From contig NZ_CP107254.1 in assembly GCF_029229925.1 (NCBI RefSeq), positions 2,170,001 to 2,234,000 on the forward strand: DNA of 64,000 nt. Direction: 5' to 3'. Position 1 is the stretch's first letter; the number at the start of each line of letters is the position of its first letter. Origin of the DNA: Halorhabdus sp. BNX81 (GTDB lineage: Archaea; Halobacteriota; Halobacteria; Halobacteriales; Haloarculaceae). The position numbers and the translations under genes were made by a program. Under the pieces are notes generated by a model, which searched no databases, was not told where the DNA came from, and saw only the letters and a list, made by a program, of their open reading frames with translations. Shown here in pieces: positions 1 to 64,000 of the stretch.

Positions 1-339
1 GTTTGACTCGTCGGTGAGCATGTCGATGACCTGCGTCGCCGTCATCCCGCGCGCTTGGGCGGTCTCGTTGATCCGCTTGGGATCGGCGATATTGACGCCC
101 CGGAGGGTGACAGTGTTGCCGTCGGGATCTTTGATCAGATTCCCGTCACGGTGGAGCGGTGGCGTCGGAATCGCCGCGGATGCCCCCCCAAGCGCACCCG
201 TCCCGACGCCGAACGCGAGCGCGCCAGTCAGCACGCTGCTCTTGAGGAACGCCCGCCGTGACTGCCCGTCGCCGCTCGTCACACGGTTGGTTAGCGATGC
301 CACTCTGTCTCCCGTCGGTGGTCTGTCTGGATCTGTCAT
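1..339 (-). CDS. Tat-exported GH5 cellulase-like glycosidase, N-terminal part only
   Basis: The 5' part of a gene that leaves the window at the left edge, so only about 113 residues are visible. The ATG is the complement of 337-339. The product has a Tat signal (SRRAFLKSS) followed by a small hydrophobic segment and Ala-rich cleavage region. The mature start reads HRDGNLIKDPDGNTVTLRG, then VNIADPKRI. This is the typical opening of family 5 glycoside hydrolases, where the catalytic barrel begins with a strand ending in RGVN. The role is probably extracellular hydrolysis of beta-glucan or cellulose. The next gene upstream encodes a TrmB sugar-sensing regulator on the same strand. Substrate specificity cannot be judged because the catalytic Glu residues lie outside the window. 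Confidence 0.8.
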   Translation of the reverse strand, partial: MTDPDRPPTGDRVASLTNRVTSGDGQSRRAFLKSSVLTGALAFGVGTGALGGASAAIPTPPLHRDGNLIKDPDGNTVTLRGVNIADPKRINETAQARGMTATQVIDMLTDESN

Positions 340-752
340 ACTGCCGTTGAACGCGCACTAGTTGGCGCGTGTGAATTTGCAATGCATTGGCACTATATAA
401 TTGTTTCCCTTGCTGAGATGTGTTTCGTTTATCAAAACGTAAAACGGCATAGAAGCCCAGATACACCTATTTTCTGGACTAACTGTCGACGACGACATAG
501 CATAAAAAATATTATATGATTTGGTTCCCAGGGAGACACATCAGGCGAGACCAGTAATTCAGTCGTGCAGTTATTCCAAACAATCAGTGGATAACGGCGC
601 TAATTTGCCATTTCCATTTCCTTTTGAGATAGATCAAAACGAGTTACTGACACATGAGGAATTGCACAGATCGGTCCAAACAATCCGGGAGGGTCCACCC
701 AACAAGGCAGGAAGCGGCCGGGAAATCGTGGCCGCGCCCGTCGGGCCAACAG
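340..752. other. Gene-free AT-rich upstream region of the GH5 gene
   Basis: I see no convincing gene in this 413-bp stretch; it is clearly richer in A/T than its neighbours. A TATA-like element (TATATAATTGTTT at 394-406) lies about 55-67 bp upstream of the GH5 start and reads as AAACAATTATATA on the minus strand. The 10-mer TCCAAACAAT occurs at 575-584 and again at 675-684, exactly 100 bp apart. The same 10-mer occurs on the minus strand upstream of the TrmB gene. The region probably holds the regulated promoter of the GH5 gene. Confidence 0.5.
394..406 (-). promoter_or_regulatory. Putative BRE/TATA promoter of the GH5 gene
   Basis: On the minus strand this reads AAACAATTATATA: an A-rich BRE-like half followed by a TATA core, about 55 bp before the GH5 ATG. 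The identical 13-mer sits upstream of the TrmB gene at 1862-1874. Sharing an extended promoter core suggests, but does not prove, common regulation. Confidence 0.45.
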
Positions 753-1826
753 TTACCTGACCCACTCGATGCCGCGTAAGGTAATGCGGCGGGCCTCGAT
801 GTCCTCGATCAGCGCCCCCCACCCACCGACCGAACAGTGTCCAGCCGACGTCGAGAGAACCATCGACGCTTGCCCGGACAGTTCAGCCAGCGTCGGTTGG
901 CGATCGTCCATCGTCTGTCCCGAATAGATGACCTCCCGCAGGACGCCGGAGACGGTCCGCTCGTCGCCGGAGTCAGTATCGATCCCTTCGACGGTGACGG
1001 AGATAATCGCCCCGTCCCACCAGAGCGGATAGACGTCACGGATGAATTCTTCGAGACAGACGTAGACCAGTGGATACCGCTGGCGTTTCCCGATCGGTTC
1101 CCAGACGGCCCACAGGCACGTCTGGAAGTACCACTGGAAGATAAACGAGATGATGTCGTCGTTGGCGACGATGCCGTACGGATCGGGCATCCGCGTGGTC
1201 GGAACGAGACACGCGTGGGTCCGATCGACCAACGCCAGAAACGGACTCCGAATGGAACGACGACGCAACTCGGTGACGAAATCGCCGACGGGATGGTCGG
1301 TAAGATCAGGGTCCTCACCAGCGGTTGGAAACACCGAAACACGCACGACCACGTCGTTCTCGAAGGCGGTCGTCAGCACATCTTCGAACTCCAGGAGCTG
1401 GGTGTCCGTGAGTGCAAGGTCGACTGTCGAGTCAGCCTCACGGATCAGGTCCTCGGCGTGATCGATCGTTGTCTCGGCCCGCTTGGTCACGTTCATCTCG
1501 TGTTCGCCCAACGGTGCCCGTTCCCAGCGGTCCTCGATCTCCTCGGCGACCGCCGTGAGACGCTCGCTCGTCACCTCGAGATCGTCGATGAGATCCGCCG
1601 GATCACAGGCGCGTGCGTGTAACGTTTCCCGATCGAGTGTCTCGACGTATCCCATCTGTTCGAGTTCCTTGAGCACGTCGTAGATCCGTGGTGCCGGAAT
1701 CGAACAGTGTCTGGCGATGTCGACAGCCGGCGATACCCCCTGTTCGAGCAACGTGACGTACGCATCCGCCTGGTACGTCGAGAGCCCCGCGTCTGAAAGC
1801 CCCGATAAAAGTGTGTCCCTGTCCAT
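753..1826 (-). CDS. TrmB-family transcriptional regulator
   Basis: A 357-residue protein. Residues about 8-75 form a winged helix (LSTYQADAYVTLLEQG, then IPAPRIYDVLKELEQMGYVE), the N-terminal TrmB domain. A short helical linker follows at about 78-110. The long C-terminal part matches the size of the TrmB sugar-binding domain. TrmB proteins bind sugars and switch glycolytic, gluconeogenic or sugar-uptake genes. This gene lies upstream of and collinear with the GH5 gene, so control of polysaccharide use is the natural inference. Its promoter region shares a 13-mer with that of the GH5 gene. The ligand cannot be read from the sequence. Confidence 0.88.
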   Translation of the reverse strand: MDRDTLLSGLSDAGLSTYQADAYVTLLEQGVSPAVDIARHCSIPAPRIYDVLKELEQMGYVETLDRETLHARACDPADLIDDLEVTSERLTAVAEEIEDRWERAPLGEHEMNVTKRAETTIDHAEDLIREADSTVDLALTDTQLLEFEDVLTTAFENDVVVRVSVFPTAGEDPDLTDHPVGDFVTELRRRSIRSPFLALVDRTHACLVPTTRMPDPYGIVANDDIISFIFQWYFQTCLWAVWEPIGKRQRYPLVYVCLEEFIRDVYPLWWDGAIISVTVEGIDTDSGDERTVSGVLREVIYSGQTMDDRQPTLAELSGQASMVLSTSAGHCSVGGWGALIEDIEARRITLRGIEWVR

Positions 1827-1861
1827 CGTTCATACTCCACGTTATGTCTGTCCCATTTTGA

Positions 1862-1877
1862 TATATAATTGTTTGGA
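1862..1877 (-). promoter_or_regulatory. Putative promoter/operator of the TrmB gene
   Basis: The minus strand reads TCCAAACAATTATATA, combining the TATA core shared with the GH5 promoter and the 10-mer TCCAAACAAT found twice upstream of the GH5 gene. It lies about 36-51 bp before the TrmB ATG. It could be a TrmB autoregulatory site; this is inference from recurrence only. Confidence 0.4.
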
Positions 1878-1941
1878 AGCGGGAAGGCGACCCCGCCAGG
1901 AGACAGTGACGGGTTGTCCCGGCCACGAAGAGTTCGAACTG

Positions 1942-2069
1942 TTTAAGAGGACGAACGGAGTAGTTTCGATAACTCGCTGGTCGGCGGGCAGCCAGCGGGC
2001 ACCTGTCTATGCAGGTCGGAATGTGGCCGGCCGAGCCGGCTGAACCACGCAACGCCCGCGGTGAAAGAT
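1942..2069 (+). promoter_or_regulatory. Promoter and structured 5' leader of the L15e gene
   Basis: TTTAAG at 1942-1947 is a plausible TATA box, which would put the transcript start near 1970 and give a leader of roughly 100 nt. Two inverted repeats lie in the leader. One is ACCTG/CAGGT at 2001-2016 with a 6-nt loop, and the other is GCCGGC/GCCGGC at 2026-2040 with a 3-nt loop. Most haloarchaeal mRNAs are leaderless or have short leaders. A structured leader on a ribosomal protein gene is therefore a candidate for autogenous translational control. Confidence 0.4.
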
Positions 2070-2660
2070 ATGGCACGAAGCTTCTACTCACACATCCGAG
2101 ACGCCTGGAAGAACCCCGACGAAGGCAAGGTCGCCGAACTCCAGTGGCAGCGCATGCAGCGCTGGCGCGAGCAAGGGGCGATCGAACGCGTCGAGCGCCC
2201 GACGCGGCTCGACCGCGCCCGGTCGCTCGGCTACAAGGCAAAGCAGGGCATCGTCGTTGCGCGCGTGAGCGTCCGCAAAGGCAGCGCTCGCAAGGAACGA
2301 CACACGGCCGGTCGACGCTCGAAACGCCAGGGCGTCACCCGGATCACGCGCCGGAAGAACCTCCAGCGCGTCGCCGAGGAACGCGCCACCCGGAAGTATC
2401 GCAACCTGCGCGTGCTCAACTCCTACTGGGTCGGCGAAGACGGCAGCCAGAAGTGGTTCGAGGCGATCCTGGTCGATCCGAACCACCCCGCGATCGAGAA
2501 CGACGACGACCTCAACTGGATCTGTGACGACGATCACGAAAACCGCGCGATGCGGGGCCTGACCAGCGCCGGACAGCGCAACCGTGGCCTCAACGGTCGC
2601 GGCAAAGGTACCGAACACACCCGGCCGAGCAACTCAGGCGACAGCGGACGCGCGAAGTAA
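2070..2660 (+). CDS. rpl15e: 50S ribosomal protein L15e
   Basis: A 196-residue basic protein beginning [13 protein letters not shown], the conserved start of archaeal/eukaryotic L15e. It continues through the usual [12 protein letters not shown] and [17 protein letters not shown]-type blocks (here [17 protein letters not shown]) to a C-terminal [15 protein letters not shown] segment. An in-frame GTG nine bases earlier (2061) would add MKD, but the family start favours the ATG at 2070. The protein is part of the large ribosomal subunit core. It is convergent with the S12-S7 pair, and TTTTT at 2675-2679 just after the stop is a possible terminator. Confidence 0.96.
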
Positions 2661-2674
2661 CCGACGCTACCGCG

Positions 2675-2679
2675 TTTTT
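2675..2679 (+). terminator. Possible oligo-T terminator after L15e
   Basis: A run of five T follows the L15e stop codon by about 15 bp, in an otherwise GC-rich sequence. Archaeal terminators are often simple T-runs. The evidence is positional only. Confidence 0.35.
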
Positions 2680-2836
2680 GCCGAGTCGTTTCGAGAATGC
2701 GACAGCGGCGGCTCCGCCGGCCACCTCACGGAGCGAAGCACTTGCTCGTTGTCGTCACCGATGGAACTCACGCTCCCCAGCGGAACGCGAGAAAATCGAC
2801 ACTGCGTGAGACGAAAGCAGAAGACGCTGGGATCGA

Positions 2837-3451
2837 TTACCGGGCCGCAGCCGCGACGCGTTCTTTCTCCTCTTTCTGGTTGACGGCGTAGGTCTGGACG
2901 TCGTTGTTGGCGGCCCCCATCAGCTGCTGGGCGAGCGCCTCCTCGGCGTCCGTCGGCGTCTTGAACGACGCATTGTGGGTCCCTTCGGCGATGAACTTCA
3001 GGGCCTGATCGACGCGGCGCTGCGGGGAGATGTCGACGGCCTTGGGCACGCTGATTCCACCGTACTTGAGTCGAACCGTCTCCTCGCGGGGCGCGCTGTT
3101 CTCGATCGCCCGGACAAGGATCTGAATCGGGTTCTCGTCGGTGTTTTCGTGGACGATCTCGAAGGCCTCACGGACGAGGCGCGTACTCTGCTGTTTCTTG
3201 CCCGTGTTCTCCTCGGTCTGCATGAGGCGGTTGATCAGCCGCTCGACGATGGAGATCTCGGACTTCTGGAACTGCTTTTTGGCGTGGCGACCCATCGTGT
3301 GGGCGATCGGCGTGACCGTGATGTAGCGTTCGGTCGAGGGATCGCGGAACTCGATGTCCTCAGTCGCCCAGCTACCGAACAACTTTGCGCCGGTCGTCTC
3401 CGTCTCGGCCTCGGCGTCGGCCTCGGCCTCGGCGTCTGTCTCTGCACTCAT
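2837..3451 (-). CDS. rps7: 30S ribosomal protein S7
   Basis: A 204-residue small-subunit protein with an acidic N-terminal extension (about residues 1-22, Glu/Asp/Thr/Ala-rich), a common haloarchaeal addition. Family blocks include TVTPIAHTMGRHAKKQF, RLINRLMQTEENTGKKQ and the RNA-binding SAPREETVRLKYGG segment. It starts two bases after the S12 stop codon, so the two are one transcription unit. In many haloarchaea this pair is followed by the EF-2 gene and preceded by RNA polymerase/nusA genes. Neither is present here, because L15e converges downstream and a transducer gene diverges upstream. Confidence 0.96.
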   Translation of the reverse strand: MSAETDAEAEADAEAETETTGAKLFGSWATEDIEFRDPSTERYITVTPIAHTMGRHAKKQFQKSEISIVERLINRLMQTEENTGKKQQSTRLVREAFEIVHENTDENPIQILVRAIENSAPREETVRLKYGGISVPKAVDISPQRRVDQALKFIAEGTHNASFKTPTDAEEALAQQLMGAANNDVQTYAVNQKEEKERVAAAAR

Positions 3452-3453
3452 GA

Positions 3454-3882
3454 TTATCGCACCGGTTTCTCGGCGTTGCCCCGAACGAGTTCGATCATCG
3501 AGACGCCGTTGACTTTCTCGACCTTGTAGTTGACGCCCGAAAGGTCACCCATCGCCCGACCCTTCGCGCCACCGATGCCCGCGATCGTGACCTCGTCGTG
3601 CTCGTCGATGAAGGAGATAGCGCCGTCACCGGGGCAGAACGCAGTCACCTGTTTGCCGTTCTTGATGAGCTGGACCCGGACACACTTCCGGATCGCCGAG
3701 TTGGGCTGTTTGGCCTCGATCCCGACCTTCTCTAAGACGATACCGCGGCCCTGTGGTGCACCCTCGAGGGGATCCGATTTCGCGCCCAGGCCGCGCTCGC
3801 GGCGGGCGTACTTCGAGTCGGACCACCGATGTTGCTGGCGGTCCTTTTTGAGCTTGCGTGCGGCGTACTTGCCGTTTGCCAT
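3454..3882 (-). CDS. rps12: 30S ribosomal protein S12
   Basis: A 142-residue decoding-centre protein, the archaeal/eukaryotic S12 (S23e) type. Recognisable blocks are [59 protein letters not shown] and [18 protein letters not shown]. It is the first gene of the S12-S7 pair. A minus-strand TATA-like CTTAAG lies about 30 bp before the ATG, which suggests a leaderless message driven from its own promoter rather than read-through from nusA. Confidence 0.97.
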
Positions 3883-3906
3883 AGTGACCGGGAATACCCC
3901 GTGAAG

Positions 3907-3916
3907 CTACTTAAGC
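3907..3916 (-). promoter_or_regulatory. TATA box of the S12-S7 unit
   Basis: The minus strand reads GCTTAAGTAG, centred about 30 bp from the S12 ATG at 3882. That spacing puts the transcript start at or just before the ATG, the usual haloarchaeal leaderless arrangement. Confidence 0.5.
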
Positions 3917-4094
3917 GTCTTCTTTTTCCGACACCGTCGACCGAACGATCGTGTCAAATGAGGGCGGATCACACACCCGGGTGAGCAACGCCCTTAGAAA
4001 AATACTGACACCAACAACACTGTATTTTTTATTTGATACTGACGGGGCAACACTTAGGCGAACCCTCGGGAAACGAGGAAAGCAGTGACGAATA

Positions 4095-6827
4095 ATGAGT
4101 AAGTCGTCAGGGATTAGTAATCAGGTCGAGGGGCTACTACCGGACCAGATCAGAAAGCGGTACGTACGCAAGTTTCTACTCGTTGTCGTGGTCGTGACGG
4201 CACTCGTGTTGGTCGTTGGACTGTTCGCACAGTCCTCGGTCGGGGCACAGCTGACGGACATGCGGACCCAGCAACTCGAGACATCGGCCACCCAGAACGC
4301 CGATTCGATGCACCAGTGGGACGAGAGACAGGGCGACACCGCGGAGATGATCGCCAACCATTACATGACCTCGCAGTTCAACGCCGATGGGATCGAGGAC
4401 ACCATCACCAGCGAGGTGATGTCACGCGACCTACTCACGGCGATCCATTACGTCGATATCGAAAACGCGGAGATAATCAGATCGACGGTCAACGGCCTCC
4501 AGGGCGAATCCCTCTCCGTCCGAAACCTGTCGTGGGAACGGGGTGGGATCTCCCCAGCGAACGCGGACGCGAGTGGGGGCGCTCGAACGTTTTATACCGT
4601 CGACGGGGAGACGAGACTCGCCTACATCAGTCGAACGCCGGAGGCTACCACCGGCATGATCCTGGTCTATGACGTTCACAGTCGTGCGAGCGCTCTCACC
4701 GCGTCGATCAAGAACGGCTCCACGACCGTCATCCACGAGGATGGGACGATTCTGTTCGACGAGGATCACAACGTGACGCTGACGTCATATGGCGGGGGCA
4801 ACGAAACGGCGGCGATGATTCAGGCAGCCGAAAACGGGAGTGTTGGCGTGACAGAGCGCGCTGACGAACTGGTCGGATACGCGCCGGTCAACGGGACCGA
4901 CTGGATCGTCCTCGAACACGCGCCGAAGTCGACGGCGTTTGCCCTCCGGGATTCCATCACCAACCAGTTGATCATCGTGATCGGCTCGACGCTGGCCGGG
5001 TTGCTGGCGTTGACGCTGTTCGTCCGCCAGGACATCATCCCGTCGATCAGATCCGTTAGCGAGGGTGCAAACGAGATTGCCGCCGGCAACCTCGATGTCG
5101 AGATCGCAGATGACGGCCGAATCGACGAAATCGGGCAAGTGCGGGATGCGTTCCGGGAGACGCGGTCGTATCTCGGCACCGTCGCGGAGCAGTCCGAGGC
5201 GCTGGCCCGCCAGGACTTCGAGGATCCGGCACTCGACGAGGATGTCCCGGGCGACCTCGGCGAATCTCTCGACACGATGCGAGCCGACCTCCAGGAATCC
5301 ATCGAAGAGATCGAAGCCGCCAGAAAGCAGGCACAGGTGTCCGAACAGGAGGCCAACGAACTGGCCGAGTCACTCCAGGCCAAGGCCAACGAGTTCAGCG
5401 ATATCATGGCCGAGGCGGCCGACGGTGATCTGACCCAGCGCCTCGACGAGACGGCCGACAACGAGGCGATGGCCGACATCGCGGTCGCGGCAAACGAGAT
5501 GCTCGACGAACTAGAGGACGCGCTTTCCCAGGTTCGGACCTTCGCCGCGGAGGTCGACGACTCCGCAGGGGAGATCGCATCCAGCGCCCGCGAAGTCAAG
5601 CGGGTGAGCGAGGACGTGAGTTCCTCGGTCCAAGAGATCGCCAGTGGTTCCGACCGGCAAAACGAGAACGTCCAGCGCGCCTCCGACGAGTTGACGGATC
5701 TCTCGGCCGCGATCGAAGAGGTGGCCTCTTCGGCCGACGAAGTCGCCGAAAAGTCCCAGCAGGCTGCCGAACTCGGTGAAACCGGCCGCGAGTACGGTTC
5801 GGACGCGATCGCGGAGATGAACGCGGTCGAGAGCCAGGCCGAAGCCACGATCGAGGAGGTCGAGAGTCTCGAATCGGCGATGACCGAAATCGAGGAGATC
5901 GTCGAACTCATCGACGAGATCGCCGATCAGACGAACATGCTCGCGTTGAACGCCTCGATCGAGGCCGCCCGCGCGGGCGAAGCCGGTGAAGGGTTCGCGG
6001 TCGTCGCCGACGAGATCAAGAGCCTCGCCGCCGAGACCAGCGACGCGACCCAGGACATCGAACAGCGCATCGAAGAGGTCCAGTCGGCGACCGACCACGT
6101 CGCCGAGGACATGCACGATATGGGCGAGAGCGTCACCGACGGCATCGGGACGGTCGAGGACGCCGTCCAGCTCTTAGAGGAACTCGTCGAGCAGGTCGAG
6201 GAAGCCAACACCGGCATCCAGTCGATCAACGACGCGACCGACGATCAGGCCGCCTCGACCGAGGAGGTCGTCGCCATGATGGACGAGGTCGGTTCGATCA
6301 GCGAGGAAACCGCGAGCCAGGCCGAGAACGTCTCGGCGGCCGCCGAGGAGCAGACGGCCTCGATCACGGAAGTCACTGGCCGGATCCAGTCGCTGACCGA
6401 GCAATCCACCGAGCTCCGGGACGCCATCGATCGCTTCGAACTCGACGCCGACGAGTCAGGCAATGACGGAGGCGACGACGTTGGTTTCGAGTTCGGCACT
6501 GTCGAGGACGGAGATACAGACACAGCAGTCCAAGCGGACAACTGGACGGAAGTCGGCGATGAGGAGCACAACGCCGACCTCGGCCTCGATGAGCCCGGGG
6601 AGAGCGGCGAACCCGAAGCCGACGACGAAAATCGGGACAGTGAGGAGGGCGAGACGAAAGACGCCGAGAACGAGGCCGACGATGAAGAGCAGGAACGCGA
6701 TGAAATCGACGACGAAGACGAAAGTGACGCTCTCGACGCCGACGACGATTCCGGGCCGGAAGCCGACGAAGGAGAGTCCGTAAGCGACGTCGAAGCGACG
6801 CCCGACGGCGGCGAGACGGACCGCTGA
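4095..6827 (+). CDS. Methyl-accepting chemotaxis transducer with extracellular sensor domain
   Basis: A 910-residue membrane transducer that passes external signals to CheA/CheW. Segments in order: TM1 at about 26-46; an extracellular sensor domain at about 50-285 of the size and layout of a Cache-type ligand domain; TM2 at about 291-310; a HAMP domain at about 312-365; a second HAMP-like segment at about 430-480; then the long cytoplasmic coiled coil. The conserved hairpin tip ([16 protein letters not shown]) starts near residue 614. After about residue 770 comes a 120-140-residue tail that is almost entirely Asp/Glu with Gly/Ser/Asn and looks disordered. The ligand is unknown. No che genes are nearby. 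Confidence 0.93.
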
Positions 6828-6983
6828 CGCTTCGATTCACCGTTCGGACCGCGGCCGAGTGATCGCCGCCGGGGCAATTTTCCGAAGCCAAGATCCGAGA
6901 GGGAGTTCGCATGTGCGCGGCAAAGGGAGATCGCCGACTGATCCGGGCCGTACCTTCAAATCAGGGGGCGACCAACATCGCCT

Positions 6984-7376
6984 ATGCCCGACGATCCCTC
7001 GTTTGCGATCGCGGCGCGGCCCAGCCGGGAGTACGACCGCGCGGGCAGACTATCCTACGAGGGCGGGACGACGTTTCGTATCGAGCCAGTCGGCGGCTCG
7101 ATGCCGGAGTTACAGGCGGTGGTCGACCGGGTTCTCGATACCGGGCCGTATCGCCACGGCGATTTTCTGGAGCTCCCGATGGTCGTGTATCTGGTCCGCG
7201 ACGAGGAAACGGGGGACGTCTTCCGGGTGTCAATCCGGAACGGAGCGGTCCGGCTACACGTCCTGCCGGAGACGGAAGCCGAGGGGCTCCGTCGGTTTTA
7301 CGAGCAGTTGAGCGAGCATAGCGACTGCGAATGGAACGTCGAAGATCGGGTCGAGAACGGAAGCAACTCGTCGTAG
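6984..7376 (+). CDS. Conserved small haloarchaeal protein of unknown function
   Basis: A 130-residue acidic soluble protein with no signal peptide or membrane segment. It contains strand-like stretches (TFRIEPVGGSMPELQAVVDRVL, PMVVYLVRDEETGDVFRVS) that suggest a compact alpha/beta domain. It starts with an ATG, has good haloarchaeal codon bias and is clearly coding. I do not recognise the family. It stands alone between the transducer gene and a convergent 88-residue gene. Confidence 0.7.
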   Translation: MPDDPSFAIAARPSREYDRAGRLSYEGGTTFRIEPVGGSMPELQAVVDRVLDTGPYRHGDFLELPMVVYLVRDEETGDVFRVSIRNGAVRLHVLPETEAEGLRRFYEQLSEHSDCEWNVEDRVENGSNSS

Positions 7377-7411
7377 ACGGCGTTGGGGGCTATGAGAGCG
7401 TTCCGTCGGCC

Positions 7412-7678
7412 TTAGACGCCGTCGACGGTCGCCCGATAGGTGCTGATTTCCGTGCGTGCGTCCTCGATAGTCGCGGCCGTCTCGTCATCGACATCCTGCT
7501 GAATCTCGTCGAGCGCGGTCTGGATGCGTGCCATGCGGCCGTGATCCGGGCCGCGCTCGGCGTCGGCCAGCTGGTCGAGTTGGCCCGCAAGGTCCGCGAG
7601 TCGGTCCGCGTTGTCCCCGGCACTGTCAACCGCTGATTCGAGTTTGTCGCTCGCCGTGGCGAGTTCAGTTCGAGTCAT
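7412..7678 (-). CDS. Small helical (coiled-coil) protein, unknown function
   Basis: An 88-residue acidic protein starting MTRTELATASDKLES. It is predicted to be nearly all helix, with heptad-like Leu/Ala spacing (SDKLESAVDSAGDNADRLAD, LAGQLDQLADAERG), and ends near YRATVDGV. The reading frame stays open upstream, but the upstream residues are non-haloarchaeal in character (Arg/His/Pro-rich), so the ATG at 7678 is the likely start. Similar short helical proteins are common in haloarchaea and of unknown role. Confidence 0.7.
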   Translation of the reverse strand: MTRTELATASDKLESAVDSAGDNADRLADLAGQLDQLADAERGPDHGRMARIQTALDEIQQDVDDETAATIEDARTEISTYRATVDGV

Positions 7679-7761
7679 ACATCCAGATGACAGGGGAGCT
7701 TGCAAAGGCGTGACGCCTGGGGCAAGGACGGGCCGGTATCTCGGACAAAAGCGAGTCTTGG

Positions 7762-8256
7762 TCACTGACTGAGATACGGTACCGTCGTGATGTCGAAGGC
7801 TTCGTAATGCTGGTCGTACGTGAGGAGGTACTCGATGTCCAGGTCGGCCATGTGTGATGCGACGACGAAGTCCGTACACGACGCATCAAGATCGGTCCAC
7901 TCTCGAAAGCGACCTGTCCCTGCTTCGAATACGTCGCCGGGAACCGGTTCGAGTTGATAGAGAGTGCTCTCTTCGATAGTCTCCAGAAACGTCACTGCGT
8001 GCCGAATCGACGCCTGCTTCTTCAATCGGGTGGCGGCTTCGTCCACGATGTGGTCGTTGAGTATCAGCCGCCGATACGGCAGGTCGCCGTCGCGGATGAA
8101 CGTCATGAACGCACGGGAAACGGCGTGCATCTCGTCACGCGGGTTGAACAAGGCATAGAGGAACTTCGGACCGAGAACGGCCTGATGATGCACTGCCGAG
8201 GGCCTGAAATGCTCCGGCGTAACCGTCCCGACCGGCGTCTCAACTGGCTCCGCCAT
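7762..8256 (-). CDS. PIN-domain protein (VapC-like toxin), possibly inactive
   Basis: About 164 residues with a PIN nuclease fold. VapC toxins are RNases that cut tRNA or rRNA using four acidic residues. Three acidic positions look present: Glu in NDHIVDEAATRL, Asp in SCTDFVVASHM, and Asp in LLTYDQHYEAF. The first position is normally an Asp just before FLYALFN-like sequence, but here the segment is AVLGPKFLYALFN, so that Asp is missing. The partner antitoxin gene lies immediately upstream. The ATG at 8256 is used; a GTG at 8262 that overlaps the antitoxin stop codon is an alternative. It may be a decayed toxin. Confidence 0.8.
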   Translation of the reverse strand: MAEPVETPVGTVTPEHFRPSAVHHQAVLGPKFLYALFNPRDEMHAVSRAFMTFIRDGDLPYRRLILNDHIVDEAATRLKKQASIRHAVTFLETIEESTLYQLEPVPGDVFEAGTGRFREWTDLDASCTDFVVASHMADLDIEYLLTYDQHYEAFDITTVPYLSQ

Positions 8257-8258
8257 GG

Positions 8259-8564
8259 TCACCGAGACGCCGGATCGTCAGCCAGCGAGATCGATGCGTC
8301 ACGTCCGTGCCACTCCTCGACGAGATCGTCTTCCTCGCGAGCGTCCGCCTCCGTCGTCGATAGTGAGTGGGCTTCGATCTCGTCGAGAACGGTGAACGCA
8401 GGATCGGTCGGATCGACATCCTGGCGTCGTTCGATCCATTCGAGCAATGCCCGATGTCCTGCCTCTTTGAGCGATAGATCGCGCTTCTCAGCGAATTTCT
8501 GAAACTGCTCGTACTCGTCTTTGTTCAGCTCTGTTTGGACGTGCCTGGTATCGTTGCTGCTCAT
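8259..8564 (-). CDS. Antitoxin-like ribbon-helix-helix protein (VapB-like)
   Basis: A 101-residue acidic protein. The N-terminal part (TRHVQTELNKDEYEQFQKFA, then KRDLSLKEAGHRALLEWIERR) fits a ribbon-helix-helix DNA-binding domain. The C-terminal half is acidic and probably flexible, as in antitoxins that wrap their toxin. It is translationally coupled or immediately adjacent to the PIN gene downstream. The expected role is to neutralise the PIN protein and repress the operon. Confidence 0.75.
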   Translation of the reverse strand: MSSNDTRHVQTELNKDEYEQFQKFAEKRDLSLKEAGHRALLEWIERRQDVDPTDPAFTVLDEIEAHSLSTTEADAREEDDLVEEWHGRDASISLADDPASR

Positions 8565-8652
8565 TACTGTCTATCTCTGCCAAGAAGTACAATCTCATGA
8601 AATATAAAATCTATCCATGAGTAGAAACATGAGATTTCCCGTTCGTCCGAAT

Positions 8653-9537
8653 TCACTGTCGTAAGTCGACCAGCGGCACCGTCTCGCGGACGTCAAAGTC
8701 GAAGCGATCGGTGGCGAGCAAGCCGACGCCGAACAGTCCGGCAACGCCGACCGCCAGCCAGTTGCCGTACCAGGCGTTGATCGCGCCCCAGAGGATCACG
8801 AAACTCACCAGATCATCGAGCATGAACCCAGTCCGGTCGAGTCGGTCGAGCAGGCCGGCGCGCTCAAAGCCCAGGTCAAAGGCGAGGACGGCGACGCTCG
8901 CGCTCAGGATCCAGCCGAGATAGTTCGACAGCGGCACGCCGTAGAAGTGAATGGCGGTTGCACTCGCCCAGGCACCGTCACCCGTGAGTGGCGGGGCGTA
9001 CTCCCAGAAGCCCAGGCCCACGGCCCCCGGATCGAGCACGAGATCCATCGCGAGGACGGTCGCGACGACTGCCGGGAGGCGGATTCGGGTCAGCGCGGCA
9101 CGGTCGCCAAGCAGGAGCAAACAGAGCAGGTAGGCGTTCAGGACCAGCGGGAAGAAGAAGATCGGCAGTGCCGCCGGCACTGTATCCAGCAACATCGGCC
9201 CGAGATCGATGACGTACTCGAAGTCGCCGTAGGGCAGTCCCGTGAGAACGCCGAGAAACTCGATCCCGTACGTATACAGCGTCAGCCCGACGATCGCAAG
9301 GCCGGCCCGGCGGTCGATCAGCGGCGCGACGCCGGCGATCAGCGGGAGGCGCATCACGGCCGTCCCGAACAGGACGAGGTAGGGATTGAACTCCAGGATA
9401 CCCGGGAACCATCCCTCCGCGCTGGCGACGAGCATGACGGCTCCGATCGCGGGGAAGAGGACCGCGATGGCAAAGCGGTTCTGGGCGACGTAGCTGTCGA
9501 GTCGGGCCTCCATGCGTCGGCGATCGAACTCAGCCAC
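8653..9537 (-). CDS. cruF: Bisanhydrobacterioruberin hydratase (CruF)
   Basis: A 294-residue polytopic membrane protein (about seven hydrophobic segments) of the carotenoid-hydratase family formerly called DUF422. It adds water to the psi-ends of bisanhydrobacterioruberin, the last step to the C50 red pigment bacterioruberin. The family block FEYVIDLGPMLLDTVPAALP is present. It is the third gene of crtD-lyeJ-cruF, the same order reported for Haloarcula japonica. Its start overlaps the end of lyeJ by 8 bp. Confidence 0.92.
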   Translation of the reverse strand: MAEFDRRRMEARLDSYVAQNRFAIAVLFPAIGAVMLVASAEGWFPGILEFNPYLVLFGTAVMRLPLIAGVAPLIDRRAGLAIVGLTLYTYGIEFLGVLTGLPYGDFEYVIDLGPMLLDTVPAALPIFFFPLVLNAYLLCLLLLGDRAALTRIRLPAVVATVLAMDLVLDPGAVGLGFWEYAPPLTGDGAWASATAIHFYGVPLSNYLGWILSASVAVLAFDLGFERAGLLDRLDRTGFMLDDLVSFVILWGAINAWYGNWLAVGVAGLFGVGLLATDRFDFDVRETVPLVDLRQ

Positions 9538-10411
9538 CGTACATCAGCCTCCAGAGATACCCCATCGTCAGGGCCATGCCGACGACAGTGTTGATCGCCG
9601 GGAACCACCAGTAGGCACGGTCGACCGCGACCCCCGAGACGGCGATTCCGACCTGCAACAGGGGGTAAACGGCGAGTGTCGCGCCGAGCAGCGGGTGAAT
9701 CAGAGCGAACGCCCCGGCAGCCAGCGCCCAGACGATCCCGCAGTAGGCATAGGTCCGACGTTGCCCGAGGACAGTCGCCGTCGTGGCGATCCCGGCACGG
9801 CGGTCGGGTTCGATGTCGGGGATGGCCGAGAACGTGTGCATCGCCATGGTCCAGAGCCACCCCCCGACGATCGCCGGCGTGGGTGGTAACTCGCCCGCGA
9901 CGGCCGTGAACGCCAACACGCCCGGCAGGACGTACAGGCCGTTCGACAGCGAATCGAGGCCGGGCGTCGTCTTGAAGCGGAAGGGTGGGGCGCTGTACTC
10001 GACAGCGAGGACGAGAAACGCCGCGAGCGTGACTTTCCCCGCAGGCCCAACGACGAGCGCGAAGGGAACTGCGAGCAGTCCGGAGCCGATCACGACGGCA
10101 AGGACCCACCGCTCGCCCGAAAAGCGGACTTCGGGTCCCTCGTCCTTTTTGGGGTTCTCGGTGTCGATGTCGGCGTCGAAGACGTCGTTGACGCCATAGA
10201 GGAAGACGTTCGCGGGCACGAGGAAGTACGCGAACAGCGCGACCGACAGCGGGGTGATGAGGTCGCCCCTCGAGCCGGCGGCGTAGACGACACCGATCAC
10301 GACCGGGCCGGCCAGATACAGCCAAAAGCGAGGTCGTGAGAGAACCAGCAGGTACCGCAGCCGATCGAGCAGGCTCGACCGCCCCGCGCGTCCGGACGCT
10401 GTCGCCATCAT
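9530..10411 (-). CDS. lyeJ: Lycopene elongase/hydratase, UbiA-type prenyltransferase (LyeJ)
   Basis: A 293-residue membrane prenyltransferase that adds C5 units to lycopene during bacterioruberin synthesis. The UbiA signature is NDVFDADIDTENPKKD, with Asp residues that bind Mg-diphosphate. The second Asp-rich loop is present as AIPDIEPDRRAG. Eight or nine hydrophobic helices follow the usual pattern. The ATG at 10411 overlaps the crtD stop codon (ATGA), so the pair is translationally coupled. The frame remains open for another 400 bp upstream, but that part is a shadow of crtD. Confidence 0.93.
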   Translation of the reverse strand: MMATASGRAGRSSLLDRLRYLLVLSRPRFWLYLAGPVVIGVVYAAGSRGDLITPLSVALFAYFLVPANVFLYGVNDVFDADIDTENPKKDEGPEVRFSGERWVLAVVIGSGLLAVPFALVVGPAGKVTLAAFLVLAVEYSAPPFRFKTTPGLDSLSNGLYVLPGVLAFTAVAGELPPTPAIVGGWLWTMAMHTFSAIPDIEPDRRAGIATTATVLGQRRTYAYCGIVWALAAGAFALIHPLLGATLAVYPLLQVGIAVSGVAVDRAYWWFPAINTVVGMALTMGYLWRLMYGG

Positions 10412-11967
10412 CGACTGTTTTCGAGGACGGCCTGGGCTGCGTGTTCGCCGCTGATCAGACACATCGGCACGCCGACCCCGGGCGTCGAGTAGCCCCCGGT
10501 GAAGTACAGATCCTCGACCGCCGAGGACTCGATGGGCGGCCGGAGCATCGCCGTCTGGCGGAGGGTGTGGGCCAGCCCCATCGCGGTGCCCTTCGTCGCG
10601 TTGTACCGGTCGGCGAACTCCGAAATGGAGAACTGTTCCTCGACGACGATCCGGTCTTCGAGTTCGACGCCGGTGTTCTCGGCGATGTCGGCGATGATTT
10701 TGTCGCGGTAGCGATCCCGCGTCTCCTGTGGGTCGTCGAGTTCGGTGGCGATCGGGACCAGCGCAAAGAGGTTGGTGTGGCCCTCGGGAGCCACGTCGTC
10801 GTCGGTTTTCGAGGGGACACACAGGTAGTAAGAGGGGTCCTCGGGCCAGGCCGGGTCCTCGAAGATGTCGTCGAAGTACTCGCCCCAGTCGGTCGGGAAC
10901 ACGAGTGAATGGTGTTCGAGTTCGGGAACCTCGCCCTCGACGCCGAGATATAGCAGGAACGCCGAAGGGGCGTAGGTTCGGTCGTCCCAGTAGCCGGCGT
11001 CATATTGGCGTTCGTGGGCCGGCATGAGATCCTGCTCGGCGTGAGCGTAGTCGGCGTTGGCGACGACCACGTCGGGCCGGCGCTGGTCGCCGTCGGCCGT
11101 CTCCAGGAGGAACCCGTCCTTGCGGCGGGTGATCTCCGTGACCTCGGTGTCGGTCTCGATGGTCACGCCCAGTTCCTCGGCAAGGTCGACGATCGCGTCG
11201 ACGACGGCTCCGATGCCGCCCGGTCCACCGTCGACGGGCTGGGGATAGTAGACGCCGAGGTTGAAGTCGGCGTGACTCATCATGTTGTAGATCGCCGGTG
11301 TGTTCGAAGGCGAGCCGCCGAGGAAGACCAGCGTGTACTGGACGATCTGCTGGAGTTTTTCGTTCTCGAAATAGTCCTCGACGTGGCCTTGCATCGACTG
11401 AAACAGTTTCAGTCCGAGTGTGCCAGTCTTCATGAGCGACGGGTCGATCCAGTCTTTCCAGGACGGACGGTACTCGTAGACGAAGTTCTCCATGGACATC
11501 TCGTAGTGGCGCTGACTCGTCCTGAGATACGCATCGAAGGCCTCGCCGGCCCCTTCTTCGTAGGATTCGAACAGTTCGCGGTTCTCGTTGCGGTTCGCGC
11601 TGATATCGACCACGTCGCTCCCTGCCTGCAGGGCCTGTTCGCCCGACCGTTCCGAGGCGCTTCCCGCCTCGTTGTCTTTGAAGAAGATCCGATAGTGGGG
11701 ATCCAGTCGTTCGAGTTCGTAGTAATCCTCGGGTTCGTGACCGAAATGTTCGAAGAAGCGTTCGAACACCTCCGGCATGAGATACCACGACGGCCCCATG
11801 TCGAAGACGAACCCGTCACGTTCCAGTCGGGAGGCACGGCCCCCGACGGCCTCGTTTTTCTCGACGATCGTCACGTCGACACCGGCGTCGGCGAGGTGAC
11901 AGGCCGCCGAAAGCCCGCCAAAGCCCCCGCCGACGATAGTGACCTCGGCGTCCGTTGCAGTGGTCAT
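10408..11967 (-). CDS. crtD: Carotenoid 3,4-desaturase (CrtD), phytoene-desaturase family
   Basis: A 519-residue FAD-dependent oxidoreductase. The N-terminal dinucleotide-binding motif is TIVGGGFGGLSAACHLADAG, followed by the GGRASRLERDGFVFDMGPS block typical of CrtI-like desaturases. The C-terminal FAD motif is YFTGGYSTPGVGVPMCLISG. In haloarchaea this homologue introduces the 3,4 double bonds on the way to bacterioruberin. The first ATG in frame with family homology is at 11967; a TTG nine bases earlier is less likely. A TATTTAAG-type promoter lies about 29 bp upstream, indicating a leaderless operon message. Confidence 0.92.
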   Translation of the reverse strand: MTTATDAEVTIVGGGFGGLSAACHLADAGVDVTIVEKNEAVGGRASRLERDGFVFDMGPSWYLMPEVFERFFEHFGHEPEDYYELERLDPHYRIFFKDNEAGSASERSGEQALQAGSDVVDISANRNENRELFESYEEGAGEAFDAYLRTSQRHYEMSMENFVYEYRPSWKDWIDPSLMKTGTLGLKLFQSMQGHVEDYFENEKLQQIVQYTLVFLGGSPSNTPAIYNMMSHADFNLGVYYPQPVDGGPGGIGAVVDAIVDLAEELGVTIETDTEVTEITRRKDGFLLETADGDQRRPDVVVANADYAHAEQDLMPAHERQYDAGYWDDRTYAPSAFLLYLGVEGEVPELEHHSLVFPTDWGEYFDDIFEDPAWPEDPSYYLCVPSKTDDDVAPEGHTNLFALVPIATELDDPQETRDRYRDKIIADIAENTGVELEDRIVVEEQFSISEFADRYNATKGTAMGLAHTLRQTAMLRPPIESSAVEDLYFTGGYSTPGVGVPMCLISGEHAAQAVLENSR

Positions 11968-11991
11968 CGCGCTCAACCAACGGGTGGCTCC

Positions 11992-12000
11992 CGCTTAAAT
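11992..12000 (-). promoter_or_regulatory. TATA box of the crtD-lyeJ-cruF operon
   Basis: The minus strand reads ATTTAAGCG, centred 29 bp from the crtD ATG at 11967. This is the spacing expected for a leaderless haloarchaeal transcript. Confidence 0.55.
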
Positions 12001-12062
12001 GTCGGCAACGGGGTCGACCCTCACCGACACGTTCATATCGATCGGCACGGAACGCCCAGGTA

Positions 12063-12932
12063 ATGAATATTAAACCAAGAAAAATTCTTAATAATATTCG
12101 CCAGGAGACTCTGCTGGGGGGTGTCTCGACACTTTCGCTGGTCGGACTGACGATTCTGGCGGTATTAACAGCACAGCCCGAGGATAATCTGGAGAAGCTG
12201 GTCGTCATCGCCTGGGTTGCGTTCGGAGCGATGGCCGGCGGCGCGGCCGTCGGTGCGATGTCGAAGCGGAGCCATCCGCGGGGACTCGTCTGGGGATACG
12301 GGCTGGCCAGTGGGGCGATGATCGCGAGTGCCGCGGCGTTTCTGATCCCGCAGGCTATCGGCCAGCATGGAAAAGTCGGCGGATTCGGCATCGCCGCCGG
12401 GATCCTCGTCGGGTACAACGCCCACACGATCGGGCATCGGCTCTCCCATCTCGACCTGCCGATGGACACGACAGCCACGGAACTGGCCGCTCACGCGCTC
12501 TCGGCGGGATTGATCATCGGCATCATCTACGGCCAGATGCCCGAGCTCGGGATCCTGCTCGGGCTGGCGATCGTCTCCCACAAGGGGCCAGCGGGCTATG
12601 CGGCCGCGCGCCGACAGACGCTTGAGGGCGAATCGGCGCTCCCGCTGTTGTTGCCCTCGGCCGGCGTCGGCCTGACGGCGCTGCCGGTGGCCATGCTCTC
12701 GCTCCCGAGTTCGGCGACGATCAACGCGGCCATCTTCGGGTTCGCCTCGGGCGTGTTCCTCCACGTCGCGATGGACTTCCTGCCGTCCTGTGAAGTGGGC
12801 GGCGAGATCGACCAGGCTGCGGGCATCACCGAAACCTCACACGAACTGCTGGATCGCCTGCGCGTCCAGTCGCTGTTCTCGACGAGTCTGGGCGGCGTGG
12901 CGGTCGTGATCGCCTGGCTGCTGGTCCCCTGA
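12063..12932 (+). CDS. ZIP-family metal transporter
   Basis: A 289-residue membrane protein with about eight hydrophobic helices. The ZIP signature region is in the middle: GYNAHTIGHRLSHLDL and TELAAHALSAGLIIGI carry the His residues of helices IV and V. SHKGPAGYAAA and FLHVAMDFLPSC follow. The usual role is uptake of zinc, iron or manganese. The first 14 codons are very AT-rich and hold an inverted repeat, unlike the rest of the gene. It lies just upstream of an iron-box-controlled copper protein, hinting at a metal-related neighbourhood. The exact metal is not deducible. Confidence 0.85.
   Translation: MNIKPRKILNNIRQETLLGGVSTLSLVGLTILAVLTAQPEDNLEKLVVIAWVAFGAMAGGAAVGAMSKRSHPRGLVWGYGLASGAMIASAAAFLIPQAIGQHGKVGGFGIAAGILVGYNAHTIGHRLSHLDLPMDTTATELAAHALSAGLIIGIIYGQMPELGILLGLAIVSHKGPAGYAAARRQTLEGESALPLLLPSAGVGLTALPVAMLSLPSSATINAAIFGFASGVFLHVAMDFLPSCEVGGEIDQAAGITETSHELLDRLRVQSLFSTSLGGVAVVIAWLLVP
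12065..12099 (+). repeat. AT-rich inverted repeat in the first codons of the ZIP gene
   Basis: GAATATTA at 12065-12072 is inverted at 12092-12099 as TAATATTC. Inside is a second repeat, AAGAA (12077-12081) and TTCTT (12085-12089). The stretch is strikingly AT-rich for this genome and covers the start of the coding region. It could fold in the mRNA or bind a regulator. Confidence 0.45.
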
Positions 12933-12997
12933 AGAGACGCCTGAGAAGTTATGCATCAACCGATAGCCCCACCAGTTCCGGGTCCGTCCCACATGGT

Positions 12998-13013
12998 TTT
13001 TGGCTAGCCTAAA
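12998..13013 (+). promoter_or_regulatory. Distal iron-box-like operator
   Basis: TTTTGGCTAGCCTAAA is a 7+2+7 inverted repeat with one mismatched arm position. The core GGCTAGCC flanked by T/A resembles the TTAGG...CCTAA operators of DtxR-family metalloregulators (SirR/Idr in haloarchaea). It lies 36 bp upstream of the second copy. Confidence 0.65.
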
Positions 13014-13033
13014 GAACGATACGCTTTTGACTC

Positions 13034-13049
13034 TTTAGGCGAGCCTAAA
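13034..13049 (+). promoter_or_regulatory. Proximal iron-box-like operator overlapping the start codon
   Basis: TTTAGGCGAGCCTAAA is a perfect 7-bp inverted repeat with a 2-bp spacer. It overlaps the first base of the ATG at 13049. With a leaderless start, repressor binding here would block the transcription start directly. The match to DtxR/SirR/Idr sites is by consensus memory, not by search. Confidence 0.7.
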
Positions 13050-15496
13050 TGACGATGCCAACGAGACGCAATATCCTTTCGAGCGGCGTAGCGATACTGG
13101 GCGGTCTCGGCCTCGCCGGCTGTTCAGCCCCCAACGATTCGACCGCTGGGGCCGATAGCGAAGGAACGGGGACGGGCGCGAGTCAGTCGATCGCCGTCGC
13201 CGCGGAGTGGACGGCGATGCGCGCACGAGTCCGGGACGCGCTGGTACTCGGCCGGGCCGGGGCGACCGGTCCCGGTGGGACTGTCGCCCAGGACATCTTC
13301 GCGCGCTTCGAGAACGCCGGTGGCGAATACGGTGCCCACGAGCAACTGGAGCACACCGACGAGGCGGCCTACGAGGAGTTCGAGACCGCGCTCGGGGCGC
13401 TCTACACGGACGGGCTCGGAAACGGTGATCTCGACCGGGCAGGCGAGGCCGCGGAGACCGCCACGGCACGACTCGCCGACGCCCAGCAAACGCTGGTCGG
13501 CGAGAACGCTGCCGCAGTGTTCGATCTGGACACGCTGGCGGCGACGATCCGGGACGTCATGTACCTCGCGGAGATCGACCGCCTGGATGCGGCGGCGACC
13601 GTCGCGAACAACGCCCGGACACGCTTCGAGGACAGCGATCTCGCTGACGCTCTCGAAGACGCCGACAGCGACGCATTCGATTCCCTGACGGGCGGGCTCG
13701 ACGGACTGGCGTCGGCTGCCGAGGCTGGTGACAGCTCTCGGACGATGACGAACGCCGACCTGGCCTTCCAGGCGGCGATCCAGAGCAGTTACGCGCTGGC
13801 GGACAACGAGGCCGTGGCGGGTGCCGGTCACATCGCCATCCTCCAGGCGATGGGCTGGGACGCCGCCGCGCTGGCCGCCATGGGCGGTCCCTCGACCGGC
13901 GTCGCCCACGCCGCGACCTTGACGACCTACCGCGCCCGGATCGCGGACGCCGGCCGCCTCGCCGACGCCGGGGAGACCGAGCAGGCAGCAACCATGGTCC
14001 AGAACGTCTTCGCGCACTTCGAGGGCGCCCGCGCCCACGACGCGCTGGAATCCGCCGACGCCGAGACCTACGAGGCCTTCGAGTCGAGCCTGGAAGCGCT
14101 CCAGACTGCGATCGACGAGGAGTCGGGGGTCGAGGAGGCCGTCGCGACGGTCGACGAGCACCTCGTCACCGGGATCGAGGCGCTGGCTGGGGAGGACGCG
14201 CCGCTCCTGGCGGCCGCATTCTTCCGAGCCCGCGTGGTCGACGCCCGCGAGCGCTACCGGCGCGGCGAGGCGGACGCTGCGGCCGCCATCGCCCAGCGGT
14301 TGTTCGAGCGCTTCGAGGAGGACGAACTCGGGTTCCACGAGACCGTCGAGGAGACGAGCGAGGATCTCTATCACGCCTTCGAGGAGGAGCACCTCGCGGG
14401 CCTGATCGACGCCTTCGAGGCCAGCGACGACGACGCCGTGGCGACCCACGTCGAGGGCGTTCACTCGACGCTCCTTGAGTTCGCGACGACCGCGGCCGAG
14501 ACGCCCGCGGTGAGTGCGGCCGAGGCCGCCTACGTCGCCGCCCGCGGGTTCAACGCCGGGACCCTGAGCGCGCGCGGCGAGAGCGACCGTGCCGCGGCGG
14601 TCGCTCAGTCGACCTTCGAACACTTCGAGGGCGACCCCGGTGGCTATCACGAGGCCGTAGAGCACGCCGACGAGGAGATCTACGAAACCTTCGAGCAAGC
14701 CCTGGGTTCGATCCGTCAGGCGGCCGACGCCGGCGACTCCGTCGCGACACCGGTCGAGACGTTCACGACGGCAGCCCTCGACTCGGCCTACGCGATCGTC
14801 GAGAGCGCCGGTGGCCCCCAGCGCGATATCGCACACGGCATCGTCGAGGACACCTTCGCGCACTTCGAGGCGGCTCGGGTGCACGAACTCGTCGAGGAGG
14901 CCGATCGCAACGCCTACGAGACCTTCGAGGGCCACCTGGAGGCCTACGTCGACGCGCTGGACAGCGGGGGTGACGTGCCCGCGGCGGCCGCCGGCTTCGC
15001 GAACGCCGCCCAGTACGCCCAGTTCGCCATCGTCGACGCGAGCGAGAAGGTCCCCCTGGATCTCGACCTCGCCGGATCGACAGTCGACGTCGAAAGCGAG
15101 GCCGGCGAGAACGAGAGCGAGTCCCCCTTCGAGGGCGGGCCCAACGTCGTCGAGGGCGTCCCGGACGACGCCGACCACGTTGTCGACATGACGGCCGCCG
15201 CCTTCGATCCCAAAGAGCTGACCGTCTCGGCCGGCGACACCGTCGCCTGGGAGTTCGCCAGCGGCGAACCGCACACGGTGACTGCCTACGACGACGGCAT
15301 CCCCGCGGATGCCGAGTACTGGGCCTCCGGTGACTTCGACAGCGAGGCAGCCGCCCGTAAGGGGTGGGAAAACGGCGAAGGTGCGATCCAGTCCGGGCAG
15401 TCCTACGTCCACACTTTCGAGACGACCGGCGAACACGAGTACGTCTGTATTCCCCACGAAGCCGTGGGGATGGTCGGGACCGTGATCGTCGAGTAG
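13049..15496 (+). CDS. Tat lipoprotein with ~6 tandem helical repeats and a C-terminal blue-copper domain
   Basis: An 815-residue exported protein. The N-terminus (TRRNILSSG, then LGLAGC with Cys25) is a Tat signal plus lipobox. About six degenerate repeats of 100-120 residues follow, each with an HFE...Y/H-E..E.ad...YE.FE.aL core; examples are HFEGARAHDALESADAETYE and HFEGDPGGYHEAVEHADEEI. This resembles the haloarchaeal DUF5059-type architecture. The last 110 residues are a plastocyanin/halocyanin domain with ligands His in SGEPHTV (about residue 741), Cys800, His803 and Met808. The role is probably electron transfer or metal handling at the outer face of the membrane. Two iron-box operators precede it, so iron regulation is likely. 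An ATG at 13055 is an alternative start. Confidence 0.85.
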   Translation: MTMPTRRNILSSGVAILGGLGLAGCSAPNDSTAGADSEGTGTGASQSIAVAAEWTAMRARVRDALVLGRAGATGPGGTVAQDIFARFENAGGEYGAHEQLEHTDEAAYEEFETALGALYTDGLGNGDLDRAGEAAETATARLADAQQTLVGENAAAVFDLDTLAATIRDVMYLAEIDRLDAAATVANNARTRFEDSDLADALEDADSDAFDSLTGGLDGLASAAEAGDSSRTMTNADLAFQAAIQSSYALADNEAVAGAGHIAILQAMGWDAAALAAMGGPSTGVAHAATLTTYRARIADAGRLADAGETEQAATMVQNVFAHFEGARAHDALESADAETYEAFESSLEALQTAIDEESGVEEAVATVDEHLVTGIEALAGEDAPLLAAAFFRARVVDARERYRRGEADAAAAIAQRLFERFEEDELGFHETVEETSEDLYHAFEEEHLAGLIDAFEASDDDAVATHVEGVHSTLLEFATTAAETPAVSAAEAAYVAARGFNAGTLSARGESDRAAAVAQSTFEHFEGDPGGYHEAVEHADEEIYETFEQALGSIRQAADAGDSVATPVETFTTAALDSAYAIVESAGGPQRDIAHGIVEDTFAHFEAARVHELVEEADRNAYETFEGHLEAYVDALDSGGDVPAAAAGFANAAQYAQFAIVDASEKVPLDLDLAGSTVDVESEAGENESESPFEGGPNVVEGVPDDADHVVDMTAAAFDPKELTVSAGDTVAWEFASGEPHTVTAYDDGIPADAEYWASGDFDSEAAARKGWENGEGAIQSGQSYVHTFETTGEHEYVCIPHEAVGMVGTVIVE

Positions 15497-15522
15497 CGAA
15501 CCCGACCGGTAGCCGTTGTCCA

Positions 15523-15528
15523 TTTTTT
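15523..15528 (+). terminator. Possible T-run terminator
   Basis: Six consecutive T lie 26 bp after the stop codon of the blue-copper gene and before the next promoter. It is a typical archaeal intrinsic terminator candidate. Confidence 0.4.
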
Positions 15529-15563
15529 GGCCGCTGACGCGTAGCCGCAGGAATTAAGTAGCA

Positions 15564-15607
15564 GTGTTAAACAAATCTAACGCAATGATGTTAGATCGAG
15601 TTAACAC
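15564..15607 (+). promoter_or_regulatory. 44-bp nested dyad, candidate operator of the XRE/ABC operon
   Basis: Two pairs of arms share the same centre (15585.5). The outer pair is GTGTTAA (15564-15570) and TTAACAC (15601-15607). The inner pair is TCTAAC (15576-15581) and GTTAGA (15590-15595). The centre coincides with the likely ATG at 15585/15588 of the first gene, and ATTAAG at 15552-15557 is a possible TATA box. A symmetric operator spanning the transcription/translation start is a natural target for the operon's own XRE regulator. An RNA hairpin is also possible. Confidence 0.6.
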
Positions 15608-16037
15608 CAGTGGGAAGCAACGGACGGTCTATCACGGCGGACGCATCGTGTACAAGTTGCTCACCGTTGCGACGTTGTTCGTTGGTATCTCGATCGAATC
15701 CTGGCCGCTGATCGCGTTCGGGACGGTGTTGTTCCTGGGTGTCTTCCGGGTTAATCAATGGGTGGCGAGCCAAACCGGGATCCAGCGAAACGACGAACGG
15801 ACGCGCCAGTTGGTCAGGAAAGCGGCGATACGTGCCCTCTTCGGACTACTCGGCGTTTCGTTTCTCCTGTACCTGGGAGGTGAGGCGCTGGCAGCGTGGG
15901 ACACCGTACCTGAGACACTAGCAACGCTCTCGAAACAGGGCGAGATCGTCGCCGTCTGGACCGCCGCGGCGACCATCGCGTCCTCGCTAGTCCACAAAGT
16001 TGGCGACCAACTTCGCCGTCGTCGACTGGAGGGCTAG
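15585..16037 (+). CDS. Four-helix membrane protein next to an XRE regulator (DUF2178-like)
   Basis: About 150 residues. Four hydrophobic segments (VYKLLTVATLFVGISI, WPLIAFGTVLFLGVF, ALFGLLGVSFLLYLGG, IVAVWTAAATIASSLV) are arranged as two pairs around a charged loop (GIQRNDERTRQLVRKAA). The size, layout and position just upstream of a small XRE repressor match DUF2178-type membrane proteins. The function is unknown. The ATG at 15585 is preferred, with ATG 15588 and GTG 15564 as alternatives; the GTG would place the 44-bp dyad inside the gene. Its stop codon is one base before the regulator's ATG. Confidence 0.7.
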   Translation: MMLDRVNTSGKQRTVYHGGRIVYKLLTVATLFVGISIESWPLIAFGTVLFLGVFRVNQWVASQTGIQRNDERTRQLVRKAAIRALFGLLGVSFLLYLGGEALAAWDTVPETLATLSKQGEIVAVWTAAATIASSLVHKVGDQLRRRRLEG

Positions 16038-16038
16038 G

Positions 16039-16257
16039 ATGGATTTCGAGACGACCATTAAGGACCGCCGCGAGCAAGCAGGTCTGACCCAGGCCGAACT
16101 CGCCGATCGCGTTGGCGTCACCCGCCAGACTATCCTCTACGTCGAGAAAGGTGAGTACAACCCCTCGCTGGAACTGGCCTGGCGGATCGCCCGCGAGTTC
16201 GATACGCACGTCGAGGAGGTGTTCGACCTCCCCGAAACCACCCACGAACCCGAGTAG
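16039..16257 (+). CDS. Small XRE-family helix-turn-helix regulator
   Basis: A 72-residue single-domain DNA-binding protein. The HTH is LTQAELADRVGVTRQTILYV followed by EKGEYNPSLELAWRIAREF, the canonical Cro/CI-like fold of the YgzD/NsrR-type short regulators. It lies between a membrane protein and an ABC transporter in a tight cluster, with gaps of one or two bases. It probably represses the cluster through the 44-bp dyad at 15564-15607. Confidence 0.9.
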   Translation: MDFETTIKDRREQAGLTQAELADRVGVTRQTILYVEKGEYNPSLELAWRIAREFDTHVEEVFDLPETTHEPE

Positions 16258-16259
16258 CC

Positions 16260-17114
16260 ATGCACGCGAACACTGCCACAACGACGGAGAACCGCGATGC
16301 ACAGGGCGAGGACGGCGAAACCGTCCTCGAAGCGACCACTCTCGAAAAGACAATCGACGGGACCCGGATTCTCGACGGCGTGGAGTTGTCCGTCCGCGGC
16401 GGCGAGACCTACGGCGTCGTCGGACCGAACGGTGCGGGCAAGACCACGACCTTCCGGTGTCTGCTTGGCCTCCTGCCCACCGACGGCGGATCTGTGTCGC
16501 TGTTCGGCGCGAATCCCCGCGCCGACGATGCCGTGCTGAACCGTGTCGGCGTCGTCTTCGAGTACGAAACCCTCCAGCCGCGATGGTCTGTTCGCGACGC
16601 GATGGCCCACGCCTGTCACGTCTACGGCATCCCGACCGATCGGATCGAGACCTGCCTGGCCGAGGTCGGACTCGAATCCGACGCCCACGATCGCGAATTT
16701 CGGGATCTCTCGAAGGGGATGCAACGCAAGGCGTCGGTTGCGACGGCGCTGGTCCACGAACCCGATCTGCTCGTGCTCGATGAACCCATGTCCGGCCTCG
16801 ATCCCGGCACCCAGGCCCGGATGCGGGAGTTGATCGACGGCCTGCGGGAGGCGGGCCGGACGGTCGTGTTCAGCTCTCACGACCTCCAGCACGTCCAGGC
16901 GCTCTGTGATCGCGTCGCCGTGATCGCCGATGGGCGGACGGTCGTCGAAACGCCGCTTTTGAAACCAGTGCGGGTGATCGAGGAGCCACGGCCCGAGATC
17001 GAGGCCGAACCGGCAGGCGAGGTGTACGTCGTCCGGGACGACGACCCGCCCGCCGAGGCCAGGACGATCGACCTCGAAGAGCTGTATTTCTCCGCGCTGG
17101 GGGTGGAGACATGA
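16260..17114 (+). CDS. ABC transporter ATP-binding protein
   Basis: A 284-residue cytoplasmic ATPase. Walker A is GPNGAGKTTTFRC, the signature is LSKGMQRKASVATAL, and Walker B is DLLVLDEPMSGLDPGTQ, followed by an H-loop (FSSHDLQHV). The type matches ABC-2 exporters for drugs, lipids or Na+. It starts two bases after the XRE gene and overlaps the permease gene by four bases. The C-terminal 70 residues are a divergent, acidic extension. The substrate is unknown. Confidence 0.92.
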   Translation: MHANTATTTENRDAQGEDGETVLEATTLEKTIDGTRILDGVELSVRGGETYGVVGPNGAGKTTTFRCLLGLLPTDGGSVSLFGANPRADDAVLNRVGVVFEYETLQPRWSVRDAMAHACHVYGIPTDRIETCLAEVGLESDAHDREFRDLSKGMQRKASVATALVHEPDLLVLDEPMSGLDPGTQARMRELIDGLREAGRTVVFSSHDLQHVQALCDRVAVIADGRTVVETPLLKPVRVIEEPRPEIEAEPAGEVYVVRDDDPPAEARTIDLEELYFSALGVET

Positions 17115-17767
17115 GATTCCGCCAGCTCTGCCTGCTGGAAGCGCGCAACGTCAACTACCGGAGCCTCCTCCTGTCGGGGGTTGTGGTGGGGTTCCTCTTC
17201 GTGGGGACGCCCCTGCTGGAACTGCTGACCCGATCGGCGCTCCCACTCGAACTCCAGCGCTTTTACCTGTTCTTTCTGGGCTTCGAGGTGACCTACCTGC
17301 TCGTGTTGACACTGGGGCTGACGGCGACGATCCGGGAGAAACAGGCCGACGTGTTCGATCGCGTGTTCACGATGCCCGGGCCGACCTGGCAGGTCCTCGG
17401 GGCGAAGGTCACGGCCATCGCGGCGATCAGCTTCCTGTTGGGGTACGGAACGATCGTCGCGCTGGGAATCGACGCCGGGTTCGCGGCGTGGCTCCTCGCC
17501 GGGTACGCGCCGGTCATCGGCATCCTCGCTGTCGGCCTCGCGGCCGGTGCAGTCGCCGCAGTGCTGTACTTCGAGACGCCGCGGCTGGTCTTTTTCGGCG
17601 GCATCGTCGCCTTCATCGGGCTAAACGCCCTCCCGGAGCGACTACTCGAATGGGGGCTATCGCTGGAGATGGCCGTCGCCGGGACGATTGGGCTGGCAGT
17701 TATGCTGGCGCTGTGCGGCCTCGTTGTACTGCGTCGGGTCCCACCTGAACGTGTGGTACTGGCGTGA
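17111..17767 (+). CDS. ABC-2 type transporter permease
   Basis: A 218-residue membrane protein with about six hydrophobic helices (for example SLLLSGVVVGFLFVGTPLLE and AGYAPVIGILAVGLAAGAVA) and the TIREKQADVFDRVFTMP loop typical of ABC-2 permeases. It pairs with the ATPase just upstream, with an ATGA overlap. Together they form an exporter controlled with the XRE regulator. Confidence 0.82.
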   Translation: MRFRQLCLLEARNVNYRSLLLSGVVVGFLFVGTPLLELLTRSALPLELQRFYLFFLGFEVTYLLVLTLGLTATIREKQADVFDRVFTMPGPTWQVLGAKVTAIAAISFLLGYGTIVALGIDAGFAAWLLAGYAPVIGILAVGLAAGAVAAVLYFETPRLVFFGGIVAFIGLNALPERLLEWGLSLEMAVAGTIGLAVMLALCGLVVLRRVPPERVVLA

Positions 17768-17824
17768 CATTCGTCTTGAGGGCAGGAATTTTTCCTCAGG
17801 TAGAGAGAAGAACAGTGACAGAGA

Positions 17825-18724
17825 TCATTCCTTGCTTTCGTGTTTATCAGCCATATCTTCCTTGAATTCTTCAATCGTGTTTGCGAGAAGATTGGTATCC
17901 ACCGGCATATCAAATATGAACTCTCCCAATTGTTCTGCGCGCTCTCTGTCTGACCAAGTTGAGTTTCGGTGGTCTGATCTATGGGAATGATGTAAATCAA
18001 GTAATTGAAGAAAAGCATATTTTTGAAACTGGTTTTGGGACCGTTTTATCAGATCGAAGGCCCTTGTAATGTGCTCAGTATATTCTCCGATGGAACCTGA
18101 ATACGGTAGTTTCACTTTGAGTTTGTCCGCATGTATTTCGCCTGTTTCAACTCCTTTGACATGTGGAGAAGTAAGAAAACCAATTGGATCAATATCTTGT
18201 TCATTTGAATATGTTCCAGCCGCCATTATTGATAGTCTTTTTAAACTTAGTCCGGGTGGGCAAACATCCTCAAGTTCACCAGTATCAATCTGAAGTGTGA
18301 CTATCGTGATCCAGTGATTTGTCAATATTGCTTTGAACCGTTCAGAAAACGACGATGAGTTCCGACTGTCTTCCAAGCTTGAAAAGATATCATCCACTTC
18401 AATTTGTTGAACGTCACTTGATTGATTTTCTGGAGTGTACTTCGGTCGAACAGTTATTGATTCAACCGATAATTCTACTTGGTTATTTTTATAGTTTCTA
18501 AAAGTTATTGACTCGCCACGAAAATCAGAATGAAGCTCATTTTCTATACGATAGCCAGTCCGTCTATCCATGATTATGTCAAAAGTCGCTCTAGCCCCGG
18601 AGACGATTAGTTTTCCAATCATTTTCCCTGCTATTGAATTGCCGTAGTTGATAATGAATACTTCATCAATATGGATTTTGAGAAGGGCAATGAAATTTCT
18701 TGTGTATGAGGGCACAGATAACAA
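17825..18724 (-). CDS. AT-rich hypothetical protein, probably horizontally acquired
   Basis: About 299 residues of unknown family. The base composition and codon use are clearly AT-rich compared with every neighbour, and the product is less acidic and contains more Ile, Asn, Ser and Lys. There is no signal peptide, membrane helix or recognisable motif. The C-terminal half (RSQNQFQKYAFLQLLDLHHS, then DRERAEQLGEFIFDMPV) looks helical. The frame opens with TTG at 18724; GTG at 18715 is another choice and no ATG is near. Dense TATA-like sequence (18740-18770) lies upstream. It sits beside a toxin-antitoxin pair, so the segment may be a mobile remnant or defence cargo. Confidence 0.65.
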   Translation of the reverse strand: MLSVPSYTRNFIALLKIHIDEVFIINYGNSIAGKMIGKLIVSGARATFDIIMDRRTGYRIENELHSDFRGESITFRNYKNNQVELSVESITVRPKYTPENQSSDVQQIEVDDIFSSLEDSRNSSSFSERFKAILTNHWITIVTLQIDTGELEDVCPPGLSLKRLSIMAAGTYSNEQDIDPIGFLTSPHVKGVETGEIHADKLKVKLPYSGSIGEYTEHITRAFDLIKRSQNQFQKYAFLQLLDLHHSHRSDHRNSTWSDRERAEQLGEFIFDMPVDTNLLANTIEEFKEDMADKHESKE

Positions 18725-18864
18725 CTTTCCGATCCAAAAACATTAATATATTATTATATATTTATTTCCTGACTGAGTTCCTCCGTGAGTTTTGTTTGGA
18801 CATGGATTATTAGCCGAGTAATGTACTGCTCTTCTGATATCACTTCCAAGGAGCCACAGAAAAC

Positions 18865-18890
18865 GCTTTAAATCTGTACATACAATGTAC
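18865..18890 (+). promoter_or_regulatory. Promoter and palindromic operator of the second VapBC pair
   Basis: GCTTTAAAT at 18865-18873 is a good TATA box. GTACAT-ACA-ATGTAC at 18876-18890 is a perfect 6-bp inverted repeat between the TATA box and the ATG at 18897. This is the usual place for antitoxin autorepression. Confidence 0.6.
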
Positions 18891-18896
18891 CCACAC

Positions 18897-19211
18897 ATGG
18901 GGACTAAACGGGTCAACTTTCGGTTGCCGGACGAACTGGTCGAGAAAGCCGACGTGGCCGCCGAGGTTAGCCACGCTGACCGGACGGAGATCGTCAAGGA
19001 AGCCCTCCGGGAGTATCTGGCCGAGGTCGAGGACGACGAGCGGTTCCGCGAGGCGGTCGTCGAACTCTATCTGGACGACGAAATCGGATTCGACGTGCTG
19101 AAGGCGTTCGTCGGCCGGCAGGACGCCGAGTCCGTCCGGGCCTCGAAGTCGCTGCTCGACGATGGTGAGGAACTGGCAGCCGATCTCGCCGCCCTCGACG
19201 ACGAGGCATGA
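18897..19211 (+). CDS. Ribbon-helix-helix antitoxin (VapB-like)
   Basis: A 104-residue protein. It begins MGTKRVNFRLPDELVEKADV, and the next segment (DRTEIVKEALREYLAEV) completes a ribbon-helix-helix DNA-binding domain. The acidic helical C-terminus would bind the toxin. An ATG four codons earlier (18885) lies inside the palindrome; the TATA distance supports 18897. It overlaps the PIN gene by four bases (ATGA). Confidence 0.83.
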   Translation: MGTKRVNFRLPDELVEKADVAAEVSHADRTEIVKEALREYLAEVEDDERFREAVVELYLDDEIGFDVLKAFVGRQDAESVRASKSLLDDGEELAADLAALDDEA

Positions 19212-19696
19212 TCGTCGCGGACACGAGCGCGCTGGTCTCACTCGCGTCGATCAACCGATTGGATCTCCTCCTCGCGGAGTTCGATGTCCGCACTACGGAG
19301 ACGGTAGTTTCGGAACTGAAAGAGATGGCCGACTACGCGGATAGCCACGGCAGGGCCGCCCAAGCGGTGCTCGACCGGCAGGAAACCCTTGCCGTCCACG
19401 AAGTCGACGAACCGATCGAGTCGGGACGGATCGATGTTGGCGAAGGGAGCGCGGTTGTCCTCGCCCGGGAACGCAACGCCGACTTCCTCATCACCGACGA
19501 CCTGCGTGCGCTCCCGGAACTCCAGGCCGTAACAGAGACACGAATCGCCGTCTCGCCGATCGTGTTGCGGGCGTTGGTCGATCGTGGCGTGCTGGATGGC
19601 GAGGACGCACTGGCGGCTGTGGAACAATTGGCTGACGAGCGGGACTGGCTCGGCGCACCGATCTATCGGCGGGCGAGAGAGTTGTTTGAGGGATAG
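19208..19696 (+). CDS. PIN-domain toxin (VapC/DUF3368-like)
   Basis: A 162-residue PIN-domain RNase. Acidic positions are visible: Asp5 in MIVADTSALVSL, Glu in TTETVVSELKEM, the IDVGEGSAVVLARE block and the paired Asp in ADFLITDDLRALPEL. The GEGSAV...ITDD arrangement is typical of the DUF3368-type PIN subfamily. It is translated from an ATGA overlap with its antitoxin. The expected target is tRNA or rRNA. All catalytic positions appear intact, unlike in the other PIN gene at 7.8 kb. Confidence 0.85.
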   Translation: MIVADTSALVSLASINRLDLLLAEFDVRTTETVVSELKEMADYADSHGRAAQAVLDRQETLAVHEVDEPIESGRIDVGEGSAVVLARERNADFLITDDLRALPELQAVTETRIAVSPIVLRALVDRGVLDGEDALAAVEQLADERDWLGAPIYRRARELFEG

Positions 19697-20209
19697 TTCT
19701 AATGAGAATTTGAAAAGAGCGACACCACTCTGAAAGCCCTCGTCAGTTCCGGTCCCGCGACTCTCAAGGGTCGCTACGCTCCCCGTTCGAGCGATCCGAG
19801 ACGCTCACTCCGTTCGCGTCTCGCGCTCGTTGTCGCCGGAAATCGGAGATTTCCGAGATGACCGTTGGACGTAGTCCAACGAACCTGCAAGCGGGCCTGC
19901 GGCCCGCGAGCAGATGACGAAAGAGTCGTCCGAGAGAGCGCGACGCGCTCTTTCGGACGACTTCGCTCTTTCGGACCACGCGCTTCGGACGATCCGCGTC
20001 CTGTAGTGTCTGCTCACGGGCGCGAAGCGCCGTATGCTCGCGGGCTGATGGCCCGTGCGCGGCGCTGTGCGCCGCGAGTTCGAGGCGGTGCAACCGCCTC
20101 GCAGCCGCCACGCGTGGCTCGCCCTTTCGGTCCACCAGGATTCAGCATATTCACCAGCAGAAAGTAGCACTTTGATTGATGCTTATCTGAACACCGCCGA
20201 GTGCGTATT
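19697..20209. repeat. Gene-free region with a cluster of about ten short hairpins
   Basis: No credible gene is present; the frames open here have shadow-like composition. Between 19798 and 20118 lie many near-perfect inverted repeats, most with a 3-nt loop: 19798-19822 (7-bp arms, 11-nt loop), 19837-19855 (8 bp, loop GGA), 19864-19880 (7 bp, GTA), 19891-19907 (7 bp, TGC), 19924-19962 (18 bp with one G-T, GAC), 20019-20031 (5 bp, GAA), 20041-20055 (5 bp, 5-nt loop), 20058-20076 (8 bp, TGT), 20081-20101 (9 bp, GCA) and 20107-20118 (loop-free palindrome). Arm sequences differ from one hairpin to the next. It could be a structured RNA, a mobile-element remnant or a haloarchaeal intergenic repeat class. 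Confidence 0.7.
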
Positions 20210-20533
20210 TTAACTATACCCCCGCCAGCGGTGCCCACACTCCTTGCATTTGAAGAACCGAGTCGGCGGTTCGTCCGCGGACCCGGTCTGCTTGATCGTA
20301 TACCAGGCAACCCCGTGGCCACACTCGTCACACACGACGTCGTCGGCGGTGGGCTTGCCCTCGAAGTTGGCGTCCTCCTCGGTCTCGATCAGGTCGTCGT
20401 CGGTCTGATCCTGCGTCGAGACGAAATCGTCGGCCAGGTCCTGATCCTTGGCTTCCCGATAGCCACAGCTCTGACAGACCATCTCCTCGCCGTCTGCATG
20501 CATCATCGAACCGCACTCCTCACAGAACTGCAT
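20210..20533 (-). CDS. tfs: Transcription factor S (TFS), TFIIS/RPB9-like
   Basis: A 107-residue protein with two zinc ribbons. The N-terminal ribbon is MQFCEECGSMM with CQSCGY. The C-terminal ribbon is CDECGHGVAWYTIKQTGSAD, then EPPTRFFKCKECGHRW. The acidic Asp-Glu pair in SADEP at the tip of the second ribbon is the catalytic hairpin. It inserts into the RNA polymerase channel to stimulate cleavage of backtracked RNA. The ATG at 20533 fits the family start. It is the last gene of a minus-strand cluster. Confidence 0.95.
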   Translation of the reverse strand: MQFCEECGSMMHADGEEMVCQSCGYREAKDQDLADDFVSTQDQTDDDLIETEEDANFEGKPTADDVVCDECGHGVAWYTIKQTGSADEPPTRFFKCKECGHRWRGYS

Positions 20534-20578
20534 ACGTGTCAAAAGGGGATTCTGAGTCAAAAGCCTGCCCGTCTGCGA

Positions 20579-21343
20579 TCAGCGCTCGTCGTCCATCTCG
20601 GCGAGTTCCTCCCGTTCGACGACGACCGGACAGTCGGCGACCCGGACCGTCTCGTAGTCGACGAACTCAACGATGTTGGTCCCCTCGTGTGCACACGCAA
20701 CATCGGGGGGCTCCGAGAAGTACTCGCAGTTCTCACAGTAGCTGTGTTTGTCCACCTCGGCGAAGCGGCGCTCGCCGCGGGTTTCCGTCTCGGGTTCGGC
20801 GGCCGACCGCGAGAGGTTCTCCCAGAGGTCGCCGTCGATCTCGGCGCTCGTGGCGCGATCACGCGCCGTCTCCCCGAGCCCCTCGAAGGGATCACCCTGA
20901 CGCGGCTGGCTTTCCAGTCGATCGAACGGATCCTCGGCAGCCGACTCGCCGGGGGTCGCCTCGGCGGACGCGTCCGTAGTCGACTCAGGGGCCGATCCGT
21001 GGCTGTCCTCGCCAGTCTGTTCAAATCCCAGGGCGTCGAACGACGAGGAGTCTGGCGTCTGCTCGGGGGCGGTCTCGTCGATCTCCGCGAACGGATCACG
21101 GCCCGGGGGGCGATCCGGCCCATCGAGGCGCTCGAACGGATCGGCCCCGGCACTGTCAGGCGCATCCGCGGCCGGTTCCGCCGCTTGCCCGTCCGAATCA
21201 TCCGCCTCGACATCGTCCGGATCCGACGCTGGAAATCCGAAATCATCTCGCGCTGATTCGGCAGAATGGTCCTCTCGTGAGTCAGAATCGTCCTCTCGGG
21301 TGTCGGGGTCGTCGTCTCGTGGGTCAGAATCGTCGTCGCTCAC
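20579..21343 (-). CDS. Acidic disordered protein with C-terminal zinc-binding domain
   Basis: A 254-residue protein of unknown function. Residues 1-195 are extremely rich in Asp, Glu, Ser and Pro, with recurring DPF-type motifs (DPFERLDGP, DPFAEID, DPFDRLESQ, DPFEGLGET). The last 60 residues form a compact domain with HSYCENCEYFSEPPDVACAH and a later Cys (VADCPVV), probably a zinc site. It overlaps the upstream gene by four bases. The repeated short DPF motifs look like linear docking motifs for a partner protein. Confidence 0.75.
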   Translation of the reverse strand: MSDDDSDPRDDDPDTREDDSDSREDHSAESARDDFGFPASDPDDVEADDSDGQAAEPAADAPDSAGADPFERLDGPDRPPGRDPFAEIDETAPEQTPDSSSFDALGFEQTGEDSHGSAPESTTDASAEATPGESAAEDPFDRLESQPRQGDPFEGLGETARDRATSAEIDGDLWENLSRSAAEPETETRGERRFAEVDKHSYCENCEYFSEPPDVACAHEGTNIVEFVDYETVRVADCPVVVEREELAEMDDER

Positions 21344-22263
21344 GGTGAATCACCCCGTCGATCAGGGGCCTCGACGTCGCCGTCGGCGTCGTCCTCGACA
21401 GTCCCCTCGATCGGCGTGGCAGTGACGAGCCGGGGCTTGCCGAAGAACCCGCTCGACGGTTCGACGGTCGTGACCGCGGCCTCGCAATGGGGACAGGCAG
21501 CCCGGGTCAGCAACGCGATCTCGACGCCGTCGCCGCAGTTCTCACAGACAGCCCGACTCACGTCGTGGCGACCGGCAGCGGCTTTGATCCGGTCGACGGT
21601 TTCAGTTTCGTCTCGCGCCTGGGCCTCACGGAGGTCGCTGATCGCCCAGGCGACGGTCTGGAGTTTCTCCTCGACGTCGTCGAGGCGGTCGTCCTGGGCT
21701 GTCAGCGACTCGTCGGTGGCCGCGACGTCGTCGGCCAGTTCCTCGAGCGCCGACTGGGAGGCACGCGAGTCGATGTCGGCGGATAGGGCCGCAAAGTCGG
21801 CTTCGAGCGAATTCAGGCGCTCCTCGATCACGTCGAGGCGGTCGAACGCGTCGTGATCGTGGTCCGCGGGAGCCTTGGCGTCGGCTTCCCGCTTGACCTG
21901 AACGACGCGCGAGCGAACGTCGTCAAGCTTCTCCTGGAAGCGGTCATCGACCTCCTCGATGCGGTCAGTGAGCGCCTCGGTTGCGTCCTCGATCTCCCCA
22001 CTGCCGTCCCGTGGCTCGCGCTCGTCGAGGACGTCCCGGACGATCGACTCGATGTGCTCACGGTCGAGGAGAACAGAGAGATCCGCATCGACATCGCCGT
22101 CACTGTCGCGTTCGGCGGTCGTCCGATACGTCGTAAGAAGTCGAGCCACGAGTACGTCCGGCTCGACATCGAGTTCAGCGGCGTGTTGGGCAAGCCATTC
22201 GTCAAGCTCAGGCGGCAACTGAACGGCGGCGTCCGGCGAATCCGTGGACTCGCTCGCCATCAC
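21340..22263 (-). CDS. Coiled-coil protein with zinc ribbon, haloarchaeal conserved type
   Basis: A 307-residue acidic protein. Residues about 14-50 are a helical domain beginning VQLPPELDEWLAQHAAELDV, possibly a ribbon-helix-helix or tetramerisation unit. About 80-215 is a long coiled coil (for example LTDRIEEVDDRFQEKLDDVR). About 230-262 is a zinc ribbon, CENCGDGVEI with CPHCEAAVT. The tail is acidic. It is translationally coupled to the downstream acidic zinc protein and follows a RecA/KaiC-like gene. The function is unknown; scaffold or DNA-associated roles are possible. Confidence 0.75.
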   Translation of the reverse strand: MMASESTDSPDAAVQLPPELDEWLAQHAAELDVEPDVLVARLLTTYRTTAERDSDGDVDADLSVLLDREHIESIVRDVLDEREPRDGSGEIEDATEALTDRIEEVDDRFQEKLDDVRSRVVQVKREADAKAPADHDHDAFDRLDVIEERLNSLEADFAALSADIDSRASQSALEELADDVAATDESLTAQDDRLDDVEEKLQTVAWAISDLREAQARDETETVDRIKAAAGRHDVSRAVCENCGDGVEIALLTRAACPHCEAAVTTVEPSSGFFGKPRLVTATPIEGTVEDDADGDVEAPDRRGDSP

Positions 22264-22335
22264 CGGAGATTCCGCGAGCGGATAGTTAAGGGTTTGCCAC
22301 CGATTCCCGCGATCGATACTGGCGGATGCGGAGAG

Positions 22336-23226
22336 TTACCTGATCTTCCGGACGTCGCTGATATCGAAGCCGGCATCGTCGATCTCAGTTTCGAAGCGGA
22401 CGATGTCCTCGTCTTCGAGCTGTGAGAGGACGCCCCGGAACTGCTTGATGACGAGCGTCCGGGCACGGGTACTCCCGCCGCTCTCCCACTCGAATCGCAT
22501 CGTCCCGTTGACCGCGTCACCCAACTGGCCGAGGCGTTCGGGCGAGATCGTCTCGTGGTTGACGTGGGCGAGGATCAAGCCGTCCCAGGAGTGGGCCGCC
22601 TTCTGGAGGCCCTTGACCACGTAGTTGATGTCGGACCAGGTGATATTCTCGCCGGTCGTGCTGATGAGGTCAGTCAGCGAGTCGATCACGACGAGGTTGT
22701 CGGGGGCATGCGCGGACATGAGATCGCCGAACGCCGACAATAGCTCCTCGCGGTCGGTCCGCGATCGGAGATCGGTCACGCTGGCCGTCCGCTCGGCGTA
22801 CCAGTCCCGCGGGAGCGGGCTCTCGTGGAAGAAATGCGTCGAGAGATCGTGAAACGTCACCGCCTGCAGTCCGGCCTCGACGATCTCGTCGTCGATCGTC
22901 TGGGAGACTTCCCACCGGAACTGTGACTCGCCGGCGCTAAAGGAGACGTAGTGGATCTCCTCGGGGAGCGTCGCGTCGGCCGCGAGATCACCGTAATAGA
23001 GGTCGTGAAGTTCCGGATCACCGGCTGCCAGGCCGTTGATGAGCGCGCTGGTGTACATGAACTCGCGTGCGCCGGCCCCTGATTCGCCCGAAAGTAAGAC
23101 GACAGTCCCCCGCGGGGCCCCGCCGTTGACGATCGAGTCCATCCGCTGGATTCCCAGGGGGATGCGTTCCATACCGATGGGTCTCGGCGGGCGGGCTTGT
23201 GTGTTACGGCGGGCGTCGATGTCCAT
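22336..23226 (-). CDS. RecA/KaiC-superfamily protein with degenerate P-loop
   Basis: A 296-residue protein with the RAD55/KaiC layout: IPLGIQRMDSIVNGGAPRGT, then a P-loop position, a Walker B-like strand (DNLVVIDSLTDLIS) and the NYVVKGLQKAAHSWDGLILA strand. The P-loop reads LLSGESGAGAREF, so the essential Lys of GK[ST] is replaced by Ala-Arg. The protein may bind nucleotide weakly or act as a structural partner. Haloarchaeal homologues are often labelled HTR-like. It follows a membrane protein gene by 15 bp and precedes two zinc-finger genes, suggesting a shared pathway. Confidence 0.82.
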   Translation of the reverse strand: MDIDARRNTQARPPRPIGMERIPLGIQRMDSIVNGGAPRGTVVLLSGESGAGAREFMYTSALINGLAAGDPELHDLYYGDLAADATLPEEIHYVSFSAGESQFRWEVSQTIDDEIVEAGLQAVTFHDLSTHFFHESPLPRDWYAERTASVTDLRSRTDREELLSAFGDLMSAHAPDNLVVIDSLTDLISTTGENITWSDINYVVKGLQKAAHSWDGLILAHVNHETISPERLGQLGDAVNGTMRFEWESGGSTRARTLVIKQFRGVLSQLEDEDIVRFETEIDDAGFDISDVRKIR

Positions 23227-23241
23227 GAGGTCGAAGCCTGA

Positions 23242-24312
23242 CTACTCACGATCCGTCTCGGTGTCAGCCGTGAGGTCATGGGTACGGTCGGTTTCACGCA
23301 GGATGAACGGGCCGATGGAGAGCGTTCGTTTGGTAACCGTCACGATGCGGAGGACGTAGGAGAGCAGGAGGGCGAACGGGAGCAGCGAGACCGCGACGGC
23401 CCCGCTCACGACGAGGACACCGGTTCGGACGCCCAGCAGCGTCCCCGACAACACTGTCGGATCGAGGTACAGCACACCGGAGACAGCGGTGAGAAGTGCC
23501 GGGATCGAGGCGTACAGCATCGCCCGCGAGAGATCGATGAGCTCCCACTGGAAGTACAGCGTCTTGAAGTGCTCGCGCGCCGGGCCGAACAGTTCGAGCG
23601 CCTCGATCAACTCCGCCAGGGCGTCGTCCGCGGCCTCGGTGAGAACGTCGTCGTACTCGGCCCGAATTCGCCGCCCAGCGTAGAGTTTCCAGGAGTAGTT
23701 GTAGTTGAGCGCCGAGAAGACGACGTCGAACTCGCCGAACTGTGACCCCTCGAGGTTGTGGGCCACCGTATCCGCGTTCTCCACGACGCTGTCGACGAAC
23801 GGGTCGACCTGTTCGGTGAGCGTGGGATCGTCGATGGCCGCGACGGCGTCCCCGACGGCCTCGGCCCGGCGTCGCGTGAGTGTGACCAGCGACCGCAGGA
23901 ATGCCGAGGGCTGGGCCGGACTCACCGGTTCCTCGATCACGTCCTCGACGTCGCGACGGAACGCCATCGCGCCCTCCATGCGCTCGCGCTGGTCGCCGAT
24001 CGGCCCCTGTTCCTGTGAGAGGACGAGTTGGCTCAGCGTGAGCACGAGCGTGACGCCGGTGATGATCGCGGTGAGCAGCCCCTGAAACAGCGTCTCCAGT
24101 GGATCGCCCTGGGTGAACAGGGCCGGCGTGCCGGCGGGATGAAACTGACCGATGGCGACGAGCGCGAGAAAGATCGCGCCCACGATCCCGGCCGCGACGG
24201 CCGATCGATCCGCGTCCAGCAACAGCCAGAACTTGCGGCTGCTCTCGGGCACCCGCTCGCGCATCGTATCGCTCGGCCGGTCCTCGCCGGCGTCCCCGCT
24301 CGCGTCGCCCAT
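23242..24312 (-). CDS. Four-helix integral membrane protein, unknown function
   Basis: A 356-residue protein. Two N-terminal hydrophobic helices (VAAGIVGAIFLALVAIGQF at about 34-53 and LLTAIITGVTLVLTLSQLVL at about 73-92) and two C-terminal ones (MLYASIPALLTAVSGVLYL and VLVVSGAVAVSLLPFALLLS) flank a soluble domain of about 160 residues. No known motif is visible. It is the first gene of a minus-strand run ending with TFS, 15 bp before the KaiC-like gene. Confidence 0.75.
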   Translation of the reverse strand: MGDASGDAGEDRPSDTMRERVPESSRKFWLLLDADRSAVAAGIVGAIFLALVAIGQFHPAGTPALFTQGDPLETLFQGLLTAIITGVTLVLTLSQLVLSQEQGPIGDQRERMEGAMAFRRDVEDVIEEPVSPAQPSAFLRSLVTLTRRRAEAVGDAVAAIDDPTLTEQVDPFVDSVVENADTVAHNLEGSQFGEFDVVFSALNYNYSWKLYAGRRIRAEYDDVLTEAADDALAELIEALELFGPAREHFKTLYFQWELIDLSRAMLYASIPALLTAVSGVLYLDPTVLSGTLLGVRTGVLVVSGAVAVSLLPFALLLSYVLRIVTVTKRTLSIGPFILRETDRTHDLTADTETDRE

Positions 24313-24451
24313 GTGGGATCCCTCGACCGCCAGCCGGAAAGGCGTGCGGTTGCCCGGCTCTCACCTGGGAGAACAGGAAATGAAACGGCGACCACGATCC
24401 AGTTTTGCAGGCATCGGTGGCTTCTAACCCAGGGCGTACTAGCAACGGGAC

Positions 24452-25081
24452 ATGAACGCTGAGCAATTCATCGACGGAATCCGCGACGACAACGACACCG
24501 CCCTCTCGCGACTCGGGTCCTCGAAAGCCCTGTACGCCGACACAGCGGGAGAGATGGGCGAGGAAACCGTCCTCTCGGCCGCTGCCGACGCGGAACACCA
24601 CGCCGCCGTCACGTACCAGCAGTGGGCCGACAACGAGGGCAACGACGAGGTCGCCGACGCCTTCGCCGAGACAGCCGCCGAAGAGCGCGACCACTACGAG
24701 CGCGTCGCCGGGAAACTCGACGACCACGAGCCAAGCGAGGGCGTCCCCGCAATCCAGGACTATCTCCGCGGTCTCGATGGAACCGTCGAGCGCCTTGGTG
24801 GATTTGTCGGCCGCACGATCGCCGCCGAGAAGTCAAAAGAGCAGTTCACCGGCTACTTCGTCGGCGAGGCCGACCCACAGACGGCACAGCTGTTCCGGGA
24901 CGTGGGCAGCGACCTCGATCCGCAACTCGATCGGGCGGGGGAACTGCTGGAATCGGTCTGTGAAAGCGACGACGACTGGGAGCAGGCCGCCGAGGCAGCC
25001 ACGGGTGCGATCCAGACGGCCTACGACGCCTACACCGAATCGCTGGAGTCGATGGGCGTCAATCCGAAGCCCGTCTGCTGA
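24452..25081 (+). CDS. Rubrerythrin/ferritin-like helical protein
   Basis: A 209-residue acidic protein of ferritin-like four-helix character. The AAADAEHHAAVTYQQWADNE and FAETAAEERDHYERVAGKLD helices carry E..H and E.R.H patterns like diiron sites. The second half (GRTIAAEKSKEQFTGYFVGE) continues the bundle. Homologues in haloarchaea are annotated as rubrerythrin family, sometimes misleadingly as antitermination proteins. It is possibly an iron or peroxide-handling protein. No rubredoxin-like Cys motif is present. Confidence 0.65.
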   Translation: MNAEQFIDGIRDDNDTALSRLGSSKALYADTAGEMGEETVLSAAADAEHHAAVTYQQWADNEGNDEVADAFAETAAEERDHYERVAGKLDDHEPSEGVPAIQDYLRGLDGTVERLGGFVGRTIAAEKSKEQFTGYFVGEADPQTAQLFRDVGSDLDPQLDRAGELLESVCESDDDWEQAAEAATGAIQTAYDAYTESLESMGVNPKPVC

Positions 25082-25191
25082 CCAGGAGAGCGAGCCTTCC
25101 GGGGTTCGTCGATCCGAGCGTCGGTATCCCTCGAATCGCCAGCGATGATCGACAGGACCGGACTTTTGTCAGTGAAGACTGATATGGGACC

Positions 25192-26229
25192 ATGACGGCA
25201 CTCATCTACGGCGCGTATGGCTATACGGGCGAACTGATCGCCCGGGAAGCAGTCGACCGCGGGCTCGACGTCATTCTCGCGGGGCGCAACGGGACGAAGA
25301 CCCGCGGGCTCGCGATCCAGCTCGGTGTCGACTCCCGCGTGTTCGCCGTCGGGGAGGCCCACAACTATCTCGATGGTGTCGACGTGGTACTCAACTGCGC
25401 GGGCCCGTTCGTCGAAACCGCCAAGCCGATGGTCGAAGCCTGTCTGGCAACCGGGACCCACTACCTCGACATCACGGGCGAGATCCCGGTCTTCGAGGCA
25501 CTGGCTGAACGGGACCGGGACGCCGAGGACGCGGGCGTCTGTCTGCTCCCGGGCGTGGGCTTCGACGTCGTCCCGACGGACTGCCTGGCGGCCCACCTCC
25601 ACGACAGACTCCCGGGGGCGACCCACCTCAGACTCGGGATCGATGCGCCGGGATCGGTTTCGGGTGGGACGCTGGCGACGGCGATCGGACAGGCCGGTGC
25701 GGGCGGGATGGTTCGGCGAAACGGGCGACTCCAATCGGAACCGCCGGGTTCGAAAACGCGAACGATCGATTTCGGATCGGGACCGAAACACGCCGTTGGC
25801 GCGCCGATGGGCGACGTCTCGACAGCCTACTACACGACCGGTATCGAAAACATCGAGGTGTATCTGAGCGCGCCCGAATACACCGAATATCTGCTCCGGG
25901 CGGGCCACTATCTCACGCCGCTGTTGGCTGTCCCCAGCATCAAGAGTGGGTTGCAAGCACTGGCTCGGGCGATCGTAAGTGGGCCGTCCGGTGATACGGG
26001 CGAAAGTGAACGGGTATCGCTCTGGGGCGAGGCAACCGACGGCGAGACGACCGTCACGTCACGAGTGCAGACGCCCGAAACGTACGCGCTGACGGTTGAG
26101 GCGGCGACGACGGCCGTCGAGCGGGTGGAAGCAGGATCCGACATCACTGGCTACCAGACGCCGGCGGCGGCGTTCGGCCCCGACTACGTCCTCGATCTCG
26201 ACGGCGTCGAGGGGTTTCTCGACGAGTGA
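25192..26229 (+). CDS. Saccharopine dehydrogenase-like NAD(P)-binding protein
   Basis: A 345-residue cytoplasmic oxidoreductase of the saccharopine-dehydrogenase/trans-acting enoyl reductase type. The N-terminal Rossmann motif is YGAYGYTGELIAREAVDRG, followed by VDVVLNCAGPFVETAKPMVE, THYLDITGEIPVFEAL and LPGVGFDVVPTDCLAAHL, all hallmarks of this family. It is unlikely to be a true lysine-pathway enzyme; homologues act on lipids or unknown substrates. It stands alone, 76 bp before the CinA-like gene. Confidence 0.85.
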   Translation: MTALIYGAYGYTGELIAREAVDRGLDVILAGRNGTKTRGLAIQLGVDSRVFAVGEAHNYLDGVDVVLNCAGPFVETAKPMVEACLATGTHYLDITGEIPVFEALAERDRDAEDAGVCLLPGVGFDVVPTDCLAAHLHDRLPGATHLRLGIDAPGSVSGGTLATAIGQAGAGGMVRRNGRLQSEPPGSKTRTIDFGSGPKHAVGAPMGDVSTAYYTTGIENIEVYLSAPEYTEYLLRAGHYLTPLLAVPSIKSGLQALARAIVSGPSGDTGESERVSLWGEATDGETTVTSRVQTPETYALTVEAATTAVERVEAGSDITGYQTPAAAFGPDYVLDLDGVEGFLDE

Positions 26230-26305
26230 GTCCTTTGGCGGGTGAGTGCTGCCCAGTTCGGTGGACGGAAACACTAACCACCATCGAAGACCGAACGGGT
26301 CTACA

Positions 26306-27073
26306 ATGGATGTCGCCGTACTCACCGTCGGCGAGGAGCTACTGGCCGGTGACACCGACAACACGAACGCCTCGTGGCTCGCCGCGGAATTGACTACCCG
26401 CGGCGTCTCTGTCCGGCGGATTCTCACCGTTCCTGACGATCGTGATGTCATTGCTGATCGTACCAGGGCATACAGTGATGCCTTCGATGCCGTGATCGTC
26501 ACTGGCGGGATCGGTGGAACGCCTGACGACGTGACGATGGACGCGGTCGCAGCTGCCTTCGATCGAGGGCTTGTCGCCAGTGACCTCGCGATTGGCGAAG
26601 TCAAGCAACGACTGGCAGAAATCAGCGATTCAGTCCCCGAACTCGACATCGACGTCGAGGCGGAAGCCGCGATCCCGGCGGGGGCCGAACCGCTGTCCAA
26701 CCCCGAAGGACTGGCCCCGGGCTGCCGGCTGGAGAACGTCTACGTGCTCCCGGGGATTCCAAGCGAAATGCAGGCGATGTTCGAGACGATCGCTACGGAT
26801 TTCACGGGTACGTTGACCGAACGACTCCTCTACACTGTCGAACCCGAGGCGAACATCGTCGGTGCCCTGGCCGACGCACGCGACCGCTTCGACGTCCGGG
26901 TCGGCTGTTATCCGGATCGAGCGGCGCGGCACAACCGGCTGAAACTCACCGGAACTGACGAGACGGCACTCGACGATGCCGCGGCGTGGCTTCTGGAAGT
27001 GATCGACGCCAGCGAGACACCGGTCGAGCGCGACTGGGATCCAGACCACGAGCCGGCGGGCGGACCAGACTGA
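26306..27073 (+). CDS. CinA/MoaB-like molybdopterin-binding domain protein
   Basis: A 255-residue protein beginning MDVAVLTVGEELLAGDTDNT, the N-terminal motif of CinA. The ligand-binding loop is VTGGIGGTPDDVTMDAVAAA, and LPGIPSEMQAMFE is also diagnostic. Only the N-terminal CinA domain is present, without the nicotinamide-nucleotide amidase domain. Possible roles are a pyrophosphatase acting on ADP-ribose-type nucleotides or molybdopterin binding. The ATG at 26306 is preferred over an upstream in-frame start. Confidence 0.88.
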   Translation: MDVAVLTVGEELLAGDTDNTNASWLAAELTTRGVSVRRILTVPDDRDVIADRTRAYSDAFDAVIVTGGIGGTPDDVTMDAVAAAFDRGLVASDLAIGEVKQRLAEISDSVPELDIDVEAEAAIPAGAEPLSNPEGLAPGCRLENVYVLPGIPSEMQAMFETIATDFTGTLTERLLYTVEPEANIVGALADARDRFDVRVGCYPDRAARHNRLKLTGTDETALDDAAAWLLEVIDASETPVERDWDPDHEPAGGPD

Positions 27074-27214
27074 CTGCGGGGTGGCCGGTTGCTGGTGCCC
27101 GTCCCGAATCGGCTCCCGTATTTGCAAACCGGTACCGACAGGGTGGCGAACTCACGACGTCAGGGCTGCGTCGAGCGAGGCCGTCAAGTGCCTCAAGCGA
27201 TTAAGATAGGCACA

Positions 27215-29272
27215 ATGAGCGACACCGGCGGCCCCCTCTCCCCGGACCGGCCCGACGCAGAGACCGACTTTCGCGTCGACGCGCCGTTCGATCCGGCAGG
27301 CGACCAGCCCAACGCCATCGCGCAACTGGCGGAGGGCTATCGCTCGGGCATGGACGAACAGACCCTCCTCGGTGTGACGGGGTCAGGCAAGACCAACACC
27401 GTCTCGTGGGTTCTCGAAGAGATCCAGCAGCCCACCCTCGTGATCGCCCACAACAAGACCCTCGCCGCACAGCTCTACGAGGAGTTCCGCGAGCTGTTCC
27501 CCGACAACGCCGTCGAGTACTTCGTTTCCTATTACGACTACTACCAGCCCGAGGCCTACGTCGAACAGACGGACAAGTACATCGAGAAGGACGCCTCGAT
27601 CAACGACGAGATCGACCGCCTTCGCCACTCCGCGACCCGCTCGCTTCTCACGCGCGATGACGTGATCGTCGTCGCCAGTGTCTCGGCCATCTACGGCCTC
27701 GGTGATCCCGCCAACTACGTCGACATGTCCCTCCGGCTGGAGGTCGGCCAGGAGATCGACCGCGACGAGCTGTTGGGCCGACTCGTCGACCTGAACTACG
27801 AACGCAACGACGTCGACTTCACGCAGGGGACGTTCCGCGTGCGCGGCGACACCGTCGAGATCTACCCGATGTACGGCCGCTACGCCCTCCGGGTGGAGTT
27901 GTGGGGCGAGGAGATCGACCGCATCTCGAAGCTCGACCCCCTGGAAGGGGAGTTACAGAGCGAGGAACCCGCCGCGCTGATCCACCCTGCCGAGCACTAC
28001 TCGATCCCGGAGCAGGAAATCGAGAATGCGATCGAAGAGATCGAGGAGCTGATGGAACAGCGCGTGGGCTACTTCGAACGGCAGGGCGATCTCGTCGCCG
28101 CCCAGCGCATCGAGGAGCGGACGACCTTCGATCTGGAGATGCTCGAAGAGACCGGCTACTGCTCTGGCATCGAGAACTACTCCGTCCACCTCTCGGACCG
28201 GGAGTCGGGCGAGGCCCCCTACACCCTACTGGATTACTTCCCCGACGATTTCCTGACGGTCGTCGACGAGTCACACCAGACGATCCCCCAGATCAAGGGC
28301 CAATACGAGGGCGACAAATCCCGGAAGGATTCGCTCGTGGAGAACGGGTTTCGACTGCCGACGGCCTACGACAACCGCCCGCTGACCTTCGAGGAGTTCG
28401 AGGAGAAAACGGACCAAACACTGTACGTGAGCGCGACGCCGAGCGACTACGAGCGCGAGCAGAGTGATCAGGTGGTCGAGCAGATCGTCCGCCCGACCTA
28501 CCTCGTCGATCCCGAGATCGAGGTCAGCCCCGCCGAGTCGCAGGTCGACGACCTCATGGATCGCCTCGACGCCCTGCCCGACGACGAGCGGGCCCTGGTG
28601 ACGACCCTGACCAAGCGCATGGCCGAGGATCTCACCGAATACCTCGAAGAGGCGGGCGTCGCCGTCGAGTACATGCACGACGAGACCGACACCCTGGAGC
28701 GCCACGAACTGGTTCGGGGCCTGCGCGCGGGTGAGTTCGACGTGCTCGTCGGGATCAACCTCCTCCGTGAGGGCCTTGACATCCCGGAAGTGAGTCTCGT
28801 CGCCATCCTCGACGCCGACCAGGAGGGATTCCTCCGCAGCGAGACGACGCTCGTCCAGACGATGGGCCGGGCCGCCCGGAACGTCAACGGCAAGGTGGTG
28901 CTGTACGCCGACGAGCCCAGCGACGCCATGGAATCGGCCATCGCGGAGACGAAGCGGCGGCGGCGGATTCAACGCGAATACAACGAGGAGCACGGCCACG
29001 AACCGACGACTATCGAGAAGGCCATCGGCGAGACGAACCTGCCGGGGAGCAAGACCGAGACGGGCGGGTCGGCGACGGCCGACCCCGCGGACGAGGAGGC
29101 CGCGGCCAGGCTGATCGAGGAGTTGGAGGAGCGCATGGGGGAAGCGGCGGACAACCTGGAGTTCGAACTCGCGGCGGACATCCGCGATCGCATCCGGGAG
29201 CTGCGCGAGGAGTACGATCTGGACGGCCCGGATGGACCCGGCGAGGACGGCGTCCCGGCTCCCGAACGCTGA
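27215..29272 (+). CDS. uvrB: Excinuclease ABC subunit UvrB
   Basis: A 685-residue DNA repair helicase that loads damaged DNA for UvrC incision. Walker A is [19 protein letters not shown]. The beta-hairpin region is [20 protein letters not shown], and helicase motif II is the TVVDESHQT block. Motifs V-VI are [15 protein letters not shown] and [15 protein letters not shown]. The C-terminal UVR domain ([20 protein letters not shown]) binds UvrC. The ATG at 27215 begins [13 protein letters not shown]; the frame is open upstream but without family similarity. No uvrA or uvrC is present in the window. Confidence 0.97.
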
Positions 29273-29323
29273 TCGGGGCCAAACCACACACTATTATTTA
29301 GCTGTCACGTCTCACGGGCGAAT

Positions 29324-30358
29324 ATGACTGGTCCCCCGGCCTGGACGCGACGTGGCGTGCTGACGGCACTGCTCGCCGCCGGTGCCGGCTGTACAACCGA
29401 GACGGACGACGCGACGACGAGTACCCAGGAACCGTCGGACCCGGAGACGCCGACGGACGAGCCTTCCGAGCGTTCGACGACGTCAGCACCGACGCCCACA
29501 GAAACCGCGACGACGACCGAGGAGCCGACGGCGACGGACGAACCGACGACCGAAGAGCCGACGACAACCGCCGAATCGATAGAAGAGATCACCGACATCG
29601 AGTTCAGAGAAACGCCGCAGCGGACGCTTCGACTCGACCTCTATCTGCCATCGACCGAGGAATCCAGCCCGTTCGTCGTCTATGCCCACGGCGGCGCCTG
29701 GATCATGGGCGATAAGGGCCACCGGCCGATGTTCGATCGACTTGTCGAGGAAGGCTTCGCCGTCGCCGATATTCAGTACCGTCTGGCCCAGGAGAAGCAG
29801 TACCCGGCCGCAGTCCGGGACGTCGTCGCGGCCGTGAAATGGGTCCGGGCCAACGCCGGCGAGTATGGAATCGATAGCGATCGCGGGGCGCTCATGGGAT
29901 ATTCTGCCGGGGCACACCTGGCCGCGCTGGTCGCTGTCGCGCCCGATCACGGGACCTTCCAGCCCGACGAGTTCCACCCGGACGTCCGGGTCGGCGTCGA
30001 CGCGCTCGTCGGCTACAGCGGCCCCTACGACTTCACTGAATCCGGGATCGGAGAGAACCCGCTCGTCGCGGCCTTTTTCGGCGCGGACGCCCCGACGGAG
30101 CGTCTCGAGGAGGGGTCACCCGTCAGTCACGTTGAGGGCGACGATCCGCCGGCACTGTTGATCCACGGCACCGATGACAACGTCGTCCCGTATCGGTCGA
30201 CGACGGCCCTGGCTGACGCCTACCGGAATGCCGGCGTGCCGGTCGACGTCCTCACGGGGGATGGTGCCGGCCACGGGATGATCGACAACGACGAGTGGCG
30301 CGAGGAGACGCTACCGAGCCAGGAGCAGTTCCTCGCCGACCACCTCCAGACGCAATAA
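29324..30358 (+). CDS. Exported alpha/beta-hydrolase (esterase/lipase) lipoprotein
   Basis: A 344-residue secreted enzyme. TRRGVLTALLAAGAGC is a Tat signal ending in a lipobox Cys. Next comes a Thr/Glu/Pro-rich linker of about 60 residues, probably a surface spacer. The hydrolase domain has the oxyanion motif YAHGGAWIMGDKGH, nucleophile GYSAGAHLAAL, acid in HGTDDNVVPY and His in GAGHGMIDN, giving a complete Ser-Asp-His triad. It belongs to the BD-FAE/carboxylesterase type. A plausible role is ester removal from plant polysaccharides or lipids outside the cell. Confidence 0.87.
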   Translation: MTGPPAWTRRGVLTALLAAGAGCTTETDDATTSTQEPSDPETPTDEPSERSTTSAPTPTETATTTEEPTATDEPTTEEPTTTAESIEEITDIEFRETPQRTLRLDLYLPSTEESSPFVVYAHGGAWIMGDKGHRPMFDRLVEEGFAVADIQYRLAQEKQYPAAVRDVVAAVKWVRANAGEYGIDSDRGALMGYSAGAHLAALVAVAPDHGTFQPDEFHPDVRVGVDALVGYSGPYDFTESGIGENPLVAAFFGADAPTERLEEGSPVSHVEGDDPPALLIHGTDDNVVPYRSTTALADAYRNAGVPVDVLTGDGAGHGMIDNDEWREETLPSQEQFLADHLQTQ

Positions 30359-30402
30359 CTCGGTTCGTTCTCACGGTCGAGGATGGTGCCAAGAGAAGTC
30401 CA

Positions 30403-31371
30403 TCAAGAGTCCAACAGTCGGTACCCTTCGTTGTCCGGGGCGACGATCCGGACGTCTCCCTCGACGTCGTTCCGGGTGAGGGCGTCCTCGGCAGCCTCGC
30501 GGACAATCGCTGCCGTTTCCACGCCAGTGATCGCATAAACCGTCGGCCCCCAGGAGGACTGGCCGACGCCGTCGACACCCGAGACGGCCGAGAGCGACTC
30601 GATCAGCCGGCCGGCTGGCGGGCGATAGACCCCGCCCTGTTCGTCGGCATACCAGGCCCCGTTGAGCCGGCCGAGCCGGGTAACTGCCTCGCCGAATGTC
30701 CGGCGGTCATCGTCGGCGATCGCCGGCAGGAGGCGCTGGGTCAGAAGGGGTGCGATCTCGTCGGCGATCCCCGGATCGGCCCCCTCGACGATCGAGCGCA
30801 TGCTCGCGTCCTCCTCGTTCCCGTGCTGGCCGGTCTCGACATCGGGCGTGACGAGGACGAACCGCCAGGAGTCGGGAATCGCGTGGCGGGCGACGACCGG
30901 CGGCGTGGTCCAGGCACCCGTCTCGGGTGGACTGTGAGTGAAGCGCTCGACCGGATGGCCACCGTCGACGACGAAGCCACCGTCGAGAACGGTCGCGATG
31001 CCGACCCCGCTTCGACCACCGCGCCCGAGGTCGGGAGCGCGGTCACGGACGTCCAGAGCGACGTCGTAAACGTCGGCGATGGCCATCAGCGTGGCCAAAG
31101 CGAGTCGCGTGCCGCTGCCCAGTCCGGCGTGGCGTTCGAAGCGCTGTTCGACAGTGATCGCCGCGCCGGGCACGTCAAGCACCTCGATGGCCCGGCGGGC
31201 ATAGGGTTCGACCGCTTCGTCCGGGCAGACGAGTTCCTCGGCCCGCTCAACGTCAACAACGAGCCGCGGTTCGTCGATCGCCCACCCGATACCGCCATAG
31301 AGCCGATCGCGGGCCAGCGAGAGGTTCTGGAAGCCCGCGTGCAGGCGAGCGCCGATCGAGACGCGCGTCAT
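30403..31371 (-). CDS. Beta-ribofuranosylaminobenzene 5'-phosphate synthase-like GHMP protein
   Basis: A 322-residue GHMP-superfamily protein. The opening VSIGARLHAGFQNLSLARDR and the ATP-type loop ERHAGLGSGTRLALATLM match beta-RFAP synthase (MptG-like), the first committed enzyme of tetrahydromethanopterin synthesis. GRGGRSGVGIATVLDGGFVV is a second family block. Homologues are widespread in haloarchaea, although these organisms are thought to use folate-type C1 carriers, so the true product is uncertain. It is divergent from the DICT-domain gene. Confidence 0.85.
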   Translation of the reverse strand: MTRVSIGARLHAGFQNLSLARDRLYGGIGWAIDEPRLVVDVERAEELVCPDEAVEPYARRAIEVLDVPGAAITVEQRFERHAGLGSGTRLALATLMAIADVYDVALDVRDRAPDLGRGGRSGVGIATVLDGGFVVDGGHPVERFTHSPPETGAWTTPPVVARHAIPDSWRFVLVTPDVETGQHGNEEDASMRSIVEGADPGIADEIAPLLTQRLLPAIADDDRRTFGEAVTRLGRLNGAWYADEQGGVYRPPAGRLIESLSAVSGVDGVGQSSWGPTVYAITGVETAAIVREAAEDALTRNDVEGDVRIVAPDNEGYRLLDS

Positions 31372-31464
31372 CGTGTCTCGATTGGGCGAGGCGTCTCTTG
31401 AAGGCTGGTGTCTCGCCCGCGGGACAGGGTATTATGCCGGTCGGGAACCGAGAGTGTCGTAGCG

Positions 31465-32217
31465 ATGACGCTCGCCCGGATCGTCGAGGCGATACACGAC
31501 CACGAGAAGGAGCTGACGCTGTTCAACTGCGACCGCGACGATCCGATCGCCGACGACCTCGCCGAGTTCTTCCGCACGCAGAACGTCCGCATCCGGACGG
31601 CGAAGACGGCCTCGGGACAGCCGGCCGAGATCGCCGTGCTCAGCGATCGGGACCGCGTCCGCTCGGTCGTCGCCGTCTCGACACTCAGGGACCTGCTCGA
31701 CGGCGTCCTGCCGGGCGCCGACGCCGTCGGCATCGCGGACGGGGCATACGAGCCCATCCTCGAACCGCTCAAGGAGACGACGTTCACCGCCTACGACACC
31801 GAGGAGATGCTGTATACGTCCCGCGAGATCGAGGATCGTGCCCGGCGAATGCGAGACGGGACGATCCACGCCGGCTTCCAGCGGCTCTCGCTGTTTGCCG
31901 AGCAGCGATCGATCTACGCCGACCTCGCGGCACGGGGCGTCGATGTCCACGCCTACGGAGTGCCCGATACGCCACCGCCAGACATCGACGGCGCTGTCCA
32001 CCCGATCGAGAACGACGAGATCGCCGAGACGTGGTTCGTCGTCTTCGACGGGGGCGAGCAGGACGGACAGAAGTCTGCACTGCTCGCCGAGGAACGCGAC
32101 GAGGGGTCGTTCTACGGGATCTGGACGTACGATGCGACGATCGTCGACAAGATTCTCGAGCACCTCGAAGCGACGTACCTCTTTCCGGATCGGGCCCATC
32201 CACAGTCCGACAGCTGA
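31465..32217 (+). CDS. DICT sensory-domain protein
   Basis: A 250-residue cytoplasmic protein. It begins MTLARIVEAIHDHEKELTLF with the NCDRDDPIADDLAEFF strand-helix, the DICT (diguanylate cyclase and two-component) domain start. The HAGFQRLSLFAEQRSIYADL and WFVVFDGGEQDGQKSALLAE segments are typical of the haloarchaeal version. It probably senses an unknown signal; no output domain is fused. The ATG at 31465 is preferred because the upstream frame has poor composition. Confidence 0.82.
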   Translation: MTLARIVEAIHDHEKELTLFNCDRDDPIADDLAEFFRTQNVRIRTAKTASGQPAEIAVLSDRDRVRSVVAVSTLRDLLDGVLPGADAVGIADGAYEPILEPLKETTFTAYDTEEMLYTSREIEDRARRMRDGTIHAGFQRLSLFAEQRSIYADLAARGVDVHAYGVPDTPPPDIDGAVHPIENDEIAETWFVVFDGGEQDGQKSALLAEERDEGSFYGIWTYDATIVDKILEHLEATYLFPDRAHPQSDS

Positions 32218-32373
32218 ACACGCGATGATGACGATCGGCGGGGCCGGTTCGTTTTCGCGCCGGATGATCGGGATGCCCCACGGCTGACCATGTGAATGTA
32301 AATCTATTAGTGTCCCGTCCCGAAATTTTGGTAAGAAATACAACTCGAGGCGAGCAGTCGAGAGGATACCGCT

Positions 32374-32883
32374 ATGGATCCGGATCTCACTCTCCCCATC
32401 GATCGAATCGGGCGACTACTGAAGCCGAGATACATCTCTTGGTTAGTCGCAAACGTCCTCGTCTTTTTTCTCATCAGCAGACAATCCGAAGAAGTCGTCG
32501 TCGAACCTGGCCAGGGTGGATACGTCGAAATATTCGTCTGGCCGACGCTCCGGGACGGATATAGACTAACGGATACTGGTTTCGGTGGCCCAACCGTTGA
32601 TTTTGCCGGACTACTCTGGAATTACGTTGTCGTCCTTCTGCCGGTATATCTGGCACTCACGGTCGCCGCAAATCTGGTGTACCCTAAAACGTTCAGAGCC
32701 ATGGAAGTAACACCAATAGTCTATCGCGATCTCTGGCTCGTCAGTATTCTTGGGGGCGTTCTCACGTTCTTTCTCGCTGCAATCGTTGGATATGAAGGGA
32801 CCATATTGTGGCTGACGATGGGCCTGATCATTTTCGGCACACTGCTCGGCGGCATTACCGCACGATCCGAAGACAAGAACTAG
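32374..32883 (+). CDS. Small membrane protein, unknown function
   Basis: A 169-residue protein with four likely membrane helices: ISWLVANVLVFFLIS, LLWNYVVVLLPVYLALTVAA, LVSILGGVLTFFLAAIVGY and WLTMGLIIFGTLLGGITA. Between helices 1 and 2 lies a loop of about 50 residues. I recognise no family. Its codon use is slightly more AT-rich than that of its neighbours. It is monocistronic. Confidence 0.65.
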   Translation: MDPDLTLPIDRIGRLLKPRYISWLVANVLVFFLISRQSEEVVVEPGQGGYVEIFVWPTLRDGYRLTDTGFGGPTVDFAGLLWNYVVVLLPVYLALTVAANLVYPKTFRAMEVTPIVYRDLWLVSILGGVLTFFLAAIVGYEGTILWLTMGLIIFGTLLGGITARSEDKN

Positions 32884-33161
32884 CGGTGTTGGGGTGTCGT
32901 AATTGCCCACGCAGAAACCACATTGTGGCCAGCATGTTTTGCGTTCGGCCCGCGACGGTCCAGTATGGCAACTGGCCGGGCCATCGAAGAAGTGAAAGTC
33001 AACAATCAGGGGCTCATACCGCTCGATTCGGCCACAGATCCGTTCGAGTGAAAAGTCGAGGTTCAAGCTAGCCGGCCGATCCGCGATGACGCAGGAAGGC
33101 GATATCGGAGACAATCGGCCCCACCGGGTCCTTTTTACTCGCTCCGGGACTCGAATAGGGC

Positions 33162-34901
33162 ATGTCCAACGACGACAGGTTCTCGCGTGACAAAGACGAG
33201 GACCTTCCGAGCACCGACGTCACCGAAGGGCCCGACAAGGCACCCCACCGGGCGATGTTCCGCGCGATGGGCTACGACGACGCCGACTTCGACTCGCCGC
33301 TGGTCGGCATCGCCAACCCCGCCGCCGACATCACGCCGTGTAACGTCCACCTCGACGACGTGGCCGAGACGGCCTGGGACGCCACCGACGAAGCGGGCGG
33401 GATGCCCGTCGAGTTCGGGACGATCACCATCTCCGACGCCATCTCGATGGGCACCGAGGGGATGAAGGCCTCGCTGATCTCCCGGGAGGTCATCGCTGAC
33501 TCCGTCGAACTCGTCGCGTTCGGCGAGCGCGTCGACGGCCTCGTCACCATCGGCGGCTGCGACAAGAACATGCCCGGGATGATGATGGCGATGATCCGGA
33601 CGGATCTACCGTCTGTGTTCCTCTATGGCGGCTCGATCATGCCCGGCGAGCACGAGGGCCGTGACGTCACCATCGTCCAGGTGTTCGAGGGCGTCGGCGC
33701 GTACGCCACCGGCGACATGGACGCCGACGAACTCGACGACCTCGAACGCAACGCCTGCCCCGGCGCGGGGGCCTGTGGCGGGATGTTCACCGCCAACACG
33801 ATGGCCTCGATCTCGGAGGTCATCGGCCTCGCGCCACTCGGGAGTGCCTCCCCGCCTGCAGAAGAGGAGAGCCGCTACGACGTGGCCCGCGAGACCGGCG
33901 AATTGGCCGTCGAAGTCATCGAGGAGCGCCGTCGCCCCTCGGATATTCTCTCACGGAAGTCCTTCGAGAACGCCATCGCGCTGCAGACGGCCATCGGCGG
34001 GTCGACCAACGCCGTCCTGCACCTGCTGGCGATGGCCGCCGAGGCCGGCGTCGAGCTGGACATCGAGGACTTCGACGAGATCAGTCGTCGGACGCCCAAG
34101 ATCGCCGACCTCCAGCCCGGCGGCGAGAAGGTGATGAACGACCTCCACGAGATCGGCGGCGTCCCCGTGGTGCTCCGGCGACTGCTCGAGGCCGACCTGC
34201 TGCACGGCGACGCGATGACGATCACCGGCCGGACGCTCGCCGAGGAGATCGAGCACTTAGAAGAGAAGGGGCGGCTGCCGCCCGAGGAAGAGATCGACGC
34301 CGACTTCCTCTACTCGATCGACGACCCGAAGGAACCCGAGGGCGCGATCAAGATCCTGACGGGCAACCTCGCGCCCGACGGCGCGGTGCTGAAGGCGACC
34401 GGCAACGACGAGTTCTACCACCAGGGGCCGGCGCGGATCTTCGAGGACGAGGAAGACGCGATGGAGTACGTTCAGGAGGACCGCATCGAGTCCGGCGACG
34501 TGATCATCATCCGCGGCGAGGGGCCCAAGGGTGGCCCGGGCATGCGCGAGATGCTCGGCGTTACTGCTGCCGTCGTCGGCCAGGGCCACGAGGACGACGT
34601 GGCGCTGCTCACTGACGGGCGCTTCTCCGGCGGGACGCGCGGGCCGATGATCGGCCACGTCGCCCCCGAGAGTTTCGTCGGTGGGCCGATCGGCGCGCTG
34701 AAGGACGGCGACACCGTGACGGTGGACATTCCCGAGCGCTCGCTCGACGTTGACCTTAGCGACGCGGAGATCCAACAGCGTCTCGATGAGCGCGACGACC
34801 CCGAACCGACCTACGAGAATGGTGTGCTGGCGAAGTACCACCGTGACTTCGACTCGGCGGCCAACGGTGCGGTGAGCAACCCCGGCGTCAAGCGGGAGTG
34901 A
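33162..34901 (+). CDS. ilvD: Dihydroxy-acid dehydratase (IlvD)
   Basis: A 579-residue Fe-S dehydratase, the third common step of valine, leucine and isoleucine synthesis (dihydroxy-acid to 2-oxo acid). Cluster and active-site motifs: [18 protein letters not shown] and [19 protein letters not shown]. The [20 protein letters not shown] block near the C-terminus is diagnostic. It has full length and is monocistronic, and its 3' end is directly followed by the CRISPR leader region. Confidence 0.96.
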
Positions 34902-35073
34902 GTCACCGCAACAGCAGCGAACTGAGCACAGTGTAGCTCGTCTCTGTATCACGGTGCTGGGTGATTGGTGAGTTTTTCATCGACCCCCCGGGTCTCGTGG
35001 GCTATTGCCGGTCGACGAAAACACTAACTTCCAGGCAAGGGTATCACGCGCTATATGGCCGGTTTCGGCCATG
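34902..35073 (+). promoter_or_regulatory. CRISPR leader region
   Basis: A 172-bp gene-free stretch between ilvD and the first repeat. The + strand orientation is inferred from the repeat, whose 3' end GTTGAAGC matches the crRNA handle side of haloarchaeal type I-B repeats. A-rich stretches (GACGAAAACACTAACTT near 35015-35031) and CTATAT at 35051-35056 are candidate promoter elements. One base before repeat 1 is a perfect 7-bp hairpin (35055-35072). Confidence 0.6.
35055..35072 (+). repeat. Hairpin at the leader-repeat junction
   Basis: ATGGCCG-GTTT-CGGCCAT is a perfect 7-bp stem with a GTTT loop, ending one base before repeat 1. The loop-side sequence GGTTTCGGCC partly resembles the repeat start. 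It may mark the leader end for the integration machinery. Confidence 0.55.
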
Positions 35074-36483
35074 GTTTCAGACGGACCCTCGTGGGGTTGA
35101 AGCAGACTACAAAGCCGAACGAACAGAGTAGACTCGTCGGTTTCAGACGGACCCTCGTGGGGTTGAAGCTACCGGAGTTTTTTGATTGTCGCGTGTGCCC
35201 ATTTTGTTTCAGACGGACCCTCGTGGGGTTGAAGCAGGCGATTCCGGTAGGATACAGACCTGGTGACCGTCGTTTCAGACGGACCCTCGTGGGGTTGAAG
35301 CATCGCCGACAGTCGCGGATGGGACGGTATACGTTGGTTTCAGACGGACCCTCGTGGGGTTGAAGCTGGATTGGGATGTCGCGTGACGACTTTAACCGTG
35401 TCGTTTCAGACGGACCCTCGTGGGGTTGAAGCCAACCCGCCCACGCCGTCGTGCGGTACGACTACCACAGTTTCAGACGGACCCTCGTGGGGTTGAAGCA
35501 TGATATACAATACATCTGAGTCATGGGCTGGTTCGTTTCAGACGGACCCTCGTGGGGTTGAAGCGTCTTCCGCGTCGTCGACGGCGACGGGACGGCGGTG
35601 GGTTTCAGACGGACCCTCGTGGGGTTGAAGCGGGAGCCCATCACTGACTGGTTTACGGTCCGTGATCTGGTTTCAGACGGACCCTCGTGGGGTTGAAGCT
35701 GTCGGGTCTTGAGTCGATAGCGTCAACTTGGTCCCGTTTCAGACGGACCCTCGTGGGGTTGAAGCCCGGACGGCCCCGCCGGTAGCCGAGTCTTCCGACT
35801 GTTTCAGACGGACCCTCGTGGGGTTGAAGCATCCGGTGGTGGTAAGACCACCAGAGTTCGGGAGTTGTTTCAGACGGACCCTCGTGGGGTTGAAGCGAGC
35901 GCGTCGCCGAATGTGAGGTCCTCAGTCATGGGTTTCAGACGGACCCTCGTGGGGTTGAAGCTATTGATCCGGATCGTGACGACCCGACCGAAGGCAGTTT
36001 CAGACGGACCCTCGTGGGGTTGAAGCATCCGCACGCGGAAGAGTGACTACGCGATCGAGTGGTTTCAGACGGACCCTCGTGGGGTTGAAGCTATTGATCC
36101 GGATCGTGACGACCCGACCGAAGGCAGTTTCAGACGGACCCTCGTGGGGTTGAAGCATCCGCACGCGGAAGAGTGACTACGCGATCGAGTGGTTTCAGAC
36201 GGACCCTCGTGGGGTTGAAGCGGCGGGAGGATGCCCCAGGCATCGCTGTCGACGGGTTTCAGACGGACCCTCGTGGGGTTGAAGCGAGGCCAGCGCGCCG
36301 ACGAACACGGACATCAACTCCTGTTTCAGACGGACCCTCGTGGGGTTGAAGCCCGGAACATACAACGACTCGGCTTCTAAGACATACTGTTTCAGACGGA
36401 CCCTCGTGGGGTTGAAGCGATCCATGCGAGGTTTTTGATGGGAGGGTAGTACAGTTTCAGACGGACCCTCGTGGGGTTGAAGC
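35074..36483 (+). CRISPR. CRISPR array, 22 repeats and 21 spacers, type I-B-like repeat
   Basis: A 30-bp repeat starting GTTTCAGACGGACCCTCGTG and ending GGGTTGAAGC occurs 22 times. I found no substitution in any copy, including the last. Spacers are 34-38 bp. The repeat is a close relative of the Haloferax type I-B repeat, so processing by Cas6 to an 8-nt GTTGAAGC handle is expected. Transcription is inferred to be + strand, from the leader next to ilvD. Spacers 14 and 16 are identical, as are 15 and 17. No cas gene lies in the window, so the machinery must be encoded elsewhere. Confidence 0.98.
35932..36191 (+). repeat. Tandem 130-bp duplication of two repeat-spacer units inside the array
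   Basis: The unit 35932-36061 (repeat 14, spacer 14, repeat 15, spacer 15) is repeated exactly at 36062-36191. Spacer 14 begins TATTGATCCGGATCG and spacer 15 begins ATCCGCACGCGGAAG. Identity is complete over 130 bp, which points to a recent recombination or slippage event between repeats rather than two independent acquisitions. Confidence 0.95.
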
Positions 36484-36508
36484 GCGACGAAAAATCCACC
36501 GAAGAGAC

Positions 36509-37138
36509 TCACTCGAACAGCCCGGCCATCACGGCGCGTTCGGCCTTCCGGAGGTGATCCGAGACGGTACTGGCCGCACAATCGAGCCGATCGGCGATAT
36601 CAGCCACTGACGCGTCCCGTGGAACATCGTAGTACCCCATCTCGACGGCCATCTGTGCGACCTCCCGCTGGCGGTCCGTCAGCTCAAGGGTCTCCCGGCC
36701 CGGGCCGCGATACTCGCCGATCGACTCGATCGTGACGTCGATCGCGTCCGGAACGGCATCGATCACGCTTTCGAGGGCCTCACTGCGACCCACGATCCTG
36801 AGTCGCGTCGTTCCGTCGGCGTGGTAGATCACCGGCGGAACCAGGACGACGTGTTTGCCGTCGAAGGAATCGCGGAGCTGTCGGTCCATCTCACGGGTCT
36901 CGTGTTCGACGTAGGCGTAGAATGCGTCATCGTCGATCGGCGTGAGATCGTAATCGGTGACGAACCGCGCTGCATCGATCGCCTCACGATAGGGATCGAT
37001 CGGGCCGACGACACGGAACAGCAGGACGTCGAGTTCGCTCCGCGAGAAGTTCCAGATCAACAGCTCCGCCCGCTCGAAGCCCGCAGTCTCCGCGATGAAG
37101 GTGTGCATCGGGTTGCGCCAGTCCGGCGGTTCCTGCAT
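36509..37138 (-). CDS. Bat-type HTH-10 transcriptional regulator
   Basis: About 209 residues. The N-terminal domain of about 150 residues (AETAGFERAELLIWNFSRSE and later HHD-like strands) matches the bacterioopsin-activator regulator type. The C-terminus is a classic HTH-10: LTDRQREVAQMAVEMGYYDV followed by ASVADIADRLDCAASTVSDH. ATG 37138 (MQEPPDW) is preferred; an upstream in-frame start exists at 37180. Its stop codon is 25 bp from the last CRISPR repeat and convergent with the array. The target genes are unknown. Confidence 0.87.
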   Translation of the reverse strand: MQEPPDWRNPMHTFIAETAGFERAELLIWNFSRSELDVLLFRVVGPIDPYREAIDAARFVTDYDLTPIDDDAFYAYVEHETREMDRQLRDSFDGKHVVLVPPVIYHADGTTRLRIVGRSEALESVIDAVPDAIDVTIESIGEYRGPGRETLELTDRQREVAQMAVEMGYYDVPRDASVADIADRLDCAASTVSDHLRKAERAVMAGLFE

Positions 37139-37239
37139 GGTGGCGGCGAGCGATTTCACAGCCGGCCTTGCCACCTGCACTTCAAGGGACTAGTGAATTC
37201 GGCAAAACCGGCTTTGGCTGAGTGCCCGTTCGCCGGCGT

Positions 37240-38889
37240 ATGTGCGCCGTGCAGCGGACTGGTCGCGAGCGACGGGCGGACTGGGAGACGGTCGTCGAGG
37301 ATCTCGATGGGGTAATCGACCGCGAGACCCACGAAAACGCGCCCGGGGTCGTCGTCCGAGCCGACGCCGTGGCTGCCGTCCTCGAAGCGCTCCGTGACAG
37401 CGCCGGGTTCGACCACTGTGCCTGCGTCACCGGCCAGGAGTACGACGACCGCTTCGAGACGATCTATCACCTCCGGCGGTACGACGAGCCGACTCGCGAA
37501 CTCAGCGTCGTCGTTCCGACGAGTGCCGAGAATCCAGTGAGTCAGTCGGGCGCATCAGTGTACGAGACGGCCGACTGGCACGAGCGGGAGATCTATGATC
37601 TGCTGGGTATCGAGTACGAGGGGCACCCGGACCTCCGCCGAATTTTGCTCCCCGAGACCTGGCAGGGCCACCCGCTCCGAGAGGGATACGATCAGACCCA
37701 GTCGCAGGTCGTAACCCATCGGGAGAACGTCAACCCGATCGCCGATGACCACCAGCAAGGGCCGGACACGATGTTGCTCAACATCGGCCCCCACCACCCC
37801 GCGACTCACGGTGTGCTCCACGTCCAGTTGACCCTGGACGGCGAGACAGTCGTCGACGCCGAACCCGACATCGGCTACATCCACCGCTGTGAGGAACAAA
37901 TGTGCCAGCAGGGCACCTATCGCCATCAGATCATGCCCTACCCCGACCGGTGGGACTGGGGCGGTGGGGGGCTGCTCAACGAATGGGCTTACGCCCGCAC
38001 CGCCGAGGATCTGGCGGACATCGAGGTACCGGAATACGCCCAGGTCCTGCGGACGATGAGCGCTGAACTCTCACGGATGCTCAGCCACTTCCTCGCAGTG
38101 GGTGCCTACGCGCTGGACGTGATCGGGGACTTCACGGCGACGTTCATGTACGCGATCGAGGACCGCGAACGGATCCAGAGCCTGCTGGAGGATCTGACCG
38201 GCCAGCGGCTCATGTTCAACTACTTCCGGCTCGGCGGTGTCGCCTGGGATCTACCCCAGCCACGCGATGCATTTCTGGAGAGTGTCCGGGAGTTCCTCGC
38301 CTACCTACCGGACCGCCTGGCCGAATACCACGACCTCCTCAGTGCCAACGAGATCCTCCAGCTGCGGACGCTCGACACGGGACATCTCGACCCCAACGTC
38401 GCGAAGTCCTACGGCGTCACGGGGCCAGTCGCCCGCGGGTCGGGGATCGACTACGACCTCCGGCGGGACGATCCCTACGGCTACTACGACGAACTCGACT
38501 GGTCGGTCGTCACCGAGGACGGCTGTGACAACTACGCCCGCCTGCTGGTTCGGATGCGCGAACTCGAGGAGTCGGCGAGCATCGTCGCTCAGTGCGTCGA
38601 TCTGCTCGAAGACTGGCCCGCCGAGGACCGGACGATCCAGTCGAACGTCCCCCGGACAGTTCGGCCCGAACCCGACGCCGAGACCTATCGGGCCGTCGAG
38701 GCTGCCAAAGGCGAACTCGGCATCTACATCCGCAGCGATGGGACGGACAGCCCGGCACGGTTCAAGATCCGCGGCCCCTCGTTCTCGAACCTCCAGGCCC
38801 TCCCCGAGATGGCCACCGGCGAGTACATCGCGGACTTCATCGCGACGCTCGGCAGTCTGGACACGATCATGGGGGAAGTCGATCGGTAA
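37240..38889 (+). CDS. nuoCD: NADH dehydrogenase-like complex subunit CD (NuoC-NuoD fusion)
   Basis: About 549 residues. Residues about 1-165 are NuoC-like, ending ADWHEREIYDLLGIEYEGHP and RRILLPETWQGHPLREGY. The remainder is NuoD-like, starting LLNIGPHHPATHGVLHVQL, with GYIHRCEEQMCQQGTYRHQ and the final LDTIMGEVDR. These form the peripheral-arm core of complex I, where quinone is reduced. Haloarchaea normally keep this fused gene inside the nuo operon. Here it stands alone, between a Bat-type regulator and a MATE exporter. It is either a relocated copy or a paralogue. A GTG at 37222 is an alternative start. Confidence 0.9.
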   Translation: MCAVQRTGRERRADWETVVEDLDGVIDRETHENAPGVVVRADAVAAVLEALRDSAGFDHCACVTGQEYDDRFETIYHLRRYDEPTRELSVVVPTSAENPVSQSGASVYETADWHEREIYDLLGIEYEGHPDLRRILLPETWQGHPLREGYDQTQSQVVTHRENVNPIADDHQQGPDTMLLNIGPHHPATHGVLHVQLTLDGETVVDAEPDIGYIHRCEEQMCQQGTYRHQIMPYPDRWDWGGGGLLNEWAYARTAEDLADIEVPEYAQVLRTMSAELSRMLSHFLAVGAYALDVIGDFTATFMYAIEDRERIQSLLEDLTGQRLMFNYFRLGGVAWDLPQPRDAFLESVREFLAYLPDRLAEYHDLLSANEILQLRTLDTGHLDPNVAKSYGVTGPVARGSGIDYDLRRDDPYGYYDELDWSVVTEDGCDNYARLLVRMRELEESASIVAQCVDLLEDWPAEDRTIQSNVPRTVRPEPDAETYRAVEAAKGELGIYIRSDGTDSPARFKIRGPSFSNLQALPEMATGEYIADFIATLGSLDTIMGEVDR

Positions 38890-39002
38890 GGGCGTGGACA
38901 TAGCCAACGAAGCCGCGTCCGCGGGTGCTCGATGTGCCTCCGACATCTCGACGGTCCGTCGGGTGGCGAAGTTAGACAGGGTGGGGCGAAAGAGTTCGGC
39001 GC

Positions 39003-40430
39003 TCACCCGGCCGTAGCACCGTCGTTTTCCCCCTCGATCTCACCCGCCCCCTGTGGCTCGGCGGCGCGTTCGAACAATCCCCGGCGGCTGGTGTAGACGA
39101 AGTACGCAAGCAGCCAGGTGGCGGCCGCGACGTTCGAGAGCGTGATTGCCCAGAAGACGGCCGTGACGTCGAAGGTGAGGACGTAGACGCCGACAATGGC
39201 AACCGGAACCCGCACCGCCCAGTACTGGGCCAGCGTCGAGACCATGCTGACCTTCGTCTCGCCCGCGCCGTTGAACCCGGCCTCGACGGTGTAGATCGCC
39301 CCCAGCGCCCAGTAGCCGTAGGCCAGGATCTGGAGGTACGCGACGGTGTATGTGAGATCCGGCCCCACCATCCCCGGCACGAAGACGTGGGCGATGAACT
39401 CGGGAAAGAGCCACTGGACGACGCCGAGAACGCCCAGGCCGACCGCGGCCATGACGACGGCGATCCAGGTCGTCCGCCGGGCGCGTTCGAAGTGTGCGGC
39501 GCCGAGGTTCTGGCCGACAACGCTGGTCGCCGCCTGAGCGAGACCCTGGGCCGGAACGAAGACGACGGTCGCGACGCGTGAGCCGAGGTGGTAGGCCGCC
39601 AGGCCCGCCGCGCCCCCTGCAAATGAGACCACCGCGATCACGACGAGGCGGGCGAGTTGCCGACCGAGATTCTGGCCCGCGACCGGCGCGCCGACAGTGA
39701 CGACCTCGCGAGCGGTCGCGAGGCGAGGTCTGACAGCGTCGGCGGTGAGCCGGAACCCCTCCCGACCGTGGAGGACGACCGCGATGGCGACCAGTGCACC
39801 GACGCCGTAGCCGATACCCGTCGCAAGTGCCGCGCCGAACACTTCCAGGCGTGGGAACGGGCCATACCCGAGGATGAGTAGCGGATCCACCACGACGTTG
39901 ACGAGGATCGCGACGGCGTTGACGGACAGCGCGATCCGCGTCTGGCCCCAGCCGGTGAAACCGGCTTCGAGGGTGTCCGACAGCGACGTGGTGAAGAGGG
40001 CGGGGATGTAGGCCGTCAGGTACGCGACCGCGTACGTCGCGACCTGGGCCTCGTCGGTGAAGCGATCGACGATCGGTTCGGCCCCGACGAGGACGGCAAC
40101 GCCGACGACGGCAGCGAGGGGCATCGCGAGGGCAGCACCGGTAAACGGCACCCGCCGGGCGGCCGCTTCGTCGCCAGCTCCGACGCGCTGGGAGGTGATG
40201 ACCTGCGTCCCGGTGAAGAGCATCATGAACGGGACCAACAGCAGACCGACGAAAACGGCGGCGAGGCCGACCGCGGCGACGGCCGTCCCGCCCAGCCGCC
40301 CCACCCAGAACAGGTCGACGACCTCCTGGGCGACTAAGGCGAAGTTCTGGACGACCAGCGGCGCAGCGAGCACGACCAGCACGCGCGAGAGCGACCCGCT
40401 GACGATGTCCTCCCGTGAGGCATCAAGCAT
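39003..40430 (-). CDS. MATE-family efflux transporter
   Basis: About 475 residues with twelve hydrophobic helices. Family features: LVVLAAPLVVQNFALVAQEV, VDLFWVGRLGGTAVAAVGLA in the first half, and the matching second-half segment NLGRQLARLVVIAVVSFAGG. MATE proteins export drugs or metabolites in exchange for Na+ or H+. A purine-rich GGGAGGAG lies 12 bp before the ATG at 40430, but the upstream TTAAATA TATA box at about 26 bp suggests a leaderless start. The substrate is unknown. Confidence 0.92.
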   Translation of the reverse strand: MLDASREDIVSGSLSRVLVVLAAPLVVQNFALVAQEVVDLFWVGRLGGTAVAAVGLAAVFVGLLLVPFMMLFTGTQVITSQRVGAGDEAAARRVPFTGAALAMPLAAVVGVAVLVGAEPIVDRFTDEAQVATYAVAYLTAYIPALFTTSLSDTLEAGFTGWGQTRIALSVNAVAILVNVVVDPLLILGYGPFPRLEVFGAALATGIGYGVGALVAIAVVLHGREGFRLTADAVRPRLATAREVVTVGAPVAGQNLGRQLARLVVIAVVSFAGGAAGLAAYHLGSRVATVVFVPAQGLAQAATSVVGQNLGAAHFERARRTTWIAVVMAAVGLGVLGVVQWLFPEFIAHVFVPGMVGPDLTYTVAYLQILAYGYWALGAIYTVEAGFNGAGETKVSMVSTLAQYWAVRVPVAIVGVYVLTFDVTAVFWAITLSNVAAATWLLAYFVYTSRRGLFERAAEPQGAGEIEGENDGATAG

Positions 40431-40455
40431 GGGATGGTGACTCTCCTCCCGCATA

Positions 40456-40464
40456 TGTTAAATA
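40456..40464 (-). promoter_or_regulatory. TATA box of the MATE gene
   Basis: The minus strand reads ATATTTAAC, centred about 30 bp upstream of the MATE ATG at 40430, consistent with a leaderless transcript. Confidence 0.45.
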
Positions 40465-40697
40465 TCCATTGTTTGTGTAGTGTTGACAAAACGCGATCCA
40501 AAATCGCCGACAGTGCACGACTCGGACGTGGGTCGCCGGTGGTCGAAGTGGGCACGGACAGATCGCGATCCGCACTACAACGATGTCGATCGGGAGGTAA
40601 TTCCGGGGAGGATACCGCAGTGAAAGACGAGAGTCGGTCACAGCGAGGACAGTGTCGGAGGACCACTGGACGCCCGGTGAAGCTGAGTATGGCACGA

Positions 40698-41387
40698 TCA
40701 GCTCAGAAACAGCCGCCGATCGGCGTCTTCGTGACGTGCCGCCGCGGTCTCAATGCCGGGCGTAAACGACTGGAGGTCGGCAGCCGATCGCTCGGCGCTG
40801 GTGGCCACAGCCCGGGTCATGGCCGGACGAAGGTCGACGAGCAGCCGCTGGAGATCGGTGTGGCCGACCGTGAGCAACCGCTGGGCGGCCTGGAGTTGAC
40901 TCGCGACGAACGCGTGGACGAAGGCCCCAGCCGCTTGGCGGCCATCGAGCCCTTCGACGGCCGCCACGAGCGCGAACGCTGCGGGATAGGTCCCGGGAGC
41001 GGCCGCGTCGTCGACACGCGCTGCGTACGTCGAGATGCGGTCGTCTGCCAGCGTTTCCCGGGAGAGATCCAAAAGCCGACGACCGGACGCACGAGTACTC
41101 TCGCGAAACTCCGCCGGCAGCGTCACAGCGAGTACTCGCCGGTCGATCTCGACGACGCGGTCGAGATCCCCGGCTCCGGCCGCTTGTCGGGCGGCCCGAA
41201 CGGCGACGGCATCACAGACTGCGAGTTGTCGAGCCAGGACCGTCTCGAGGAGCTGGCGGAGATCGGCGGCGTCGGTCACGCGGTCCTCCGCCACAAGCTG
41301 TTCGAGCCCGTACGACAGCGAGTCGCTGCCGGTCGGCAGCATCGAGTCGGCCAGCCGCATCGCGGCGAACGCGGGGCCGTCGCTCAT
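40698..41387 (-). CDS. ureF: Urease accessory protein UreF
   Basis: A 229-residue all-helical protein that gates GTP hydrolysis by UreG during nickel insertion into urease. It contains LADSMLPTGSDSLSYGLEQL, the UreF start motif, and AFVHAFVASQLQAAQRLLTV. It is the last gene of the urease operon, overlapping ureE by four bases. The C-terminus carries the usual short tail for UreD binding. Confidence 0.93.
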   Translation of the reverse strand: MSDGPAFAAMRLADSMLPTGSDSLSYGLEQLVAEDRVTDAADLRQLLETVLARQLAVCDAVAVRAARQAAGAGDLDRVVEIDRRVLAVTLPAEFRESTRASGRRLLDLSRETLADDRISTYAARVDDAAAPGTYPAAFALVAAVEGLDGRQAAGAFVHAFVASQLQAAQRLLTVGHTDLQRLLVDLRPAMTRAVATSAERSAADLQSFTPGIETAAARHEDADRRLFLS

Positions 41388-42064
41388 CCGGACCCCCCTG
41401 TGTCGTCGGGCCGACCGCTCCCGGTCGCGTCGTGACCGTGCTCGTGTGCCGATCCGTGAGCGTGCTCGTGCGCGGGGCCGTGGGCGTGTTCGTGGTCTTC
41501 TGGACCGTGCGCGTGGCCGTTCGGTTCGTGCTCGTGGGTCGATCCCCGGTCGCGGTCTCCGGAAGCGTGCGCGTGATCGGGACTCGAGTGGCTGTGTTCC
41601 GGTGGGTCCGACTCGTCGAACAGGGTCGGATCGACCGTACGGCGAGTCACCTCGGCGCCATCCGGGAGCCGCGCACGGATCGCATCGGCGATGGGACGGT
41701 CGGCTTCGACAGGGACGAACGCCGTTGCATCCTCAACCACGAGATCGTAGTGGCGGTTCCCGAGAAAGTGCCCCAGTTCGAGGAGACACCCGTGGGTCCC
41801 GCCGTCGTCCGCGAGGGCACTCACGTCGATCGCCAGTGCCGGCCGATCCTCGAACGCGATGGCGATGGCGCGGTCGTCGTCAGCGTAGACGACATCGCCC
41901 GCCTCGACGCTGGTGTCACCGAGCACCAGCCCGACGTCCGTGCCGGCATCGGTCGTCGTTCGGACGCGCGATCGCTTGCGTTCGGCGTCGCTCAACCGGA
42001 CGTATTCGATTGTGCGGTCGTCGAACGCCGCGATCGAGCCGACGACCGTTTCGGCGACGATCAT
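41384..42064 (-). CDS. ureE: Urease nickel metallochaperone UreE with His-rich tail
   Basis: A 226-residue protein. The N-terminal domain (RVRTTTDAGTDVGLVLGDTS) and the metal-binding C-terminal domain (LLELGHFLGNRHYDLVVEDA) match UreE. After about residue 155 comes a tail with about 20 His residues alternating with Glu, Gly and Asp (HEHGHDATG and similar). UreE delivers Ni2+ to the UreDFG complex, and the tail likely stores nickel. The ATG shares its last base region with the ureD stop codon (TGATG). The 72-residue shadow extension upstream is not part of the gene. Confidence 0.93.
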   Translation of the reverse strand: MIVAETVVGSIAAFDDRTIEYVRLSDAERKRSRVRTTTDAGTDVGLVLGDTSVEAGDVVYADDDRAIAIAFEDRPALAIDVSALADDGGTHGCLLELGHFLGNRHYDLVVEDATAFVPVEADRPIADAIRARLPDGAEVTRRTVDPTLFDESDPPEHSHSSPDHAHASGDRDRGSTHEHEPNGHAHGPEDHEHAHGPAHEHAHGSAHEHGHDATGSGRPDDTGGSG

Positions 42065-42969
42065 CAGTACTTTCTGAGCGCCGGCGCGGGAACGCCGAGC
42101 AGTCGCTGCCGTGCGCCGTCCCAGGCGGCGTGCAGCGTGTCGGTCACCGATTCGGTACTGTCCCCAACTACCCGCACCCAGGAACCGGCGTCGTTGGGGA
42201 GCGTCGAGACGCCGGCCTCGGGATCGCAATCGGCGACCCGGTCGGCCATCGCGTCGGCGAGGGATGCGGCCGGACACTCGGTCGTCGTGACGGCATACAG
42301 CGTCCCGAAGACGTCGCCGCTGAGCACGCCGGTCGTCCGCGGTCCGGCTCCGTCGTCGCCTGGCGAAAGGGTGAGCCGATCGGCGAACAGCCGCCCGTCC
42401 GGCCCGCTGGCCTCGACTCCGGCGGCGTAGCGGTCGAACTCGAAGGCCTCGCCGCGGGCAAGTCGGCCGGGGACGATCACCTCGCCGACGATCGCCGTGG
42501 CCGCCGATCCCAACTCGATCGTCAGCGACTGGGTGTACCTCGCGTCCGGGTAGAGAATCGTCGCCCCCGGGACGTATTCGAGATGGGTGCCGTCCCCGGC
42601 TGCCACTTCGATCTCCGCCCGGGCGAAATTGTGGGTCATCGACTGGACTTTCGTCGCGCTCTGGGTCGAGACCAGCGCGGTCGCGCCCTGACGGGCGCGG
42701 ATCGAGACGTCGTGTCGGTCACCCTGGGCGACGCCGCCGGTCGGTGACTGGACGTAGACGGCCGTCCCGTCCGCCGGCGGTGCGTGATCGAGCGTCCCCG
42801 AGACGTGAAAGGGGACACGGGCGAAGTCGCGCTGGAGAACCGTTCCACTGTCGGCGTCGGTCCCGAAGAGGAGTTCGAGCCGGCCGTCCTTGCCCGGCGA
42901 CCCCACGGCCGCCTGGGGGACCGCCTCGCCGGCGTACTGCTCGAACCCGCGGGGAACGTCGGCGGCCAT
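42064..42969 (-). CDS. ureD: Urease accessory protein UreD (UreH)
   Basis: A 301-residue beta-rich scaffold that binds apo-urease and accepts nickel from UreG. The block VYVQSPTGGVAQGDRHDVSI is the family motif, with ALVSTQSATKVQSM and EYVPGATILYPDARYTQSL following. It starts directly at the ureG stop codon and runs into ureE, in the order G-D-E-F. Confidence 0.94.
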   Translation of the reverse strand: MAADVPRGFEQYAGEAVPQAAVGSPGKDGRLELLFGTDADSGTVLQRDFARVPFHVSGTLDHAPPADGTAVYVQSPTGGVAQGDRHDVSIRARQGATALVSTQSATKVQSMTHNFARAEIEVAAGDGTHLEYVPGATILYPDARYTQSLTIELGSAATAIVGEVIVPGRLARGEAFEFDRYAAGVEASGPDGRLFADRLTLSPGDDGAGPRTTGVLSGDVFGTLYAVTTTECPAASLADAMADRVADCDPEAGVSTLPNDAGSWVRVVGDSTESVTDTLHAAWDGARQRLLGVPAPALRKY

Positions 42970-43592
42970 CAGGCGAACAACACCTCCTCGGAGAGGTACT
43001 CGCGGACCTGCGCGATGCCGTCGCCGTCCTTGCAGTTGGTGAACACGGTCGGCCCCTCCCGGACGCGGTCGGCGTCGGCGGCCATGACGTCGAGGTCAGC
43101 ACCGACGTGGGGGGCCAGATCGGTCTTGTTGATCACCAGCAGGTCGGCATCGACGACGCCCGGGCCGCGTTTGCGCGGGATGTCCTCGCCCTCCGCCGCC
43201 GAGATGACGAACGCGTAGTAGTCGGCCAGTTCGGGATCGAACGTCGCCCCGAGGTTGTCCCCGCCGCTCTCGACGATCACGACATCCAGGGCCGGATGCG
43301 AGTCGAGAAAGGCGTCGATCTGTTCGAGGTTCATCGAGGGGTCCTCGCGGATACCCGTATGCGGGCACGCGCCGGTTTCGACCCCGGCGACCAGCTCGTC
43401 CGGGACGATCCCGGCGAAGCGCTCCCGAAGCGCGTCGGCGTCCTCCTGGGTGAGGATGTCGTTGGCGATGACGCCCACGTCGAGGCCGGCCTCGCGCAGG
43501 CGGGGAACGAGATCGGCGATCAGCGAGGTTTTGCCCGAGCCGACCGGCCCGCCGATCCCGACCGTCGCCACGTCGCGGTGGGTCGGACTCAT
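42969..43592 (-). CDS. ureG: Urease accessory GTPase UreG
   Basis: A 207-residue SIMIBI GTPase driving nickel insertion. The P-loop is [40 protein letters not shown] is the nickel-binding CPH motif region, [20 protein letters not shown] follows, and [13 protein letters not shown] is the guanine-specificity block. It overlaps ureA by four bases. Confidence 0.97.
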
Positions 43593-43981
43593 GGCTGGAA
43601 CCCCCCTGGTGGATCGTTCGTCCCGGTCGTGGCCCCGCCGTCGGTGACCGCCTCGCCCGTATCCTCGGCAGTCCCGTCCGACCGGACGGGGTCGTGGACT
43701 GTGACCAGTTTCGTCCCGTCGGGGAAGACCGGCTCGACCTGGATCATGTCGATCATCTCGGGGACGCCGGCCATGACGTCCCCCGGATCGAGCAACTGGG
43801 CCGCGCCCGATCGGATCTCGGCGACGCTGTCGCCCTCACGGGCGCGTTCGATACACCAATCCGAGATGTACGCGACGGCCTCGGGGTGGTTCAGCGCGAC
43901 GCCGCGGTCCTTGCGCCGGCGCGCGAGCTCTGCGGCCATGAAAATCGTCAACCGTTCTCGTTCCTTTGGCGTGAGGTTCAT
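43589..43981 (-). CDS. ureA: Urease gamma subunit (UreA)
   Basis: A 130-residue structural subunit. It opens [20 protein letters not shown] and continues [20 protein letters not shown], the standard UreA sequence, then [17 protein letters not shown]. The C-terminal 25 residues are a Gly/Thr/Asp-rich extension beyond the usual 100. It follows ureC with a four-base overlap. The ureB-ureC-ureA order differs from the common bacterial A-B-C order and is usual for haloarchaea. Confidence 0.96.
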
Positions 43982-45684
43982 AGCAGGTACCGTTGTGCGA
44001 GCGGGAGTTCGGAACTCGGTTCGCAGGTCACGTTCTCGCCGTCGATGCGGACGTCGAAGGTTTCGGGGTCCACCTCGATGTCGGCCGGGCAGTAGGCGTT
44101 GTAGTGCATGTCGTCTTTGCCGACCGAGCGGGTCCCGGAGACCGGGACGACCCGTGAATCGAGGTCGTATTCCTCCCCGACGCCGGCCTCGTGTGCGGCA
44201 CCGCTGACGAACGTCAGCGACAGCGCCTGTTTCGCCCGGCCGACGGCCCCCGCACGAGGCCGCTGGACGATGGGCTCACAGGTCATCAGCGACCCGTTAG
44301 CCTCGCCCATCGCCGAGGAGACCGGGAATCCACCCTTGAACGTCATCTGTGGTTTGATCCCGAAGGAGTCGGGCTCCCAAAGCACGACATCCGCCAGCTT
44401 TCCCGGTTCGAGCGTCCCCACGTACGCGTCGATACCCGCCGAGATGGCGGGGTTGATCGTGTACTTCGCCAGGTAGCGCTTGATCCGGTGGTTGTCCCCC
44501 GACTCGCCTTCGTCCTCGGGCAGGGGACCGCGCTGGTCTTTCATCTTCGAGGCCGTCTGCCAGGTTCGGGGAACGAGTTCGGCCATCCGGCCCATCGCCT
44601 GGGAGTCGGTGGTCATCATCGAAATCGCACCCATGTCGTGGAGGACGTCCTCGGCGGCGATGGTCTCGGGCCGAATACGTGACTCCGCGAAGGCCACGTC
44701 CTCGGGGACATCCCGATCGAGGTGGTGACAGACCATCACCATGTCGAGGTGTTCGTCGAACGTGTTCTCGGTGTAGGGCATCGAGGGGTTCGTCGAGGAG
44801 GGAAGCATGTTCGATTGGCCGACCAGTTCCATGATGTCCGGGGCGTGTCCGCCGCCCGCGCCCTCGATGTGAAAGAGGTGCATCGTCCGGCCGTCGACCG
44901 CAGCCATCGTGTTCTCGACGAATCCGGCTTCGTTGAGCGTGTCCGTGTGCATACAGACCTGTACGTCCGCACGCTCGGCGACCGACAGGCAGGTGTCGAT
45001 CGCTTCCGGCGTCGAGCCCCAGTCCTCGTGGAGTTTGAGCCCACAGACACCCGCCTCGACCTGCTCGCGGAGGGCGTCGGGATCTGAAGCGTTGCCCTTG
45101 CCGTAAAAGCCGACGTTGACCGGCCAGGCCTCGGCGGCCTGCAGGAAGCGCGCGACGTTCGTCGGGCCGGGCGTACAGGTGGTCGCACCGCCGCCGAAGC
45201 CACCGCCCAGCATCGTCGTGATGCCCGACGCCAGCGCGTGCTCGTGCAGCTGTGCGGAGTTGAAGTGGACGTGAATGTCAAGCGCTCCCGGCGTGGCGAT
45301 CATCCCCTCGGCGGGGTAGACGTCCGTCGAGGGGCCGACGACCATGTCGACGCCGTCCATCGTGTCGGGGTTGCCGGCCTTGCCGACGCCGGCGATTTCG
45401 CCGTTCCGGATGCCGATGTCCGCGGCGACGACGCCCAGGACCGGGTCGAGGATCGTCGCATTGGTGATGACCCAGTCGAGTGCGCCCGCCGACTGCGTGA
45501 CGCTGGCGGTCATACCCTGGCCGTCCCGGAGTGTCTTCCCGCCGCCGAAGACGGCCTCGTCGCCGGGCGTCCGGCGGTCCGCCTCGACGGTCGCGAACAG
45601 CGCGGTGTCGCCCAGCCGAACCTGATCGCCCGTCGTGGGGCCGTAGAGGTCGGCGTACGCGTCCCGATCGATGTCCTTACTCAT
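43978..45684 (-). CDS. ureC: Urease alpha subunit (UreC), catalytic
   Basis: A 568-residue catalytic subunit that hydrolyses urea to ammonia and carbamate. Nickel ligands are visible: HVHFNS and HEHALASG, the carbamylated Lys in [24 protein letters not shown], and [16 protein letters not shown]. The mobile flap Cys-His is in [20 protein letters not shown]. It starts [20 protein letters not shown] at 45684 and overlaps ureB by eight bases. All catalytic residues I can check are present. Confidence 0.97.
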
Positions 45685-46066
45685 GGTCCGCCCCGTCGAT
45701 CCCAAACCCGGCCGCCCGAGCGCGTTCGAGCGCCCGATCGACGCCGCTTTCGACGCTGCCGTTCGTCAGGCCGTTCATTCCGTGGATACGGCGCTTCCCG
45801 CCGATAGCGACGAGTTCGACCGTTTTGGACTCGCCGGGCTCGAACCGGACGGCCGTGCCCGCCGGGATATTCAACCGCATACCGTAGGCCGCCCGCCGGT
45901 CGAATGCAAGGGCCGCGTTGGCCTCGAAGACGTGGAAGTGCGAGCCGACCTGGACCGGGCGATCGCCGGTGTTGGCGACCGTGACACGCCGGGTTTCCCG
46001 ACCCTCGTTGATCGTCACCGACCCCTCGCCGGTGCGCACTTCACCCGGAACGACGGTATCGGTCAT
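45677..46066 (-). CDS. ureB: Urease beta subunit (UreB)
   Basis: A 129-residue structural subunit and the first gene of the urease operon. Family blocks: [40 protein letters not shown] and [20 protein letters not shown]. The C-terminus adds about 25 residues after the usual end. It is divergent from the urea importer gene urtA across a 409-bp regulatory region. Confidence 0.96.
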
Positions 46067-46475
46067 GCCCCTGTCACCGCCATTGTCGTGACGTTCGTCC
46101 AGTTATATCGCATATATCGAGACAGAAGTCCAGCTATCGATAAGATACCTCTATCGAACAAAAATTGCCGTTCCGCGAACCGGGAAGCTGACACTCGGGC
46201 ACACTTCGCCACCCCAACCTCACAATTGCCCATCACATCTCCCGTACTGGGTTCGCAATTTTGGATATGCCTATTTTTGCGTGAAAATATAATCCCCTTA
46301 TATTGTTGCCAGTTGCATCTATATTACTGGGGTAAAGTTTTAGTGGACTACCCAATACCGGACGATTGTCGATATATGATCGAAGAACATTCCAAGATTT
46401 CGCGTTTGGGCGCGAGAGAGCCGTCGGATATCGAGTTATCCTTCCGTTTCGGCAGTGATTCCGGGGGAGATTCGG
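46067..46475. other. Divergent regulatory region between urease and urea-importer operons
   Basis: A 409-bp gene-free AT-rich region. TATATCGCATATATCGA near 46102-46118 is a TATA-rich stretch close to ureB. AATATAA-TCCCC-TTATATT at 46286-46304 is a perfect 7-bp inverted repeat. GATATATGATCG near 46370 is a further TATA candidate for urtA, which would then have a leader of about 80 nt. ATCGA-containing repeats recur at about 46115, 46136 and 46154. It is probably the site of joint nitrogen-responsive control. Confidence 0.5.
46286..46304. promoter_or_regulatory. Perfect AT-rich inverted repeat in the ure/urt intergenic region
   Basis: AATATAA and TTATATT flank TCCCC with perfect symmetry, roughly midway between the two divergent operons. 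It could be an operator, or two back-to-back TATA boxes serving both directions. Confidence 0.5.
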
Positions 46476-47762
46476 ATGAATGAGCGACCGTCGGTCGGCC
46501 GCCGGGAGTTCCTCGCGGGGATGGGAACGGCGGGTGTAGCCAGTCTCGCGGGGTGTGGTGGAATCCTCGGCGGGAGTGGCGGGTCGGACACCGTCAAGAT
46601 CGGTGTCCTCGAGGATCGGTCGGGGAACTTCGCGCTGAACGGGACGCCCAAGTGGCGGGCCTCGAAGCTCGCGATCGACGAAATCAACGACGAGGGCGGG
46701 ATCGACGGCAAGGAGATCGAGCTGTTCGATCCGGACCCCCAGTCCGACGACACGCGTTACGCGCAACTCACCAAGCGGTTGATCAACCAGAACGACGTCG
46801 ACGTGCTGTGGGCGGGCTACGCCTCCAAGACCAGGGAGACGATCCGGCCGACCATCGACAGCAACGAACAGCTGTACTTCTACACCACCCAGTACGAGGG
46901 CGGCGTCGCCGACGAGTACACCTTCTGTATGGGGGCAACGGCCCGCCAGCAACTGGGCAGCGTGGTGCCCTACATGATCGAGAACTTCGGCGACCGGATC
47001 TACACGATCGCAGCCGACTACAACTTCGGTCAACTGTCGGCCGACTGGGTGAAGGTCATCGCCGACGAGAACGGTGGGGAGGTCATCGGCGAGGAGTTCA
47101 TCCCGCTGTCCGTGTCGAACTTCGGATCGACGATCAGCGACATTCAGGCGGCCGACCCGGACTTCGTGATGGCGCTTTTGGTCGGGAAGAACCACTCGTC
47201 GTTCTGGAATCAGCGGACCTCCGCCGGACTGGACATCCCGATGGGCACCTCGACAGTCATGGCCCAGGGCTACCAGCACCAGCGGCTCGATCCGCCCGCT
47301 CTCGAGAACGTTTACGGCGGGTTCAACTACATGGAGGAGGTCCCGACCGACCGCAACCAGGACTTCGTCGACCGCTACTACGAGAAGTACGGCGACGACG
47401 CCGCCTACATCAACGAGGAGGCCGTCAACAACTACGTCTCGACGTACCTCTACAAACAGGCCGTCGAGGAGGCCGGGACGCTTGACCAGGCGGAAGTCAT
47501 CGCCACCTTGGAGGAGGGGATGGAGATCACCGGCGACCAGTCCCCGGAGGGCGACATCAGCCTGCAGGGCGACGTCCACCACATGACCCACAACATGCGG
47601 GTCATGCGGTGTGATGCCGATCACAACATCACGGTCGAGGACACCCGGAAGATACCCGAACAGTTCCTCACCGAGACCGTCGACATCGATCTCAGCGGGG
47701 ACGACGACGGCATGACCAAGCAGTTCACGCCCGTCGATTACTTCCCCGAAGCAGGAGGGTGA
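46476..47762 (+). CDS. urtA: Urea ABC transporter substrate-binding lipoprotein (UrtA)
   Basis: A 428-residue protein. GRREFLAGMGTAGVASLAGC is a Tat signal with lipobox. The periplasmic-binding-protein fold of the amide/urea branch follows: VKIGVLEDRSGNFALNGTPK, ELFDPDPQSDDTRYAQLTKR and YFYTTQYEGGVADEYTFCMG, where UrtA-type proteins have the urea-site aromatic residues. It is the first gene of urtABCDE. Its neighbour in the opposite direction is the urease operon, which confirms urea as the substrate. The ATG at 46476 is preferred. Confidence 0.95.
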   Translation: MNERPSVGRREFLAGMGTAGVASLAGCGGILGGSGGSDTVKIGVLEDRSGNFALNGTPKWRASKLAIDEINDEGGIDGKEIELFDPDPQSDDTRYAQLTKRLINQNDVDVLWAGYASKTRETIRPTIDSNEQLYFYTTQYEGGVADEYTFCMGATARQQLGSVVPYMIENFGDRIYTIAADYNFGQLSADWVKVIADENGGEVIGEEFIPLSVSNFGSTISDIQAADPDFVMALLVGKNHSSFWNQRTSAGLDIPMGTSTVMAQGYQHQRLDPPALENVYGGFNYMEEVPTDRNQDFVDRYYEKYGDDAAYINEEAVNNYVSTYLYKQAVEEAGTLDQAEVIATLEEGMEITGDQSPEGDISLQGDVHHMTHNMRVMRCDADHNITVEDTRKIPEQFLTETVDIDLSGDDDGMTKQFTPVDYFPEAGG

Positions 47763-47765
47763 CCG

Positions 47766-48722
47766 ATGACGACAGGGAGCCCCGCGCTGATCGCCCAAAG
47801 CGGCTCCGCCGGCACCGTCGAGACGGTCCTGAAGACGCTTGATGGGGCCGGCGTGCCGATCGAACTCCTCCTGCAGATCGCCGACAGCTTCGCGTACATC
47901 ACGCTCGCGGCGATCGGTCTCGCCGTCATTTTCGGCATGGTCGGCGTGATCAACCTCGCCCACGGCGAGTTCATCCTGATCGGCGCCTACGCGACGACGC
48001 TGTCGGTCAACGTCTACGGCCTGCCGCTGCCGATTGCGATGGTGTTCGGCAGCCTCCTGACGGGCCTGTTCGGGATCGTCGTCGAGCGGACGATCGTTCG
48101 CCGGCTCTACGGGCGGTTGCTCGACACGATGATCGCTACCTTCGGACTCGGGTTGATCATCACCCAGGGTGTCCGGATCGTCTACGGGAACACCATCGAC
48201 TCGGTGTCGACGCCGTTCGGTGCGGTGCCCGGGTACACCTACTCGGCCTACCGGGTCTTCCTCGCGGTGGTCGCGATCGCCGTCCTGGTGGCGATCTACC
48301 TGCTGTTTACCCGGACGGAGTTCGGCGTCAAGGCCCGGGCCACCATCCAGGACCCCGACACCGCCCGGGCCATGGGCGTCGACACCGATCGGATGTACAT
48401 GTTGACCTTCGGGCTCGGGTCGGCGCTGGCGGGCCTGACCGGCGCGTTGTACGCCCCGATGGAGTCGATGGTCCCCTCGATGGGCAACGGCTACCTCGTC
48501 GAGTCCTTCGTCGCGGTCGTCGTCGGCGGCTCCTCGGCGCTCGTGGGCACGCTCTCGGCCGGCGGGCTCCTGGGGACGATCCGTGGCGTCTTCGCCAGCG
48601 AGTTCGGCACCTTCGTCGCGAAGATGGCCTTGCTCGCGACGGCGATCCTCGTCATCCGGTTCCTCCCGGGCGGACTGTCCGGGCTGTACGATAGCCTCAC
48701 CGATCGGGTGCAGGAGGAATGA
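47766..48722 (+). CDS. urtB: Urea ABC transporter permease UrtB
   Basis: A 318-residue branched-chain-type permease with about nine helices. The family blocks are LAVIFGMVGVINLAHGEFIL and the EAA-like loop GVKARATIQDPDTARAMGVD. SFVAVVVGGSSALVGTLSAG is near the end. It starts three bases after urtA and overlaps urtC by four. Confidence 0.93.
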   Translation: MTTGSPALIAQSGSAGTVETVLKTLDGAGVPIELLLQIADSFAYITLAAIGLAVIFGMVGVINLAHGEFILIGAYATTLSVNVYGLPLPIAMVFGSLLTGLFGIVVERTIVRRLYGRLLDTMIATFGLGLIITQGVRIVYGNTIDSVSTPFGAVPGYTYSAYRVFLAVVAIAVLVAIYLLFTRTEFGVKARATIQDPDTARAMGVDTDRMYMLTFGLGSALAGLTGALYAPMESMVPSMGNGYLVESFVAVVVGGSSALVGTLSAGGLLGTIRGVFASEFGTFVAKMALLATAILVIRFLPGGLSGLYDSLTDRVQEE

Positions 48723-49924
48723 CGATGCCCGAATTCGATTTCGTTCCCGACAGACTGGATCGACTTCGCGACCAGTTGAGCGGGCCGAACACGGTCGGGG
48801 AAACGCCGGCCTTCTGGCGGACGTTCCTCCTCGCCGTGGCGGTGTTTGCCAGCCTCCCGTTCCTGCTTGGAAGCTACGGCGCAAACCAGTTCGCGCTGTT
48901 TATGGCCTATGGCCTGCTGGCGCTCTCGCTGACGATCGTCTGGGGGTACGCCGGTATCCTGAGCTTCGGCCAGATCGCCTTTCTGGGGATCGCCGGCTAC
49001 ACCTACGCGCTGGTGAGTCTCAACGTCGGCGGCGCGCTCGGGGCGACGGTCGCGATCCCCGCCGCCGTCCTCGCGGCGACGGTGTCTGCGTTCGTCCTCG
49101 GGTACTTCATGTTCTACGGCGACGTCCGGGACGTCTACGTCGCGATCATGACGCTGGTCGTGACCCTGGTGATCGGAACGTTCCTCGGCCGAACCGCCGG
49201 CGACGGCTGGACGATCGGGAGCGTCCCGCTCGGCGGAGCCAACGGGATACCCGGCCTCCCGGATCTGACGATCGGGATCGGCGACGTCGCCGTGGTCTTC
49301 AGCGGGACGATGTACTACTGGATCACCCTCGTGGTCGTCCTCGGCACCTATCTTGGCCTGCGGGTGCTGGTCAACGGCCGCCTGGGGTACGCGCTGGTGG
49401 CGATCCGCGAGGACGAGGACCGCGCCGAGATGCTCGGATACGACGTGCGCCGGCTCAAACTGCTGGTGTTTACGTTCTCCGGGACACTTGCGGGAGTCGC
49501 AGGCGTGTTCTACGTCACGTATTTCAACATCGTCAACCCCGAGCCCTTTACGCTGCTGTGGGCGACCTACCCGGTGCTGTGGGTGACCTTCGGCGGGCGG
49601 GAAACGCTGACCGGCGCGCTCGTCGGGGCGATCTCGATCGAGTGGATCCGACTCACGCTATCCCGGACCGTGCCCGAGTTCGCGATCGTCTTCGTCGGCG
49701 CGATCCTGCTCGTCTCGGTCCTGTTGGTGCCCCGCGGTGTCGTTCCCGGTATCCGGGACAGTTACGCCTTCTTCGAGAGGCGCGGACTCAGAGACGGCGT
49801 CGTCGTCGGTGGACGGCGGATCGCGGCCGGTCTCCGCAGACGGGTGCGGGCAGTCGGAGCCCGGGTTCGTGGGACGCTCCCGGACGCCATCGAGTCCCAG
49901 TCCCCGGAGGTGAGTCGCGAATGA
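48719..49924 (+). CDS. urtC: Urea ABC transporter permease UrtC
   Basis: A 401-residue second permease with about ten helices. Key blocks: YGLLALSLTIVWGYAGILSF and the cytoplasmic loop YALVAIREDEDRAEMLGYDV. The C-terminal 60 residues are a basic/hydrophilic extension. It is translationally coupled with urtB and urtD (ATGA-type overlaps). Confidence 0.93.
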   Translation: MTMPEFDFVPDRLDRLRDQLSGPNTVGETPAFWRTFLLAVAVFASLPFLLGSYGANQFALFMAYGLLALSLTIVWGYAGILSFGQIAFLGIAGYTYALVSLNVGGALGATVAIPAAVLAATVSAFVLGYFMFYGDVRDVYVAIMTLVVTLVIGTFLGRTAGDGWTIGSVPLGGANGIPGLPDLTIGIGDVAVVFSGTMYYWITLVVVLGTYLGLRVLVNGRLGYALVAIREDEDRAEMLGYDVRRLKLLVFTFSGTLAGVAGVFYVTYFNIVNPEPFTLLWATYPVLWVTFGGRETLTGALVGAISIEWIRLTLSRTVPEFAIVFVGAILLVSVLLVPRGVVPGIRDSYAFFERRGLRDGVVVGGRRIAAGLRRRVRAVGARVRGTLPDAIESQSPEVSRE

Positions 49925-50700
49925 GTTCGACTGACAGTAGCGACCCGTCGATCCGGAAGACGCCCGCCGGCGAGGCGACCGGACCGGACACCGACGCTAT
50001 CCTCCAGACCGAGGGGCTCACCAAGCACTTCGGCGGGTTCACCGCCATCGACGGGATCGACTTCGGTATCGACGCCGGGCAACTGCGCTGTCTGATCGGC
50101 CCCAACGGGGCCGGGAAGTCCACGCTGCTGAAGTTGATCACGGGTCGACACGACGCCAGCGAGGGTCGGATCTTCTTCGACGGCCAGGAGATAACCGATG
50201 TCGTCCCGCACGCCCGCGTCGACCGGGGTATCGGCATGAAGTTCCAGGTGCCAAGCGTCTTCGAGTCGTTTACGGCCGCCCAGAACATGCGCCTGCCGCT
50301 CCAGCGCGGCGAAGAGGACGACCTCGGGGCGGCGATCGACGAGCGCCTCGGTCGCGTCGGCCTTCGGAACGTGGCCGAGACGCGCGCGGGCGAACTCTCC
50401 CACGGCGAGCAACAGCGCCTGGAGATCGGGATGGCCGCCGCGCTCGATCCCGATCTACTCTTGCTGGATGAACCCGTCGCCGGGCTCTCGATCGAGGAGC
50501 GCCGGGACGTGGCCGAGCTCGTCACCTCGCTGAACGACGACGGCATCGCCTTCGTCGTGATCGAACACGACATCGACTTCGTCGCCCGGATCGCCGACGA
50601 GGTGACGGTGCTCCACCAGGGGCGGATCTTCCGGGAAGGACCGATCGAGGACATCCGGGCCGATCCGGACGTGCGGCGTATCTACCTCGGCGGTGATTGA
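49921..50700 (+). CDS. urtD: Urea ABC transporter ATPase UrtD
   Basis: A 259-residue ATPase. After a Ser/Asp-rich N-terminal 30 residues come Walker A (CLIGPNGAGKSTLLKLITG), the Q-loop region with MKFQVPSVFESFTAAQNMRL, signature GELSHGEQQRLEIGMAAALD and Walker B LLLLDEPVAGLS. The ATG at 49921 overlaps the urtC stop. The frame is open much further upstream, but that part is a urtC shadow. Confidence 0.94.
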   Translation: MSSTDSSDPSIRKTPAGEATGPDTDAILQTEGLTKHFGGFTAIDGIDFGIDAGQLRCLIGPNGAGKSTLLKLITGRHDASEGRIFFDGQEITDVVPHARVDRGIGMKFQVPSVFESFTAAQNMRLPLQRGEEDDLGAAIDERLGRVGLRNVAETRAGELSHGEQQRLEIGMAAALDPDLLLLDEPVAGLSIEERRDVAELVTSLNDDGIAFVVIEHDIDFVARIADEVTVLHQGRIFREGPIEDIRADPDVRRIYLGGD

Positions 50701-50702
50701 CC

Positions 50703-51398
50703 ATGTTAACATGTAACTCACTCACAGTCGCCTACGACGCGACCCCGATCCTGCGAGACGTCGACCTGACCGTCGAAGACGGCGAGATCGTCGGCATCAT
50801 CGGCAAGAACGGTGCGGGCAAAACCACACTGCTGAAGGCGATCATCGGGTTGCTGGATGCGCGCTCGGGAACCATCGAGTACCGCGGGACGCCGGTGGGC
50901 AGGCTGACGCCGGACAAACGGGCGGCCCGTGGCATCGGGTACATCCCACAGGGCCGGGATGTCTTCCCCGAGTTGACCGTCGAGCAAAACCTCGTCGTCG
51001 GGGAGTCGATCAACGACGGCGCGGAAAGTCGCTACGAAGCCGTCTACGACTATTTCCCCGTTCTCGAAGAGCGGGCCGACCAGGCCGCGGGGACGCTCAG
51101 CGGCGGCCAGCGTCAGATGCTCGCCATCGGGCGGGCGCTGGTTGGCAATCCGGATCTCCTCCTGCTCGACGAACCATCCGAGGGGGTCCAGCCGTCGATC
51201 GTCGAGCAGATCAGCGAGGACATGCGGGCGATCAACGCTGACCTCGGCACGACGATCCTCTTCGTCGAACAGAACCTCGGCGTCATCCAGTCGATGGCCG
51301 ACCGCTGTTATGCGATGGAACGGGGGACCATCGCCGACGAACTCGACGGCGCGGCCGTCGAAGACGAGGACACCGTCGCCTCCTACCTGGCGGTGTGA
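50703..51398 (+). CDS. urtE: Urea ABC transporter ATPase UrtE
   Basis: A 231-residue ATPase paired with UrtD. Walker A is IIGKNGAGKTTLLKAIIGLL, signature GTLSGGQRQMLAIGRALVGN, and Walker B DLLLLDEPSEGVQPS. The SEGVQPSIVEQI segment is typical of UrtE/LivF. It is the last gene of the operon, separated by seven bases from the convergent hypF. Confidence 0.94.
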   Translation: MLTCNSLTVAYDATPILRDVDLTVEDGEIVGIIGKNGAGKTTLLKAIIGLLDARSGTIEYRGTPVGRLTPDKRAARGIGYIPQGRDVFPELTVEQNLVVGESINDGAESRYEAVYDYFPVLEERADQAAGTLSGGQRQMLAIGRALVGNPDLLLLDEPSEGVQPSIVEQISEDMRAINADLGTTILFVEQNLGVIQSMADRCYAMERGTIADELDGAAVEDEDTVASYLAV

Positions 51399-51405
51399 AC
51401 TCAGG

Positions 51406-53709
51406 TTACTCTCGGCTCGCTCCGGCGGCCGCGACGGCCACCTGCCCGTAGGCGATCCCGCCGTCGCCAGGCGGGACGCGGTCGTGGCCCAGAAAGTCCA
51501 GCCCGGCCGTCTCGACCCGTTCGCGGATCGTCCGGGTGATCGCATCGTTGTACGCGACGCCGCCGGTGAACCCTACGGCGTCGACCCCACGATCCGCGGC
51601 GACCGCGACGGACAGCTCGGCCAGTCCACGTGCCAGCGCCCACTGGGCAGTCGCGGCCACGTCGGCGATCGGGTGATCGTCGGCCATAGCGTCGAGGTCA
51701 CGAACGAGCTGTCGGGTGTCGAGCACTCGATTACCGTCCCGCGTCGCGTACGGAATATCGTAGTCGAGGACGGCACCGTCGACCGCCGCACTTTCGAGTT
51801 TCATCGCCGGTTCACCTTCGTAGCTGCGCTCGGTGCAAACGCCGAGAAGCGCACTCACCGCGTCGAGCAATCGCCCTGCGCTGGTCGTCGTCGGGGAATT
51901 GATGTCCTGCTCGACCTGTTTCCGGACGGTCGCCGCCTCGCCAGCCGTCTCGACCGTACCGCGCTCAAGGAGCAACTCGTCGATCCGGTCGTCGTCATCG
52001 AGCAGACTCGCCAGGATGCGAGGCGGCCGTTCGATCGCGGCCGTCCCACCGGGGAGTTCGAACGCCGAGAGGCCGCCGACGCGATCGTGATCCGCGAGGG
52101 TGGCGTCCAGCACTTCACCGCCCCAGATCGACCCGTCCGGGCCGTAGCCTGTCCCGTCAGCGGCGATCACGATTGCGCGCTTGCGCTCGCGCTCGGCCAG
52201 CAAGCTGGCGGCGTGAGCGTGATGATGCTGGACCTGAATCGGTCCCGCCATTCCCTCACGGTCGGCGTATGCTCCCGCTTCCTGGGTCGTCAGGAACTCG
52301 GGGTGGGCGTCACAGGCCACCACGTCGGGGTCAGTACCGAGCAGGTCTCGCAGATGGGAGACGGTCTCTCGGAGATATTCGACCGTTTCGGGGTTGTCGA
52401 CGTCGCCGATATACTGCGAGGGGACGACCGCACCGTCCTGGGTCAGCGCGACAGTTGCGTCGAACTCCGCCCCGAGAGCGAGCACGTCGTGGGCCGTCTC
52501 GGTCGAGGACGGCAGCGGGAGCGACTCTGGGACCCACCCGCGCGACCGACGGACGAACCGCCGCTCGCCCCCGGCAAACCGAGCCACGCTGTCGTCACAC
52601 CGCATCACGATCTCACGGTCGTGGACGAGGGCGGCGTCGATCACGCCATCGAGATCGGCGAGGATCGTCTCACGGTCGGTCGCCATCGGCACGCCGGGCA
52701 TGTTGGCGCTGGTCATCACCAGCGGGCCCTCGACGTGATCGAAAAGGCGGTGATGCAATCCGGAGTACGGCAGCATGACGCCGACGGTGTGCAGTCCCGG
52801 TGAGACGCTATCGAACCAACCCGGTCGATTTTCTCGCCGTCCATCGAGCAGCAGGATCGGCCGGCGCGTGTCTTCGAGCGCGTCGCGTTCGGTATCCGAG
52901 ACCTGGGCGACGGACTCTACCGCCTCCAGATCGGGGGCCATCAGCGCGAAGGGCTTCTCGGGACGGCCCGTTCGTTCGCGCAACGTCTCGACGACGGCCG
53001 GGTCGGTCGCGTCACAGGCCAGGTGGGTCCCACCGATCCCCTTGATCGCTACCAGTTCGCCGTCGGCAAGTCGCTGGCCAGCCCGCTCGATGGCGTCGTC
53101 ACCGTCGGCGCGGGCATTCCCGTCGCCGTCGAGCAGCGAGAGCGTCGGCCCACACTCGGGACAGGCGATCGTCTGGGCGTGGTATCGGCGGTCGCTCGGT
53201 TCCTCGTAGTCCGCCCGGCACTGGCCACACATCGGAAAGTCGTCCATCGACGTGGTTGGACGGTCATAGGGCAACTCCCGGATGACCGTATATCGCGGGC
53301 CACAGTCCACGCAGGCGGTCGCCCAGTAGCCGTGAAACCGGGAATCGGGATCACGCAGGTCTTCGAGACAGCTGTCACACATTGCCGTGTCTGGCGGAAT
53401 CGTCCCCGCTCCCCCCGTCGAGTCGGTCGAAGCGACGATCTCGAACCTGTCGAGACCCGCCGGCTCGCCGTCTTCGACCGTCACATCCTCGATTCGGGCC
53501 AGCGGCGGCGGATCCGTCCGGAGGGTCGCGAGGAACGCGTCGATGCCCGACTGGGGGCCCTCCAGAACGATCGTAACCCGTCCGTCGCCGGTGTTTTTCA
53601 CCTGACCCGCGAGGTCATTGTCGGTCGCCGTCCGATAGACGAACGGGCGAAATCCCACACCCTGGACGACGCCCGTCACCGAGACGACCGCTCGCGTCCG
53701 TTCGCTCAT
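51406..53709 (-). CDS. hypF: Carbamoyltransferase HypF
   Basis: A 767-residue enzyme that makes the cyanide ligands of [NiFe] hydrogenase from carbamoyl phosphate, passing the carbamoyl group to HypE. Domains: acylphosphatase about 1-90 (GVVQGVGFRPFVYRTATDND); two zinc fingers at about 105-185 (CDSCLEDLRD, CVDCGPRY, CGQCRADYEE, CPECGPTL); a YrdC-like domain about 200-380 (GIGGTHLACDATDPAVVETL); and a Kae1-like domain to the end (VQHHHAHAASLLAERERK and GFTGGVAYNDAITR). It is separated from hypBAED by MFS and nrd genes. Confidence 0.96.
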   Translation of the reverse strand: MSERTRAVVSVTGVVQGVGFRPFVYRTATDNDLAGQVKNTGDGRVTIVLEGPQSGIDAFLATLRTDPPPLARIEDVTVEDGEPAGLDRFEIVASTDSTGGAGTIPPDTAMCDSCLEDLRDPDSRFHGYWATACVDCGPRYTVIRELPYDRPTTSMDDFPMCGQCRADYEEPSDRRYHAQTIACPECGPTLSLLDGDGNARADGDDAIERAGQRLADGELVAIKGIGGTHLACDATDPAVVETLRERTGRPEKPFALMAPDLEAVESVAQVSDTERDALEDTRRPILLLDGRRENRPGWFDSVSPGLHTVGVMLPYSGLHHRLFDHVEGPLVMTSANMPGVPMATDRETILADLDGVIDAALVHDREIVMRCDDSVARFAGGERRFVRRSRGWVPESLPLPSSTETAHDVLALGAEFDATVALTQDGAVVPSQYIGDVDNPETVEYLRETVSHLRDLLGTDPDVVACDAHPEFLTTQEAGAYADREGMAGPIQVQHHHAHAASLLAERERKRAIVIAADGTGYGPDGSIWGGEVLDATLADHDRVGGLSAFELPGGTAAIERPPRILASLLDDDDRIDELLLERGTVETAGEAATVRKQVEQDINSPTTTSAGRLLDAVSALLGVCTERSYEGEPAMKLESAAVDGAVLDYDIPYATRDGNRVLDTRQLVRDLDAMADDHPIADVAATAQWALARGLAELSVAVAADRGVDAVGFTGGVAYNDAITRTIRERVETAGLDFLGHDRVPPGDGGIAYGQVAVAAAGASRE

Positions 53710-53792
53710 TAGGTCGTAGGCAGCAGTCCGCAGTGTTGAATCTGCCGACCGGAGTTCAATGCGCTTAACTCGCCGAACGAGGAATATGAAAC

Positions 53793-54965
53793 GTGGAAGA
53801 GATAGATAATCGTACGTACTGGCTGATCGCAGTCTTCCTGTTCGTCGGGGTCAGTGGTGCGACGATCCAGGCCCGCGGCGCGCTCGTCCCGACCTTCGAG
53901 GATTTCTTCGGGGTGACCAAGAGTACGCTGGGACTGATTACCCCGGTCGGGACTGTCGGGTACCTGGCCGCGATGCTGGCGCTGGGCTCGGCGAGCGGGC
54001 GGGTTGACATCCGGCGGTTTTTGCTCGTCGGCGTCGCGTTGACCGGGCTGTCGTTGCTGTTGATCGGTGCCGCACCGAGTTTCATCGTCCTCTTGGGGCT
54101 TGTCGGGATGCGGAGTCTCGCGACGGGGATCGTCCGGGCACTGGACCGCCCGACACTGAGTCATCTCTATCCGGAGTCGCGGGCGCGGATCTTCACCCTC
54201 CAGGAGATGACGTGGGCGGTCGGCGCGATGTTGGGGCCGATCCTCGTGACTGCGGTCTTGAGTCAGTACTCCTGGCAGGCGACCTATCTGGTGCTTGCGG
54301 CGCTCACCGTCCCCGTGTTCGTGCTTGTGTGGCGGCTCGACGCGCCGACCGGGACCACGAACGAGCGGACGTTCGAGCGCAGCGACCTCCGGCCGCTGTT
54401 GTCCCAGCCGAGCGTGTACGGGATGGTGATCGCACTGATCTTCGTTGGCGGCATCGAGAGCATCTACTTCACCTGGTTGCCGAGTTACGCGGACACGACG
54501 TTCTCCGGCTGGATCACCGGCATCGTTCTCTCGATTTACCTGGCGGCGTACGTCCCCGGACGGTTCGTTTTCAGTCAGCTCAGCGACCAATACAGCTTCA
54601 CGCGAGTGCTCGTCGTGACGAGTATCCTCCTGACCGTACTGACCTATATTGCCTTCACCGCCGCGGAAGGGGCGTTGTTGCTCGGCTCGATCTTCGGCAT
54701 CGGCCTCCTGATTTCGGGGCTGTTCCCGACGCTCATATCGATGGGCATCGAATCGATGCCCTCGTTCTCGGGTCCGGTCAACGTGGTCGCCAACGTCGCC
54801 ACCCAGGTCGGGTTCTCCACCGCGCCAGTAATTGTGGGCGTGCTTGCCGACGCGACATCGATCGAGACCGCGATCCTCGTCCAGATCGGACTGGCAGGTC
54901 TGCTCGCCGTAGTCATGCTCGTCCTCGAGTTGGGACCCACGGGAACCGCTTCGGCGACCGCATGA
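53793..54965 (+). CDS. Major facilitator superfamily transporter (first of a tandem pair)
   Basis: A 390-residue 12-helix transporter. The N-terminal half contains VGVSGATIQARGALVPTFED and a loop, RPTLSHLYPESRARIFTLQE, shared almost residue for residue with the next gene. The substrate is unknown. The close paralogue downstream suggests recent tandem duplication and divergence. Confidence 0.88.
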   Translation: MEEIDNRTYWLIAVFLFVGVSGATIQARGALVPTFEDFFGVTKSTLGLITPVGTVGYLAAMLALGSASGRVDIRRFLLVGVALTGLSLLLIGAAPSFIVLLGLVGMRSLATGIVRALDRPTLSHLYPESRARIFTLQEMTWAVGAMLGPILVTAVLSQYSWQATYLVLAALTVPVFVLVWRLDAPTGTTNERTFERSDLRPLLSQPSVYGMVIALIFVGGIESIYFTWLPSYADTTFSGWITGIVLSIYLAAYVPGRFVFSQLSDQYSFTRVLVVTSILLTVLTYIAFTAAEGALLLGSIFGIGLLISGLFPTLISMGIESMPSFSGPVNVVANVATQVGFSTAPVIVGVLADATSIETAILVQIGLAGLLAVVMLVLELGPTGTASATA

Positions 54966-55040
54966 TCCGCACTCGATGTATGCAATCGCACAGACCACTC
55001 CGAGAAATGTCGGAAAACCACAGGATAGCAGTGTATTTCA

Positions 55041-56255
55041 ATGGATTTACCCACGCGCCTGCGGGAGGACTCGACAGTGAGTGAGCAAGCGTCTCGGCGG
55101 GCCTGGACCGTGGTGCTGTTCGCGTTCGTCGCGATCGACGGGGCGATCATCCAGGCTCGCGGTGCCCTGGTTCCGGTCTTCAAGGACGTCTTTCCGGTGA
55201 CCGAGAGCCAATTGGGGCTGGTCACGCCGGTCGGCACCGTCGGGTTCGTGCTTGCGATGCTCGTCTTCGGGACGGCAAGCGGGCGGATCGACATCAAGCG
55301 CTTTCTCGTTATCAGCGTCGCGGCGACGATCGGTAGTGTCCTCCTTTTGGGCCTCTCGCCGACCTATCTCCTTTTGCTTGTGTTCTTCGGGATCCGGAGT
55401 TTCTCGACGGGCATCTTCCGGTCGCTCGATCGATCGGTGCTGAGTCATCTCTACCCGAACTCGCGGGCGCGGGTGTTGAGCCTGCACACGATGATCTGGG
55501 CCGTCGGCGCGACGCTCGGCCCGCTGTTGGTAACCGTCGTGATGTGGGAGTTTTCCTGGCGGGTCACGTATCTCGTGCTTGCGGTCGCGTTGGTCCCGGT
55601 CCTGGTCGCGCTCTGGCGGCTCGATCGCCCCGACTCACTCGACAACGAGCGCTCGCTCGAACTGGACGACGTGAGAGTCCTGCTCCGGGAGCCGGCGATA
55701 TACGGCATGGCGATCGCGCTGGTCTTCGTCGGCAGCATGGAGAGCGTCTTTTTCAACTGGCTGCCCTATTACGCGGAGGGACTGTTCAGTGAAAACGTTG
55801 CCAATCTCACGCTGTCGATCTACCTGGCAGCGTACGTCCCCGGTCGGCTCGCGTTCAGCTATTTGGCCGAGCGCTATCGGTTCAGCGACCTGCTCGTCGG
55901 CGTCGGGGTCGTCCTCGTGGTCGCGATGTACGCGGCGCTCGTCCACGCCGCCGGGCCCACGCTGCTGGCGCTGATCTTCGTGATCGGCTTTTTCATCTCC
56001 GGGCTGTTCCCGACGCTCATCTCGATGGGCATCGAGTCCAGGCCCTCCTTTACCGGCCCCGTCAACGTCATCGCCAACGTCGCGGCCCAGACCGGCTTCT
56101 TCATCGCCCCGGCTACCGTCGGCGTGATCGCCGAAGCGACGACCATCGGCACCGCAATGAGTCTCCAGATCGGTCTGGCCTCGGCGCTGGTCGTGATCGC
56201 CATCGCACTCAAGCTAGGTCCATTAGCTGGGCAGTCCGCCCCGAAGCAAGCCTGA
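55041..56255 (+). CDS. Major facilitator superfamily transporter (second of a tandem pair)
   Basis: A 404-residue 12-helix transporter, clearly paralogous to the preceding gene along its whole length. Compare AIDGAIIQARGALVPVFKDV and the loop DRSVLSHLYPNSRARVLSLH. ATG 55041 is used; a GTG at 55077 (MSEQASRRAW) would give a length matching the paralogue better. It lies upstream of the nrd operon but is not obviously linked to it. Confidence 0.87.
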   Translation: MDLPTRLREDSTVSEQASRRAWTVVLFAFVAIDGAIIQARGALVPVFKDVFPVTESQLGLVTPVGTVGFVLAMLVFGTASGRIDIKRFLVISVAATIGSVLLLGLSPTYLLLLVFFGIRSFSTGIFRSLDRSVLSHLYPNSRARVLSLHTMIWAVGATLGPLLVTVVMWEFSWRVTYLVLAVALVPVLVALWRLDRPDSLDNERSLELDDVRVLLREPAIYGMAIALVFVGSMESVFFNWLPYYAEGLFSENVANLTLSIYLAAYVPGRLAFSYLAERYRFSDLLVGVGVVLVVAMYAALVHAAGPTLLALIFVIGFFISGLFPTLISMGIESRPSFTGPVNVIANVAAQTGFFIAPATVGVIAEATTIGTAMSLQIGLASALVVIAIALKLGPLAGQSAPKQA

Positions 56256-56406
56256 GTGCCGACGGCTCGACCGGTGGACCACCACTCCCGGTCGCCACCC
56301 CGTGCGCTCTGTTCGCACTGCCGCCGCGAGTTCTCTCCCCACTAATACAAGTTTATTTGTCCTAGAACAAGCCGGTTGGCAAAGATTTATCGGCGTCACC
56401 CACACA

Positions 56407-56448
56407 CCACATGTTGCGGCTGCTTCGCGTTGACCCCAAGATATAGGG
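56407..56448 (+). promoter_or_regulatory. Candidate pair of NrdR boxes upstream of nrdR-nrdAB
   Basis: Two imperfect palindromes lie upstream of the nrdR ATG: ACCACATGTTGCGGC at 56407-56421 and CCCAAGATATAGGG at 56435-56448. Their centres (56411.5 and 56441.5) are 30 bp apart, about three helical turns, as in known tandem NrdR boxes. The second resembles the AT-centred NrdR consensus. A TATA-like GATTTATC at about 56379-56386 would place the transcription start near box 1. Confidence 0.5.
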
Positions 56449-56476
56449 CCTCAACGGGGGTTCGATAGTGACAACC

Positions 56477-56959
56477 ATGGACTGTCCCGACTGCGGGAAC
56501 GATCGCACGCACGTCCTCGACACGGAGCCAAGCGCTGACGGCACCTCGATCCGTCGTCGCCGGGAGTGCCAGGAGTGTGGCTTCCGGTTTACCACCTACG
56601 AACGCCCCGAATGGGAGTCCCTGCAGGTGAAAAAACGCGACGGAGCCATCGAACCGTTCGATCGCGCGAAACTCAGGGCGGGCATCGAACGTGCCACCGA
56701 GAAACGTCCCGTCGACGAGCAGGCGGTGACAGCGATCGTGGATGCCATCCACGACGAGCTCACCGACAACGAGGGACGGATCGTCACCACGACGCAGATC
56801 GGCGACCTGGTCTCCGAGCACCTGCGCGAACGCGACCAGGTCGCGTACCTCCGCTTTGTCTCGGTGTACGAGGCGTTCGCCGACCCGGAAGAGTTCCGAC
56901 GGGAACTCGACGCCGTCATCGACGCCGAGACCGACCCGCCCGACGACTCAGACACATGA
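56477..56959 (+). CDS. nrdR: Transcriptional repressor NrdR
   Basis: A 160-residue regulator. The N-terminal zinc ribbon is MDCPDCGNDRTHVLDTE with CQECGFRFTTYERPEW. The ATP-cone domain (about 46-136) begins VKKRDGAIEPFDRAKLRAGI and senses ATP versus dATP. NrdR represses ribonucleotide reductase genes when dATP is high. The stop codon overlaps the nrdA ATG. A GTG nine bases earlier is an alternative but adds non-family residues. Confidence 0.95.
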   Translation: MDCPDCGNDRTHVLDTEPSADGTSIRRRRECQECGFRFTTYERPEWESLQVKKRDGAIEPFDRAKLRAGIERATEKRPVDEQAVTAIVDAIHDELTDNEGRIVTTTQIGDLVSEHLRERDQVAYLRFVSVYEAFADPEEFRRELDAVIDAETDPPDDSDT

Positions 56960-59403
56960 GCCACCAGACAGCAACTGCCACGGACCGAATCGCATCGATA
57001 CTCGATCGCGCCATCGAAGACACACCGGCGATCTCTCCCGAGGACCGCGCCGACCTCCGCCGGGCGATCGAGGAGAACTGCTATGCCGGCGCCGACCGCG
57101 CCGAGGTGTACGAGGCGGCCCTCCAGACGCTGACCGCCCGCATCGAACGCAAACCCGAATACAAGCGCGTCGCCGCCCGCGTGTTCCGCCAGCGATACTA
57201 TCACGAGGTGATCGGCGAGGACCTGCGTGGCGAGGACCTGGATGAGGCCTACCGCGAGACGTTCGTCGGGAACCTCCGCCGGGGCGTCGAAGCCGCCCTC
57301 CTCGACGACCGATTGCTCGACCGGTTCGACCTCGACGGTCTGGCCGACTATCTCGGTCCCGACCGCGACGAGCACTTCGAGTACCTGGCGATGGAGACGC
57401 TGTATCAGCGATATTTCCTTCGAACGAACGACGGCGAGCACCTGGAACTCCCCCAGGCGTTCTGGATGCGCGTCGCGATGGGGCTGGCCGTCGAGGAGGA
57501 CGACCCGAATGCCCGCGCCAAGGAGTTCTACGACGTCCTCTCGAAGCTCGAATTTACCCCCTCGACGCCGACGCTCTTTCACGCTGGGACGACCCACCCA
57601 CAGCTGTCCTCCTGCTATCTGACGACCGTTCCGGACGACCTGGAGGGGATCTTCGACGCCTACAAGCACCACGCGCAACTCTCGAAGTGGTCCGGCGGCC
57701 TCGGCAACGACTGGACGCCCCTGCGAGCCGAGGGCGCGCTGATCGAGTCTACGGGCGTCGAATCGACCGGCGTCGTCCCGTTCCTCCGGATCTCCAATGA
57801 CGTGACGGCGGCGATCAACCGCTCTGGCAAGCGCCGCGGGGCCGCCTGTGCCTACCTGGCGATCTGGCACCTTGACTTCCCCGCGTTCCTCGATCTGAAA
57901 CGCAACACCGGCGACGAACGCCGCCGGACGCCGGACATGAACACCGCCGCCTGGATTCCGGACCTCTTCATGGAGCGCGTCCAGGCCGGCGAGTCCTGGA
58001 CGCTGTTCAGCCCCGACGAGGTGGGGGACCTCCACGAGGCCACGGGCCAAGAGTTCGCCGAGAAATATCGCGAGTACGAGCAGGCCGCCGAGAACGGCGA
58101 AATCGAGAACGTCGAGACTGTCGAGGCCGCCGAGTTGTGGCGCACCCTTCTGACGCGGCTGTTCGAGACCGGCCACCCGTGGGTGACGTTCAAGGACCCC
58201 TGCAACATCGGCTCGCCGCAGGACCACGAGGGGACCATCCGCTCCTCGAACCTCTGTACGGAAATCACGCTCAACACGAGCACCGACGAGCATGCGGTCT
58301 GCAACCTCGGGAGTGTCAACTTCGCGACGCACGTGCGAGACGGTGAACTCGATCGCGACTACCTCGAAGACACCGTCGAGACCGCGATGCGAATGCTCGA
58401 CAACGTCGTCGACCTGTGTTTCTATCCGACCGACGAGGCCGAGGACTCGAACATGCGCCACCGGCCCGTCGGCCTCGGGACGATGGGCTTTCACGAAGCG
58501 CTAATGGAGATCGGTGTGCCGATGAACAGCGACGATGCCGTCGAGAAGGCCAACCGCTGGCAGGAGTTCGTCGCCTACCACGCGATCCAAACCTCCTCTG
58601 AGCTGGCCGCCGAGCGCGGTGCCTACCCCTCCTTCGAGGGCTCGAAGTGGGACCGTGACATCCTCCCGCAGGACACCGTCGACCTGCTGGAGGACGAACG
58701 CGGCCGCGAGATTCCGACCGAGCGGACCGAGACCCTCGATTGGGACGCCGTCCGGAAGTCGATCGCCGAGCACGGCATGCGAAACTCCAACACGATGGCC
58801 ATCGCGCCGACGGCGACCGTCTCGACGATCAACGGCACCACGGCCTCGATCGAGCCCCAGTACTCGAACCTCTACGTCAAATCGAACATGTCCGGGGACT
58901 TCACGATCGTCAACGACCACCTCGTTGCCGACCTCCGGGAGCGGGATCTCTGGGACGACGAGATGCGCGACCGGATCAAGTACCACGACGGCTCGATCCA
59001 GGAGATCGAGGCGATCCCCGAGGACCTCCGGGAGTTGTATCGCGGGGCCTTCGAGATCGACCCCCGCCACCAGTTGCGGCTGACGGCCCACCGCCAGACG
59101 TGGATCGACCAGTCGGTTTCGCACAACGTCTTTTTCCCCTCGACGGACGGCACCCTGCTGGACGACATCTACACGACCGCCTGGGAACTCGGGCTGAAGA
59201 CGACCTACTACCTCCGGACGCTGGGGGCCTCCCAGGTCGAGAAGTCCACGCTCGATCTCTCGGAGTACGGCAAGACCCAGCACCGCGACGGGGACGGCGA
59301 TCCCGAGGACGGGACGACCCGATCGAACGAGACCGACCGCGACCAGGGCGGGCACAGCGACCTCGCCAGCGTCGAGGACCCCACCTGTGACGCCTGTCAG
59401 TGA
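56956..59403 (+). CDS. nrdA: Ribonucleotide reductase alpha subunit, class I (NrdA)
   Basis: An 815-residue catalytic subunit that reduces ribonucleotides to deoxyribonucleotides. Active-site blocks: PQLSSCYLTTVPDDLEGIFD, SSNLCTEITLNTSTDEHAVC (radical Cys and base Glu) and AVCNLGSVNF. The C-terminal redox pair is DPTCDACQ at the end. The N-terminus goes straight into the alpha-subunit helical domain without an ATP-cone, so dATP feedback may rest on NrdR. The 130-residue open extension upstream is a shadow of nrdR. Confidence 0.95.
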   Translation: MSHQTATATDRIASILDRAIEDTPAISPEDRADLRRAIEENCYAGADRAEVYEAALQTLTARIERKPEYKRVAARVFRQRYYHEVIGEDLRGEDLDEAYRETFVGNLRRGVEAALLDDRLLDRFDLDGLADYLGPDRDEHFEYLAMETLYQRYFLRTNDGEHLELPQAFWMRVAMGLAVEEDDPNARAKEFYDVLSKLEFTPSTPTLFHAGTTHPQLSSCYLTTVPDDLEGIFDAYKHHAQLSKWSGGLGNDWTPLRAEGALIESTGVESTGVVPFLRISNDVTAAINRSGKRRGAACAYLAIWHLDFPAFLDLKRNTGDERRRTPDMNTAAWIPDLFMERVQAGESWTLFSPDEVGDLHEATGQEFAEKYREYEQAAENGEIENVETVEAAELWRTLLTRLFETGHPWVTFKDPCNIGSPQDHEGTIRSSNLCTEITLNTSTDEHAVCNLGSVNFATHVRDGELDRDYLEDTVETAMRMLDNVVDLCFYPTDEAEDSNMRHRPVGLGTMGFHEALMEIGVPMNSDDAVEKANRWQEFVAYHAIQTSSELAAERGAYPSFEGSKWDRDILPQDTVDLLEDERGREIPTERTETLDWDAVRKSIAEHGMRNSNTMAIAPTATVSTINGTTASIEPQYSNLYVKSNMSGDFTIVNDHLVADLRERDLWDDEMRDRIKYHDGSIQEIEAIPEDLRELYRGAFEIDPRHQLRLTAHRQTWIDQSVSHNVFFPSTDGTLLDDIYTTAWELGLKTTYYLRTLGASQVEKSTLDLSEYGKTQHRDGDGDPEDGTTRSNETDRDQGGHSDLASVEDPTCDACQ

Positions 59404-59439
59404 ATCGCCAGCGAAGAATCCATCCCAGCCACACATCCC

Positions 59440-60432
59440 ATGCCAATAATTGACACTGCCGCCGAGCACGACCCGAACAAGATCCTGCCGATCGACTACG
59501 ACTGGGCCCGCGAATACTACGAGGCGGGCGTCAACAACAACTGGGTTCCCGAAGAGATCCCCATGCAGGACGACGTCGCCCAGTGGAACGGCGACGAACT
59601 CAGCGACGCCGAACGCCAGCTCGTCGAGTGGAATCTGGGCTTCTTCTCGACGGCCGAATCCCTCACCGCGAACAACCTCGTGTTGGCCCTCTATGAGTAC
59701 GTCACCGCGCCGGAGTGTCGCCAGTACCTCCTCCGGCAGGCCTACGAGGAGGCCATCCACACGGACACGTTCATCTACTGCTGTGACTCGCTTGGCTTCG
59801 AGCCCGAGTACCTCTACGGGATGTACGACCGCGTGCCCTCCATCGAAGAGAAAGACCAGTTCGTCGTCGACCTGACGCGCTCGATCGACGACCCCGAGTT
59901 CACGATCGACGGCGACGACGACGTGCGGGACCTCCTCCGTGACCTTGTCGGCTTCTACGTCATCATGGAGGGCATTTTCTTCTATGCCGGCTTCGCCATG
60001 ATGCTCGGGCTCAAGCGCCAGAACAAAATGGTGGGGATCGGCCAGCAGTTCGAGTACATCATGCGCGACGAGTCCCTGCACGTGGGCTTTGGCGTCGACC
60101 TGATCGACCAGATCCGGACCGAGCACCCGGGCGTCTGGACCGACGAGTTCGATAGCGAGGTGATCGACCTGATCGAGGAGGCCGTCGAGTTGGAGCAGAT
60201 CTACGCCCGCGAGGCCTGCCCCGAGGAGATCCTGGGGATGAGCGGCTCGCAGTTCGCGGAGTATGTCGAGTACATTGCCGACCGCCGACTCGATCAACTC
60301 GACCTGCCCGAGCAATACGGCACTGAGAATCCCTTCCCGTGGATGTCCGAGCAGGTCGACCTCAACAAGGAGAAGAACTTCTTCGAAACACAGGTCACCG
60401 AGTACCAGAGCGGTGGGTCACTGGAGTGGTGA
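59440..60432 (+). CDS. nrdB: Ribonucleotide reductase beta subunit, class Ic-like (NrdB)
   Basis: A 330-residue ferritin-like radical subunit. The metal ligands are Glu73 (STAESLTANN), Glu104 and His107 (YEEAIHTDTF), then EGIFFYAGF and DESLHVGF helices. Residue 111, equivalent to E. coli Tyr122 (four residues after the ligand His), is Phe, and the first ligand is Glu rather than Asp. Both match the Chlamydia-type class Ic Mn/Fe enzymes that lack a tyrosyl radical. It starts 36 bp after nrdA. Confidence 0.95.
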   Translation: MPIIDTAAEHDPNKILPIDYDWAREYYEAGVNNNWVPEEIPMQDDVAQWNGDELSDAERQLVEWNLGFFSTAESLTANNLVLALYEYVTAPECRQYLLRQAYEEAIHTDTFIYCCDSLGFEPEYLYGMYDRVPSIEEKDQFVVDLTRSIDDPEFTIDGDDDVRDLLRDLVGFYVIMEGIFFYAGFAMMLGLKRQNKMVGIGQQFEYIMRDESLHVGFGVDLIDQIRTEHPGVWTDEFDSEVIDLIEEAVELEQIYAREACPEEILGMSGSQFAEYVEYIADRRLDQLDLPEQYGTENPFPWMSEQVDLNKEKNFFETQVTEYQSGGSLEW

Positions 60433-60454
60433 CGGCGGGACTTCCGTGCGGCCG

Positions 60455-61384
60455 TCAGTCGTGCGTGTGAGCGTGGTCGTGCCCGTCTTCGTGTGAATGG
60501 TCGTGCTCGTGCGTCTGGCCGTCAGCGTGGGTATGCTCGTGTGCGTGAGTGTGCCCGGTGCCGGCCACGTAGGCCTCGTGATCGCTCGCGTGGACGTGGC
60601 CCCGCTCGTCGAGGAAATCGACCAGATCGTCCAGACCGTCGCCGTGTTCAGCGCTGGTCCGGAACGTCGGCATCTCGGGGGCGATCTCGCTCACGTCGGA
60701 TTCCATCAGGTCAAGATCAGCATTCACCGCTTCGGCGATGTCGACCTTGTTGATCACCGCGCCGTCGCAGGCCTGGAAGAGGAGGGGATGCTTGCGCACC
60801 ACGTCGTCGCCCTCCGTGGCGGAGACGACCAGCACGCGAGCCTGCGCGCCGAGCGGGAAGTCCGCCGGGCAGACCATGTTGCCGACGTTCTCGATGTACA
60901 GGGTGTCCAGCGCGTCGAGATCCAGGTCCTCCAGGGCACCCTCGACCAGCGAGGGATCGAGGTGACACTCCTTGCCCGTGTTGACGTTGGCGACGGAGAC
61001 ACCCAGTTCCCGGAATCGGGTGGCGTCGTCCTCGCCGGCCACATCGCCGACGATCACGCCGATCTCCTCGTCGTCGGGCGCTCGCTCGATGAGCCGCTCG
61101 ATGAGTCGGGTCTTCCCACTGCCAGTCGCGCCGAGGAACTCGGCGACGAAGATCCCGTGGTCGTGGACGACCCGCTCGTGGAGGTCGTCGGCCTGCTCGG
61201 CGAACTGGGCGAGGATGTCCGCCTCGGCGTCGCCAGCGTGTTCGTGATCGTCGTCGCCGTGGCCCATCCGATGGGCTCCCAGCGGCCCAAGCAGGCCGGA
61301 CTGGCCGGAATCCGACAGCAAACGGTCGAGCAGGCGGTCGATCGGCGTCGCGTCCGTGAGTGGGTGTCGTGACGTGTGATACAT
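60455..61384 (-). CDS. hypB: Hydrogenase nickel-incorporation GTPase HypB with His-rich C-terminus
   Basis: A 309-residue protein. P-loop FLGATGSGKTRLIERLIERA, GECHLD-like TGKECHLDPSLVEGALEDLD (metal site), YIENVGNMVCPADFPLG and NKVDIAEAVNADLDLM. The last 45 residues contain about 15 His in HTH/HEH patterns, a likely nickel store; such His stretches are usually N-terminal in bacterial HypB. The start is uncertain: ATG 61384 or ATG 61267 (MGHGDDDHEHAGD), the latter nearer the family core. It inserts nickel into hydrogenase with HypA. Confidence 0.93.
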   Translation of the reverse strand: MYHTSRHPLTDATPIDRLLDRLLSDSGQSGLLGPLGAHRMGHGDDDHEHAGDAEADILAQFAEQADDLHERVVHDHGIFVAEFLGATGSGKTRLIERLIERAPDDEEIGVIVGDVAGEDDATRFRELGVSVANVNTGKECHLDPSLVEGALEDLDLDALDTLYIENVGNMVCPADFPLGAQARVLVVSATEGDDVVRKHPLLFQACDGAVINKVDIAEAVNADLDLMESDVSEIAPEMPTFRTSAEHGDGLDDLVDFLDERGHVHASDHEAYVAGTGHTHAHEHTHADGQTHEHDHSHEDGHDHAHTHD

Positions 61385-61405
61385 TGTATTGTCTTGTATA
61401 CGCAG

Positions 61406-61828
61406 TCAATCGGTCGTGTTCGCGTCCGGCGAGTCGGCGGCGTCAGGGTCGCTCCCGTCGTCCGTCTCTGGCAGCGTGACGCTCATCAGCCGGCACTCGT
61501 TGCCGGCCTGGAGTTCGAGGCGGGCGTCACATTCGGGACAGGTCAGGTTCGGCGCGTACGCCAGCGCGCGATCGATCTCCCCCGGCTCGCCGCTCCAGCC
61601 ACAGGCACACTCGGCGTAGGCGGGCTCGGTCTCGATATCGATTGTCAGGTCGCCGTCGGTGATCGTCGAGTCCGCGGCCGCTTCGAGACAGGTCTCCAGC
61701 TGGTCGGGATTGACGTGGCTCGCCTCGCCGACTGAGACGGTAATACCCTCGAAGGTAGCAGCGCCGTGGTCGGCCGCGGCTTCCCGGGCGGCGTCGAGCA
61801 CCTGTGTCGCGATGGAGAACTCGTGCAT
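61406..61828 (-). CDS. hypA: Hydrogenase nickel chaperone HypA
   Basis: A 140-residue protein starting MHEFSIATQVLDAAREAAAD; the N-terminal Met-His-Glu is the nickel site. The zinc ribbon is ECACGWSGEP with LTCPECDARLEL. About 25 acidic residues extend the C-terminus. It lies one base after the hypE stop and 21 bp before hypB. It delivers nickel with HypB. Confidence 0.95.
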   Translation of the reverse strand: MHEFSIATQVLDAAREAAADHGAATFEGITVSVGEASHVNPDQLETCLEAAADSTITDGDLTIDIETEPAYAECACGWSGEPGEIDRALAYAPNLTCPECDARLELQAGNECRLMSVTLPETDDGSDPDAADSPDANTTD

Positions 61829-61829
61829 G

Positions 61830-62900
61830 TCAGCAGATGCGAGGCAGCTGTTCGCCTTCGGGCGGGGAGAGGTAGCGTCGACCGAAGCCGGTGTCCAAGA
61901 CGACCTGGCCGGTGTGGTCCTCGACCACGTCGCCGATGATCGCGGCGTCCTCGCCCTTGGGATTGTCTCTGAGTGCGTTCAGTACGGCCTCGGCGTCCTC
62001 ACTCGCGACCGCCATCACGACGACGCCCTCACAGGCCACGTCGAACGGTTCGATGCCGAGTACTTCGCCGGCCGAGGAGACCGGCCCCGAGACGGGGACG
62101 GATTGCTCCTCGACGTCGATGCCCACGTCTGCCTTGCTCGCCATTTCGTTGAGGACCGTCGCGAGGCCGCCACGAGTGGGGTCCTTCATCGCCGTCACCT
62201 CGCCGGCGTCCATCGCCGCCCGGACGAGGTCGTTGACCGGCTGGACGTCGCTCTCAAGGTCGCCGCCGAAGTCGAAGCCCTCGCGTTCCGAAAGCAGCGA
62301 GATGCCGTGGTCGCCGACCGTCCCCGAGACGATGAGCTTGTCGCCGACGGAGAGTCCGGCGTCCGGGACGTGGCCGCCCTTCGGGACGACGGCGACGCCA
62401 GTTGTGTTGATCGCGAGCGTGTCCATCTCGCCGCTTCCCATGACCTTCGTATCGCCGGTGGTGACCGTCGCGCCGGCTTCCTCGCAGGCCTCGCGCATCG
62501 ACTCGGTGACCCGCTCGACGGTCGACTGTGGCGTGCCGGCCTCGATGATGAGGGAACTCGTCAGCGCCAGGGGCTCGGTCGCGCCCATCATCGCCAGGTC
62601 GTTGACCGTCCCCGAGACCGCCAGCCGGCCGATGTCGCCGCCGCGGAAAAACAGCGGGGTAACGACGTGACTGTCCGTCGTGACGACCACCGAATGCTCG
62701 TCGTCGATCGGCTGGACGCTGCCGTCGTCCAGTGCAGCGAGGCCGACATCCGCGTCAGTCTCGGCGAATCGGGAGACAGCCAGGCTCTCGATCAGCTCGG
62801 CCATCTGACTGCCGCCCGCGCCGTGGGCGTGAGTGATGACCTCGTCGTCACTGTTGTCCTCGCTCGACTCCGCCTCGCCGACGTCGTCTGTGTCGCTCAT
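61830..62900 (-). CDS. hypE: Hydrogenase expression/formation protein HypE
   Basis: A 356-residue enzyme that dehydrates the thiocarboxamide on its C-terminal Cys to thiocyanate, the source of the cyanide ligands. It starts in the AIR-synthase fold with ITHAHGAGGSQMAELIESL and the DSHVVTPLFFRGGDIGRLAV block, includes GEMDTLAINTTGVAVVPKGG, and ends in the diagnostic PRIC. It follows hypD by nine bases. Confidence 0.96.
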   Translation of the reverse strand: MSDTDDVGEAESSEDNSDDEVITHAHGAGGSQMAELIESLAVSRFAETDADVGLAALDDGSVQPIDDEHSVVVTTDSHVVTPLFFRGGDIGRLAVSGTVNDLAMMGATEPLALTSSLIIEAGTPQSTVERVTESMREACEEAGATVTTGDTKVMGSGEMDTLAINTTGVAVVPKGGHVPDAGLSVGDKLIVSGTVGDHGISLLSEREGFDFGGDLESDVQPVNDLVRAAMDAGEVTAMKDPTRGGLATVLNEMASKADVGIDVEEQSVPVSGPVSSAGEVLGIEPFDVACEGVVVMAVASEDAEAVLNALRDNPKGEDAAIIGDVVEDHTGQVVLDTGFGRRYLSPPEGEQLPRIC

Positions 62901-62909
62901 TCGATCACC

Positions 62910-64000
62910 TTAGAGGTCCGGCTGGCCGCCGTATTCGAGCCAGATCTTGCAGGTCCCCTCGCTGGAAACCATACACGCCCCGACGGGGTCCTGGGGCGTA
63001 CACTCCTCGCCGAAGAGGTCACATTCGTCGGGATCGGCCTTCCCGGCCATGATATCCCCACAAATGCACTCCTCGGTGAGCGGGTCGGCCGCGCCCGGAT
63101 CGACCGCGATGTCGAAGCGCTCGCGGGCGTCGAAGTGGGCGTAGTCCTCTGAGAGGACCAGGTTCGCGTCGGGGATTTCGGCGATCCCGCGCCACTCGCC
63201 GCTCGTGGTGTCGAAGACCTCCCAGAGTTGCTGTTTGGCCGGGACGTTGCCCTCCCGTGAGACACACCGGGGATAGGCGTTCTCCAGGCCGGCCTCGTCG
63301 TCGCGGATGAACTCCAGCAGGCGCGCGAGGGCGTACAGCACGTCGATCGGTTCGAAGCCACCGACCACGGCCGGGGTGTCGTACTCCTCGACGAAGTCCT
63401 CGAAGAGCCCGTAGCCCGTGATCGTCGCGGCGTGGCCCGCCGCGAGGAAGCCGTCGACGTCGGTGTCGGGCATCTCTGCGACGACCTCCATCGCCGGCGG
63501 GACGTACTTGTGGGCCGAGAGGACCGAGAAGTTCTCGGGCGGGTCCGAGGTGAGCACGGCCGCCGTGGGTGCGGCGGTCGTCTCGAAGCCCGTCGCGAAG
63601 AAGATGACCTCCCGATCGGGTTCCTCCTCGGCGATCTCGGCTGCCTCGCTGGCGCTGTAAACCACACGAACGTCCGCACCCTCGTCTCTGGCGTCGGCGA
63701 GGCTCTTCTCGGTCCCAGGCACGCGGAACATGTCACCGTAGGTGGTGACGATCTTTCCCTCCTCGGCCAGCGCGACGGCCTCGTCGACCTCGGGCATGTT
63801 GGTCACGCAGACCGGACAGCCCGGCCCCATCCGGACCGTCAGATCATCGGGCAGGATCGACCGCAGGCCGAACTTCGCGATGGCCTGCTCGTGGGAGCCA
63901 CAGACGTGCATCACGTTGACCGGCTCGCCGATCTCGGCCATCAGCGCTTCGAGTTCGTCGGTCAGCTGTTCGGCCTTCTCTGGGTCCCGAAACTGGAGTT
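62910..64000 (-). CDS. hypD: Hydrogenase maturation protein HypD, 5' end outside window
   Basis: The frame is open to the right edge; about 363 residues are visible, beginning LQFRDPEKAEQLTDELEALM, which is close to the true N-terminus. HypD is the Fe-S scaffold on which the Fe(CN)2CO unit is built with HypC. Motifs: MHVCGSHEQAIAKFG, MGPGCPVCVTNMPEVDEAVA, the ATGFETTAAPTAAVL strand, and the C-terminal 4Fe-4S Cys set (CVSREGN, CICGDIM, EECTPQDPVGACMVSSEGTC). HypC, normally adjacent, is not in the window. Confidence 0.95.
   Translation of the reverse strand, partial: LQFRDPEKAEQLTDELEALMAEIGEPVNVMHVCGSHEQAIAKFGLRSILPDDLTVRMGPGCPVCVTNMPEVDEAVALAEEGKIVTTYGDMFRVPGTEKSLADARDEGADVRVVYSASEAAEIAEEEPDREVIFFATGFETTAAPTAAVLTSDPPENFSVLSAHKYVPPAMEVVAEMPDTDVDGFLAAGHAATITGYGLFEDFVEEYDTPAVVGGFEPIDVLYALARLLEFIRDDEAGLENAYPRCVSREGNVPAKQQLWEVFDTTSGEWRGIAEIPDANLVLSEDYAHFDARERFDIAVDPGAADPLTEECICGDIMAGKADPDECDLFGEECTPQDPVGACMVSSEGTCKIWLEYGGQPDL

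Follow-up and report, generated by a model that had tools for sequence, protein, structure and literature searches.

Several described systems resemble parts of the locus analyzed here. Among archaeal metal regulators, Idr1 and Idr2 of Halobacterium and Idr, SirR and TroR of Haloferax are named in PMC11349517, and MDR1 of Archaeoglobus fulgidus is reported as a metal-dependent repressor that, bound downstream of the TATA box, blocks the recruitment of RNA polymerase (PMC2995911, PMC4158304). On the protein side, EfeO of the EfeUOB system is presented as an exported, iron-linked protein in which a cupredoxin accompanies a part that is entirely helical and bears His/Glu motifs (PMC9174327). FtrB of FtrABCD is presented as a 10-kDa cupredoxin and proposed ferrous oxidase, which is induced at low iron and has an FTR1-type permease as its partner (PMC11966278). 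Here we describe a gene of Halorhabdus sp. BNX81 that combines features of both groups. The gene lies in a 64-kb stretch of the genome, which was analyzed as a whole and is referred to below as the window.

Paired palindromes around the probable core promoter of a DUF5059 gene

Two 14-bp palindromes, the distal TTTGGCTAGCCTAA (12999-13012) and the proximal TTAGGCGAGCCTAA (13035-13048), neither assigned to a strand, lie upstream of a gene encoding a DUF5059 protein, with a start-to-start distance of 36 bp. They match the consensus TTAGGCNNGCCTAA at 11/12 and 12/12 positions, respectively, and are the only sites in the whole window that match it at 10/12 or better. The earlier note on this DNA had reported two DtxR/SirR-like palindromes 36 bp apart before the gene, and both the palindromes and their spacing were confirmed. 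Across the 2.83-Mb genome, the exact sequence TTAGGNNNNCCTAA occurs at 5 sites, against 0.13 expected under a first-order background model trained on 187 kb of the genome. With one mismatch allowed, 15 genome sites were found, fewer than the 40 given by a reversed-pattern control. Lone one-mismatch sites therefore carry no weight, and, as single sites are not significant, the value of such boxes lies in their position and conservation. The comparison of 15 with 40 would favor the view that the two palindromes arose by chance or as structural repeats and have no operator function. The exact sites, so far above their expected number, argue against that view, as do a box position kept in 99 of 99 upstream regions, a yield of less than one from shuffled regions and a fixed spacing (see below), and we consider it extremely improbable.

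A probable core promoter with a BRE/TATA-like sequence, CGATACGCTTTTGA (13017..13030, plus strand), lies between the boxes; its position is deduced from an AT-rich block in aligned relatives. In the aligned DUF5059 relatives, this block occupies positions -30 to -26 relative to the start codon, between the boxes, and is preceded by C/G-A-A columns, which we take to be the TATA and BRE elements expected for a leaderless promoter. The TATA region reads CTTTTG in the BNX81 gene, which matches less well than CTTAT, the sequence of the genus members. The proximal box thus separates the TATA region from the start codon, and the distal box lies directly upstream of the BRE/TATA, with the same spacing across the class.

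According to the earlier note, the proximal box touches the ATG of an 815-residue gene. The box does touch ATG 13049, from which 815 residues are counted, and a second in-frame ATG is found at 13055. Since the start codon lies 5-6 nt past the box in four same-genus relatives, and 3-8 nt past it in 98 of the 98 cases placed by script across the class (93 ATG and 5 GTG), the true start is probably ATG 13055, which lies clear of the box as in the relatives. The gene would then extend from 13055 to 15496 on the plus strand and encode 813 residues rather than 815. Read from this start, the protein begins with MPTRRN and carries a leader with a twin-arginine motif and a lipobox (MPTRRN...GLAGC), so the product is probably exported by a Tat-type route and lipid-anchored. 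Its nearest named relative, from Halorhabdus salina, is 66 per cent identical.

The surroundings of the gene were also inspected. On the minus strand, a 799-residue open frame (13124-15523) runs antisense to almost the whole DUF5059 gene, and a similar open antisense frame faces the DUF5059 gene of a related locus (L081); the 799-residue frame probably arises from codon use at high G+C. Upstream, a gene for a ZIP-like membrane protein (12063-12932) is separated from the distal box by 66 bp. This neighbor was considered as a transport partner and dropped as the importer because it was recovered at just one of 27 related loci, some of which are short; only one same-genus relative (L027) shares the neighborhood. 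No conserved neighboring gene that would be the importer was found in these 27 loci, some of them short. Further upstream, at 8653-11976 on the minus strand, lie genes for a 294-aa membrane protein, a prenyltransferase-like protein and a phytoene-desaturase-like protein, of which the last was profile-scanned; the three genes presumably form a carotenoid (bacterioruberin) cluster.

Conservation of the operator and the genes that it marks

Of the 391 haloarchaeal genomes sampled, 99 have a DUF5059 match. From these, 99 upstream regions were taken from 98 genomes, as one genome (G145) was excluded for having a single sub-cut-off fragment with a stop and another (G206) gave two regions; some of the 99 belong to fragmentary genes or to short forms. 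Every one of the 99 regions has a box immediately ahead of the start codon. The script, which demanded a box of at least 10/12 located 3-8 nt before an in-frame start, placed 98 of them, and the region of L081 was read by hand, giving boxes of 12/12 and 11/12 that are 35 bp apart. Shuffled regions contained a box of at least 10/12 in 0.65 of 99 cases. A second box 33-38 bp upstream was detected by script in 84 of 98 regions; with L081 counted, the figure is 85 of 99. The background rate was 8 in 9310 offsets. Among nine short forms (L176-L184), whose frames of 506-555 residues carry part of the DUF5059 repeats, seven have a single box and not the pair.

The pair is also found beyond DUF5059 genes. 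Box pairs with a gap of 20-24 occur in 218 of the 391 genomes, and the reversed-pattern control gave 0 among the matches listed. When strict boxes were required and gaps of 4-34 allowed, 70 of the 391 genomes matched, with a gap of 20-23 in 71 of 75 among the matches listed; the remaining gaps were 6, 12, 15 and 15. We then considered 30 pair loci, which are not a random draw, and used 27, as L103, L104 and L117 have no convincing reading frame nearby. The 27 proteins behind these pairs comprise 18 Peripla_BP_2 proteins, 2 DUF5059 proteins, 2 class-III aminotransferases (Aminotran_3), 2 DUF7827 proteins, 1 iron-dependent repressor (Fe_dep_repress) and 2 unmatched proteins, a count that is not one of independent events because several are close orthologues. 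The two DUF7827 matches are probably the products of genes at L113 (2-1495) and L114 (1558-3051), each of which has a box pair 5 nt upstream, and we know of no link between this family and iron. At L100 (1050-1454), a box pair precedes a gene that matches the N-terminal domain of iron-dependent repressors, which suggests autoregulation of this one repressor. Tandem operators placed in this way around the BRE/TATA of archaea could serve for annotating iron regulons class-wide.

Within the BNX81 genome, the earlier note had proposed a search for the motif near iron-uptake genes, and had named its absence from every other iron gene as the outcome that would speak against iron control. The motif was present at such genes. 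A box precedes the FeoA-FeoB pair. Another lies ahead of two successive Peripla_BP_2 genes, where the boxes are again paired, 37 bp apart, and a further one precedes an RGP-like gene, behind which comes an SBP-type ABC cassette with an additional box of its own. Boxes also precede a ZIP gene and a family-2 glycosyltransferase gene. Allowing up to one mismatch, there are 13 other sites, and at six of them (L019, L021, L022, L024, L025 and L026) no evident iron gene was found nearby. At two of these, the one-mismatch box stands before an apparent small reading frame: at L019 (4730-4743) a tiny frame of about 49 aa rather than the large neighbor, and at L022 (5625-5638) a Cys-rich, zinc-finger-like frame of about 33 aa. 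Exact boxes stand just upstream of the RGP-like gene directly before the SBP-type ABC cassette and of the family-2 glycosyltransferase gene (L017 6688-7842 and L018 3776-4534); to our knowledge, iron-controlled glycosyltransferases would be unexpected. No box was found upstream of any of the four other Copper-bind genes of the genome, so that the DUF5059 gene is the only one of the five to have one.

Which regulator would bind these boxes? Three DtxR-family proteins score above the cut-off in the genome (L084, L085 and L086). L085 aligns to IdeR/DtxR and keeps the EMYL and HDEACRLEH motifs, whose positions we take to be those of the Met and Cys iron ligands of DtxR. L084 has manganese-type variants of these motifs, and L086 has neither type. 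In NCBIfam, all three are nearest to an MntR-type model, below its cut-off. The boxes could therefore be read as sites for L084 as an MntR/SirR-like regulator, in which case the gene would answer to manganese or to metal in general. The motifs of L084, the proximity of all three regulators to the MntR model (below cut-off) and the box before the ZIP gene are consistent with this. Against it, the box-marked genes are FeoAB and Peripla_BP_2/siderophore-type genes, L085 has ligands of the DtxR/IdeR type, and the Haloferax gene moves together with siderophore genes (see below); we consider control by manganese unlikely.

Published expression data come from Haloferax volcanii, where HVO_1228 is annotated as DUF5059 (PMC7714728, Table 2) and as hcpE (PMC9051519). 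On knock-down of endA, HVO_1228 changes by log2 +4.2 beside siderophore genes (PMC7714728, Table 2), and in a cas1 fen1 mutant it is listed at -2.92, in a table that also contains iucA and two other genes of the siderophore cluster (PMC9051519). Where these two papers list the gene, they draw no link between it and iron. HVO_1228 is not named in the main text of the iron-starvation proteome of Haloferax (PMC11349517), and in the literature searched no paper joined halocyanin with iron starvation in haloarchaea. The HVO_1228 data are co-variation with siderophore genes, not a test of iron control.

Because the boxes are conserved, mark iron genes and coexist with a DtxR-type regulator, and because the Haloferax gene moves with siderophore genes, we think it very likely, judging from sequence, that an iron-sensing repressor of the DtxR family controls the DUF5059 gene via the tandem operator. 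The earlier prediction of repression by an iron-responsive regulator is thus strongly supported by the box in 99/99 regions, by its presence at FeoAB, Peripla_BP_2 and ABC genes and by the DtxR-type ligands of L085. In our model, with iron present, repressor dimers would occupy both flanks of the core promoter, from which a leaderless transcript starts, and would exclude TBP/TFB or RNA polymerase. Without iron, the DUF5059 gene would be switched on together with Feo and the ABC iron importers. Such two-sided blocking of the basal factors by the repressor is inferred from the geometry of the boxes.

Architecture of the DUF5059-cupredoxin protein

The DUF5059 region (PF16502; 13193..15055, plus strand) contains five complete helical repeats of the form FE...H...E...Y..FE and one degenerate repeat. 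It matches the Pfam model over residues 49-669 with an E-value of 2.9e-224 and 746.9 bits, against a cut-off of 25. Conservation was assessed in 25 sequences, in which the others are 48-67 per cent identical to the query; the alignment (A1) included 24 of 27 relatives and left out two near-duplicates (L040 and L051) and a fragment (L053). In this set, the repeat pattern FxxFE...H...E...Y..FE is invariant or nearly so. The AlphaFold2 model of this part is all helical, with a mean pLDDT of 93.1. No credible solved relative of DUF5059 was found by sequence. In Foldseek, the helical part gave nothing at E<=0.001, the best matches being designed toroids, catenins and vinculin at E>0.01, and the model of the whole protein finds fold matches through the copper domain only.

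At the C-terminus, a plastocyanin/halocyanin-like type-1 copper domain (PF00127; 15182..15493, plus strand) matches the Copper-bind model over residues 712-815 with an E-value of 8.4e-16. Its four copper ligands, His742, Cys800, His803 and Met808 (counted from ATG 13049), are invariant in 25 of 25 sequences, and the modelled domain superposes on plastocyanin 2plt with a Z of 13.4 and an rmsd of 1.3 over 91 residues. With its intact His-Cys-His-Met site and its Tat and lipobox leader, the protein fits its earlier description as a blue-copper lipoprotein. The score against the NCBIfam halocyanin model TIGR03102 was 47.8 bits, below the curated cut-off of 93.8.

Sequence kinship with EfeO was looked for and rejected. 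Pairwise BLAST of the DUF5059 repeats against EfeO/M75 gave insignificant local matches, and hhalign gave 0.1 per cent, or 0.4 per cent when pooled repeats were compared with nine EfeO sequences. In a structure listing of the helical part, EfeO (7wgu) appears with a Z of 6.5 and an rmsd of 2.5 over 98 residues, which is at the noise level for helical bundles. The Pfam scan showed no M75 domain (PF09375) in the protein at E<=1. M75 and the siderophore synthetase IucA/IucC were not found in the genome, nor was an FTR1 permease, for which the control was positive in E. coli and three others.

Candidate functions and comparison with known systems

Control together with iron importers, an export and lipid-anchor leader, and a copper redox site joined to repeats with metal-type ligands make a role in iron acquisition the one that we prefer. 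By analogy, the protein may work like EfeO or FtrB, a tentative assignment that we place slightly short of an even chance. The DUF5059 repeats, with their invariant His, Glu and Tyr, would capture iron at the cell surface; the copper site would change the redox state of the iron or pass electrons; and a separate importer, not an FTR1 permease, would then take up the captured iron. As a whole, the explanation that joins an iron-repressed tandem operator to copper-dependent iron acquisition at the surface appears reasonably probable.

The earlier note had suggested that the copper protein might replace an Fe-based carrier. Under such a swap, a copper carrier would be made in place of an iron-containing one at low iron, in keeping with the intact type-1 copper site and the iron-box control. 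This suggestion loses force, since haloarchaea already rely on halocyanin for this task, and it is described as standing in for cytochrome c there in any event (PMC8305020). The four other Copper-bind genes, moreover, have no iron boxes, and the helical repeats with invariant His/Glu would go unexplained; such a swap is improbable. Copper scavenging, or metal sparing, in which the lipoprotein would bind copper, or several metals, to let copper enzymes stand in for iron enzymes while playing no direct part in iron uptake, fares a little better. The copper domain is intact in all 25 sequences, the His/Glu repeats could bind several metals, and EfeM itself is reported to prefer copper, iron and zinc (PMC9174327). 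The co-regulated genes are, however, iron importers and not known copper genes, and we regard scavenging as a minor possibility.

Returning to iron acquisition, we speculate that the DUF5059-cupredoxins form a separate archaeal family for copper-dependent iron acquisition, in which each repeat would hold one iron, the blue-copper domain would set the redox state, a non-FTR1 importer would follow and a paired operator would control expression; in this full form the proposal is rather unlikely. A large, uncharacterized family, present in 99 of 391 genomes, is tied to iron starvation by a signature found in every region examined, and DUF5059 proteins offer a testable link between copper and iron in archaea.

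Like halocyanins (hcpE/hcpG-type annotations, including HVO_1228), the BNX81 protein has a type-1 copper domain and a lipobox, and annotated relatives have the DUF5059 architecture; unlike a halocyanin, it has 620 extra residues of helical repeats. With EfeO it shares the joining of a cupredoxin to a helical His/Glu part in an exported protein. However, EfeO has an N-terminal Cupredoxin_1 domain and M75, whereas the BNX81 protein has DUF5059 and a C-terminal plastocyanin-type domain. As it lacks M75 and its genome lacks FTR1, the BNX81 protein is not an EfeO. FtrB is likewise a cupredoxin tied to iron uptake, but it is a 10-kDa single domain that works with an FTR1-type permease, and no FTR1 was found in the BNX81 genome.

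As for regulation, the locus resembles the haloarchaeal DtxR/IdeR iron regulons: a palindrome stands at the core promoter, the targets include iron importers and the genome encodes several DtxR-family proteins. What sets it apart in our comparison is that a blue-copper DUF5059 lipoprotein is a predicted target (99/99) and that the operators are paired around the TATA region. MDR1 of A. fulgidus similarly provides metal-dependent archaeal repression from a site downstream of TATA; here, in contrast, a second box lies upstream of the BRE/TATA, and the whole core promoter may therefore be occluded.

Follow-up and report, generated by a model that had tools for sequence, protein, structure and literature searches.

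A hairpin-dense tract in Halorhabdus as a probable mosaic of an IS6-type MITE and nested double-hairpin units

We analysed a dense cluster of short hairpins in a 64-kb stretch of a Halorhabdus genome (the window; the host genome is a single contig of 2.83 Mb). It is very probably a mosaic of nested mobile DNA, in which double-hairpin units have been inserted into an IS6-type MITE. The final step of this reading, in which the units are moved as folded single-stranded DNA by a Y1 transposase, is put forward much more tentatively. We do not read the cluster as a single structured RNA or as a retron, and the units are selfish repeats that require no host function as an explanation. Judged by homology, an IS6-type MITE entered the interval that separates vapC from the gene for transcription factor S, and did so before the divergence of two Halorhabdus species. 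Comparison of filled and empty sites indicates that short double-hairpin elements, typically 54 bp, then entered the MITE and one another at G^C with no target duplication; later changes, as read from the two species, comprise the loss of whole hairpins and the flipping of loops. The elements may move as single-stranded DNA in which two very stable minihairpins make up a three-way junction, with an IS200/IS605-type Y1 transposase serving them in trans, a scheme already proposed for bacterial REPINs.

Upstream of the cluster lie a gene for a ribbon-helix-helix antitoxin (PF01402) and a 162-aa ORF, a putative vapC by its position and start, which had no Pfam or NCBIfam match. The convergent gene downstream, on the minus strand, encodes transcription factor S (TIGR01384). 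The element described here (19690-20198) sits between vapC (plus strand) and this gene. Its degenerate left end appears to supply the vapC stop codon TAG (19694-19696), and its right end lies within 15-20 bp of the stop codon for transcription factor S. Farther upstream, an AT-rich ORF of 299 aa on the minus strand (17825-18724; about 38% G+C vs 65% for the genome) had no Pfam match and is probably a recent acquisition. The parts of the element are as follows.

19690 to 20198, plus strand: probable composite mobile element, a degenerate IS6-type MITE with nested hairpin units (MITE alignment and exact right terminal repeat).
19690 to 19710, plus strand: left terminal repeat, degenerate (GGATAGTTCTAATGAGAAT), containing the vapC stop TAG (sequence and MITE alignment).
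19764 to 19832, plus strand: inserted hairpin tract including GAGACGC...GCGTCTC, absent from 208-bp MITEs.
19833 to 19978, plus strand: outer double-hairpin element, TCGC[hp1]AGATGA[hp2]GACCA (covariance-model match at 19832-19886, E=9e-9).
19837 to 19855, plus strand: hairpin 1, CGGAAATC-GGA-GATTTCCG, found in 91 of 292 haloarchaeal genomes.
19862 to 19912, plus strand: second inserted hairpin pair, CGTTGGAC-GTA and GCGGGCC-TGC, within the spacer and flanked by direct GATGA repeats.
19926 to 19960, plus strand: nested double-hairpin element, shortened to one hairpin; complete in the sister species.
20016 to 20113, plus strand: further inserted hairpin tract (hairpins 20019-20031, 20058-20076 and 20081-20101), absent from 208-bp MITEs.
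20182 to 20198, minus strand: right terminal inverted repeat GGCGGTGTTCAGATAAG, with an exact GTGTTCAGATAAG at 20182-20194.

The original prediction, made from the sequence alone, had described a dense hairpin cluster here. The cluster is real, and its hairpins lie where they had been placed. Those with perfect arms and a 3-nt loop are listed below.

19837 to 19855: perfect 3-nt-loop hairpin.
19863 to 19881: perfect 3-nt-loop hairpin.
19891 to 19907: perfect 3-nt-loop hairpin.
19935 to 19951: perfect 3-nt-loop hairpin, the core of an 18-bp stem (19924-19962) with one G.T pair.
20019 to 20031: perfect 3-nt-loop hairpin.
20058 to 20076: perfect 3-nt-loop hairpin.
20081 to 20101: perfect 3-nt-loop hairpin.

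As a null for hairpin counts we used 1000 dinucleotide shuffles of 19798-20118, and the excess of 3-nt-loop hairpins that had been expected over shuffled sequence was found. The interval holds five perfect hairpins with 3-nt loops and arms of 7 bp or more (shuffle mean 0.047), and six when arms of 5 bp or more are counted (0.59 shuffled), numbers that 0 of 1000 shuffles reached in either case; these counts omit the GAC-loop hairpin, whose loop G and C could pair. Loops of 4-8 nt with arms of at least 7 bp gave no hairpins in the same interval. Folding was likewise 6.6-8.9 SD below the shuffles (z-scores of -8.7 as DNA, -8.9 as plus-strand RNA, and -6.6 as minus-strand RNA). The excess is local, because this is the sole cluster of its kind within the window and no special 3-nt-loop excess was found overall in 424 kb sampled from the same genome; a genome-wide surplus of 3-nt loops was thus rejected, none being seen outside clusters in that sample.

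The frame of the element reads as an old, degenerate, non-autonomous IS6-type MITE. Three of its stretches could be aligned with 208-bp MITE copies: 19696-19763, about 19979-20014, and 20115-20198. Seven other copies have paired GTGTTCAGATAAG terminal repeats and exact 8-bp target duplications, read from their flanks (for example CACGCTCG in locus L046, CCCCGTAC in L056, and ATTCAGGG in L023). The same GTGTTCAGATAAG ends bound 689-bp elements in a relative (G005) that encode an IS6-family transposase (NF033587, E=1e-56). Besides the basic 208-bp form we found one copy of 122 bp and longer ones of 360, 369, 526, and 584 bp that differ by hairpin inserts. The window element thus shares its terminal repeat with IS6-family MITEs, whose other copies show the 8-bp duplications and whose ends recur around an IS6-family transposase in a relative. 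Unlike typical members of that class, it has a degenerate left end and no recognisable target duplication, and its length consists mostly of later insertions. The two ORFs tested across 19690-20198 for a transposase gene had no Pfam match.

Hairpin-bearing units were added within this frame. The tract at 19764-19832 recurs alone elsewhere (query positions 1-43 matched in the same genome and in relatives). The outer element (19833-19978) was placed at a G^C of the MITE by comparison of empty MITEs with L029, which carries this insertion in simple form, and it has itself been enlarged by two more insertions. The first is the hairpin pair at 19862-19912, which is present in the window and in L022 vs the spacer alone in L029. 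The second is the nested element, which sits at G^C inside the second hairpin of the outer unit; deleting 19926-19960 yields CGAAAGAGCTTCGCTCTTTCG, exactly hairpin 2 of L029. The last tract (20016-20113) has 48- and 50-bp pieces that are 98-100% identical in L025/L028. In other loci the same hairpins occur in different combinations. The claim that the arm sequences are unrelated did not quite hold: identical arms turn up in further clusters, both of this genome and of relatives. We also observed hairpin 1 in four haloarchaeal mosaics (L112, L114, L115, and L116), where it lies close to (G)ATGAAAAGGGCGAG and GAGGGCTTTC ends; this may point to a wider composite-repeat family with other termini.

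The syntenic locus of the sister species (L021, in G006) has near-identical flanks, and its differences from the window are whole hairpins: one hairpin of 19-20 nt is missing, and one 27-nt and one 48-nt hairpin-bearing piece are present. It holds a full 62-bp copy of the nested element with two hairpins (covariance-model match, E=7e-14). Two loops are reverse-complemented between the loci (GTA/TAC and GAC/GTC). On this alignment, the recent differences between the two Halorhabdus species look like hairpin losses, not gains.

The central unit among the inserts is a recurrent 54-bp double hairpin of the form TCGTY-[8-3-8]-TGATSA-[8-3-8]-RACSA, which is exactly 54 bp long at 127 of 131 sites. 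With inner arms and loops left unconstrained, a strict pattern (TCGTYCG-N15-CGTGATSACG-N15-CGRACSAC) matched 86 places in 56 of 292 haloarchaeal genomes and 32 of 77 genera, and its reversed control had no match in these 292 genomes. A covariance model gave matches at E<=1e-4 in 179 of 194 haloarchaeal genomes, a looser set that will include other hairpin pairs. These searches strongly bear out the expectation that similar sequences occur elsewhere in haloarchaea. Among 84,980 species genomes, at least 120 stretches matched the unit pattern, and all 80 matches listed carried haloarchaeal names or came from a few 'uncultured archaeon' records, scaffolds that we take to be haloarchaeal; going by these listed matches, the unit is likely absent outside haloarchaea. 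Similar hairpin pairs may exist beyond the class Halobacteria, where the covariance model gave weaker matches in six genomes. Three genomes of another class of the phylum (G336, G345, and G352) had 20-25 moderate matches each. A virus origin was rejected, as the pattern had no match in a viral contig collection. We found no published description of the 54-bp unit in the literature searched. A side observation concerns coding sequence: in L177 (G092:C6), and also in L185, a unit, its 54 bp being a multiple of 3, lies in frame inside tnpB with a 452-aa frame running through it, which recalls the Rickettsia palindromic elements found in coding genes.

The case for mobility is entirely comparative. 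The 131 unit sites fall into 29 unrelated flank contexts across haloarchaea, in either orientation. When the flanks were joined and searched against the loci at hand, gap-free empty counterparts were found for 99 sites in 21 of the 29 contexts (up to 100% identity over 104 nt and 98.3% over 120 nt). The base left of the unit is G in all 29 contexts, although the pattern did not demand it; the C on the right, which the main pattern required, is weaker evidence than the left G. No target duplication was seen at the 54-bp unit insertions. One MITE site took two independent insertions that point in opposite directions and are separated by 4 nt (L029; L023/L025). As read from such aligned loci, insertion of the units is precise, falls at G^C, leaves no duplication, and can also occur within another unit, while hairpins are lost and loops flip. 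The original argument, that selection or some generating process must lie behind separate hairpins of like geometry, is borne out by these mobile units, and the filled and empty sites likewise bear out the option of a hairpin-making mobile element. Nothing of the retron kind was seen at the cluster.

A separate 49-bp double hairpin occupies AACGCT^CGGGATTCC of an IS605-type right end, with about 25 empty and 8 filled copies across several families. Two genomes hold both filled and empty copies, and one copy has a single hairpin. This family has the form GAGCAAATC...GATTCGCTTGACT in seven genomes (G004, G092, G121, G134, G180, G191, and G217), and a compensatory arm variant is present. Deletion with no insertion was rejected as the general cause because empty is the common state both at the 49-bp site and at the MITE, and it was kept for the recent difference between the species. 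The window, L028/L029, and the IS605 right ends had also suggested that insertions prefer hairpin loops; this rule was dropped because only 5 of 29 flanks agreed with it vs 5.8 expected.

The units could instead have been hairpins made in place by template switching during replication, with imperfect inverted repeats turned into perfect ones and no mobile unit involved. Such a process would account for the GTA/TAC and GAC/GTC loop flips seen between the sister species and for stems that change fast yet keep near-perfect arms, but it cannot explain how one 54-bp unit, its ends and spacer unchanged, came to lie in 29 unrelated flanks, of which 21 have exact empty sites. We consider it very improbable, and as a sole cause it is refuted; it may well have acted on the units later.

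The stems do show the compensatory changes for which a check had been suggested, and the cause more likely lies at the DNA level. The inner arm pairs (n=1020, from 27 arm types) comprise 983 Watson-Crick pairs, 10 G.T, and 27 others, 10 of them A.C. If pairing acted at the RNA level, G.U would be expected to be tolerated more than A.C. Loops were GNA or TNC in 127 of 170 cases (75% vs 12.5% expected from composition), split 61:66 overall and 21:23 in oriented elements. We infer that the working form is folded DNA and not RNA, because G.T is no commoner than A.C (the numbers are small) and the loops are equal on either strand. GNA triloops closed by G-C pairs form extraordinarily stable DNA minihairpins (PMC4686876).

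These data also bear on whether the stems belong to a structured non-coding RNA under selection for RNA pairing, for example a 3' UTR element or a section of an omegaRNA, which serves as guide for IS200/IS605 TnpB. Covariation is strong (28 cells changed on both sides vs 9 shuffled), many copies are found at the omegaRNA-encoding right ends of IS200/IS605 elements, and omegaRNAs exist in Halobacterium (PMC12558985). The equal numbers of G.T and A.C pairs, the equal frequency of GNA and TNC loops even in oriented elements, the many unrelated contexts in either orientation, and the lack of an Rfam match at the gathering score (best chance-level E=0.63) make this reading unlikely, and the structured RNA offered by the original prediction is disfavoured with it.

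For the mosaic of mobile units, the remaining choice concerns the enzyme. An IS200-type Y1 transposase is our best guess, for which the missing target duplication, the paired hairpins, and the Y1-bearing genomes speak: a Y1 transposase was found in 9 of 9 element-rich vs 6 of 15 element-free genomes (p=0.004, for groups chosen after the counts were seen). IS200/IS605 elements also rank among the main hosts of the insertions, which confounds this link. REPINs are defined with a cognate single-copy RAYT that has REPs at its flanks; the Y1_Tnp matches in element-rich genomes are IS200-like, and some adjoin or are interrupted by a unit. Double-hairpin units were observed inside or beside IS200-type Y1 transposase genes at G203:C1:727598-728011, G092:C23:158788-159010, and G294:C1:461518-461979, and one of these genes has a stop codon within the matched stretch. 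The IS200-like TnpA subclass 1.1 is the sole one reported in Archaea (PMC6006769).

The same mosaic could have been moved by other means, such as palindrome-to-palindrome recombination or gene conversion, or some other enzyme, and we give this close to an even chance, somewhat above the Y1 step. The Halorhabdus genome itself bears units and has no Y1_Tnp match, Y1 genes do occur in those 6 of 15 element-free genomes, and IS200/IS605 elements are frequent hosts, with many copies lying in palindromes of mobile elements. In some genomes, unit copies have spread along with a host PATE-like element. The 'enigmatic' repeats of Haloquadratum move though nearly all tnpA genes there are broken (PMC3119063). 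On the other side, the Y1 model fits the missing target duplication, the hairpin at either end, and the association of units with genomes that bear Y1. A broader proposal, which we put forward tentatively, is that the 54-bp units are a distinct, haloarchaea-wide class of mobile DNA that moves as folded single strands with GNA minihairpins, targets G^C without duplication, and builds nests within other units and within other transposons, and whose arms would stay perfect and loops flip as each move or replication recopies the hairpin.

Haloarchaea thus have a REPIN-like miniature element, in 56 of 292 genomes by the strict pattern and in most genomes by the looser model. Because its boundaries and empty sites are exact and its target dinucleotide is known, its mobiliser and a single-stranded DNA intermediate are directly testable. 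It explains hairpin-dense tracts that might otherwise be taken for structured RNAs or annotated as spurious ORFs, and units are also found in frame inside tnpB genes.

By analogy, the unit appears to work like a REPIN or a small mobile repeat of Haloquadratum, and may be regarded as an archaeal counterpart of bacterial REPINs. With REPINs and the head-to-head REP dimers that make up part of the CGTC superfamily (Bertels and Rainey, 2011, PMC3116915; Di Nocera et al., 2013, PMC3733652) it shares two inverted short hairpins dispersed at 131 sites, a short spacer, an outer tag (TCGTY here), 8-9-bp stems, and common heterodimers. This tag agrees only partly with the GTAG/CGTC definition: the stem is preceded by TCGTC or TCGTT, so some units read CGTC there and the others CGTT. 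Among bacterial CGTC/GTAG dimers, some are likewise embedded in other palindromes, and no transposase is known for CGTC REPs. In contrast to the 4-5-nt loops and AT at stem positions 1-2 of these REPs, the unit has 3-nt GNA/TNC loops and stems that start with CG; it differs from REPINs further in its TGATSA spacer, the lack of a CCA tail, its exact 54 bp, its G^C target, and its haloarchaeal host. Fungal and sponge mitochondrial double hairpin and repetitive hairpin elements (for example PMC2800124) are likewise described as small mobile intergenic hairpins, organellar unlike the unit. SMR-A and SMR-B of Haloquadratum walsbyi (Dyall-Smith et al., 2011, PMC3119063), described there for Haloquadratum only, are haloarchaeal repeats with terminal inverted repeats unrelated to transposons, and the main text describes no double triloop hairpin. 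Compared by description only, these repeats differ in length (about 110 bp for SMR-A and 80 bp for HqIRS41 vs 54 bp, exact at 127 of 131 sites), whereas the absence of target duplication and the insertion into palindromes of IS605-type elements and PATEs agree with the 54-bp unit.
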